This document shows, piece by piece, positions 1 through 34,101 of a stretch of 34,101 nucleotides of DNA. The stretch comes from a virus. The translations under genes were made by a program, and so were the position numbers. The stretch is from positions 1 to 34,101 of IMG/VR virus record IMGVR_UViG_3300032893_000203. One strand, given 5' to 3'. How positions within the stretch are numbered: position 1 is the first letter of the stretch; each line of letters opens with the position of its first letter. The notes under the pieces were generated by a model. That model had not been told where the DNA came from. It saw only the letters and a list, made by a program, of their open reading frames with translations, and ran no database searches.

Positions 1-1448
1 ACAGCTTCATCCCGGTCCTGAATATACTGATCCAGGCGGGCCTTCTCCTGGTCACTGAGCGGCTGGTGGCGCCCCTCCCCCTCCACTATCCGCTTTGCGA
101 TGTCGCGGCCGACGGTGTCCTCGAGGTCGGTCGGCGACAGGTTCTCGAAGCGCTCGTCGGCCGTAAGTTCGCGCCCGTTCTTCATCGGGATCAGCGTATA
201 CTTGCCGTCCGGCGTCTTTTTCCAGTGCAGTTCGTCGACTGTGTTGCGCAGTGCCTGTCCCCAGCGGTCCGCCTGCTGGTCGCCAGTCGTCCAGGTGACG
301 TAAGAGTCACCCTGGTCGATCGCCTTGGCGATGTTCTTCTTGAGTTCCAACTCGGCGTAGGTGTCCTTGTAGGGAGCCTGGGGGACGCCCTTGGCCTCTG
401 CGTTGATGGCCGGGATATGCTGCGCCGCCTCTCGGTAGCGGTTGCCGGCCGCAATGGCCTGGGGGTCTCTAACATCCCACTGATCAGCCCAGTCCGGAGA
501 GGCCTTTATAAAGCGCAACATGCTCTGTTCCGCTTCCGGGTCTGCGGCACTACTCCATATACCATGCAGATAAGGACGAAAGTCCTGATATGCTGATCTC
601 AGGGCAGCAATCTTGGCGTCCTTCTCCTCCTGCGGCATCGGCGGCGGCCGGTATCCTTCCTTTCGCGCCCGCTGGTGCCAGTCCGACTGAATTTCCTCAA
701 TATGCTGGGCGGTCTCGCCCGACCTTACTTCGTCGGCGTGCTGCCCCTTATAGTTGTTGGCGTGATTGGCCGCGCTCTGCAAAAGAGACTCGTTACTCTC
801 GTCCGGCTTTCCGTAAAGCTGAATCTCCCCATAGTCCGGGTGCCATTTATCGCGAAATGAATAAGGAACCACCGTTCCCAGTTGATTATGCCGAATGGGT
901 TCTCCCCTGTGCACTATTTCAAAGTCGCTGGGCTGGTATCCCTTAACTACCGGAACGTCTCCCAGCACCGGCCTCCGCGTCGTGCGCGACCACGACAGCA
1001 GGCCTGGCTTAGCCCCAAAGTGTGCGGTGGAAGGGACGAAGCTGGAATTCGGGATGACCGTCAGTTCCTCCGACTGCCCCAGCTTCGGGCCGGGCAGCTG
1101 GTACTGATTAGCATAGTGCATTGAACGATGTGGAGTATCACTAAGGCTTATCCCTCTTTCCGGACTTAACGTCTGGAACTTCGGCATGTCGGCCGCATGC
1201 TTCCGCACGTTGTGGAGGAGGGTTCCCATTTCGTCCGGCGACAGTACGTCGGCCGACCCCATCTGCGACCCCAGCTTCCCAAGCGCCCCGTATTGAACCT
1301 CATCCTTGCGCAGCGGAAACTGGATGCCGCCCCGGGTGAGGACCCGCCCTGGCCGAAGATAGTTCTGCCAGTCCTTAAGCGGCATCGGCTGCTTGGCCGA
1401 CTTCGCCAGTTCTTCGGCGACGGAAAACAGGAGGTCCTTGATGGCCAT
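1..1448 (-). CDS. Polyvalent-type phage protein with EIQSDWHQ motif (partial, runs off left edge)
   Basis: About 482 codons are open from an ATG at 1448 to the window edge, so the C-terminus is missing. The start overlaps the upstream stop as TAATG, which indicates translational coupling. I read a motif EEIQSDWHQ at residues 251-259, followed by an ARKEGY segment. Before it, around residues 128-159, is a stretch of the type EELTVIP...HFG...LLSWSRTTRR. These paired blocks are typical of domains in very large phage 'polyvalent' proteins that are thought to enter the host with the DNA; their biochemical role is unknown. About 90 residues separate the two blocks here. The N-terminus is an amphipathic helix-like stretch (MAIKDLLF). 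It sits last in a series of ejection-type genes, which supports a virion-packaged role. Family assignment is from remembered motifs; function is inference. Confidence 0.75.
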   Translation of the reverse strand, partial: MAIKDLLFSVAEELAKSAKQPMPLKDWQNYLRPGRVLTRGGIQFPLRKDEVQYGALGKLGSQMGSADVLSPDEMGTLLHNVRKHAADMPKFQTLSPERGISLSDTPHRSMHYANQYQLPGPKLGQSEELTVIPNSSFVPSTAHFGAKPGLLSWSRTTRRPVLGDVPVVKGYQPSDFEIVHRGEPIRHNQLGTVVPYSFRDKWHPDYGEIQLYGKPDESNESLLQSAANHANNYKGQHADEVRSGETAQHIEEIQSDWHQRARKEGYRPPPMPQEEKDAKIAALRSAYQDFRPYLHGIWSSAADPEAEQSMLRFIKASPDWADQWDVRDPQAIAAGNRYREAAQHIPAINAEAKGVPQAPYKDTYAELELKKNIAKAIDQGDSYVTWTTGDQQADRWGQALRNTVDELHWKKTPDGKYTLIPMKNGRELTADERFENLSPTDLEDTVGRDIAKRIVEGEGRHQPLSDQEKARLDQYIQDRDEA

Positions 1449-1834
1449 TACTGCACCGTCGGGGGTTTAAATGGGGCCAGATGGTCCCACAATTCCCCTA
1501 CTGCGTCTGACAGATCGTCCGCATGTTGATTCGTTCCCACGACGCCAATACTCGGCATATAAACCTGTCGATGCCCAAATTCTGGATCGTCGTGCATTGC
1601 GTTGTTGTGGTGCCGTATCTGGTTTAGAATGCTCTGGATGGTCTCGAGGTCTGGATGGTCGGGATCAAAATGGGAGGCCGTCAATTGGCGAGGAATCTTC
1701 CCAGTGGGGAAGGCGTCCCATAGCTTATACTGTGCGTCAAAATAAGCGTCTTCATCCCCCGATTTCGCGGCCTCTCGCACTGCCCGCACAGTGTCCTCGA
1801 TAGTAGCCCGCATGATCTTGGATATGGCGCCCAT
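1448..1834 (-). CDS. Small protein of unknown function (128 aa)
   Basis: I chose the ATG at 1834, four bases after the preceding stop. The frame is open further upstream, to 1939, but that part lies inside the end of the preceding gene. The protein starts MGAISKIMRATIEDTV, an amphipathic helix-like start shared in pattern with neighbouring internal proteins. It is acidic and rich in Asp/His in the second half (a DPDHPDLETIQSILNQIRHHNN region). No known domain was recognised. A candidate promoter (TTGACA, 18 bases, TACAGT) ends six bases before this ATG, so either the transcript is nearly leaderless or an internal Met (residue 8) is used. Its stop overlaps the start of the polyvalent-type gene. 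Confidence 0.7.
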   Translation of the reverse strand: MGAISKIMRATIEDTVRAVREAAKSGDEDAYFDAQYKLWDAFPTGKIPRQLTASHFDPDHPDLETIQSILNQIRHHNNAMHDDPEFGHRQVYMPSIGVVGTNQHADDLSDAVGELWDHLAPFKPPTVQ

Positions 1835-1838
1835 GATA

Positions 1839-3494
1839 CTACTGTACACCCGGGATGGAGTCGATGTCAACCGGATCGTCGCGCGATACCGTACTGTCGT
1901 CGCCCGGCCCGCCTGTGAAGTCCTGCCCGGTATCGACACCGGCCAGGGCGCCGGCCCCGCCGGCCACGGTGGACCCTATGGCGGTCTTGCCCCGCTGGAT
2001 CGTCCGCATGCGCCGCGACGCCGCTCCGAGGTCGTTGGCCAGGGCCTTCATATGGCCGGGGTCGGTCTCAAACAGGGTCTTTAGGACTTCATGGGCGGTC
2101 TCCGGCGAGATGCCGACGGTCCGCATCCGCGTCCAGATGTTGTGCACTATCGGCATGAAGTTGCCCTGCGTCAGATGGGCAATGTCCCCTATTAGGTTCA
2201 TGTCCTGCGGGTCCAACTGCGACTGTTCCAGCTGGCGCCCGGCCGTGCGCGAGTTGCCGGTGATATAGTTCTTGGCCCCGGCGATCTTTAGTTCCTCGTC
2301 CATGTCGTTGGCGAACTTGTCGAAGGACGACTGGTCGGGGAAGATGGCGCGCAGCTTGTCGCGCGTCCCGTTGTTTTTGAAGAACGTCTTGACGGCATCC
2401 TGGCCCGCCGCCCCGCCCTGCATGCGGTTGCGGATGGCCGTGGCCACTCCGGTGCGGAAGAAGTCCTGGTCGCCGTCCGACAGGTGATCGAACTTCTCGA
2501 GCCAGTGGTCCATCTGGTCCGGCGGCGTGTTCAGGAACTTGACTCCCATGTCGACGGCATTCTGCGACGTGGTGTGGTCGCTCCATACCTTGCGGGCTGC
2601 CCCGTAAGCCGGATTGAGTTCGTCCATCCGGGTGGTGAAGCGCTTCTTGAGGCCGGTCACTGCCCGGCCGATGTCATCCATCCGCCCGGTCATGTCGTCT
2701 GTGTGGTCGTTGATGATGGAGTCGAGGCCGCGCTTCACCAGATCGGCGTGCTGGGTCCCCAAGCGGTAAATCTTGGTGCCGTCCTGCATAGTGACCGACC
2801 GGGGGAGGTCCTGCGGCACGTCCTTGTCCGCCGTCTGGATCGTCTTCATTCGACCGAATGCGCCCAGCTGTTCGGCCCGGCCGAGGATATCGTCCATCTC
2901 GTCGTCATGGAAGTCCGGCAGGTCCGAATATGCCTTGTCATAGAGCGGCTTGGCCTCCGCTTGCTTTACCGCCTGCAGGGCCTGCACCGTGCGAGTGGCG
3001 TGCGGGTCGGCGCCCATGTTGAAGTGGACGGAGTTCTGGACCCGGTCGCGCTGATTCTTTAGGTAGTTGTTGGCGAAGTAGTCGTCGACCACGTTGCGTC
3101 CCGGTCCGGGCTGCAGGTTGGCTATTTCGGCCAGAGACAGCATATTGCGCCCGCCGTGGAGAAACAGCGGCGTCACTCCGGGTCGCCCCTGATCGGCCCG
3201 TGCCGCCAGTTCCTCCGGAGTGATGTCGTCCATCTTCATGCGACGCAGGATCATGGCCTTGGCCCGGTTGGCGGGCGAGCGAAGGAACGGCGCCATGCCG
3301 ATGACCTTCGAGGCCCCCGACGCGCCCAGTCCGAGGCCCGTCGTGGCCCCTCCGGCGATGCCGCCGGTAATGGCGCCCGTCTCCATCGCAGACGGGTCTC
3401 CCTGGCTCTCGACGCCGGCCGCCGCCGCCCCGGTGCCGGCGCCGATGGCCGACCGCTGGGCCAACGTCCACAGAAGATCGCCAATGGCACCCAT
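1839..3494 (-). CDS. Internal virion / DNA-ejection-type protein (551 aa)
   Basis: The ATG at 3494 overlaps the upstream stop as TGATG. The N-terminal 60 residues are Gly/Ala-rich with small-residue spacing (AGTGAAAAG, ITGGIAGGATTGLGLG), like the glycine-zipper segments found in phage membrane-penetrating proteins. A second Gly/Ala stretch occurs near residues 505-520. Between them is a long helical, charged region with a DYFANNYLKNQRDRVQNS block that resembles internal proteins of other short-tailed phages. It sits in a run of four similar-sized genes after the tail genes, where podoviruses carry the proteins ejected with DNA. I infer a role in forming or lining the ejection channel; no enzymatic motif is visible. 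It starts with MGAIGDLLW, the start pattern shared by several neighbours. Confidence 0.75.
   Translation of the reverse strand: MGAIGDLLWTLAQRSAIGAGTGAAAAGVESQGDPSAMETGAITGGIAGGATTGLGLGASGASKVIGMAPFLRSPANRAKAMILRRMKMDDITPEELAARADQGRPGVTPLFLHGGRNMLSLAEIANLQPGPGRNVVDDYFANNYLKNQRDRVQNSVHFNMGADPHATRTVQALQAVKQAEAKPLYDKAYSDLPDFHDDEMDDILGRAEQLGAFGRMKTIQTADKDVPQDLPRSVTMQDGTKIYRLGTQHADLVKRGLDSIINDHTDDMTGRMDDIGRAVTGLKKRFTTRMDELNPAYGAARKVWSDHTTSQNAVDMGVKFLNTPPDQMDHWLEKFDHLSDGDQDFFRTGVATAIRNRMQGGAAGQDAVKTFFKNNGTRDKLRAIFPDQSSFDKFANDMDEELKIAGAKNYITGNSRTAGRQLEQSQLDPQDMNLIGDIAHLTQGNFMPIVHNIWTRMRTVGISPETAHEVLKTLFETDPGHMKALANDLGAASRRMRTIQRGKTAIGSTVAGGAGALAGVDTGQDFTGGPGDDSTVSRDDPVDIDSIPGVQ
1841..1870 (-). promoter_or_regulatory. 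Candidate sigma70-type promoter before the 128-aa gene
   Basis: On the minus strand TTGACA (1865-1870) is followed after exactly 18 bases by TACAGT (1841-1846, four of six consensus). It lies within the last codons of the upstream gene and six bases before the ATG at 1834. It matches the layout of two other candidates in this window (TTGACA plus an 18-base spacer). It is weak because it is inside coding sequence. Confidence 0.3.
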
Positions 3495-5152
3495 CAGGGC
3501 TTACCCCCCGTAATCTGCATGTACATCGGATCGTTGGTCGCCTTGAGGAAGTCGGCGTACGACATGTTGCGGTAGGTACCCTGGCGGACCTGGGCCGACT
3601 TCCACTCGTTGTAGCGGCGCCGCGCCGCGATGAACATCTTGGCGCGCTCGAGGATCGGCTTCCGCTCCTGTGGGCTGAGGTTGATGGACCCCTGCACGGT
3701 CTTGAGAAAGGCGCGCTCGCCTTCCGTGATGCCGGTCGAGCCGAAGCTGGCCTTGAGGTTCTGCAGCACCTGCTGGTCGATGATGTTCTGATAGTTGGTG
3801 GTGTCGATGGCCGCCTGCGGCATATGGTAGCCCGGAACCCAGCGCAAGTTGCGGTCGAGCCACGCCGTGGGTCCGGCCAGCGCCCCGCCCCATGCCTTGT
3901 CGTTGAGGGCGAGGGCGTCGTCGATCCCCTTCTCCGCCATCATCAGCGTGTTTGTATTTTCGTCCGCCGTGTCCACGTCCTTCTGCTCCTGGGGCGTTAG
4001 GGTGGCGGCCTGCCGGCTCCACTGGCTACCAGTACCGGCGATGGCGTTCTCGGCATTGGCCACAGTGGCATCCGGGGTGGCGGCCGGGGCAGGTTGAGGG
4101 GTCACGACCCCGGCCGCCGAGGACGGCGCTGCGGCCGGGGAGCCGTTCGCGCCGGTCGAAGAAGGAGGCGTGGCACCGCCGGGGTCGCGCTGCACGGCCT
4201 CCTGGCTGAGTTCCTGGGACAGGTCGGCCGCCGCCGCCGGATCGACGTTGGACGGTGCCCCGCCGCCCGGACCCAGGACGTTCTGGTAGGTCTGCGGATC
4301 GTAGCCCCAGCCGCGCATGATGGCTTCCGTGCGCTTGTCGATCCAGGCGTCATATTGATCGGCCGGCAGGTTGTAGTGCATGCCGATGAGGTTCTGCGCG
4401 TCTTGCTTGGCCAGAGTCTGGGCCTGCTGCACCAGCTGCAGCACCTTGCGCTGATTGCTGCCGACCTGATTGATGTTGGCCACGTAGCGCCGGGCCTGGG
4501 CCATGATATTGGCCGCCCGGATGCGGGCCGCCGCGCTCATCTGGTTCCACAGTCCGCGCTGCTTGAGGTCCTGAATCTTGAATTCGAGTTCCTGGGCCTT
4601 CTGCAGCATGTCGGTGCCGGCGGTGAGGCGCTCGCCCATGATGTCGCCCGGGATTTCGGCCTCCTGCGACGACAGATTGGCGAGTCCGGCCCGGTTGTAG
4701 GCGTCCACGTTGCGCTGGTTCTGTATGTAGGGCAGCATGGCCGACAGGCCGGACCCGATGCCCTCGCTGAGCCGTCCAGTGCGCGTCGGCTGCAGCATGG
4801 CCGCTCCAAAGGCGAGGCGGGCCAGATCAGACTGGTTCTTGGGTGCCTCGTAGGCGGCCCGTGCCGCTCGCAGCGCCGCGATCTTGCTTTGTTTGATCTT
4901 GTCGAATGCCTGCCCCATGTCCTCGCCGCCGAGATAGGACTCGGACAGGCCGCGCATGCGGGCCAGGGCAGACTCTGCCTGCGACGTGTCGGGTATCCAG
5001 GCCGACGGGTCGTTGGTATCCACGTTGAAAGCCGCTATTCCGGGGTCGCCATAGTCGGACCCTCCAGCCAATGCATCTTCGGCATATGACTGCGGGTCCG
5101 GAATGCTGTCATCATCCTGGGGTGGATTAGTCAATATTTGCATCGCACCCAT
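3494..5152 (-). CDS. Internal virion / DNA-ejection-type protein (552 aa)
   Basis: It begins at ATG 5152, four bases after the previous stop, and ends in a TGATG overlap with the next gene. The protein has an acidic N-terminus, then Ala/Gln-rich helices (about residues 75-270). A Pro/Ala/Ser-rich low-complexity linker follows (about 300-370), then a compact C-terminal block with TGITEGERAFLKTVQGSINL and a basic RRRYNEW segment. This last block is common in ejection or 'structural' proteins of short-tailed phages. There is no signal peptide and no catalytic motif. The two-domain, linker-joined layout and position between other ejection-type genes support a virion-internal role. It starts MGAMQ. 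Confidence 0.75.
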   Translation of the reverse strand: MGAMQILTNPPQDDDSIPDPQSYAEDALAGGSDYGDPGIAAFNVDTNDPSAWIPDTSQAESALARMRGLSESYLGGEDMGQAFDKIKQSKIAALRAARAAYEAPKNQSDLARLAFGAAMLQPTRTGRLSEGIGSGLSAMLPYIQNQRNVDAYNRAGLANLSSQEAEIPGDIMGERLTAGTDMLQKAQELEFKIQDLKQRGLWNQMSAAARIRAANIMAQARRYVANINQVGSNQRKVLQLVQQAQTLAKQDAQNLIGMHYNLPADQYDAWIDKRTEAIMRGWGYDPQTYQNVLGPGGGAPSNVDPAAAADLSQELSQEAVQRDPGGATPPSSTGANGSPAAAPSSAAGVVTPQPAPAATPDATVANAENAIAGTGSQWSRQAATLTPQEQKDVDTADENTNTLMMAEKGIDDALALNDKAWGGALAGPTAWLDRNLRWVPGYHMPQAAIDTTNYQNIIDQQVLQNLKASFGSTGITEGERAFLKTVQGSINLSPQERKPILERAKMFIAARRRYNEWKSAQVRQGTYRNMSYADFLKATNDPMYMQITGGKP

Positions 5153-5156
5153 CAGC

Positions 5157-6248
5157 CTAGGCTCCCATGCAACGGGCCATGCCGCCGCGTCTGGCGTTTA
5201 CCATTCCAGGCGGGCCAATCGGCCGAGTGGCGCGGGCCGCCTGCATGGCCCGCAACAGGGCCGGACGGACTGACGGCAGGGGCGGTGCCTGGATCGGACG
5301 CATCGGCAGCACCGGCCCGCCGGCCGCATACTTGGTCCGGCCGCCCCGGCAACGGGCGAGGCCGCCCTTGCGGAGACCGCTGTAGGCCGCCGTCGTGCCC
5401 AGGAAGGTCTGGAGCGGCGATGGACTGAACGTCCCGGCCGACTGGCTCTGGACCTGCGTCGTGTTCGACGGCGGCGTCTGCGCGTTCAGTACTTGGCTGA
5501 TCCAGTTGACCGTGTCGCGCGGATAGGCGGTCTGCGACACCCAGTCGTTGTATGCGGTGTCCAGGTTCTTCTGCGTCTGCCCCTGCTGGGTCTCGCCGGC
5601 CGCCTCGAGCGCCCCGATGTCCTTAAGGTCCATCCCCTGCCCGGTCGCCGCCAGATCGGCCATGTTGGTGGCGCCGGTCATCTGGCGGCCCATGGCCGTC
5701 TGGTAGTTCGACATCGCCGCTTCTTCGGCCGCCTGCAGCGCCTGGGTCTGCGAGTTCAGGATGTTGGCGTCGTTGTCGCGCACGGCCCGTGCCGTGAATT
5801 CACCCTGGGGCGACGACCCGAACTGCCCGGACCGGACGAAAGTATCGTTGATGTTCGGAAGGACGTTCTCCATCAGATTCCGGTTCCCCAGGGTGGCGAT
5901 CTGGTTGACCACGTCGGAGATGTACGGGGACTTGTACGTGTTGAAAACGTCCGTGTTCAGGTTCGGGTTGCTGGCCGACTCGAAACCCTGCTGCGACTCG
6001 CTGAGGAGCGGGTCATACTTGCCCACGTTCGCACCGGCCATCTGGAAGGCTTGCTGCTGCTGCGGCGTAAAGCCCGCCACGCGCTGGCCGGTATAGACCG
6101 GCGCCGGCTGCGACCCCAGCACGTCGGCCTTAGCCAGCAGTCCCTTCTGGTAATTGGTGTACCAGTCGGGGTACTGGGTAGTCGTCGACCCGGCCGCCGT
6201 CTTGGGCGGAGTCGGCTGGCCTTCGAACAGAAACGACCCGATGCTCAT
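5157..6248 (-). CDS. Internal virion / DNA-ejection-type protein (363 aa)
   Basis: The ATG at 6248 overlaps the upstream stop as ATGA. An N-terminal block (about residues 25-75) with YPDWYTNYQKGLLAKAD, then PVYTGQRVAGFTPQQQQAF, is a common signature of internal or structural proteins in podovirus-like phages. A long Gln/Ala helix region follows. The C-terminus is basic and Gly/Arg/Cys-rich, with repeated motifs RKGGLARCRGG (residues 293-303), YAAGG, and a final RRGGMARCMGA. These look like nucleic-acid-binding or capsid-lining tails and recur in other genes of this window. Function as an ejected protein is inferred from family resemblance and position. Confidence 0.78.
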   Translation of the reverse strand: MSIGSFLFEGQPTPPKTAAGSTTTQYPDWYTNYQKGLLAKADVLGSQPAPVYTGQRVAGFTPQQQQAFQMAGANVGKYDPLLSESQQGFESASNPNLNTDVFNTYKSPYISDVVNQIATLGNRNLMENVLPNINDTFVRSGQFGSSPQGEFTARAVRDNDANILNSQTQALQAAEEAAMSNYQTAMGRQMTGATNMADLAATGQGMDLKDIGALEAAGETQQGQTQKNLDTAYNDWVSQTAYPRDTVNWISQVLNAQTPPSNTTQVQSQSAGTFSPSPLQTFLGTTAAYSGLRKGGLARCRGGRTKYAAGGPVLPMRPIQAPPLPSVRPALLRAMQAARATRPIGPPGMVNARRGGMARCMGA

Positions 6249-7192
6249 GACACCTTCCTGATCAGCGAACCGATGCCGGGGGCCGGTTTCGTTATCTTGT
6301 GTTTTCTTCCCTTGGCCTTGGCTAATTCGTCTCGGAATTTATCTAGTTTCCGCGCGCCGGCTATTGAGTTGCCATCCCCCAGGTCGGACACGTCTTGTGC
6401 CGTAAGCACGTATTCTCCGTCCGAAAGATTAGCCGGTACCGTGTCGTCCTGACCGCCGTCCGGCCCGTGCATGAAGCGTCCCATGCCGCCGCGCGCCTTG
6501 AGGACCGGCGTGTCGGAACCGGGATAGAAGTCGATCCCGCCGGTCTCGCCATAGTTCTGCAGGGCGGCGTTTGACGGCAGCGTCGACGGGTTGTTGTAGG
6601 TATAGGTCGGCAGCGGATTGTTCCAGGCCCCGCCCTTGGTGGCCGCCTTCTGCACGTCGGAGAACTGCTGGGCGACCGACGGGGCCTTGGCCGGAAACAG
6701 GGCGTCGAGCAGCGTGGTCAGCGCCCCCATGCCCACCGGGTTGCTCTTCGGGTTGAGGAAGCTGAGCAGGCCGCTCATGCCGCTGCTGGCGGCCGGCTGC
6801 ATCGACTGCGGCGCCATTACCATGGTCGACTGCGGCCCGTTCTTGCCGATAGGCGGCGTGTAGCCCGGGATGAGGGCCGCCGATCCGGCCGGCGCGGCTG
6901 GCGCCCCTAGGCCAAACAGGCTCATGATCGGACCGGCCAGCTGGCCCGCCACTCCGAGGGCGTCGCCGACGCCGCCCGCGATGTCGGAGATCAGACCGCC
7001 TAAGTCGAAGAACTCCGGCATGCCGGTCTTCGGGTTGATGGTAGGCTCGCCCCAGGCCGACCGCATCTCGTCGAGTTCCCTGTCGTTCACATGGACGATA
7101 TGGCGGTCGCCGTAGCGCCCGGCCGACCTTACCGCCTGGGCCGCCCGCGAGAGGCCGCCATGATTGAACTTAGAAGCCAGATACTTTGCCAT
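6245..7192 (-). CDS. Internal/ejection-type virion protein with LSDGEYVLTAQDV motif (315 aa)
   Basis: The ATG at 7192 has an AGAGGA ribosome site. Residues 27-63 (RYGDRHIVHVNDREL...INPKTGMPEFFD) match a block seen in many phage structural proteins, usually written as 'H-N..E...L...GG..T.NP.TGLPEF'. The middle is hydrophobic and Gly-rich (about 64-110). Residues 234-268 contain RGGMGRFMHGPDGGQDD followed by TVPANLSDGEYVLTAQDV, another widespread phage motif of unknown function, usually near the C-terminus of tail or ejection proteins. The C-terminus is Lys-rich. It is the first of the ejection cluster after the tail genes. No lytic transglycosylase active site was seen. Confidence 0.78.
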   Translation of the reverse strand: MAKYLASKFNHGGLSRAAQAVRSAGRYGDRHIVHVNDRELDEMRSAWGEPTINPKTGMPEFFDLGGLISDIAGGVGDALGVAGQLAGPIMSLFGLGAPAAPAGSAALIPGYTPPIGKNGPQSTMVMAPQSMQPAASSGMSGLLSFLNPKSNPVGMGALTTLLDALFPAKAPSVAQQFSDVQKAATKGGAWNNPLPTYTYNNPSTLPSNAALQNYGETGGIDFYPGSDTPVLKARGGMGRFMHGPDGGQDDTVPANLSDGEYVLTAQDVSDLGDGNSIAGARKLDKFRDELAKAKGRKHKITKPAPGIGSLIRKVS

Positions 7193-7201
7193 ATAATCCT
7201 C

Positions 7202-7435
7202 TCAGGCGTTAAGGCTCGTCTTTACTTCGTTGGCCCAGGACTTCCAGTCAGGAAAGCGCTCCGGGTCCGGAACCGGCGTGTTGGTCAGATTGAGGAACAG
7301 GAACTGCCGCGCCCAGCCGCGCCAGCCGCGTTCGTCTATTGGCGGGGTGGGAACGGTCGGCTCCTGGTGGCACAGTTCCGAGGCCCAGCGGTGGAAGGAC
7401 AGGAAGATCGGGTTGGGGACCACTTGTATCGTCAT
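7202..7435 (-). CDS. Small conserved-type phage protein (77 aa)
   Basis: It overlaps the end of the nozzle-like gene as ATGA. The protein is Trp/Pro-rich (MTIQVVPNP..., GWRGWARQFLFLNL, then PERFPDWKSWANEVK). No domain was recognised. Tight coupling to the nozzle gene and to the first ejection-type gene suggests a minor structural or assembly role, which is inference only. Confidence 0.7.
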   Translation of the reverse strand: MTIQVVPNPIFLSFHRWASELCHQEPTVPTPPIDERGWRGWARQFLFLNLTNTPVPDPERFPDWKSWANEVKTSLNA

Positions 7436-8982
7436 ACCGTGATCCTCGCGTCAGCCGGGCCGATCCAGGCCAGCGGCTTGCCCATCTGGTAGAATCCGCC
7501 CACGACGTTGCTTCCGAACTTAAAGCGCATCTGCCGGCGCTGTTCGCGTGGCGTAATGATCTGCTGGTTGCCGGTCGTCGGCGGCGGGGCAAAATACATC
7601 GGGTCGCTGTAGACCTGCGGCGTACGGGCATTGGCCCGGCCGCTGACCTGACAGAACATCTCCCCGCTCTGGACGAAGTCCGGCTCGATGTATTCACAGT
7701 GCATCGCCTTGTTAGTCGCATCGCCGGCCCCCTGGAAATTAGCGAACATCAGGTCGGCCGTCTCGAAGTACGATTCTATCGCATAGGCGTTTGCCCCGTC
7801 AATCCGGTCCACTCCATATTCATGCTGCCACAGCGAATAGGTCCCAGAGGCCACGTCTACCCCGCCCATCAGCGGTGAATTCAGGATGGTAGCGAAGGTC
7901 GAGGCCCCGCGCCCGGAGTCGGGCAGCGGCGTGTCGTACCATACTGGGTAGCCGAGGCGCTGCGATTCGCGCACGTTCAGGATCACGGCCCAGTTGGGTT
8001 CAGTCGCCCCAAACAGCGGGGCGCAGAACCAGATTTCGCCCCAGCGCGGCACCTTGAATGCAAATGCCTTGCCGCGCACGGCGTAATTGAGGTTGTTATA
8101 GAAGAAGTCCAGGTTGACCGGATTCGGGACCTCCTGGATGGTGCCATTGTACATGACGAAGCGGTCAACCCCGGGCCAGTAGTAGATGCCGTCGTTCTCG
8201 ATGATGGAGCCGGCCGAAAGAATCGACATGGAGTTGGTGATTTCGTCGAAGGCGAAGGTGCCGCTGGATGTGCCGACGAAATAGGCCCGGATGATAGCGT
8301 CGAGCGACCAGAAGATGCCGGCCGGAGCCTGTGAGCCGCCGCGCAGCGGCAGTCCCTTGATGATCTTCTGTCCGGTGACGCGGGCATTGCCGGAGCCGGC
8401 CCCGACGATGTCGCCCGGCTTGTTGGGGACCGACCACCCAATGAAGCCATCCGATGAATAGCGGATGGTGTAAGGGTGAAGGGTGCAGACGCCGCCCGAA
8501 CAGTCGGTCCCGGCCACGGCGGCCAGCGCTCCGGTCCCGACGATGTCGGCCATATAGTAAGGGGCAGTGACCGCGTTGTCGATGTCGATACTGTTCGGCG
8601 CCGCGTGGGCGATGATGTTGGTCAAGGAACTGGTAGCATCGAACATCTCTTCAATCTGCCAGTCGTTGGCTGCGTTGACGGCGAAGCCGCCCGGTGTGCG
8701 GTTGTTGATTGCCGCCACGTTGCCCATCGAGTCCAGGATGATCTGCTCGATGCCGTTCGGATGCCCGTTGTGGCAGTAGGTATAGCCGGTCTTGTTGAAG
8801 TTGTGAAGTTCGCGCACCGGCCCCTGCAGACCGGAGGACAGACGGCGGTAGCCGTCCATCTTTTGCGCCAGCCCGCGCGGGAACCGTACCCACTTGCCGT
8901 CGACGCAATAATTCCCCTCGAACTGGGTGCCGTCTCGCTTGATCCCAGCCTGATAGGAGATGGGGACGGGGGACAGGTCCAT
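7432..8982 (-). CDS. Tail nozzle / packaged-DNA stabilisation-like protein (516 aa)
   Basis: I chose ATG 8982 (MDLSPVPISYQAGIK), which overlaps the upstream stop as TAATG and follows a GGTG motif. A more upstream start at 9018 would lie within the fibre gene. The sequence is a beta-rich series of short blades: a KWVRFPRGLAQKMDGYRRL start, then FVMYNGTIQEVPNPV, AFKVPRWGEIWFC and YPVWYDTPLPDSG. This is the pattern of large nozzle/hub proteins of short-tailed phages (the role played by T7 gp12 and P22 gp10), which close the tail below the adaptor. Position next to fibre and ejection genes agrees. The exact family is not proven by eye. Confidence 0.75.
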   Translation of the reverse strand: MDLSPVPISYQAGIKRDGTQFEGNYCVDGKWVRFPRGLAQKMDGYRRLSSGLQGPVRELHNFNKTGYTYCHNGHPNGIEQIILDSMGNVAAINNRTPGGFAVNAANDWQIEEMFDATSSLTNIIAHAAPNSIDIDNAVTAPYYMADIVGTGALAAVAGTDCSGGVCTLHPYTIRYSSDGFIGWSVPNKPGDIVGAGSGNARVTGQKIIKGLPLRGGSQAPAGIFWSLDAIIRAYFVGTSSGTFAFDEITNSMSILSAGSIIENDGIYYWPGVDRFVMYNGTIQEVPNPVNLDFFYNNLNYAVRGKAFAFKVPRWGEIWFCAPLFGATEPNWAVILNVRESQRLGYPVWYDTPLPDSGRGASTFATILNSPLMGGVDVASGTYSLWQHEYGVDRIDGANAYAIESYFETADLMFANFQGAGDATNKAMHCEYIEPDFVQSGEMFCQVSGRANARTPQVYSDPMYFAPPPTTGNQQIITPREQRRQMRFKFGSNVVGGFYQMGKPLAWIGPADARITV

Positions 8983-11291
8983 TAGTTCACCACGCGGGCG
9001 CGCACAACCAGATTCCAATTGATCGTGGTGGTCAGCACCTGCCCGGCCGGGGAACTGCGGTCGAGGAGGCGGAAGTTGGCGGCATCGCCACCGGTTCCCT
9101 GGATGATGTAGACGTTAGTCGCGTTGGCGTCGCATGCTTTCTGGATGGCATTGGAGCCAGCATAGCACTGGCCCGGCATCGGTATTTCGTCGCCCACGGC
9201 GTAGTTGCTGTCACCCGTAATGCATCGGGCAAACAACTGCACGTAGTTGGGTCGTACCCCAAGGCTGTGTGGCTGAGTGCTGACGGCGCCTGTGGTGAGG
9301 GCCACCGCAGAAGACTCGAAGCTGCGCTCCCCCTCGACCAGCCAGCGCGAGTTGGCCACGTCGGCCTTGAACCACACAAGGTCCGATACCGTCGGCAGGG
9401 TGAGGCTGGTGAGGCCGCCGGTGCCCTGGCTGATGATCGTGTCGGTTGACGATCGGTTGGCCACGCAGGTGCCGGAGGCGCAATAATTATGGATGCCTAC
9501 CTTGTAGCCCTGGAAGACGGATGAAATCTGTGGCAGCGTTAGCGTGAAGCCGGCGCCGGTCGGCGCGTACAGCTTGCCGTGATCGGACAGGCCCGGGGCT
9601 GCCGAAGTTCCGGTCGTGATGATGTCGGACAGCGCCAGCGGCACGCCGTTGACGTAATGCAGACCGGCCGTGTTGAGCGCACCGAGGCCCTTGTCGCCGC
9701 CGGTCGGCGCCCCCAGCACGAGGCCGGAGGCAAAGGCCGCGATCTGCGTTAGCGCCCCGCCGATGATGGAGAACAGGTCCATTTCGGCTGCTTCAGTGCC
9801 GCCCCCGACGTTCAGCCACTTGGTCAGGAATTTAAACTGAGTCTTCTTGGCCGACGCAGTGTTGACATGCGAAAAGGTCAGGCTGCTGCCGAGATCGTTG
9901 ACGTTACCGGCTGGCTTGCTGCGCGCGATGTCGATGCCGGCCGCCTCCGCCGCCGTATTAACGGTGGTCGTTAGCTGTAGCAGCTGGGCAGTAGACGAAA
10001 GATTGAAGTTCTGCTGATTGGAGAATGTGTTGGACAGAGTAAGTCCCGGGGCCGTGAGCGCCGTCAGGGCCGCCGCCGCACTGGCCGCGATGAAGACGGC
10101 ATCGCCTACTGCCGTAGACCCTAGGGCGGTGCGGGCCGCCGCCGCGCTGGCCGCGATGAAGACCGCATCGCCTACCGACGTAGACCCTAAGTTGGTGCGC
10201 GCATTGGCCGCCGTAGTGGCCCCGGTGCCGCCTTGGGCGATGGCAACCGGCGTGGCGATGCCTTGGGTGTCGGCGTCCAGCACGTTAGTGCCGTCGCAGT
10301 ACATGATGGCGCGCTGGCCCTGCGTGACGGCAACCGGAGTAATCTGGGCCGCCGTCTTCACGTCGACCGTGAAGGCGCCCGTGGTTGAGTTGTCGATCCA
10401 GTATTGTTGGACGGTATTGGGGACGACGATTGACCGGTTGCCAGTAAGGACGCCGGTCAGCTTGTACGACACCCGGTTGAGTTCAGTACCGGACAGCACA
10501 TAGTTGCCTGGGCCGCCCGCGATATTTATGGTGGTATAATCGAAGCCGACCGTCTGGCTGATGCCGACGCCCACGGTGATATAGAGCGTGCCCTGGGCGA
10601 TGATGAAGCCGGACCCGCCTGGGTTGACCGTGACCGCGGCCCCGCCGTTGATGGTGCCGGCCGCCGGCTGCAGAGTGAGGATGCCCGATCCGTCGTTGCG
10701 GAACAGGGTAATGAAGTCGTCGGCCATCGTAGCCGGATCGGGCAGATTGAAAGTACCGACTCCGCCGATCCAGCGCAGCAGATGCGCCCGGTCTGATTCA
10801 CCGATGGTATATCCGGAAACGTTCTTGTCAAAGGTCGGAATGGCCAGAGCCAGGAGCGACCCCGTCACCTTGAGGCCGTTGCCGGCCAGCGCCGAAGCCA
10901 CGGCCGAGGCCGTAGTGGCGCCCATCTGGATCGTGCGCCACGTGCCGGCCGCCGATCCGTTGCCAGTCAGGTAGACCAGATAGACCTGAGACGGAGCGAT
11001 CACGACGATGTCGCTTCCGCCATTGTCCTGGACGGTAAACGAGTTGGCACCGACGTTGGAGATCATCAGGGCCGAAGCCGGCGACGATACCGTGGCATCC
11101 GGCAACAGCAGATGCAGGCCGGCGATGGTCGGATTGATGTCCATCACCGACGCCGCCACGGGATTGACCGGAGTCGTGACCTCGAGCGGCCACTGCAGTT
11201 CAGTATTGGCGGTCAGCGAATACGCGGCATAGGCCACGTCTGACGGCGACGTGACCGTCCCACCAAAGACGCTAACAAAACTGGTCGTCAT
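8982..11291 (-). CDS. Tail fibre / appendage-like structural protein (769 aa)
   Basis: The ATG at 11291 overlaps the adaptor stop as ATGA. The composition is that of a fibrous phage protein: Gly, Ala, Thr, Ser and Asn rich with few charges. It contains the fibre signature GGTGATTAANARTNLG (about residues 361-376), followed by a tandem 22-residue repeat (LGSTSVGDAVFIAASAAAAR-type) encoded by a 66-bp duplication. The C-terminal 200 residues contain four well-spaced cysteines and a beta-rich block ending NWNLVVRARVVN. It lies between the adaptor and nozzle genes, so it is probably attached to the tail hub. Receptor specificity cannot be read. Confidence 0.75.
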   Translation of the reverse strand: MTTSFVSVFGGTVTSPSDVAYAAYSLTANTELQWPLEVTTPVNPVAASVMDINPTIAGLHLLLPDATVSSPASALMISNVGANSFTVQDNGGSDIVVIAPSQVYLVYLTGNGSAAGTWRTIQMGATTASAVASALAGNGLKVTGSLLALAIPTFDKNVSGYTIGESDRAHLLRWIGGVGTFNLPDPATMADDFITLFRNDGSGILTLQPAAGTINGGAAVTVNPGGSGFIIAQGTLYITVGVGISQTVGFDYTTINIAGGPGNYVLSGTELNRVSYKLTGVLTGNRSIVVPNTVQQYWIDNSTTGAFTVDVKTAAQITPVAVTQGQRAIMYCDGTNVLDADTQGIATPVAIAQGGTGATTAANARTNLGSTSVGDAVFIAASAAAARTALGSTAVGDAVFIAASAAAALTALTAPGLTLSNTFSNQQNFNLSSTAQLLQLTTTVNTAAEAAGIDIARSKPAGNVNDLGSSLTFSHVNTASAKKTQFKFLTKWLNVGGGTEAAEMDLFSIIGGALTQIAAFASGLVLGAPTGGDKGLGALNTAGLHYVNGVPLALSDIITTGTSAAPGLSDHGKLYAPTGAGFTLTLPQISSVFQGYKVGIHNYCASGTCVANRSSTDTIISQGTGGLTSLTLPTVSDLVWFKADVANSRWLVEGERSFESSAVALTTGAVSTQPHSLGVRPNYVQLFARCITGDSNYAVGDEIPMPGQCYAGSNAIQKACDANATNVYIIQGTGGDAANFRLLDRSSPAGQVLTTTINWNLVVRARVVN
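10059..10190 (-). repeat. Tandem 66-bp direct repeat in the fibre gene
   Basis: Two adjacent 66-bp units (10125-10190 and 10059-10124) encode near-identical 22-residue peptides, LGST[SA]VGDAVFIAASAAAA then [RL]TA. They differ at scattered, partly synonymous bases. This is a recent in-frame duplication in a fibre stalk. Confidence 0.85.
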
Positions 11292-12187
11292 TCAGTGTTC
11301 CTCTCCGCTGCGCGATCCTTGATGCGGCCCTGATCCTGCTGCGACAGGCCGGAGGCCGCCCGGTCATACGCTGCCTGCCATGTCGGGATACGCTCGTCGT
11401 TCTTCAAGAACGGTGCCAGTTCCAACAGCGTCGCATACAACAGGAGTTCCGGCGCATAGTCGGTCAGCCAGTTGGTCTGGTTGCCGGCATCGAGCAGCCG
11501 GTCCATCTGGTAATAGTTTATTTCGGCCGGCGTCGTGTACCGGGGCGTCGGCGCCACGATGATGTGGTTGTAGTCGTAGTCAGCATAGAACTCCGGATCA
11601 CCCTGCACCGAGTCATCCGGCCAATATTGGCGGAGGTACTCGTAGCCGCGCGTCAGCATCGCCACCCGCTCGTTGGCTGCCAGATAGGCCAGCCCGCCGG
11701 TATCGGCCGTCAACCCTTCCGTGTCGGCGCCGGTCGAATAAGTGATGGACAGCTGAGTGACGGCGGTCACGGCGAAGGTGGAGATGACGACCCCGGCGAC
11801 CGATGAATTGTAGCCAGGACCGCCGACTCCCACCACGCAGGCGAGGCTGCCGACGGTAAATGGATGTGGCTTCTGGAATACCAGCGTGCGGACGCCGGCC
11901 ACGGCCTGCCGGGACGCTGTCTGATATAGCGTCGGCTGGGCGTAGTTGATAGAGGCGATCTCGCGCCAGCGATCCGGCTTGTCGTAGACGGCCTGCCCCT
12001 TGACCAGAATGAACAGAGACGGGACCAGGAGGCCGAGAACCTTGAGTTCCTTGGCGATCTTCCGTTCTGCATTGTTGATGAGTCGAGGCAGCTGGTTGTA
12101 GACCGTGGGGTCATTTACCAGCGTCCCGCGTTCATAATAGTTCTGCAGGTCGGAGATCAGGGAGTCGAAGGTGAGACCAGTGGCCAT
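11288..12187 (-). CDS. Head-tail adaptor-like protein (gp4/tail-tubular-A type, 299 aa)
   Basis: It starts at ATG 12187 with an AAGG about eight bases upstream and ends in an ATGA overlap with the fibre gene. The N-terminal helices (SLISDLQNYYERG..., LINNAERKIAKEL) and the C-terminal block (NYYQMDRLLDA, then APELLLYATLLELAPFLKND and RIPTWQAAYDRA) resemble phage adaptor/head-to-tail connector proteins that form a ring under the portal. A beta-rich insertion lies between (about residues 90-165). The protein would bridge portal and nozzle. The family call rests on motif memory; an alternative is a stopper or general neck protein. Confidence 0.72.
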   Translation of the reverse strand: MATGLTFDSLISDLQNYYERGTLVNDPTVYNQLPRLINNAERKIAKELKVLGLLVPSLFILVKGQAVYDKPDRWREIASINYAQPTLYQTASRQAVAGVRTLVFQKPHPFTVGSLACVVGVGGPGYNSSVAGVVISTFAVTAVTQLSITYSTGADTEGLTADTGGLAYLAANERVAMLTRGYEYLRQYWPDDSVQGDPEFYADYDYNHIIVAPTPRYTTPAEINYYQMDRLLDAGNQTNWLTDYAPELLLYATLLELAPFLKNDERIPTWQAAYDRAASGLSQQDQGRIKDRAAERNTE

Positions 12188-12284
12188 TCCGGGACCTTAT
12201 GAATTCTGGTACCCTCGTCACAGGGTCCCGGGGCAGCCGAAGAATAGCACGGGACAAAGAACCCGCGCCAGTTAGATCAGTTCA
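12188..12284 (-). other. Longest non-coding stretch: leader of the adaptor gene
   Basis: Only 97 bases, yet the longest gap in the window. It separates the lysis cassette from the adaptor-fibre-nozzle genes. It contains an imperfect hairpin (12213-12220 GGTACCCT with 12227-12234 AGGGTCCC, seven of eight pairs, six-base loop). No T-run follows it on either strand, so it is not a standard terminator. I see no good promoter. It could be an mRNA processing or stability element. Confidence 0.35.
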
Positions 12285-12422
12285 TCAGTCGCTCTCGCTC
12301 CGGTCGCGGTAAGGGCCACGGCTCCGGATTCGGTGATGCATCCACGCCCACGCTATCACGAAGACGGCGTAGAAGGTGGGGGGACCGAAGACGGCGAGGA
12401 CGACGTATCCGATGGTGCGCAT
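12285..12422 (-). CDS. Small membrane peptide at the end of the lysis cassette (45 aa)
   Basis: This short frame starts MRTIGYVVLAVFGPPTFYAV and continues FVIAWAWMHH before a basic tail, RIRSRGPYRDRSESD. It has one or two hydrophobic segments with a Pro-Pro break and a positively charged end, consistent with a small inner-membrane protein such as a holin partner. It overlaps the last 67 bases of the Rz1-like gene in another frame. There is no convincing ribosome site, so translation would depend on coupling. It is called because hydrophobicity and charge are ordered as in real membrane peptides and because it fills an otherwise empty gap. Confidence 0.45.
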   Translation of the reverse strand: MRTIGYVVLAVFGPPTFYAVFVIAWAWMHHRIRSRGPYRDRSESD

Positions 12423-12670
12423 TCGTGATTACACTTGCAAAGCCATGCTGCATTGGCGCGATCGATCCCGTCGCGCGTCTCCTGAGTGTCCTTGCTCGAT
12501 GAGTAGGTGAGCGGAAAGTGAATCTCCGCCGCCACGCTGCAAAAGCTATCCGTCGCGGTCGGCGAGCTTCCGCAGGCGCTCAGCCCACACAGGATTGCTG
12601 CGAATAGCGAGGATGGAACCGCGAACCTGCTCCACGTCTGCGTTGATCGATTCCACGGCCTTGACCACAT
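12356..12670 (-). CDS. Rz1-like outer-membrane spanin lipoprotein (104 aa)
   Basis: The ATG at 12670 follows a GGGAGAAG ribosome site. An Arg-containing start and hydrophobic stretch (FAVPSSLFAAILCG) end in a lipobox LSAC with Cys33 as the predicted lipidated residue. The mature part resembles the small lysis-locus lipoproteins of many phages (DSFCSVAAEIHF... then ETRDGIDRANAAWLCK) and ends in a Ser/Pro-rich tail. Its first 125 bases lie inside the preceding gene in a different frame, the usual nested Rz/Rz1 layout. It would link outer membrane to the inner-membrane spanin and fuse membranes at lysis. The Pro-rich tail overlaps the next small gene. Confidence 0.75.
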   Translation of the reverse strand: MWSRPWNRSTQTWSRFAVPSSLFAAILCGLSACGSSPTATDSFCSVAAEIHFPLTYSSSKDTQETRDGIDRANAAWLCKCNHECAPSDTSSSPSSVPPPSTPSS

Positions 12671-12770
12671 TGCGGTCTTCTCCCAGCTTGAGGACCTGCT
12701 CGCGGTCCACCATGCCCATGACGAGGTTGGCCAGCTTGACCAACCCCGCCGCTAGTTGAATCCAGATCAC
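12546..12770 (-). CDS. Rz-like (inner-membrane spanin?) lysis protein (74 aa)
   Basis: It starts with GTG at 12770, overlapping the holin-like stop as GTGA. The N-terminus MIWIQLAAGLVKLANLVMGMV is hydrophobic/amphipathic and could be a membrane anchor. The rest is helical (EQVLKLGEDRNVVKAVESIN...) and ends SNPVWAERLRKLADRDG, a pattern seen in small phage proteins just upstream of Rz1-like genes. The nested Rz1-like gene supports a spanin role. It is short for a classical Rz (often about 150 residues), so the assignment is tentative. Confidence 0.6.
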   Translation of the reverse strand: MIWIQLAAGLVKLANLVMGMVDREQVLKLGEDRNVVKAVESINADVEQVRGSILAIRSNPVWAERLRKLADRDG

Positions 12771-13084
12771 TTGGCTGGTGCTGCGTTGCTGATGGCCCGG
12801 CGCAGAAACAGCGCCGTGATCAGGCCCCAGGTAATCGTCACCGCCCCGGTGATCGAGAGCGGTCCGGCCGAAAGAGTGGAACAGGCCTGGGCCAGGGCGT
12901 CGAGGTCGGTTCCGGTGACGGCACCGGTCGTGACCTTGGCGCAGAGATCAGCCGCCGCCGACTGCGTGGAGGCACCGATTATCTTGGCCTGCTCGAGGCC
13001 GTAGATGGCCCAGGTGCCGATGATACCGACCGTGGCCACGATGTAGGTGCCATAGCCGGACGGAAGGATGCTGAGAAAGTTCAT
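12767..13084 (-). CDS. Holin-like membrane protein (105 aa)
   Basis: The ATG at 13084 has a GGAG ribosome site five bases upstream. Two hydrophobic segments are visible: residues about 12-32 (YIVATVGIIGTWAIYGL) and about 76-95 (LSITGAVTITWGLITALFL). An Ala-rich polar loop lies between them and a basic end follows (RRAISNAAPAK). Size, two membrane spans and position in front of spanin-like genes fit a class II holin, which would open the inner membrane at lysis. No sequence family is recognised with certainty. Confidence 0.65.
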   Translation of the reverse strand: MNFLSILPSGYGTYIVATVGIIGTWAIYGLEQAKIIGASTQSAAADLCAKVTTGAVTGTDLDALAQACSTLSAGPLSITGAVTITWGLITALFLRRAISNAAPAK

Positions 13085-13096
13085 GTGATCTCCATG

Positions 13097-13435
13097 TCAG
13101 GGGTGAGCGTTTGTGACCCAAAACCATACCAGGAAGCCCCCACCGGGAACCAAGATGGAAAGTGCCAGTCCAACCACTGCTCGAGTAAGGCCCCCGAACT
13201 TCGCATTGATGGCTGTGTTGATGGTGTCCATCCGGGTGTCGATCTTTATGTCCGTGCGATCGATCTTGCTTTCGACGCCATCGATGCGTTCGTTTATTTC
13301 GTCCCGAAATTCCCTGCGGTCCGACCGGTTCTCTCGGTAGTTTTCGTCGCATAGGACTTCGTGGCGATCCATTCTGTTCTCCAGAGAAGTTATCCGCGCC
13401 GCCAGAATGTCGTACGAAATAGTGTTGTCACCCAA
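13097..13435 (-). CDS. Coiled-coil protein with C-terminal membrane segment, lysis cassette (112 aa)
   Basis: A TTG start at 13435 is favoured by an AGAGGT ribosome site five bases before it. Residues about 8-75 form a charged heptad-like coiled coil (ITSLENRMDRHEVL..., INERIDGVESKIDRTDIKI). A hydrophobic C-terminal span follows (about 84-108, LTRAVVGLALSILVPGGGF, then LVWFWV). This tail-anchored coiled-coil layout resembles XhlA-type hemolysin/holin partners of phage lysis loci. It could also be a spanin- or antiholin-like partner. It immediately precedes the holin-like gene. Confidence 0.65.
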   Translation of the reverse strand: MGDNTISYDILAARITSLENRMDRHEVLCDENYRENRSDRREFRDEINERIDGVESKIDRTDIKIDTRMDTINTAINAKFGGLTRAVVGLALSILVPGGGFLVWFWVTNAHP

Positions 13436-13438
13436 CGA

Positions 13439-14029
13439 TTACCTCTTGTTCTTGCGGAACACTATGTAAACGTCGCCGCACACGTTGTTGTAATAGTAGA
13501 GGGCCGTTAGCTGGACCTCTCGAGAACGGGCCGTGTAGTCCTGAATGCCCGGGACGGCCGGGGCCACGATCTGATAGGACGATTGAAAATCGAAGTCGCT
13601 CTGAATCGGGTAGTGGGCAAGCTTGTTGGCTTCACGCCAATTTTTGTTGAAATAGAGGGCCTTCTGCTCCGGGAACGGCGCTTTATGGGTCGGGTCCTGC
13701 CACTGCCGGTGCGAGTTCCAGGCCGGCACGATGACCGTCAGCGTGCCTTTGGCCGACGCGCCTTCCGGTTCCGAATACTTGAGGACCCGGTAAGCCTCGT
13801 CGATGATCTTGATCTGATCTTCTCCGTGGAAATGCTCCATCACGTGGCTGCAGTGTAATTCGTCCACTGAGGAGTCAGCGAAGGGCCAGGGCAGGTCGAG
13901 GAGGTCATGCACGATATCGGACCCGGGCATCCGGTCCATGCCGGTAAAGCCTTCTCGCTTGTTCTGACCGGAACCGAGGTCAATGCGGACCAGTGAAGGG
14001 GCGGCGGGCTGTAGAGTTCCATCGTTCAT
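13439..14029 (-). CDS. Class I SAM-dependent methyltransferase (196 aa)
   Basis: The start at 14029 lies right behind the dehydratase stop (TGATATG). Motif I is clear as IDLGSGQNK (residues 16-24), with Asp32 in position to bind the SAM ribose. A VDELHCSHVMEHF block (residues 55-67) is typical of the Methyltransf_11-like family, with the conserved HVMEH. It is coupled to a dehydratase and a glycosyltransferase, so the likely substrate is a sugar or glycosylated surface or fibre component. That substrate is inferred. DNA methylation is unlikely because no DPPY/NPPY motif is present. Confidence 0.8.
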   Translation of the reverse strand: MNDGTLQPAAPSLVRIDLGSGQNKREGFTGMDRMPGSDIVHDLLDLPWPFADSSVDELHCSHVMEHFHGEDQIKIIDEAYRVLKYSEPEGASAKGTLTVIVPAWNSHRQWQDPTHKAPFPEQKALYFNKNWREANKLAHYPIQSDFDFQSSYQIVAPAVPGIQDYTARSREVQLTALYYYNNVCGDVYIVFRKNKR

Positions 14030-14030
14030 A

Positions 14031-15044
14031 TCACGCTACCTCCGCCGTCAGAGGCAGTCCCAGTTGCCATTCCGGGTGAGCCATGGTCCAGTCCACGACT
14101 TGACACAGGCGCTCCTGGAACGGGAACCGGGGGCGCCAGCCCAACAGCGCCATCTTAGAGCCGTCGAGGGCATAGCGCAGGTCGTGGCCGGGCCGCGACG
14201 AATGGAAGTCCACAAGTTCATGGATAAGCGGGCGGCCTAGATACTCGGCCACCATTTCGGCGAGTTCCAGGTTGTTGACCTCGCGCTCCCCGACGATGTT
14301 GAACTTGTCGCCCGGCACGAAGTAGTAGTAGATGAGGAAGCGCAGGGCCTCCGCCACGTCGGAAGCGTGGATGTAGAAGCGCGACCCCGGACGGGTCCGG
14401 GACGCATCGGCATGGATGGTTACCTTTTGCCCACGGGCCACTCGGACGATGGTACCTGGGATGAACTTCTCCGGATGCTGACGTTCTCCGAAGACGTTCA
14501 TGCAATGGACGATGGCGACCGGCACCTTATAGGTGTTGTGGAAGGCGAGGCAGAGTTCTTCCGCGCCCGCCTTTGTAGCAGCATACGGGTTGCCCGAATG
14601 ATAGTGATCCCACTCCTTGTGCGAGCCGGTAATGGCTGGTCCAAAGACCTCGTCGGTACTGAAATAGATCATGCGTCCGCAACCGACCTTTCGGACGTAG
14701 TTGAGAAGGTTGCAGGTCCCGACGACGTTGTCCTGGACGAACGACAACGGGTCATCGATGGAGCGGTCCACGTGCGTGGCCGCCGCCAGATGCAGGACCA
14801 CGTCGAAATGACCCAGCTGCATACTCAGCTGGTCCCCAAATTCGGAACGGAGGTCGTGGAACTTAAACTGCACCCGACCCTCATGGCGGTGCTTGTGGAA
14901 ATCGGCGATCTCGACCAGCCGCATCAGGTTCCCATAGCCGTCGAGCCGGTCTAGCAGCGTCAGGTTCCAGTCCGTATTCTTGAGCAGGTGGGCCACGACG
15001 TGGTGGCCGATGAAACCCGCTCCCCCGGTGATTAGTACCCTCAA
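14031..15044 (-). CDS. NAD-dependent epimerase/dehydratase, RmlB-like (337 aa)
   Basis: An extended short-chain dehydrogenase/reductase. It has the NAD-binding GGAGFIG at residues 7-13, an STDEVFG block (residues 129-135) with the Thr-Asp-Glu seen in dTDP-glucose 4,6-dehydratases, and the catalytic YxxxK as Y154/K158 (YAATK). A VFGERQHPEKFIP stretch matches the RmlB 'R-Q-x-PEK-IP' block. It probably converts a nucleotide-sugar to a 4-keto-6-deoxy intermediate. Length is normal for the family. It stands between the glycosyltransferase and methyltransferase genes in one transcription unit. The exact nucleotide-sugar is not readable. Confidence 0.85.
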   Translation of the reverse strand: MRVLITGGAGFIGHHVVAHLLKNTDWNLTLLDRLDGYGNLMRLVEIADFHKHRHEGRVQFKFHDLRSEFGDQLSMQLGHFDVVLHLAAATHVDRSIDDPLSFVQDNVVGTCNLLNYVRKVGCGRMIYFSTDEVFGPAITGSHKEWDHYHSGNPYAATKAGAEELCLAFHNTYKVPVAIVHCMNVFGERQHPEKFIPGTIVRVARGQKVTIHADASRTRPGSRFYIHASDVAEALRFLIYYYFVPGDKFNIVGEREVNNLELAEMVAEYLGRPLIHELVDFHSSRPGHDLRYALDGSKMALLGWRPRFPFQERLCQVVDWTMAHPEWQLGLPLTAEVA

Positions 15045-15056
15045 CTTATCCTCCCT

Positions 15057-15797
15057 TTACCAGACTGTGTCGGTAGACTTGTCGTAGTGCCCGACTTTGA
15101 TGCGGTTGTCGCTGGCCACGCGGGCACCGTACTTGGCCGCCTGATCAAAGAACCACAGGTCCTGTGTGAACGCCTTTCCTCCCACGTTGGGATTCCATTC
15201 CTGAACCGTCTTGAACCATTGCCGGATGCCATGTTCGTTCTTCGGCATGTCGGGCGCCATGCGCTCCAACAGTTCCATGCGGAACAGAGTAAAGCCCATG
15301 CCGAGGCCGTTGCACGGTTGAATCTGGTCAGGGATCGGAACTTGCGGCACGAAGTTCCGGGGGATGACGTGGGGGGCGCCATAGATCATCGGCTGACCCT
15401 CGTCGCCCTTGGTCCAGTAGAGGCCGCCGACCACGTCGTATCCCTTGATGCTCTCCATCAGGCGCAGAATGCCGTCTGGCGGCGGAATGTTGTCGTCCTC
15501 GAGGGTGAGCATGTAGCGAAACGGGCGCCCTTTGTTGTTCCGGATGTTCACGTTGGTGGCGATGATGTTCTCCACCGCCCGGTTATAGGCGTCGCCGACT
15601 TCGAATCCGGCCATGAACTCCGGTCCGGCGCACACTTGGTTCATCGGACGCATCAGGCTCAGCCAGGATGCCACCACCCGGGCCGGAATCTCGCCCCGAG
15701 TCGGAACCACGATGATCGTGGTCAGGTCGTCGTAGGAACGGCCTCGCTGCAGCCGAGCGATGCTGTCCGCCATGCTCTCGTTATGCTTCCCTACCAT
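15057..15797 (-). CDS. GT-A-type glycosyltransferase (family 2-like, 246 aa)
   Basis: The N-terminal block TTIIVVPTRGEIPARVVASW is the nucleotide-sugar binding start of GT-A enzymes. LEDDNIPP (residues 99-106) provides the metal-binding acidic motif, and GGLYW, CNGLGMGFTLFR and a late TQDLWFF...GHYD (residues 211-239) fit acceptor and metal-binding positions. The ATG at 15797 lacks a ribosome site. An in-frame ATG at 15773 (residue 9) has AGGGAAG 12 bases upstream and may be the real start. It lies directly after the big fibre gene, so fibre or surface glycosylation is a reasonable inference. A candidate promoter lies just upstream. Confidence 0.78.
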   Translation of the reverse strand: MVGKHNESMADSIARLQRGRSYDDLTTIIVVPTRGEIPARVVASWLSLMRPMNQVCAGPEFMAGFEVGDAYNRAVENIIATNVNIRNNKGRPFRYMLTLEDDNIPPPDGILRLMESIKGYDVVGGLYWTKGDEGQPMIYGAPHVIPRNFVPQVPIPDQIQPCNGLGMGFTLFRMELLERMAPDMPKNEHGIRQWFKTVQEWNPNVGGKAFTQDLWFFDQAAKYGARVASDNRIKVGHYDKSTDTVW

Positions 15798-15804
15798 GGG
15801 CCGT

Positions 15805-15834
15805 ATGTAACCATCCGTTTCTTTTCCGTGTCAA
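15805..15834 (-). promoter_or_regulatory. Candidate sigma70-type promoter for the sugar/lysis genes
   Basis: On the minus strand a perfect TTGACA (15829-15834) is followed by 18 bases and TTACAT (15805-15810, three of six). It lies in the gap between the fibre stop (15842) and the glycosyltransferase start. Same layout as the candidate at 32646-32675. Confidence 0.4.
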
Positions 15835-15841
15835 CCATGTT

Positions 15842-18800
15842 CTATAGAGTAAAGTTCACGGCCTGCATCCAAATATTGCGCATATGGGTAGACTGAGATG
15901 CCACAATGTGACTGAATGCTACTGTATCATTCAGCGTAGTGGAACTGGCACTATGGGCACCCCATCCATAAATGAATTGTTGAGTAGCATTGGATGCAGC
16001 CCCGAAATCACCGCTAAATGCCGCACCGACGCCACCCGTGGGGGGATTGGCCACAAAATAGGACACAGTAATTTGTCCGCCAGAAGTTCGTACCCATTGC
16101 CCAATCCAATATTCACCCGGAGTCAAATTCATATTCATTGAGAAAGTCAGACGCCGAAGGCCATTATAACTAGAATTACTTTGCACTCCAGTAAATGAAA
16201 TACCAAAAGACCCACTACCGGTGCTCAACTGGCTTAATGTCGAGCCGTTACGAGAATAGATGCCAAAACCAAGCGAGACTGTACCAGTGATGGTACCGGT
16301 ACTGCCAACCGTCTGCGACATCGCAAAGTCAATGCGGCTGGCACTATAATAACGGTCTACTTTAACCGGAGCATAATGCGCTACTGCATTGGTGTCGTTG
16401 ACCTGGGCGCCATAGGCGATGGGTCCCAATGGTAACCATTGACTTAATGTCAGCGACTCTCCGAAGGAAACGGTAGCACTGTCGCCGCTGCTTGATTGCG
16501 ACAGACCGTCCACCCCAGTCGCTACCAACACGACCCGATTGCTGGCAAGTCCGCTGGTGCCAGCCGTGTTGCCTAGGTTGCTGATGCCAACCGAAAGAAG
16601 AGTCGGCCCGGAGATGGTGACCGTGGCAAAGCCGCCGCCGGCCGTTCCCTGGCTGAGCGTGATGTTGTTGGAGCCGACCAGGACGATCTGTGCATCATTG
16701 TCGGCCCGGGTCTGGCCGGATGTGTTGCCGCCCGTGGACACGCCGGCCTGAAACGCCGGATGGGCCGAAATAGTGACCGTGGCCGACGAGCCGTTTATCG
16801 ATTGGCTGAGCGTGATCTGGTTGCCGCCGGCCAGGATGAACTGTAGGCCGCTGCCGGTAATGACGCCGGACGTGCCGACGAAGTTGCCGAGATTGCTGAT
16901 TCCCAGCGTGTTGGTTCCGGCCGCCCCACCGCCGGCCCCACCAAAGATGCTGATAGTGCCGCCGCTGGCGTCGGTCGTCTGCGACAGGGTGATGTTATTC
17001 GAGCCGACGAAGATGAGCCGCGTGCTGGTCGCCCCGGTCGCGCCGCCCGTGTTGCCCATCGTAGATACGCCGCCGACGAACGGCGGATTTGCAATAAAGC
17101 TTTGCGTTACCGAGGCACCGTTGACCGACTGGCTGATTGTCAGGTTGCTAGTGGCGATGATGACCGCGCGCACCTGGGCGCCCGATGCCACGCCGCTGGT
17201 ACCCAGCGTGTTTCCGAGGTTGCTGGCACCGATCGACTGCGACTCCTGCGACTGGGCCGCAACGGAGACCGACAGAGTAGCCGACGATGCGTTAGTGGAC
17301 TGGCTGATGGTGACGTTAGGCCCGCCGACGACGAGCATCTGCAACTGATTGCCGGAGATCACGCCGGAGGTACCGGCCGTGTTCCCGATGTTCGACATGC
17401 CGAAAGTCTGGCTCTCGGCCGTCTGGGCAGCAGCGGAGATGGACAGGGTCGCAGAGGACGCATTGGTCGACTGGCTGACCGTGATGTTTGGCCCGCCCAC
17501 CACCAGCATGCGCAGCTGGTTGCCGGAAATCACGCCAGAGGTCCCGGCAGTGTTCCCGATGTTCGACATGCCGAAAGTCTGACTCTCGGCCGTCTGGGCC
17601 GCCGCCGAAATGGATAGGGTAGCAGAAGATGCATTGGTTGATTGGCTGACAGTGATGTTTGGTCCACCCACTACCAACATCTGCAGCTGATTGCCAGAGA
17701 TAACGCCGGATGTGCCGGCGGAATTCCCCAGGTTTGACATGCCGAAAGTCTGGCTCTCGGCTGACTGCGTAAAATTGATGCTTACCGTGGCACCACCAGC
17801 GCCAGTTGACTGCGACAATGAGATGCCGTTGGTGCCGACCAGCACCAGCTGGGTACCAGATACGCCAGTACTACCGGCCGTGTTGCCGAGGTTGGAGACA
17901 CCAGCCGAGAACGCTCCGCCGGATGGTGACGGTCCGATGATCGTTACAGCATTGCCACCGTTCTGGCTAAGCGTGATGTTGGCGCCTGCCGCCAGCGTCA
18001 AAGTACCAGAAGATATCAGGGCGCCGACGCCCGCCGTATTGCTCGAGATGGTGAGTGCGAACAAGTTCTGCGTCTGCACCGACTGCGGAGCGGCCGAAAT
18101 AGACAGCGTCGCGCTCGATGCATTAGTAGACTGCGATACCGTTATGTTAGGCCCGCCGACCACCAACATACGCAGCTGATTGCCGGAAATGACCCCCGAC
18201 GTGCCGGCGGTGTTGCCAATGTTTGACATGCCGAAAGTCTGACTTTCGGCCGTCTGCGCCGCCACGGAGACGGAGACCGTGGCTGATGATCCATTGGTCG
18301 ACTGCGACAGAGTGACGTTAGGGCCACCGGCCAGCAACATCCGCAATTGATTACCGGAAATGACACCCGACGTGCCGGCGGTATTTCCAATGTTCGATAT
18401 GCCGTAGGTGTTGGACTCGGCACTCTGGCTGGCCCCGGATATCGTGATTACGTTGCCAGCCTGAGACAGGGTGATATTGGGACCGCCGGCCAGCGTCATG
18501 GTGCCAGACGATATCAAGGCCCCGGCTCCTACCGTGTTCCCCGACATCGTAAGATCGAACAGATTTTGTGTCTGCACTGACTGGGCCGGGGCCGATATGC
18601 TGATCGTCCCTCCATTCGGACTGGTGTCTTGCGACAGGGTGACGTTTCCGACGCCGGCCAGGACCAGCTGGCTCCCCGTGATGCCGGTGTTGCCCAGCGT
18701 ATTTCCGCCGGTCGACACGCCGCCGGAGAAGGACGCCCCGCCGCCGACGCCGGCCGAAATACTGAGTGACTGCCCGTTTTGGGACAGAGTGATGTTGGGG

Positions 18801-19057
18801 CCGCCGGCCAGGAACAGGGTCCCGGTAGAGACCAGACCGGGGACGCCGGCCGTATTGCCGCCGGCCGACACTGCCAGTCCGGCTACGGTCGCCCCGCCTC
18901 CGAGGGCTGACGCCTCTATATATACGTTAGTGCCATGCTGCAGGATGACGGCAAGTTCGGTGCCGTCGAGCGGCGTCGTGGCCTTAGGAAGTACGGCGGT
19001 GGGAAACCGTTCTACGTCCAGAGGCGCAGCGGCGGACGGGGTATCTAGGATCGTCAT
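15842..19057 (-). CDS. Giant repeat-rich tail fibre (1071 aa)
   Basis: The ATG directly follows the previous stop (TAAATG). After a 60-residue head, about 15 repeats of roughly 54 residues run to about residue 865. Each has a core [IVM]SN[IL]GNTAGTSG, a short variable part, then [LV]GGPNITLSQSTN and an SSATLSIS-like strand. Such GN/LSQST beta-repeats are found in long phage side fibres. The last 200 residues (SQWLPLGPIAYGAQV... to AVNFTL) are a distinct, aromatic-containing domain and the likely receptor-binding tip. Its DNA (15842-16450) is clearly AT-richer than the repeats. No intramolecular chaperone motif was recognised. Confidence 0.85.
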   Translation of the reverse strand: MTILDTPSAAAPLDVERFPTAVLPKATTPLDGTELAVILQHGTNVYIEASALGGGATVAGLAVSAGGNTAGVPGLVSTGTLFLAGGPNITLSQNGQSLSISAGVGGGASFSGGVSTGGNTLGNTGITGSQLVLAGVGNVTLSQDTSPNGGTISISAPAQSVQTQNLFDLTMSGNTVGAGALISSGTMTLAGGPNITLSQAGNVITISGASQSAESNTYGISNIGNTAGTSGVISGNQLRMLLAGGPNVTLSQSTNGSSATVSVSVAAQTAESQTFGMSNIGNTAGTSGVISGNQLRMLVVGGPNITVSQSTNASSATLSISAAPQSVQTQNLFALTISSNTAGVGALISSGTLTLAAGANITLSQNGGNAVTIIGPSPSGGAFSAGVSNLGNTAGSTGVSGTQLVLVGTNGISLSQSTGAGGATVSINFTQSAESQTFGMSNLGNSAGTSGVISGNQLQMLVVGGPNITVSQSTNASSATLSISAAAQTAESQTFGMSNIGNTAGTSGVISGNQLRMLVVGGPNITVSQSTNASSATLSISAAAQTAESQTFGMSNIGNTAGTSGVISGNQLQMLVVGGPNVTISQSTNASSATLSVSVAAQSQESQSIGASNLGNTLGTSGVASGAQVRAVIIATSNLTISQSVNGASVTQSFIANPPFVGGVSTMGNTGGATGATSTRLIFVGSNNITLSQTTDASGGTISIFGGAGGGAAGTNTLGISNLGNFVGTSGVITGSGLQFILAGGNQITLSQSINGSSATVTISAHPAFQAGVSTGGNTSGQTRADNDAQIVLVGSNNITLSQGTAGGGFATVTISGPTLLSVGISNLGNTAGTSGLASNRVVLVATGVDGLSQSSSGDSATVSFGESLTLSQWLPLGPIAYGAQVNDTNAVAHYAPVKVDRYYSASRIDFAMSQTVGSTGTITGTVSLGFGIYSRNGSTLSQLSTGSGSFGISFTGVQSNSSYNGLRRLTFSMNMNLTPGEYWIGQWVRTSGGQITVSYFVANPPTGGVGAAFSGDFGAASNATQQFIYGWGAHSASSTTLNDTVAFSHIVASQSTHMRNIWMQAVNFTL
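16460..18877 (-). repeat. About 15 tandem ~160-bp repeats encoding the fibre shaft
   Basis: Period is about 160 bp (about 54 residues). Units near 17290-17460, 17460-17620, 17620-17760 and 18120-18250 encode almost the same protein but use different synonymous codons. Flanking units are more divergent in protein. Approximate limits were set where the GNTAGTSG core begins and ends. Confidence 0.85.
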
Positions 19058-19348
19058 TTAAACGTTCCAGTAGAAGTTCCCGTTGATCACCGATACGGTG
19101 GCCACTGGCGACTGCTGAGAAGACGGGGCCAGACTCTCGTCCGGCCGGTAGAACTGCAGCGTAATGTCTTCGGTCTCGCGCGGCGGCAGGCGCCAGGGAT
19201 CAAAGATGTCGCGGTCGGCCCAGCACACCCGGAGGCCCGGCGAATTCGGGTCCTCATACAGGTCGTCCAGAGAGAACTTCTTCTTGCAGCGGTCGCAGAT
19301 GCCGATGCCCAGCGTCGACTTGCCGGTGGTGTCGAGCCATTTACTCAT
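19058..19348 (-). CDS. Small zinc-ribbon-like phage protein (96 aa)
   Basis: Cys18 and Cys21 form a CDRC knuckle, followed by KKKFSLDDLYEDPNSPGLRV and then C42-WAD. The usual second CxxC is here CxxD, so the fourth zinc ligand would be Asp45 or is lost. The C-terminal part is polar and beta-like. Similar CxxC...CxxC small proteins occur beside neck genes in short-tailed phages; function is unknown. Its stop abuts the start of the giant fibre gene, and it follows the adaptor-like gene closely. Confidence 0.75.
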   Translation of the reverse strand: MSKWLDTTGKSTLGIGICDRCKKKFSLDDLYEDPNSPGLRVCWADRDIFDPWRLPPRETEDITLQFYRPDESLAPSSQQSPVATVSVINGNFYWNV

Positions 19349-19351
19349 GAC

Positions 19352-20431
19352 CTATGCCCTCGTATACCGTCTCAGGTTATAACTGATCTGTATCGGGCTG
19401 CGGTCGCGCTCCTCCATCATCGCAGGCATGTTAGCCTGCTGAACGTTCAGCGCAATGTTTGCCTTGGTGTCCGGGTCCACTTCTCCCGGCATTTCGTTGG
19501 CGATGGACTGGGCCAGACTCCAGGTCATGGCCTCATACCATCGTCTCGGAATTTCGATGGCCTGATTGACGTTCTGTACGTCGGCGATGTAGCGGGACCG
19601 CCACACCAGCAGGCAATTGAGAATTTCGGCACCGCTGGGCGGCGGCCACATAGTGATGATGGGCTGGTCCATCTGCCGGTTTAGCCAGTACTGCAGCGGA
19701 CGGCCCTGGCTCGTCTTGTTCGGCTGCAACAGGTACTGGTCGCGGTTCATGCGGTACATCAGAGTGTCGAGCGGATAGGACGACACCACCAGTTCCCGCA
19801 AGTTCAACGTGCCACCGCTGGTCTCCCGCACGCGGAACAACAGGGCCGAGGCCGGCGACGCCACGTCATACCACGCCCATTTCTTGTCCGGGTAGGAAGT
19901 CGCCACTTCGCCGAACGGAGGATCGATAGTCTGAACCAGCGTCCAGGTGACGCCGTCATTCGATGCCTCAAACACGAGGTTGTAGAACTGGTCGCCGTTC
20001 GGCATAAACCCAACCAGAGTTACCGGCACCGGCCCCAGCGTCTGAACCTGGATCGATCCATTGGGGGCAGTCTGCGTGCACGACGTGGACAGGTCGCCAT
20101 CGTCCGCATTAGCGGCGATACCGCCGTCCGGTGAAATATAGGAGTCGCCGACACGCGGCACCGTCCGATAGAAGGCCTTGAGCACGTCGACGGTGCCGGC
20201 CGGAAGCTGCACTTCCGCTTCGCCTTGGTAAAGGCCCAACACCAGCTTGTCCTGACACCACAGCGGCAGCTTGCTGTTGCTGATGTGATACAGGATCAGC
20301 TGCATGCACTCGCGCCCGATGCCCAGCATTTCGGACGTGACTTTTTGGGCTGGGAAGCCGGCCCGCCGAAAGGCATGGTCCAGCATCTTGGCCAGAGTAA
20401 AGGTAGTGGCGCCGACCGACTGGTCTACCAT
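19352..20431 (-). CDS. Neck/adaptor-like structural protein (359 aa)
   Basis: The ATG at 20431 overlaps the end of the preceding small gene by seven bases. An N-terminal helical part ([15 protein letters not shown]..., [12 protein letters not shown]) is followed by [15 protein letters not shown] beta-sandwich-like insertion (about residues 110-215) has [13 protein letters not shown] and [19 protein letters not shown], resembling discoidin/F5-8C-type carbohydrate-binding modules. The C-terminal helical block ([28 protein letters not shown]) is typical of phage adaptor-like proteins with IPRRW. It probably sits in the head-to-tail connector, with the insertion facing outward. Functional assignment is inferred. 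Confidence 0.7.
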
Positions 20432-20622
20432 TTCATCTTCACCAGACCGCCGCCGGCCTTCTTAGTGGCCGATCTTGCGGAGGGTCTCGAGTGCTTCGGA
20501 TGCTTTGGGTGCGCTGTATTCAGCGCTGCTGCCACTGCCTGATCCTGTGGATGCCCCGCCTTGATCATCTCGCGGATGTTCTGGCTGATCGTTGCCTGAC
20601 TTGTTCCCTTCTTGAGTGGCAT
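20425..20622 (-). CDS. Small MPLKKG-type phage protein, nested out of frame (65 aa)
   Basis: The start at 20622 has an excellent ribosome site, AAGGAGGAA seven bases upstream, located inside the 93-aa gene. The sequence [20 protein letters not shown], then [17 protein letters not shown], matches a very common family of small phage proteins (typical form: MPLKKGKS..TISANI..E...G.P..QAVAIAL). Function is unknown. 161 bases of the gene are shared with the 93-aa gene in another frame, and its end overlaps the next gene by seven bases. The C-terminal [12 protein letters not shown] is basic. Confidence 0.82.
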
Positions 20623-20743
20623 CGCCCAGTTCCTCCTTCAACTTGCGGAGATAGCGCAGCGCCCGGCCGATCATGTAGCCGGCCTCGTTGTCGTGCCGTA
20701 AAGCTATGCCGACCAGTGCGTCGATGTCGTCCTGCAGACTCAT
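20462..20743 (-). CDS. Small helical protein, dual-coding with the MPLKKG gene (93 aa)
   Basis: It starts in an ATGA overlap with the preceding gene. Residues 1-40 ([20 protein letters not shown], then [20 protein letters not shown]) look like a genuine two-helix protein. From residue 41 on, where it overlaps the MPLKKG gene, it becomes low-complexity (Gly/Ser/Gln/Asp rich). That suggests this tail is constrained by the other frame. Function is unknown. Confidence 0.68.
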
Positions 20744-21987
20744 TTGATACCTACCATTGGTTTGCCATTGAAACCGCCCCGGCAGCGGCGCATCGCCCCG
20801 CCCCGGCGGAAGCCGGCGCGCTCGCCCTGGCCGCCGCCCAGGGCGCCGGTCCCGCTGCCGACGCCGCCGCTCGTCGTGGAGTCGTGACCGGACCAGTGCC
20901 CCTCCGGCCCCACTCCCGGCCCCCGCTCACTCCCAGGTGCCGTGTCGGCCGCACGCGCCGCGTCGAGAGAGGCCTGATCGGTGATACCGGCCTTACGTGC
21001 CGGGTTGGGTCCGACATATCCCGGGACGGTCTGGATGCCACCGAGAGACCCCTCCGGAAGGCCAAGGCCCCTCTCGACCCCAGTAGCCAGGGCCGCCTGG
21101 ATCGGCGCCACCCCACCGACGAGGCTGGACATGTTGCCCAGGGCCGCCGCAATGCCCCCGATGGTGGCCGGGGCCTGTCCCCGCTGATAGTTGTCGCGGA
21201 AGCGCTCGCCGGACGTGTCACCTTGGTAGGCCGACCCGCCGCCCTGGTCCTCTGGCGCCGGCCCCGGCCGAAGATTGGGGACGGCACTGACCGGACCGCC
21301 AGTATCGTAGCCGGCTCGCAGCTTACGCCCGGGCGACCCGGTCTCCACGACTTCATCGGTCGTCGGATGAACCACCTGATAGGCTTCGCTCTGTGGGTTC
21401 TTCCCGACTTTGGTCACCTTCATAGCCGGGGAATTTTTCCGCACGACGCCGCCGGCCGCCATGTTGGGGTGGGCATTCGGGTTGCGATTGTGGACGGCCA
21501 CTTCCTTGTCGGCGATCCTTTTGACCTCCGACTTGGTAACTTCGCCGCCCTTAGCCTTGCGCACGTTCTGAGCGAATACTACTTCCTTCATCAGCTTAGA
21601 GTTGCCGGTCTCCTTCGCCTTGTTCTTGGCCTTGGCCAGCTTGGCGGACGAAATCGGCTGATCCTGCGGGATGCCCAGTTTCGAATGGAGGAGGCCCTTC
21701 TTGATCTTAGGCGCGCCGCCACCCTTTAAGTTTGGAATGGCAGCCGGCTGAATGGGGGCGCCACTGCTGGCCCGGGCATCGAAAGTCGGCCCGTGGGGGG
21801 GCTTCCCCATTGGACGCGGGCTAATCTTGGGAGGAGCACCCACGGGGGCCACGTCCCGCCCGGGGGAGGACCGAGCGGGACGCGTCCTCGTGTGGCTGCG
21901 GACCTTGACCGGCCCGCTCCCCGACGAACCCGTAAAGCCAAACGATGTCGGAAAGTCGTGGCTGCCGTATTTGAGCGTCTTTCCCAT
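20740..21987 (-). CDS. Basic low-complexity structural-type protein (415 aa)
   Basis: ATG 21987 lies six bases after the previous stop; the ribosome site is weak. It is strongly basic and disordered at the N-terminus (KVRSHTRTRPARSSPGR), followed by a Lys-rich block (KAKNKAKETGNSKLMKEVVF, then AQNVRKAKGGEVTKSEVKRIADKEVAVHNRNPN). The C-terminal half is Gly/Ala-rich and ends RRGGAMRRCRGGFNGK. The KGG/RGG and RCRGG motifs also occur in the ejection-type proteins. Likely a DNA-contacting or virion-internal protein; no enzyme domain was recognised. Confidence 0.72.
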   Translation of the reverse strand: MGKTLKYGSHDFPTSFGFTGSSGSGPVKVRSHTRTRPARSSPGRDVAPVGAPPKISPRPMGKPPHGPTFDARASSGAPIQPAAIPNLKGGGAPKIKKGLLHSKLGIPQDQPISSAKLAKAKNKAKETGNSKLMKEVVFAQNVRKAKGGEVTKSEVKRIADKEVAVHNRNPNAHPNMAAGGVVRKNSPAMKVTKVGKNPQSEAYQVVHPTTDEVVETGSPGRKLRAGYDTGGPVSAVPNLRPGPAPEDQGGGSAYQGDTSGERFRDNYQRGQAPATIGGIAAALGNMSSLVGGVAPIQAALATGVERGLGLPEGSLGGIQTVPGYVGPNPARKAGITDQASLDAARAADTAPGSERGPGVGPEGHWSGHDSTTSGGVGSGTGALGGGQGERAGFRRGGAMRRCRGGFNGKPMVGIK

Positions 21988-21993
21988 GGAGAC

Positions 21994-22278
21994 TTACCCC
22001 CAGTAGATGCTGATGTCGCCCGATGCCGGCACCGTGTCGACGTAGATGCCGGTCTGAACGCGGATCGGGGCGTCTTCGAAGAATGCCTGATCGCCGACCG
22101 CCAGCGTCTCGTCAAAGATGACCTGACCGCTGGCGCCGCCGTCACGCAGCTTGTAGGCCCCGGCCCCCGCATTGCACTTGATGCGGGTGATGCGCATGGC
22201 CGTGGCCAGAGCGGCCGGAGAGGTCCCGACTTGCCCAACCACGGCATGCTGGACTTGACGAATCGTGTTGTAACTCAT
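21994..22278 (-). CDS. Small beta-rich structural-type protein (94 aa)
   Basis: Strong ribosome site (AAGGAGAGGG) five bases before ATG 22278. The sequence MSYNTIRQVQHAVVGQVG, then AMRITRIKCNAGAGAYKLRD, and VIFDETLAVGDQAFFEDAPI, is predicted to be all-beta and ends GDISIYWG. Small beta-barrel proteins of this kind in phage head/neck regions are usually virion components. The family is not recognised by name. Confidence 0.75.
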   Translation of the reverse strand: MSYNTIRQVQHAVVGQVGTSPAALATAMRITRIKCNAGAGAYKLRDGGASGQVIFDETLAVGDQAFFEDAPIRVQTGIYVDTVPASGDISIYWG

Positions 22279-22313
22279 CTAGGCCCTCTCCTTCCGAGTG
22301 TTGCGATCGATTC

Positions 22314-22880
22314 CTACTGGCTCACCGGGGCGTCGCTGCCGGAGGCCGCAGTGTCGTCACCGCTCGAGACCGGCGCCGGGTCAGGCGTCGGGGCCGGCTC
22401 CGGCGCGGGTGCCGGCAACGGATTGGCGTCGATGGCCGCCTGCACCTTGGTGCTCTCCAGGTTCGACATTTCGACGATCTTGTCGATGCCGCTCTGCTGC
22501 TCCGGCGTCAGACCGGCCGGCGGAATCTTGGTGGCCGCGTCGTGGAGTTCCTGGACGAGAGTGATCAACGAATCGACCTTGCCGGACTGGGCCGTGACCG
22601 CATCCAATGCTTCCTGTACTGTGCTCATGATGTCTCCTGCCATCTGATTGAGATTGTCGAGCCTCTGGTTGATCTGGGCCAGCGTCCGCTCGATGTTCGT
22701 TGACCCCTGAATCGGACCACCCCCGGGCGCGGGCGGCGAGCCGAGACACAAGATGACGAAGCCGTCCCTCTGCAGGATTTCCCGGCACTCCAATCCGTAC
22801 GACTTGCGCGCAAATTCGCGAATGTTCCCATGTACTTGGCACAGGGCATTATAGTCGTAGTTGTGGAGTTCCAGGATCAA
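22314..22880 (-). CDS. Paralogue D: small repeat-family domain fused to coiled coil (188 aa)
   Basis: TTG start at 22880, overlapping the previous stop as TTGA, with GGGAG upstream. Residues 8-48 (NYDYNALCQVHGNIREFARK, then GLECREILQRDGFVILCLG) align without gaps to the two genes just upstream. The rest is a coiled coil (NIERTLAQINQRLDNLNQMA..., TVQEALDAVTAQSGKVDSLI) and a Pro/Ala-rich tail. An internal in-frame ATG at 22628 has a perfect AGGAG five bases upstream, so a 104-residue C-terminal product is possible. Function unknown; likely a virion or assembly protein. Confidence 0.72.
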   Translation of the reverse strand: MILELHNYDYNALCQVHGNIREFARKSYGLECREILQRDGFVILCLGSPPAPGGGPIQGSTNIERTLAQINQRLDNLNQMAGDIMSTVQEALDAVTAQSGKVDSLITLVQELHDAATKIPPAGLTPEQQSGIDKIVEMSNLESTKVQAAIDANPLPAPAPEPAPTPDPAPVSSGDDTAASGSDAPVSQ

Positions 22881-23116
22881 TTGTCGCTCCCATCGGATGC
22901 CACTGGATCGCCCAGGTGCAGTTCGACGTGGTTGGACATCTGCTTCGCCTTGCGAACCTCACGCCCCAGGCGATCGGCCGCCCAGTTGCGGATGTTGCCG
23001 AACTGCTGGCACAGCGTGTTATACTCGGCCGTGGCCATGCGCAGGATGTCCTTGAATCGTTCGCGGCGCTCCGCCATGATGTCGGCCATCGGGAGCGATT
23101 CCTTCGGATCGTTCAT
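22877..23116 (-). CDS. Paralogue C: small repeat-family protein (79 aa)
   Basis: ATG 23116 overlaps the previous stop as ATGA behind a purine-rich GGAGGAGGAAG. Residues 32-62 carry the shared domain (YNTLCQQFGNIRNWAADRLG, then REVRKAKQMSN), ending in VELHLGDP. The N-terminal 25 residues are charged and helical. Function unknown; see the finding on the four tandem paralogues. Confidence 0.75.
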   Translation of the reverse strand: MNDPKESLPMADIMAERRERFKDILRMATAEYNTLCQQFGNIRNWAADRLGREVRKAKQMSNHVELHLGDPVASDGSDN

Positions 23117-23280
23117 TGGCTTCCTCCTCCTCCATTGATGGGTCCTACCGTCAGTTCGACCTCGTCATTAAGCTGGGCGAGAGCGATCAGACGGCGCTTC
23201 ATCACGTGCCTCAACATGGCCTCGACGCTACCATGCTCCTGGCAGCGCTGATCGAAATCTTCATTCGACATCCGGACCAC
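23113..23280 (-). CDS. Paralogue B: small repeat-family protein (about 55 aa)
   Basis: Start choice: GTG at 23280 has AGGGAAGG seven bases upstream. A TTG at 23319 (68 aa) has only GGTGAG three bases away, and ATG 23271 has its ribosome site too far off. The domain reads DFDQRCQEHGSVEAMLRHVM, then KRRLIALAQLNDEVELTVGP, aligning without gaps to paralogues C and D. It ends in a Gly-rich tail. Overlaps the next gene as ATGA. Confidence 0.72.
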   Translation of the reverse strand: MVRMSNEDFDQRCQEHGSVEAMLRHVMKRRLIALAQLNDEVELTVGPINGGGGSQ

Positions 23281-23323
23281 GTTGAAACCTTCCCTAGTGA
23301 TACCAGGATCATGTCGCAATTGC

Positions 23324-23530
23324 TCACCCGACCACTAACCCTCTCATCTGTCGCCGTTCGAAGAGAGATACCTCCGGCCCCATCAAGAGTTCATACATGT
23401 CGTCATGAACTCGGACCACCTTCTTTAGTTCTCGGCCGTGCTGTAAGGCGACAAACATGGTGAGATTGCCATATTTGGCTTCAATCTTCTCACGCATGCC
23501 CCCCGACATGTACAGCACGTCCGAGGTCAT
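23324..23530 (-). CDS. Paralogue A: small repeat-family protein (68 aa)
   Basis: ATG 23530, three bases after the preceding stop, with no clear ribosome site, so it is probably translated by coupling. Residues 13-48 (REKIEAKYGNLTMFVALQHG, then RELKKVVRVHDDMYELLMGP) match the other three small proteins with one single-residue gap. It lacks the Cys-Gln pair of the others (I16-E17-A18 here). Most divergent member; function unknown. Confidence 0.72.
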   Translation of the reverse strand: MTSDVLYMSGGMREKIEAKYGNLTMFVALQHGRELKKVVRVHDDMYELLMGPEVSLFERRQMRGLVVG

Positions 23531-23533
23531 CGA

Positions 23534-24298
23534 TTACGACGCCGCCAAGTTCTGGTCGACGCCATAGGCACCGATGCGGTTGGCATTCGGACCAGACGCA
23601 ATGGCCGGCACGCCGATGCCCATGATGAGCCGCTTGGTGCCGTCCGTGGCGCTCGACGGGACGTAAGTCCCGCGCACGTCACCGGTCGAAGTAGTGGCCG
23701 GCGAAGTCTGATCGGCGACCACCAGGGTGCCGGTGTCGCGGGCCAGGGTGTTGTTCCACGACGGGTCGCAATAACCGCGATCCGTGACGCGCACCGGGAT
23801 GCCCAGGATGTCGGTGGAACCAGCCGACACGTTGTTGGTGGTGGCGCCGTCGACCGCTACCGTCAGGACCTGATAGAAAGCCTTCTTGCCGTTGACGGTC
23901 GAAGAGGCCGCGACGTTCGGAATGAGTTCCGACATCTTCTGGCCATAACGGTCGTAGCCAGTGACCGTATAGCTGCGCGTGGTGGCGCCGGCCGCCGCCG
24001 TGATCGACACCGCACGCGGAACGTCCAGCTGGTAGACCGTCTCGCCGCGCCCGTTGACGACGGCAGTGACGCCGCCGACGCCGGCCCGCAAGGTGAGGTT
24101 GCCGGCGGCCGCATAGGTGGCGAGGGCCGACAGGGCGGCGGTGTTGAGGGTCACCGGGACCGTGTCCCACAGGTAGTAGCGGCCGAGAGGGCCGATGCCG
24201 AACCCGCCGGTTGGCACGGCAGCGCCGGCCGCCGGCAGCGGGTCGGAGGGAGTCAGCTTAGCATTGCCGAGGTAAACGTCGTCTGACCAGTGTGGCAT
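23534..24298 (-). CDS. Head/neck structural-type protein (254 aa)
   Basis: The correct start is ATG 24298 (MPHWSDDVYLGNAKLTP), six bases after an AGGAG site. The open frame continues upstream to 24430, but that part lies inside the HNH gene. The protein is Ala/Gly/Thr-rich and beta-like (NLTLRAGVGGVTAVVNGRGE, ATTRSYTVTGYDRYGQKMSE). It ends GIGVPAIASGPNANRIGAYGVDQNLAAS. It sits right after the capsid/HNH genes, so a head-decoration or head-completion role is probable; no firm family is recognised. Confidence 0.72.
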   Translation of the reverse strand: MPHWSDDVYLGNAKLTPSDPLPAAGAAVPTGGFGIGPLGRYYLWDTVPVTLNTAALSALATYAAAGNLTLRAGVGGVTAVVNGRGETVYQLDVPRAVSITAAAGATTRSYTVTGYDRYGQKMSELIPNVAASSTVNGKKAFYQVLTVAVDGATTNNVSAGSTDILGIPVRVTDRGYCDPSWNNTLARDTGTLVVADQTSPATTSTGDVRGTYVPSSATDGTKRLIMGIGVPAIASGPNANRIGAYGVDQNLAAS

Positions 24299-24304
24299 TA
24301 GTAA

Positions 24305-24320
24305 CTCCTCATGAAAGGAG
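24305..24320 (-). promoter_or_regulatory. Hairpin covering the ribosome site of the 254-aa gene
   Basis: On the minus strand CTCCT (24316-24320) can pair with AGGAG (24305-24309) across a six-base loop. The AGGAG arm is the ribosome site of the next gene, and the hairpin lies across the HNH stop codon. Ribosomes finishing the HNH gene would open it, coupling the two genes. Confidence 0.4.
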
Positions 24321-24713
24321 GTTGCGCGAAAGCCGTCGCACGCGGTCGAAGAACTCATCGTCCTGCATCGCCATCCGGGCCGAGTTGATCCAGAAGGCCA
24401 CGAGCCGGACGTTACCGGGGACATAGCCAAGTGATGGTTTAACCCGATCGATGCTGCAGGCCATGGGATTGGCTAGTTCCGACCCCAGCAGTAATGGCTC
24501 TTTTGATAGGGCACACTTTCCACCCTGTTTATTCCACAAACCAATTAAGTCGTCATGAGTCAAAGTGCACTGAACGCCGGCAACTTTGCAACGGTGCTTT
24601 AAGCGACGAATTCGTAAAGACAGGGCACCGCGCACAGTCTGTTTATAACGCAGATTGTGCGCGGCCTGGGCAATTCGTTCTTCTCTGGTAGAGCCGGCAT
24701 GAATGGTCGGCAT
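24309..24713 (-). CDS. HNH-like endonuclease, probably selfish insertion (134 aa)
   Basis: Strong ribosome site GGAGGA before ATG 24713. The N-terminus is very basic (SLRIRRLKHRCK). LIGLWNKQGGKCALSKEPL is followed by CSIDRVKPSLGYVPGNVRLV (residues 86-105) and Asn110, the compact 'IDR...GY.PGN.RLV....N' form of phage HNH nucleases, where the first His is replaced by Asp-Arg. It nicks or cuts DNA and typically spreads as a free-standing homing gene. It sits between the major capsid gene and the next structural gene. A sampled 60-base line (24541) is 48 percent GC versus 63 percent in a neighbouring structural line (17461), consistent with recent transfer. Confidence 0.75.
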   Translation of the reverse strand: MPTIHAGSTREERIAQAAHNLRYKQTVRGALSLRIRRLKHRCKVAGVQCTLTHDDLIGLWNKQGGKCALSKEPLLLGSELANPMACSIDRVKPSLGYVPGNVRLVAFWINSARMAMQDDEFFDRVRRLSRNLLS

Positions 24714-24729
24714 AGGAATCCTCCGAGTA

Positions 24730-24763
24730 GCTAGAGCCTAGCAATATGATACCAGACTCTAGC
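24730..24763 (-). repeat. Perfect inverted repeat between capsid and HNH genes
   Basis: GCTAGAG (24730-24736) and CTCTAGC (24757-24763) are perfect inverted arms of seven bases around a 20-base loop. It lies in the 68-base gap after the capsid stop. It is not followed by a T-run, so it is not an ordinary terminator. It could be an mRNA processing hairpin or a remnant of the HNH insertion site. Confidence 0.5.
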
Positions 24764-24781
24764 TGCCTCGTCCAGGGGGAA

Positions 24782-25693
24782 CTACAACCCTTGATTGCCC
24801 CACACCGTGCGCCAATCGGTCCAGCCCTCGTCATATCGCTCGGTGGACTTGTAGCGCATGGAGTCGGTCTCGAAGTCGCCTTCCATGGACTTCTCCAGCC
24901 CACGACGCTTCTTGATCTGCAGGCCCCGGTCCGCGTCGGTCAGAATCCACCACGCCGTGGCGGAGGTCAGACGCGCGAGGTTGGCCTGCCCGCCCGCCAG
25001 CAGCCCCATCGACTTGATCGGGTTGATGTCGTTGTTGGCGGTGCCGGTGCGCAGCACGCTCTTGAGGATCACTTCGGTCTGGAACACGTTGGCCGGGGCA
25101 GCGATGATCTTGAGCGGGTTGAGCCGGATGCGCTTGCCGGTGTGGTCCACCGCGTTGCGGATGGCAACCAATGCCTGCTCGATCGCCGTCTGCGACAGAG
25201 CCGCAGCGGTGAGCAAGTTGGATGCCGTACCGACGACGATGGGATGCGAGGCCGACACCAGCGGCACACCGTCGCCGCCGGGGTAGGACGCATTGAAGGA
25301 CCGGTTAAGTTGGTTGGCGCACAGCGTCTCCTTCGTCTCGATGAGAGACTGCGCAAGGTGACGGCTGTAAATCTGGCCGATGCGGATGTGGTCGCCGTCC
25401 TCAACCAGCACCTTCGTCAGCGCGAAGGCTAGGCCGTAGACGCGATACACGTACCGCTTGATGAACAAGACGCCGCCCTGGTCGTAGTTGACCGGGAGGC
25501 CGTCCGGAAGTTCGGGCGCCGCGCCAAAGCCGTAGAGCATCGGCTCTTCGTGGTAGTTGCGGGCGATACCGGTCTCTTCCTTGAAGCACTGCTTCCACTC
25601 ATCGGCGCGCTGATCATAGACGCCGTCGAACTCCTCGTTGAGGATCGGCTCGACGATGGAGCGGAAGTCAGTAGACCGCATTGGATTTGCCAT
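24782..25693 (-). CDS. Major capsid protein, Mu gpT-type HK97 fold (303 aa)
   Basis: Ribosome site GGAAG before ATG 25693. The order of blocks follows the Mu gpT-like capsid family: FDGVYDQRADEWKQCFKEET; YDQGG...YRVYGLAFALTKVLVEDGD; ETLCANQLNRSFNASY; GDGVPLVSASHPIV. Then come QTAIEQALVAIRNAVDHTGK and a C-terminal STERYDEGWTDWRTVWGNQG ending. Length is normal. It builds the icosahedral shell. The scaffold-like, GroES-like and decoration-like genes upstream are its likely assembly partners. Confidence 0.88.
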   Translation of the reverse strand: MANPMRSTDFRSIVEPILNEEFDGVYDQRADEWKQCFKEETGIARNYHEEPMLYGFGAAPELPDGLPVNYDQGGVLFIKRYVYRVYGLAFALTKVLVEDGDHIRIGQIYSRHLAQSLIETKETLCANQLNRSFNASYPGGDGVPLVSASHPIVVGTASNLLTAAALSQTAIEQALVAIRNAVDHTGKRIRLNPLKIIAAPANVFQTEVILKSVLRTGTANNDINPIKSMGLLAGGQANLARLTSATAWWILTDADRGLQIKKRRGLEKSMEGDFETDSMRYKSTERYDEGWTDWRTVWGNQGL

Positions 25694-25709
25694 GGTCTAT
25701 CTTCCTTCC

Positions 25710-26291
25710 TTAGAAGCCCGCCTTGAGGGCGACTTCCTGATGACGGGCGATCAGCACGTTGATGTCGGGGAAGGCATCGGTCCAGTCGTTGAACGGACTG
25801 GGGTCGATGTTGTACACCTTCATCATGTTCTGAGCGGTGGCCACAGTGGACTGGTCGAGAGCGGCCGACGACAACAGCGTGGTCGTGTTGCCGGCGGTCG
25901 GGTTCAGGAAGGCTGCCTGTTCGCCGATGTCGTCGAACGCCATCGCAGCCGATGCCTGAATCTTGTAGATCATCTCGGGATCGCGCGTGAAGTAGACGCG
26001 GGCCGAGTCGTTACCCAGATCACGGACAAGCGTGCCGTTGATCCAGGCTGGTTGAACGATCGGGCGGCCGGTGAGGTCCTGGTATTCGACGCCGTAGAAA
26101 GCGCCGCACCAGTCCGCACCGTTGGCCGCCTGGGCCAGTCGACCCGTCGGATCGATCGCCACCGGCTGTCCCGAATAGAGGGTAGGAGTCGCCTCCATCA
26201 GGGCCTTCGTCAGGCGCAGCTGCACCGGGCGAACGAGGCCGTTGGGATGATAGATGGGTTTCAGGCCATAGGGTCCTGATACGCTTGGCAT
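25710..26291 (-). CDS. Capsid decoration/head-stabilisation-type protein (193 aa)
   Basis: ATG 26291 has AGGA just upstream. It starts MPSVSGPYGLKPIYHPNG. The pattern 'M..V..P.GL.P..H.NG' marks a widespread family of phage head proteins found next to major capsid genes. The body is a small beta fold (GADWCGAFYGVEYQDLTGRP, NDSARVYFTRDPEMIYKIQA). I infer that it binds the capsid surface or stabilises it. No enzyme motif is seen. Confidence 0.75.
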   Translation of the reverse strand: MPSVSGPYGLKPIYHPNGLVRPVQLRLTKALMEATPTLYSGQPVAIDPTGRLAQAANGADWCGAFYGVEYQDLTGRPIVQPAWINGTLVRDLGNDSARVYFTRDPEMIYKIQASAAMAFDDIGEQAAFLNPTAGNTTTLLSSAALDQSTVATAQNMMKVYNIDPSPFNDWTDAFPDINVLIARHQEVALKAGF

Positions 26292-26297
26292 TGTTTC

Positions 26298-26981
26298 CTA
26301 TGTGCCCCTTCTTAGCATCTGCTCGACGTACCATCCGGCGGGGCGCCAGTTGGGGTTGACAAAGTCGGGAACCGGCGCGCTGGCATCGAGCGACGCGTAG
26401 GCGGAGGGGTCCTCCGGCGTGACGCGACCCTTGACACTGCGTGCCTGCTCATCGAGCCTCTCGACCTTGTACCGCATCTTGGCGGCCTCGTCCATCGGCA
26501 TGTCGTGATGCACTGCCTGCATGTAACGTTGGTACAGTCGATTCGAAAGCTTGCCCAGGACCATTTCATTGACCCCGACGCAGCCCGCGTATTCGCCGCT
26601 CGTCAGCTTGACGTTCTCCCAGCCCTCCCCACGGAGTTCTTCGGGTTTTACAAGCTGATACCCTATGCGAAGACGCATGTGAATCGTATCTTTTGTGTTG
26701 GTCGTTGACAACCAGCACAGGTGGTAGCCGGGAATCTCCGGCATCTCCGGGAGAGCATTGTTGAGGAAGGTACTAATGAACATCTCGAGACGCTCATCAT
26801 CCTCCTCTTCGCGGCTCTCCGAATGGTTGCGGTCGTCGGCCTCACGCAGAGACCGGTCGCCCTGGCCGTCCCGCGCACGGGAGCGGTCCGTCGCCTCCTG
26901 AGCCATCTGTTCCAGTCCGGGCGCTAACGCTCCGGGCTGCTGGCCGAGGCGGTCGTCGTCATGATCCTTGTTGCGTGCCAT
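26298..26981 (-). CDS. Unknown head-region protein (227 aa)
   Basis: Clear AAGGAG ribosome site before ATG 26981. The first 65 residues are strongly charged and disordered (DHDDDR, READDRNHSESREEEDD). A folded domain follows with YHLCWLSTTNTKDTIHMRLR, IGYQLVKPEELRG and a helix-rich end. The 'CWLSTTN..D.I..R...GY..VKPEEL' stretch occurs in other short-tailed phages near capsid genes, with unknown role. Between scaffold and decoration genes, it is likely an assembly or head-completion protein. Confidence 0.72.
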   Translation of the reverse strand: MARNKDHDDDRLGQQPGALAPGLEQMAQEATDRSRARDGQGDRSLREADDRNHSESREEEDDERLEMFISTFLNNALPEMPEIPGYHLCWLSTTNTKDTIHMRLRIGYQLVKPEELRGEGWENVKLTSGEYAGCVGVNEMVLGKLSNRLYQRYMQAVHHDMPMDEAAKMRYKVERLDEQARSVKGRVTPEDPSAYASLDASAPVPDFVNPNWRPAGWYVEQMLRRGT

Positions 26982-26984
26982 GTG

Positions 26985-28016
26985 CTAGCTCCTTCCAGCC
27001 GGCTGTTGGTTGGGATGGTCGCGGTCGTATTTCTGGAAAGCCTTGATGTAGCGGTTGCGCTGGGCGGGGTCGTCCCACACGCCCAGTTCCTTCAAGGCTT
27101 CGACGCGCTCGCGCGAGACGAAGATGCCCTTCCCGTTGCCGTTGCGCGCCCGGCCGGAAGACTGAGAGCCGCCGGACACCGGGGGCGTACGGCGGTTGCC
27201 GTTCTGCCCCTTGTCCTTGCCGCCCTTGTCCTTTTCGAACAGGTGGGGCAGGCGCTCGCGGACGCGGGCATCGAGTTCGTCCCAATACTCCGGGGTGCGC
27301 ATGTCGTAGCCATCGCCCTCGAGTCCCTCGTCGATGGCGAAGGCGATGCGCGAGTCCTCGTCGCCCAGGTTCTCGTCGAACCACGGGTTGCGGGCCTTCC
27401 AGTCGCGGAACTCGGAGACGGCACGGGGGTCGGCCTGCTGCACCGGCTTATCGGCCGGCGGGTGGCGCTTGGCCGCCGCGTCCAGGCGCTCCTTGACCTC
27501 ACCGAGGCGCCGATATTGATCGGCGGCACCGTCGCGCGTGGCCAGCGCTTCCGCCACCAGTTCCGGCTTGCCAGCCTTGATGGCATCGGCCAGCTGGCGG
27601 GTCGACAGTTCGTAGGCCCGCTTGGCCGCCTGCATCTGCTGCACGACGTTGTGCCCGTCCTGGCCGGTCATCCGCTGGGTCAGCTGCGCAATCTGCTGGC
27701 CCTGCTGCTGAACCAGACTGGTCAGCTGCTCGATGGTGCGGTCGGCATTGGTACGAGCGGCGCGCTGGCGGGCCTTGCGCTGCTGTCTTTCCTGGCGGCG
27801 GGCCGCGCGCAACTGTTCGCGCCGGTCCTCGTCCTCCACCGCCGTGCGGTCGTCCTCGCCATCCGGGTCAGCACCGGCATCGACAGGCCGCCGCCCAGCG
27901 TCAGCCTGAGCACTCGCATCAGCAGTCGCCGTGGCCGAAACCGTACCGCCGGCATCGTCGTCTGGAATTTCGACATACTCGCCGTCTTCCTCGCCGTCAC
28001 GTTCGATTACGTTCAT
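26985..28016 (-). CDS. Scaffold-like head assembly protein (343 aa)
   Basis: Acidic N-terminus (EDGEYVEIPDDDAGG), highly charged helical middle (REQLRAARRQERQQRKARQR, QQQGQQIAQLTQRM) and basic, Gly/Asn-rich C-terminus. It contains NPWFDENLGDEDSRIAFAID, frequent in proteins placed between portal and capsid genes of podoviruses. Composition and position fit a scaffolding protein that directs capsid assembly and is then removed. The EIPDD motif also occurs at the portal N-terminus. A protease role is unlikely. Confidence 0.75.
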   Translation of the reverse strand: MNVIERDGEEDGEYVEIPDDDAGGTVSATATADASAQADAGRRPVDAGADPDGEDDRTAVEDEDRREQLRAARRQERQQRKARQRAARTNADRTIEQLTSLVQQQGQQIAQLTQRMTGQDGHNVVQQMQAAKRAYELSTRQLADAIKAGKPELVAEALATRDGAADQYRRLGEVKERLDAAAKRHPPADKPVQQADPRAVSEFRDWKARNPWFDENLGDEDSRIAFAIDEGLEGDGYDMRTPEYWDELDARVRERLPHLFEKDKGGKDKGQNGNRRTPPVSGGSQSSGRARNGNGKGIFVSRERVEALKELGVWDDPAQRNRYIKAFQKYDRDHPNQQPAGRS

Positions 28017-28040
28017 GATCCTGTCTGCCTCCTGTCAGGC

Positions 28041-28487
28041 TTAGACGAATGCCTTGATCTTCAACGGGTCGGAGACCTTGCACAGAATCTCCAGATCGTT
28101 GAACAAGGCAAACAACGCGGTGTCATCTTCGGTCCGCTTCCGATTGCGTGGAGTATAGGGCAGCTGCCACTTGTCTCCGCCGAACTTCGGCACCCGCACG
28201 AAGTCACCCGGCTTGGCCCAGGCACCTTCCGGCCACGGCTGGCCGCTCGACCGGTTATGAAAGGCGACCGGACCGACCAGGATGACCTTGGCTACCTGAG
28301 TGTTCCATTGTTCGGTATCGCGCGATTCGGAAGTCAGAATCACGCCGCCCGCCGTCTTGCTCTTGGGCGTGCGCAGCTGCACGATTACCCTCGTGCCCAG
28401 GGGGATGTGGCCGCAGTCCACCGGAGGAAACGCTTCCTCCAGCGAGTCGTAGCCCATTCCGACGTTCAAATGACTTACTTGGGACAT
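28041..28487 (-). CDS. GroES-like co-chaperonin (148 aa)
   Basis: Its start abuts the previous stop (TAGATG). Residues 28-72 read HIPLGTRVIVQLRTPKSKTA, then GGVILTSESR...VAKVILVGP. The TAGGVIL block (45-51) is the GroES mobile-loop region and VAKVILVGP the following strand. GAWAKPGDFVRVPKFGGDKW (88-107) and a closing LFNDLEILCKV complete the fold. It is longer than bacterial GroES (about 97 residues), with a 25-residue N-terminal extension and an insertion near 108-120. As with T4 gp31, it would cap host GroEL so that the capsid protein fits. It lies in the head gene cluster. Confidence 0.82.
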   Translation of the reverse strand: MSQVSHLNVGMGYDSLEEAFPPVDCGHIPLGTRVIVQLRTPKSKTAGGVILTSESRDTEQWNTQVAKVILVGPVAFHNRSSGQPWPEGAWAKPGDFVRVPKFGGDKWQLPYTPRNRKRTEDDTALFALFNDLEILCKVSDPLKIKAFV

Positions 28488-28682
28488 CTAGAGCTTCTTC
28501 TCCCTTGCTCTCTCCCCGGCAAGGACCTCTTCTACTATTTGGAGCGCTCTAGCAAGGGACTGCACGCGCCCCACGGCGCGGCCGGCTTCATACCCGATGT
28601 CGCCGGAGAATCCCTTCATCAGCACTTCGGCAGCGAGTTGGTTCCTCTCCTCTGAGAGACGTTGAATTATCCGCTCGATCAC
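28488..28682 (-). CDS. Small helical protein (64 aa)
   Basis: ATG 28682 has AAGGGA about 12 bases upstream. The protein is entirely helical-looking (IIQRLSEERNQLAAEVLMKG, GRVQSLARALQIVEEVLAGE) with a lysine-rich end. Its stop is directly followed by the GroES-like start. Function unknown; possibly a head-assembly partner. Confidence 0.7.
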   Translation of the reverse strand: MIERIIQRLSEERNQLAAEVLMKGFSGDIGYEAGRAVGRVQSLARALQIVEEVLAGERAREKKL

Positions 28683-28703
28683 ACTAGCACAGGTCCCTTC
28701 GGC

Positions 28704-28883
28704 CTAGCAATTGGCTTTCGAACCCTTCTTCGTGAACTTCGGCGGCTTCTTCCCGCCGGCCGAAGGACGGACGGCACCGCCTTTGGCGTAGTTCGAACGC
28801 GGTCCGCCGCTTCCGGACGATGGAGTGATCGACTGGCCTGACGCCAGTCGTTTGTGCTGATTCATCGCATCGGCCATCGACAT
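28704..28883 (-). CDS. Small basic protein with KGG motif (59 aa)
   Basis: ATG 28883 has AAAGGA one base upstream, with a second possible ATG at residue 3 at better spacing. The stop of the portal precedes it by eight bases. The sequence has YAKGGAVRPSAGGKKPPKFT and a Lys-rich end, a motif shared with several other genes here. It lies downstream of the portal; a larger same-frame extension overlaps the portal and is not a gene. Function unknown. Confidence 0.68.
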   Translation of the reverse strand: MSMADAMNQHKRLASGQSITPSSGSGGPRSNYAKGGAVRPSAGGKKPPKFTKKGSKANC

Positions 28884-28891
28884 ATTCCTTT

Positions 28892-31594
28892 CTATTGTGG
28901 GTTTATACCCGTCCCCGTCTTGACCTGACTCTTCTTGCCGGCCTTGATCTCCATCCTCGCGATCTCGAGCGCCGTGTCGTTGTCGGCGGTGTTCACGTCG
29001 ACTTTGGTGGACAGTTCGTCCTGTTTGCGCTGATTCTCGGCCTCGCGGTCGGCGGCGGCGGTCGCCGCGTCCTGCAGTGCCTTCTCGGAGTCCTGGGCCA
29101 GCTTCTGCTTCTCGAGCATATCGTCGGCGGCGGCCTGGGCGCGAGCGTCGGCCTGGGCCTGCTCGCTGGCCTGGGCCGCCTGGACGGCTTCTTGCGTGGC
29201 GGCCTGCTGGCTGGCGGCGGCTAGCTGCGCCTCCTGGGCCTGCTTTTGCGCGTCCAGCTTGAGTTTGGCTGCCTGTATCTGCGCGGTTGCCTGATCGGCC
29301 GCGCCCTTGCGCTGGGTCTCGGCCTGCGACGCTTGGGCGGCGGCCACGGTCGGGTCCTGCGGCATCGGCGGGGACAGCTGCTGCAGCATCTGCATCGCCT
29401 TGACGATGATCGGCGGCAGCTTGGCAAAGGTCTCGTCGGCCAGCTTCATCACGTCCGGCGTCGCGGCGGCCACCAGCTTGTCGAACTCGTGCATGACCTC
29501 CGGGTCGTCGTCCATCATCTGCGTGACCTCGACGCCCAGCACCTGCGACATCTGGTCGTGATATTGAGTGACGTACCACAGGCCGATGTGCTGCATGATG
29601 TGCTGCAACATCGACGGATAAAGTTTGGGCGCCACGATGGGCAGGGCGCCGATGACCGGCGACATCATGAACGGCAGGTGAGTGTTGAGATGAGCCTCGT
29701 GGTCCTGCTCCGGGAAGGCCGACACCGGCTGGCTCATCATCATGGCGAGGTTTTCGTTGACCGCGTTCATGCGCTTGGGCTGCGGCTCGTCGACCAGCAG
29801 GCGCTCCGCCTCCGGCCAGCGCATCTGCTTTAGCCACTCCTTTTCGACTTCGCGCTGCTTATATAGCGGGTTGCCGGTGGCGCGTTGAACGATGGTATTG
29901 ATCTGGACGAAGCGCTGGGTGTCGGAGAAGATGCGCGGGTCCGACACTGGCTGAACGTCCATCGGGCCTTCGTAATCCTGGCGCCGGGCCAGGACCTCGC
30001 CGGCCTCGTTATAGGTGACGCTGTCCTTGAGATAGAAGCGGTTGAGCCGGTGGACGATCTCGAGCACCTTGGCCAGGGCGGCATGCAGCCGGGCGTGGAT
30101 CGACGAGAATACGACGGTGCCCTGCTCGTAGCGGGCCATCGTGGTGCCGACCGGCACGTTAGCATTGGAGTCGGCCAGTTCCTCAAAGGTGGTGCGCACC
30201 ACACCCTTGGCGGCATCGACCAGAAAGCCGAGCAGCTGGAACAGCGTGGCGGACGGTTCATTGAACTGCAACTGCTGGGCCGACTTGGCCACGTCGTCGC
30301 CGGCCAGCCCGCCCCGGACTTCGGTGATGCCGCCCGGGTTCAGGGTCTCCGACTGGCCGCCCTCGCTGCCCATGCCGCCCTTAAGCTTGAGAAGGGACGG
30401 GATGGTGTTGACGAAGCCGGAGTCGAGCAGGCAGCGCAGGGCGCCGGTAGCAGCGACCGAAAGAGAACCGATGAGATGGAACAGGGTGAGCGGCACGGCG
30501 CCGCGCCACGGGATGAATGGGAACTCGACCATGATCGGGAGTTCCTCAAACACGTCTTGCTTGTCGGGGTCCCAATTGCGATACCAGCCGACGATGGCGC
30601 GCGACACCTGATCGATGGTAACGACGTACGGCGCCAGTTTGCCTTTGGATTCATCATCGCCGTCGACCGCGATCCAGATTTGCGTCTCAAAGAGAATGCG
30701 CTCGCCGTCGTCGTTGTAGCCGGTGTTGGTCTTGCCTTCGACCTTGTCCGACACCTTGCCGGTCTCGGTCTTCTCCGGCTCCTGGCCGGCGGCGATGAGG
30801 CCCATCTCGGCGCTGTAGACGCCGGCCTCGATCTCCTTCTCATAATCCTGATCGGTGATGGCGATCAGATGAGTGCGGCGCTGGGCGGTGTCGTACGACG
30901 TGGCCGAGTATGGCAAGTAGAGGTCGTCGATGTAGATGGCCCGGCAGGTGATGCGGCCCAGGACCGGCGACCACCACATCTTGAGATAGAAGGCGCCGCC
31001 GGGCGGAATCTGCGTGCAGCCCTGCTCCATCTCGTAGCGGAATTCCTTGACCTGCTTGGTCAGCTGCCAGTTCATGTGGCGGACCTTGCGCTTGGCCTTC
31101 TCGACCTTAGTCGCGGTCGCCGTCCCCACCACGTTGTCCTTGACCGGACCTTCCGGCGGCAGCAATTCCTTGACGACGCGAGAGGCGAAGTCGACGCAGG
31201 CTTCGATGATCAGCGGATGAGTGACGGTGCTTCCACCCTCAAATCCACCCTCGCTATCCTCGCCCTTGTCGTCGGTCAGCCCGGCCCGCTTGAGGCCCTC
31301 CGCATAGACCTTGTCGCGGGGCTTGCGCGACTCGATGTCGCGCTCGATGAGTTCGATCAGTTCAGCCGACTTCTGCGCCAGATAGGCCCGGTCCAGCGTC
31401 TCGACCAGATTGGCAAAGAACGGGTTGTTGTCGGCCTCCGCCTTGTCGTCAAGAACTACGACCGCCGACCCGTCTTCGTTCTCTTCCACGTCGTCGGATT
31501 CGTCGTCCGGAATCTCGAAGTAGCCGCCGGCATCGCCCTGGTCGTCGGGGTCCTGCTGCGCGGGATTGGGCTGGCGCGGGTCGAGCGGGGCCAT
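28892..31594 (-). CDS. Portal protein (900 aa)
   Basis: ATG 31594 directly follows the previous stop (TAGATG). Residues 1-75 are acidic and disordered (with YFEIPDDESDD). The central part (about 100-640) holds portal-type blocks: THPLIIEACVDFASRVVKEL, FEELPIMVEFPFIPWRGAVP, SLSVAATGALRCLLDSGFVN. Helical stem/wing stretches follow, with PVGTTMARYEQG. The last 180 residues are an Ala/Gln-rich coiled coil (AQIQAAKLKLDAQKQAQEAQ). Twelve copies would form the DNA channel and bind terminase and scaffold. Length is large but normal for podovirus portals with a C-terminal barrel. Position after terminase agrees. Confidence 0.85.
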   Translation of the reverse strand: MAPLDPRQPNPAQQDPDDQGDAGGYFEIPDDESDDVEENEDGSAVVVLDDKAEADNNPFFANLVETLDRAYLAQKSAELIELIERDIESRKPRDKVYAEGLKRAGLTDDKGEDSEGGFEGGSTVTHPLIIEACVDFASRVVKELLPPEGPVKDNVVGTATATKVEKAKRKVRHMNWQLTKQVKEFRYEMEQGCTQIPPGGAFYLKMWWSPVLGRITCRAIYIDDLYLPYSATSYDTAQRRTHLIAITDQDYEKEIEAGVYSAEMGLIAAGQEPEKTETGKVSDKVEGKTNTGYNDDGERILFETQIWIAVDGDDESKGKLAPYVVTIDQVSRAIVGWYRNWDPDKQDVFEELPIMVEFPFIPWRGAVPLTLFHLIGSLSVAATGALRCLLDSGFVNTIPSLLKLKGGMGSEGGQSETLNPGGITEVRGGLAGDDVAKSAQQLQFNEPSATLFQLLGFLVDAAKGVVRTTFEELADSNANVPVGTTMARYEQGTVVFSSIHARLHAALAKVLEIVHRLNRFYLKDSVTYNEAGEVLARRQDYEGPMDVQPVSDPRIFSDTQRFVQINTIVQRATGNPLYKQREVEKEWLKQMRWPEAERLLVDEPQPKRMNAVNENLAMMMSQPVSAFPEQDHEAHLNTHLPFMMSPVIGALPIVAPKLYPSMLQHIMQHIGLWYVTQYHDQMSQVLGVEVTQMMDDDPEVMHEFDKLVAAATPDVMKLADETFAKLPPIIVKAMQMLQQLSPPMPQDPTVAAAQASQAETQRKGAADQATAQIQAAKLKLDAQKQAQEAQLAAASQQAATQEAVQAAQASEQAQADARAQAAADDMLEKQKLAQDSEKALQDAATAAADREAENQRKQDELSTKVDVNTADNDTALEIARMEIKAGKKSQVKTGTGINPQ

Positions 31595-32623
31595 CTACAC
31601 CAAGCCTCCTTCTTCATACGACAGCCCACCCAGGTGGGCGAGGTCGGGGTCGAACACGGCAGAGCCGGAGCGCACCCGGCTGGGATCGAGCACTATGAAA
31701 GAGTTCTCGGACGGCGCGTACATCGTCTCGGACGGCACCGTGTTGCGGTAGCGGATGACCGAATGACCCCGGCCCAGCAGTTCGCCTCGATAGGTGTCGA
31801 GCAGCCTCTCCAGTTCGTCCGAATTGATGGCGGCCTCGTCTTCATTATAGCCGACCATCGATATCGGGTTGAGGTCGAGATGCCGGGCCTGCACGTAGCG
31901 GCGGATGTCCGGCATGCTGGCATTGGCGATCTTGTTGAGGTCACCGCTGAACCGGGTGCCAGTCAGCCATTCGGGATCGGAGGCCAGGGCGTGGGTGGTG
32001 GCGTCGATGTCGACGGCCAAGTCATCGAAGATCGGGTCATCATCGTGGCCCGGCCCCACCAAGTCATGGGACGGATGGCCGCGCAGCCATTTCTGCGGCA
32101 GCTGGTATTGCGAGCCACGGAAGCGCAGCGGAATGACGCGACCCCCGGAATCGACGCGGGAAGGCAAATTGGTGCCATAAGGGTGAATCACCGTTTCCGG
32201 TTCATATCCAGCAAAATGCTCCGCGATCTGCGGGTCCTGCGAGATGTGCGGCCCCAAATAGCGCGAGACGCTGGTGTCGGGGTCTTCGGCGATGATCGGG
32301 CGCCCCTGCAATTGCGGGAAGTCATAGTCGGTCGGGTCGCCGGAGAACGGGCGATCGATAGCGTCCTCATGGTGAAACGGGAAGTTCCGGGTGCCGTGGT
32401 ATCCGGTAAAGTCGAATCCGAGCGCCCGGGCGCGGTCCTCGATGTCGCGGGGGTCGAGCGACAGGCCCTTGGCGGCGGCTTGGGCGTAGGCCGGCGACTG
32501 ACCCATGACCACGGCAGTGCGGGCAGCGGCATGCGACTCCGGTCCGACCGGGATGGTCGAATGACTGAGAAGCTCCTCGAGTTCAGATAGCCTGGACCTG
32601 ATGATCCGGTCTAGTGCGCCCAT
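31595..32623 (-). CDS. ADP-ribosyltransferase-like protein (ART-PolyVal type, 342 aa)
   Basis: Ribosome site GGGGAG before ATG 32623. Residues 67-78 (ALGFDFTGYHGT) give the His-containing YHGT motif of NAD-binding ADP-ribosyltransferases. HISQDPQIAEHFAGY (126-140) matches the following 'S.DP..A..Y' block. SENSFIVLDPSRVRSGSAVF (305-324), with Glu306 as candidate catalytic acid, matches the 'yVVFDPs.IRS..A.FDP' end of phage ART domains. It would transfer ADP-ribose from NAD to a host target. It sits between terminase and portal and starts with MGALDRII, like the ejection proteins, so injection with DNA is possible (inference). Confidence 0.75.
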   Translation of the reverse strand: MGALDRIIRSRLSELEELLSHSTIPVGPESHAAARTAVVMGQSPAYAQAAAKGLSLDPRDIEDRARALGFDFTGYHGTRNFPFHHEDAIDRPFSGDPTDYDFPQLQGRPIIAEDPDTSVSRYLGPHISQDPQIAEHFAGYEPETVIHPYGTNLPSRVDSGGRVIPLRFRGSQYQLPQKWLRGHPSHDLVGPGHDDDPIFDDLAVDIDATTHALASDPEWLTGTRFSGDLNKIANASMPDIRRYVQARHLDLNPISMVGYNEDEAAINSDELERLLDTYRGELLGRGHSVIRYRNTVPSETMYAPSENSFIVLDPSRVRSGSAVFDPDLAHLGGLSYEEGGLV

Positions 32624-32640
32624 CTCGTCTCCCCGATGGG
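32619..32640 (-). promoter_or_regulatory. Hairpin holding the start codon of the ART-like gene
   Basis: CCCATC (minus strand, 32635-32640) can pair with GATGGG (32619-32624). The ATG start lies in the 3' arm and the GGGGAG ribosome site in the 10-base loop. Six perfect pairs. A plausible translational brake; structure not tested. Confidence 0.4.
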
Positions 32641-32645
32641 ACGAT

Positions 32646-32675
32646 ACCCTACACGACTCCCGAAGCGGTTGTCAA
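32646..32675 (-). promoter_or_regulatory. Candidate sigma70-type promoter before the ART-like gene
   Basis: On the minus strand TTGACA (32670-32675) is followed after 18 bases by TAGGGT (32646-32651, three of six). It fills the 58-base gap between the terminase stop and the ART-like start, leaving room for a normal leader and ribosome site. Confidence 0.45.
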
Positions 32676-32681
32676 GCGGAT

Positions 32682-34101
32682 TTAGCGGCCGTACGGGTTC
32701 TTCGGCCGCTCCGGCAGCGGGGCATCTGGATCGAAGCCCGGAGGCTTCTCGTATGCTTTCGGAACGGTCACCGACAGTACGTCCTTGTCCGACAGTACGC
32801 GCAGCGCCTGCGTGAACGTGTCCGTATAGTCCCAGTACTCGCCGTTCGGCTGGGCACAGACCTCGTCCAGGAATTCATTAGCCCACCCGCTGAACTTGCG
32901 TTCGCTGTCCTTGAGCGATTCATCGGCGGCGGTGGCGCGGCTCTCGGGAATCCACACGAGGCCGGCGTGCGGAATATGCGACACCAGATGCAGACGCATC
33001 ATCTTGTCGTCGTTGCCCGGATTGTAAGGATGAACGAACAGCTTGTGCTTGGCCAACGTCTGAATCAGGCTGATGCCGCTGGCCTTGTCCTCGATGACGA
33101 TCAGGTCGACCTTCTTGCCGGTGCCCGAAATCTCGGACGGAACGACGCCGTACATCGCCGACTTGACTACCGGCCTCACCACGGGGCCGAATGTATTGTG
33201 AGCCTGGGCGCGCACCTTAGTGACGAGGTCAGGCAGTCCGAGATGATCGCGCCATGCATCGAGTAGCATGACGTTGGCTCGATACTTGGGCTTCTCAACT
33301 CCTCCCGGCAGCCGCTCCACGCCAGTCCGGATGTTGAAGACTCCATAAGTGGTACAGGCCGAATAATCGGGGTCGTTCTGCTTGTCATATTGCTTCTCCT
33401 TGAACGCGGAGTCGATCGACATGATCACGTACTGAAAGCTGGGCAGCCCGTTGCGCATCGGCCACAGCTTAAACCATGAACGCTTGACGATGCCGGCCTC
33501 TTCCGGGTCGATCTCCTCGCCATGAATTTCCTGGCGCCCGATCTTGGTACCTTCGTACTGCACGATACGATCGAAGAATGACGGAGCGAGGTTCTCGCGG
33601 TTGTCGTAGGTCGAGCCGGTCGTGGTAATCGTGCCCTTAGCCTGCCGAATCTTCTTGATCAGCGGGATCGGCTTGGGCGTGGTGGTGACGCAGATGGTCG
33701 GGTTGCGGTCGCGATAGCGCAGGCGGCAGGCGAACTGCAGATTGGACCACGCCTCCTCTATCGCCTCGCGCGCCGTGGCCGCCAGTTCGTCGAACCAGCC
33801 ACCATGGAACTGCGGCCCGCGCAGCCGGCCCGGCTCGCTGGCGGCAAAGCCACGAATTTCCGACCCGTTCCACAGCCGGAGTTCGAGATAAGATTTGTTC
33901 CATCCGCCTTGCGGGATGCAGATCGCCGGCAGAATCGACAGAATGCCGGACTCGCCCTCGAAGCAAGTAAAGCGCACGTCGTTGTAGGTCGGCGCCACCA
34001 CGGCCCAGCGAGTGCCGGGCATCGTGCCGGCGTTCCAACAGGTTTCTTCCGCCCCCAGCCGCGTCTTGCCATAGCCACGCCCGCAACGGTTGAGCCATGT
34101 C
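32682..34101 (-). CDS. terL: Terminase large subunit (partial, N-terminus off right edge)
   Basis: The frame is open to the window edge; the first visible codons already encode the Walker A motif GRGYGKT, so the real start is outside. GGWFDE (visible residues about 100-105) is Walker B with the catalytic Glu, and ICVTTTPKP is the coupling motif. The C-terminal nuclease has IMSIDSAFKE (first Asp), LIVIEDKASG and GNDDKMMRL (metal ligands). It is the packaging motor: the ATPase drives DNA through the portal and the nuclease cuts concatemers. It is of the Terminase_6 type. It precedes the ART-like and portal genes. Confidence 0.92.
   Translation of the reverse strand, partial: TWLNRCGRGYGKTRLGAEETCWNAGTMPGTRWAVVAPTYNDVRFTCFEGESGILSILPAICIPQGGWNKSYLELRLWNGSEIRGFAASEPGRLRGPQFHGGWFDELAATAREAIEEAWSNLQFACRLRYRDRNPTICVTTTPKPIPLIKKIRQAKGTITTTGSTYDNRENLAPSFFDRIVQYEGTKIGRQEIHGEEIDPEEAGIVKRSWFKLWPMRNGLPSFQYVIMSIDSAFKEKQYDKQNDPDYSACTTYGVFNIRTGVERLPGGVEKPKYRANVMLLDAWRDHLGLPDLVTKVRAQAHNTFGPVVRPVVKSAMYGVVPSEISGTGKKVDLIVIEDKASGISLIQTLAKHKLFVHPYNPGNDDKMMRLHLVSHIPHAGLVWIPESRATAADESLKDSERKFSGWANEFLDEVCAQPNGEYWDYTDTFTQALRVLSDKDVLSVTVPKAYEKPPGFDPDAPLPERPKNPYGR

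What the first reader, a model, noticed from the sequence alone, without database searches (positions are those of the whole stretch)
22314..23530. Four tandem paralogous small proteins, one fused to a coiled coil
Genes at 23530-23324, 23280-23113, 23116-22877 and 22880-22314 share an approx. 42-residue domain: [YF]...CQ.[FH]GN[IV], then G.E[VLC], then [VI]-L-x-LG.P. B, C and D align without gaps; A needs one single-residue shift. Overlapping stop/start codons keep them in one unit. The helix-strand pattern resembles LysM-like or tail-X-like modules, but weakly. A four-step duplication in the neck region may build a hetero-ring or a host-specific variable set.
Basis: seen in the sequence. Interest (0 to 1): 0.72.

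Follow-up and report, generated by a model that had tools for sequence, protein, structure and literature searches.

The report
Tandem orphan paralogs in phage head operon
A short-tailed phage carries four neighbouring copies of a small, fast-changing protein found in only one other sequenced relative, the last copy joined to a coiled coil that may also be made on its own; it is a real but modest curiosity, and its function is unproven.

Summary
Genes A-D (23530-22314, minus strand) share one ~48-residue domain. Shuffle z-scores are CD 20, BC 9.7, BD 9.1, AC 7.2; A-B and A-D are weak alone. Both AlphaFold2 models, of C and of A with only B as partner, give strand-helix-helix-strand-strand. It is not LysM or tail protein X, and no library (Pfam, PHROGs, NCBIfam, PADLOC, PDB) holds it.

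The family was found in one other genome, a sister phage (L097; MCP 93%, whole window syntenic). It has an A orthologue (42%), one B/C/D-type gene (X) and a separate coiled-coil gene. So there are two subfamilies, A and B/C/D/X, the second with three copies here. D is domain plus coiled coil in frame. Codon 85 of D has its own ATG and AGGAG, the only such case among 190 internal ATGs in 28 genes, so D probably yields two products.

A-D sits between the protein after the capsid gene and the tail adaptor, and is among the fastest-evolving segments shared with the sister, yet under purifying selection. Best reading: accessory head/neck proteins held together by D's coil (inference; a host-directed role is a close rival). 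'Hetero-ring' is untested; 'variable set' is partly supported.

The parts
23324..23530 (-). Gene A (68 aa): domain at residues ~5-53 plus C-terminal helix; starts 3 nt after the stop of the preceding gene, no SD, probably translationally coupled
23113..23280 (-). Gene B (55 aa, GTG start; a TTG at 23319 is less likely)
22877..23116 (-). Gene C (79 aa): domain at residues 24-71 with a disordered N-terminal arm; ATGA overlap with B
22314..22880 (-). Gene D (188 aa): N-terminal domain, linker, coiled coil, Pro/Ala-rich acidic tail; TTGA overlap with C
22314..22628 (-). Probable internal start inside D (ATG 22628, AGGAG 6 nt upstream): free coiled-coil protein of 104 aa; the sister phage has a separate coiled-coil gene in this place
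23534..24298 (-). Protein after the capsid gene (p298; true length 254 aa, ATG 24298), in the slot where phage DSL-LC04 has an annotated cement protein; 83% identical in the sister
24782..25693 (-). Major capsid protein (Pfam PF25209 Phage_capsid_4)
21994..22278 (-). p94, small protein directly downstream of D, also fast-evolving (39% to the sister over 46 aa)
19352..20431 (-). p359, tail adaptor (matches the annotated tail adaptor of Roseobacter phage CRP-901)

Best explanation
A-D are four paralogs of an orphan phage domain of about 48 residues with the predicted topology strand-helix-helix-strand-strand, made in the head-gene operon. SHOWN: common ancestry; two subfamilies (A, and B/C/D/X) that predate the split from the sister phage; fusion of the last copy to a coiled coil; coding constraint together with fast divergence; tight gene coupling. 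INFERRED: translation of A is coupled to the preceding protein (p298), so A is made together with it. D is translated twice, from TTG 22880 as domain plus coil and from ATG 22628 as a free coil, which keeps the separate coil product that the sister encodes as its own gene. A, B and C (same fold) and D associate, with D's coil as the oligomerising hub and spacer and its acidic Pro/Ala tail projecting. The assembly is a non-essential accessory of the head or head-tail junction that changes quickly, as surface-exposed virion parts do.
For: Homology. Same fold for A(+B) and for C in separate predictions (pLDDT about 72-84 for residues 1-60 of A, about 90 for residues 31-70 of C). Position between capsid gene/p298 and tail adaptor, conserved in the sister. 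Sister arrangement A'-X-separate coil. Internal start: only 1 of 190 in-frame internal ATGs in 28 genes has AGGAG/GGAGG 5-12 nt upstream, and it is D codon 85 (true starts: 8 of 28). D's frame is continuous through domain, linker and coil by codon usage. Divergence: A 42%, B/C/D 32-37% against 68-93% for most other shared proteins; pS 0.81-0.86 against pN 0.42-0.50 for A, B and D. Precedent for an in-frame internal start in a head gene: Mu and P. aeruginosa Mu-like protease/scaffold (PMC4378225).
Against: No evidence places these proteins in the virion. Relatives lacking the domain fill the same slot with unrelated proteins, so the domain has no conserved role in this phage group. The sister's coil gene is not significantly similar in sequence to D's coil (z -0.4), so the counterpart claim rests on position and architecture. 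No oligomer was predicted. p298 as a decoration protein is positional only.
Confidence: 0.4

Rival explanations
1. A-D are non-virion accessory proteins carried as cargo in a variable slot of the late operon: small host-directed or counter-defence proteins whose fast divergence and duplication reflect an arms race.
For: Among the highest protein divergence in the shared region while still under coding constraint; copy number differs between two close relatives; slot content is unrelated in other relatives; no known family; small soluble proteins.
Against: They sit inside the morphogenesis genes rather than in an early region; A is tightly coupled to the preceding protein in both phages; the neighbours p94 and p415, of the same slot, diverge quickly too, so speed is a property of the slot; a coiled-coil fusion is more usual for structural parts.
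Confidence: 0.33
2. They are assembly chaperones or regulators of head completion: the domain proteins bind p298 or the connector during assembly, and the coil oligomerises them transiently.
For: Gene position and coupling; internal-start pairs are known for assembly proteins (PMC4378225).
Against: Assembly factors are usually conserved with their clients; the client candidates are 73-93% identical while A-D are 32-42%, and most relatives lack A-D.
Confidence: 0.2
3. Only B, C and D are homologous; A is an unrelated small gene with a chance resemblance.
For: A-B and A-D pair scores are near chance (z 1.5 and 3.5); A' of the sister scores z 1.5-2.0 against B, D and X.
Against: A-C z 7.2, A-X z 8.1, A'-C z 4.6; a profile of the four window copies picks out only A' and X in the sister; A folded with only B gives the same topology.
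Confidence: 0.07

Closest known systems
Sister phage IMGVR_UViG_3300032893_000041 (64,240 bp, unannotated)
   Same: Same gene order across the window; A orthologue, one B/C/D-type gene and a coiled-coil gene in the same slot
   Different: Two domain genes instead of four; coil is a separate gene in another frame; no HNH gene between capsid gene and p298
HTVC023P-type / CRP-901-type podoviruses and Caulobacter phage RW/KcrB group
   Same: Capsid protein 36-74% identical; same order capsid, small late genes, tail adaptor
   Different: The slot holds unrelated small proteins; no copy of the domain in the whole records searched
In-frame internal-start head genes (Mu and P. aeruginosa Mu-like protease/scaffold, PMC4378225)
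   Same: A strong SD and start codon inside a longer head-operon ORF, giving a second C-terminal product
   Different: Here the first product is a short orphan domain and the second a coiled coil; neither protease nor scaffold similarity; initiation not shown by experiment
LysM domain / phage tail protein X
   Same: Strand-helix-helix-strand start and similar size
   Different: A third strand, no Pfam match up to E 10, no LysM among the top structural matches
Small phage orphans in BFVD, e.g. A0A868BR68 (54 aa), DUF7428 (Citrobacter phage Moon, 53 aa)
   Same: Short phage proteins aligned over about 50 residues with TM-score 0.57-0.58 by target length
   Different: E-values 0.17-0.6, not significant; no sequence similarity; not recovered in the listed matches of the A model

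Membership tests
LysM (PF01476) / tail protein X | Profile match above the curated cut-off | tested here: not met
   No Pfam match for A, B, C or D domain at E up to 10
LysM (PF01476) / tail protein X | Strand-helix-helix-strand fold matching LysM structures | tested here: not met
   AlphaFold2 gives strand-helix-helix-strand-strand; no LysM in the top 50 of PDB Foldseek, no match with E <= 0.001
LysM (PF01476) / tail protein X | Binding of peptidoglycan or chitin | not testable with these tools
   needs a binding assay
One paralogous family A-B-C-D | Sequence similarity beyond composition | tested here: met
   Shuffle tests; A linked through C and X only
One paralogous family A-B-C-D | Same fold in each member | tested here: inconclusive
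   C (alignment of all four) and A (with B only) have the same topology; B and D were not folded on their own
Gene with in-frame internal start (Mu-type head gene) | Strong SD and start codon in frame inside the ORF | tested here: met
   ATG 22628 with AGGAG at 6 nt; unique among 190 internal ATGs
Gene with in-frame internal start (Mu-type head gene) | Second product made in vivo | not testable with these tools
   needs ribosome profiling or a tagged protein
Virion (decoration/neck) protein | Present in the purified particle | not testable with these tools
   no proteome for this phage; position only
Virion (decoration/neck) protein | Sequence similarity to a known decoration or neck family | tested here: not met
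   No PHROGs, Pfam, NCBIfam or PDB match
Known anti-phage defence proteins | PADLOC model match | tested here: not met

The most novel reading that the evidence does not exclude
A new self-assembling phage module: duplicated copies of one small domain form a hetero-oligomer on the head or neck, nucleated by a copy whose gene makes both a domain-coil fusion and the free coil from an internal start, so that one operon sets subunit diversity and stoichiometry and can swap copies quickly between related phages.
Probability: 0.12. Interest if true: 0.65.

Novelty: new variant of a known kind. Interest (0 to 1): 0.36.

Why it matters
It is a compact example of tandem duplication, subfamily split and fusion in a phage head operon, seen in two stages in two close relatives, with a nested start codon that may preserve both products after fusion. 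The short genes and the exact start site make the dual-product claim cheap to test. The domain itself is an orphan that present libraries do not hold. Fast-changing, copy-variable genes in late operons are otherwise common in phages, so the broad pattern is not surprising.

Tried and rejected
Direct scans of IMG/VR with C, with D, with p94, with a C+D alignment and with a degenerate DNA motif CQxxGNI-x8-GxE gave no relative; the nine motif matches were chance. GTDB genomes scanned with C+D and A+A' alignments: none. tblastn on 50,697 phage records with C, D, X and A': no match better than E about 0.7. A 23-residue hit in G008 (E 0.017) lies in a 38-aa ORF and was taken as chance. A ribbon-helix-helix or Fis-type HTH reading was considered from the motif and dropped because of helix length and the third strand. 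An assembly frameshift as the source of D's fusion was tested by segment codon usage and not supported. An alignment of all four was too divergent for a scan. dN/dS for A could not be given because synonymous sites are saturated.

Full report
CHECK. The four genes exist as described. Pair tests against 5000 shuffles: C-D z 20.3, B-C 9.7, B-D 9.1, A-C 7.2, A-D 3.5, A-B 1.5. A six-frame search of the record with C finds D (2e-8) and B (5e-4). A profile of the four finds only these four ORFs in the window. Coding log-odds support the minus-strand frames over the other minus-strand frames, though A and B are weaker (0.11) than C (0.52), and one antisense frame of B scores 0.10.

FOLD. AlphaFold2 of C with the other three as alignment: E24-28 H29-39 H42-50 E52-59 E63-71, pLDDT about 90 over residues 31-70. 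A with only B as partner, so without information from C or D: E2-7 H10-20 H23-31 E33-42 E45-53 and a C-terminal helix, pLDDT 72-84 over residues 1-60, two of five models clearly better than the rest. Foldseek gives no match with E <= 0.001 in PDB or BFVD; the nearest are short phage orphans; no LysM in the listed matches. Pfam, PHROGs, NCBIfam, PADLOC and PDB sequences hold no relative.

SURROUNDINGS. The window is a linear IMG/VR record with terminase, portal, GroES-like, scaffold-like, capsid (PF25209), the protein p298, A-D, p94, p415, p65, the adaptor p359 and a repeat-rich fibre. Capsid relatives are HTVC023P/CRP-901-type podoviruses and Caulobacter phages RW/KcrB (PMC10149686, PMC9599517). 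p359 matches the annotated tail adaptor of CRP-901. In DSL-LC04 the gene after the capsid gene is annotated as cement protein; p298 has that position, without shown homology.

RELATIVES. 80 loci fetched by the capsid protein and 79 of the 80 fetched by p298 show no copy of the domain; where the slot is covered it holds other small proteins. Whole-record searches of 121 related records (114 IMG/VR, 7 named; many are fragments) found it only in the sister phage, apart from one 23-residue match taken as chance. The sister, L097 / IMGVR_UViG_3300032893_000041, is syntenic over the whole window: TerL 80%, portal 69%, capsid 93%, p298 83%, p359 73%, p96 79%, tail proteins 63-78%, but A 42%, D/C/B against X 37/34/32%, p94 39%; scaffold-like 50%, p415 45%, p93 49%; HNH absent. 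Sister layout: p298 stop, 4 nt, A' (ATG 6764), X (GTG 6969, 8-nt overlap with A' end), 59-nt gap, coil gene (ATG 7319, 72 aa, other frame), p94-like. Tree: A with A' 99% / 0.99; B, C, D, X unresolved. Hence two subfamilies in the common ancestor, and three copies of the second here.

RATE. pN 0.42 (A-A'), 0.46 (B-X), 0.50 (D-X), 0.55 (C-X) and 0.53 (p94) against 0.07-0.21 for the other twelve shared genes measured; pS 0.81-0.86 for A, B and D, and 0.64 for C, exceeds pN, so the genes are under coding constraint. Synonymous sites are saturated, so no dN/dS is claimed for A, B or D.

D AS TWO PRODUCTS. D's codon usage is in frame through domain (0.14), linker (0.37) and coil (0.37). The heptad pattern at D 63-90 is reached by 0 of 500 shuffles, that of the sister coil region by 1 of 500. 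ATG 22628 (codon 85) has AGGAG 6 nt upstream; among 190 in-frame internal ATGs of 28 genes it is the only one with AGGAG or GGAGG 5-12 nt upstream, whereas 8 of 28 true starts have it. The sister carries a separate coil gene with its own AGGAG in this place. The two coils are not significantly similar in sequence, so this is correspondence by place and architecture. In-frame internal starts in head genes are known from Mu-type protease/scaffold genes (PMC4378225).

FUNCTION. The favoured reading, an accessory head or neck assembly built on D's coil, rests on gene position, coupling and the coil. A host-directed role is nearly as likely on divergence and copy-number grounds. The tools here cannot decide; virion proteomics would.

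VERDICT. Observation confirmed, interpretation partly supported, LysM/tail-X rejected, duplication history refined, and a probable nested gene in D added.

Noticed in passing
24309-24713: HNH-like free-standing ORF (134 aa, low codon fit -0.12, GC3 0.58) between capsid gene and p298; no match in the sister phage, and another relative (L047) has a different HNH-like ORF at the same place: a homing-endonuclease-like insertion site.
   Followed up: partly
13439-15797: NAD-dependent epimerase/GDP-mannose-dehydratase-like gene (Pfam E 4e-48) beside what look like glycosyltransferase and methyltransferase genes inside the tail region; the first two (p337, p246) are conserved (71-77%) in the sister.
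   Followed up: no
15842-19057: 1071-aa fibre-like protein with internal repeats (171-bp tandem array 17252-17761); repeats may recombine between phages.
   Followed up: no
20425-20743: p93 and p65 overlap in different frames (20462-20622); both have homologues in the sister (49% and 60%), and p65 matches phrog_2423 (2.5e-15), so a genuine overlapping gene pair is likely.
   Followed up: partly
19352-20431: Tail adaptor p359 carries a possible inserted F5/8 type C-like (discoidin) region at residues 102-174 (Pfam E 6e-4, below cut-off); the sister's p359 is 73% identical over its full length.
   Followed up: no
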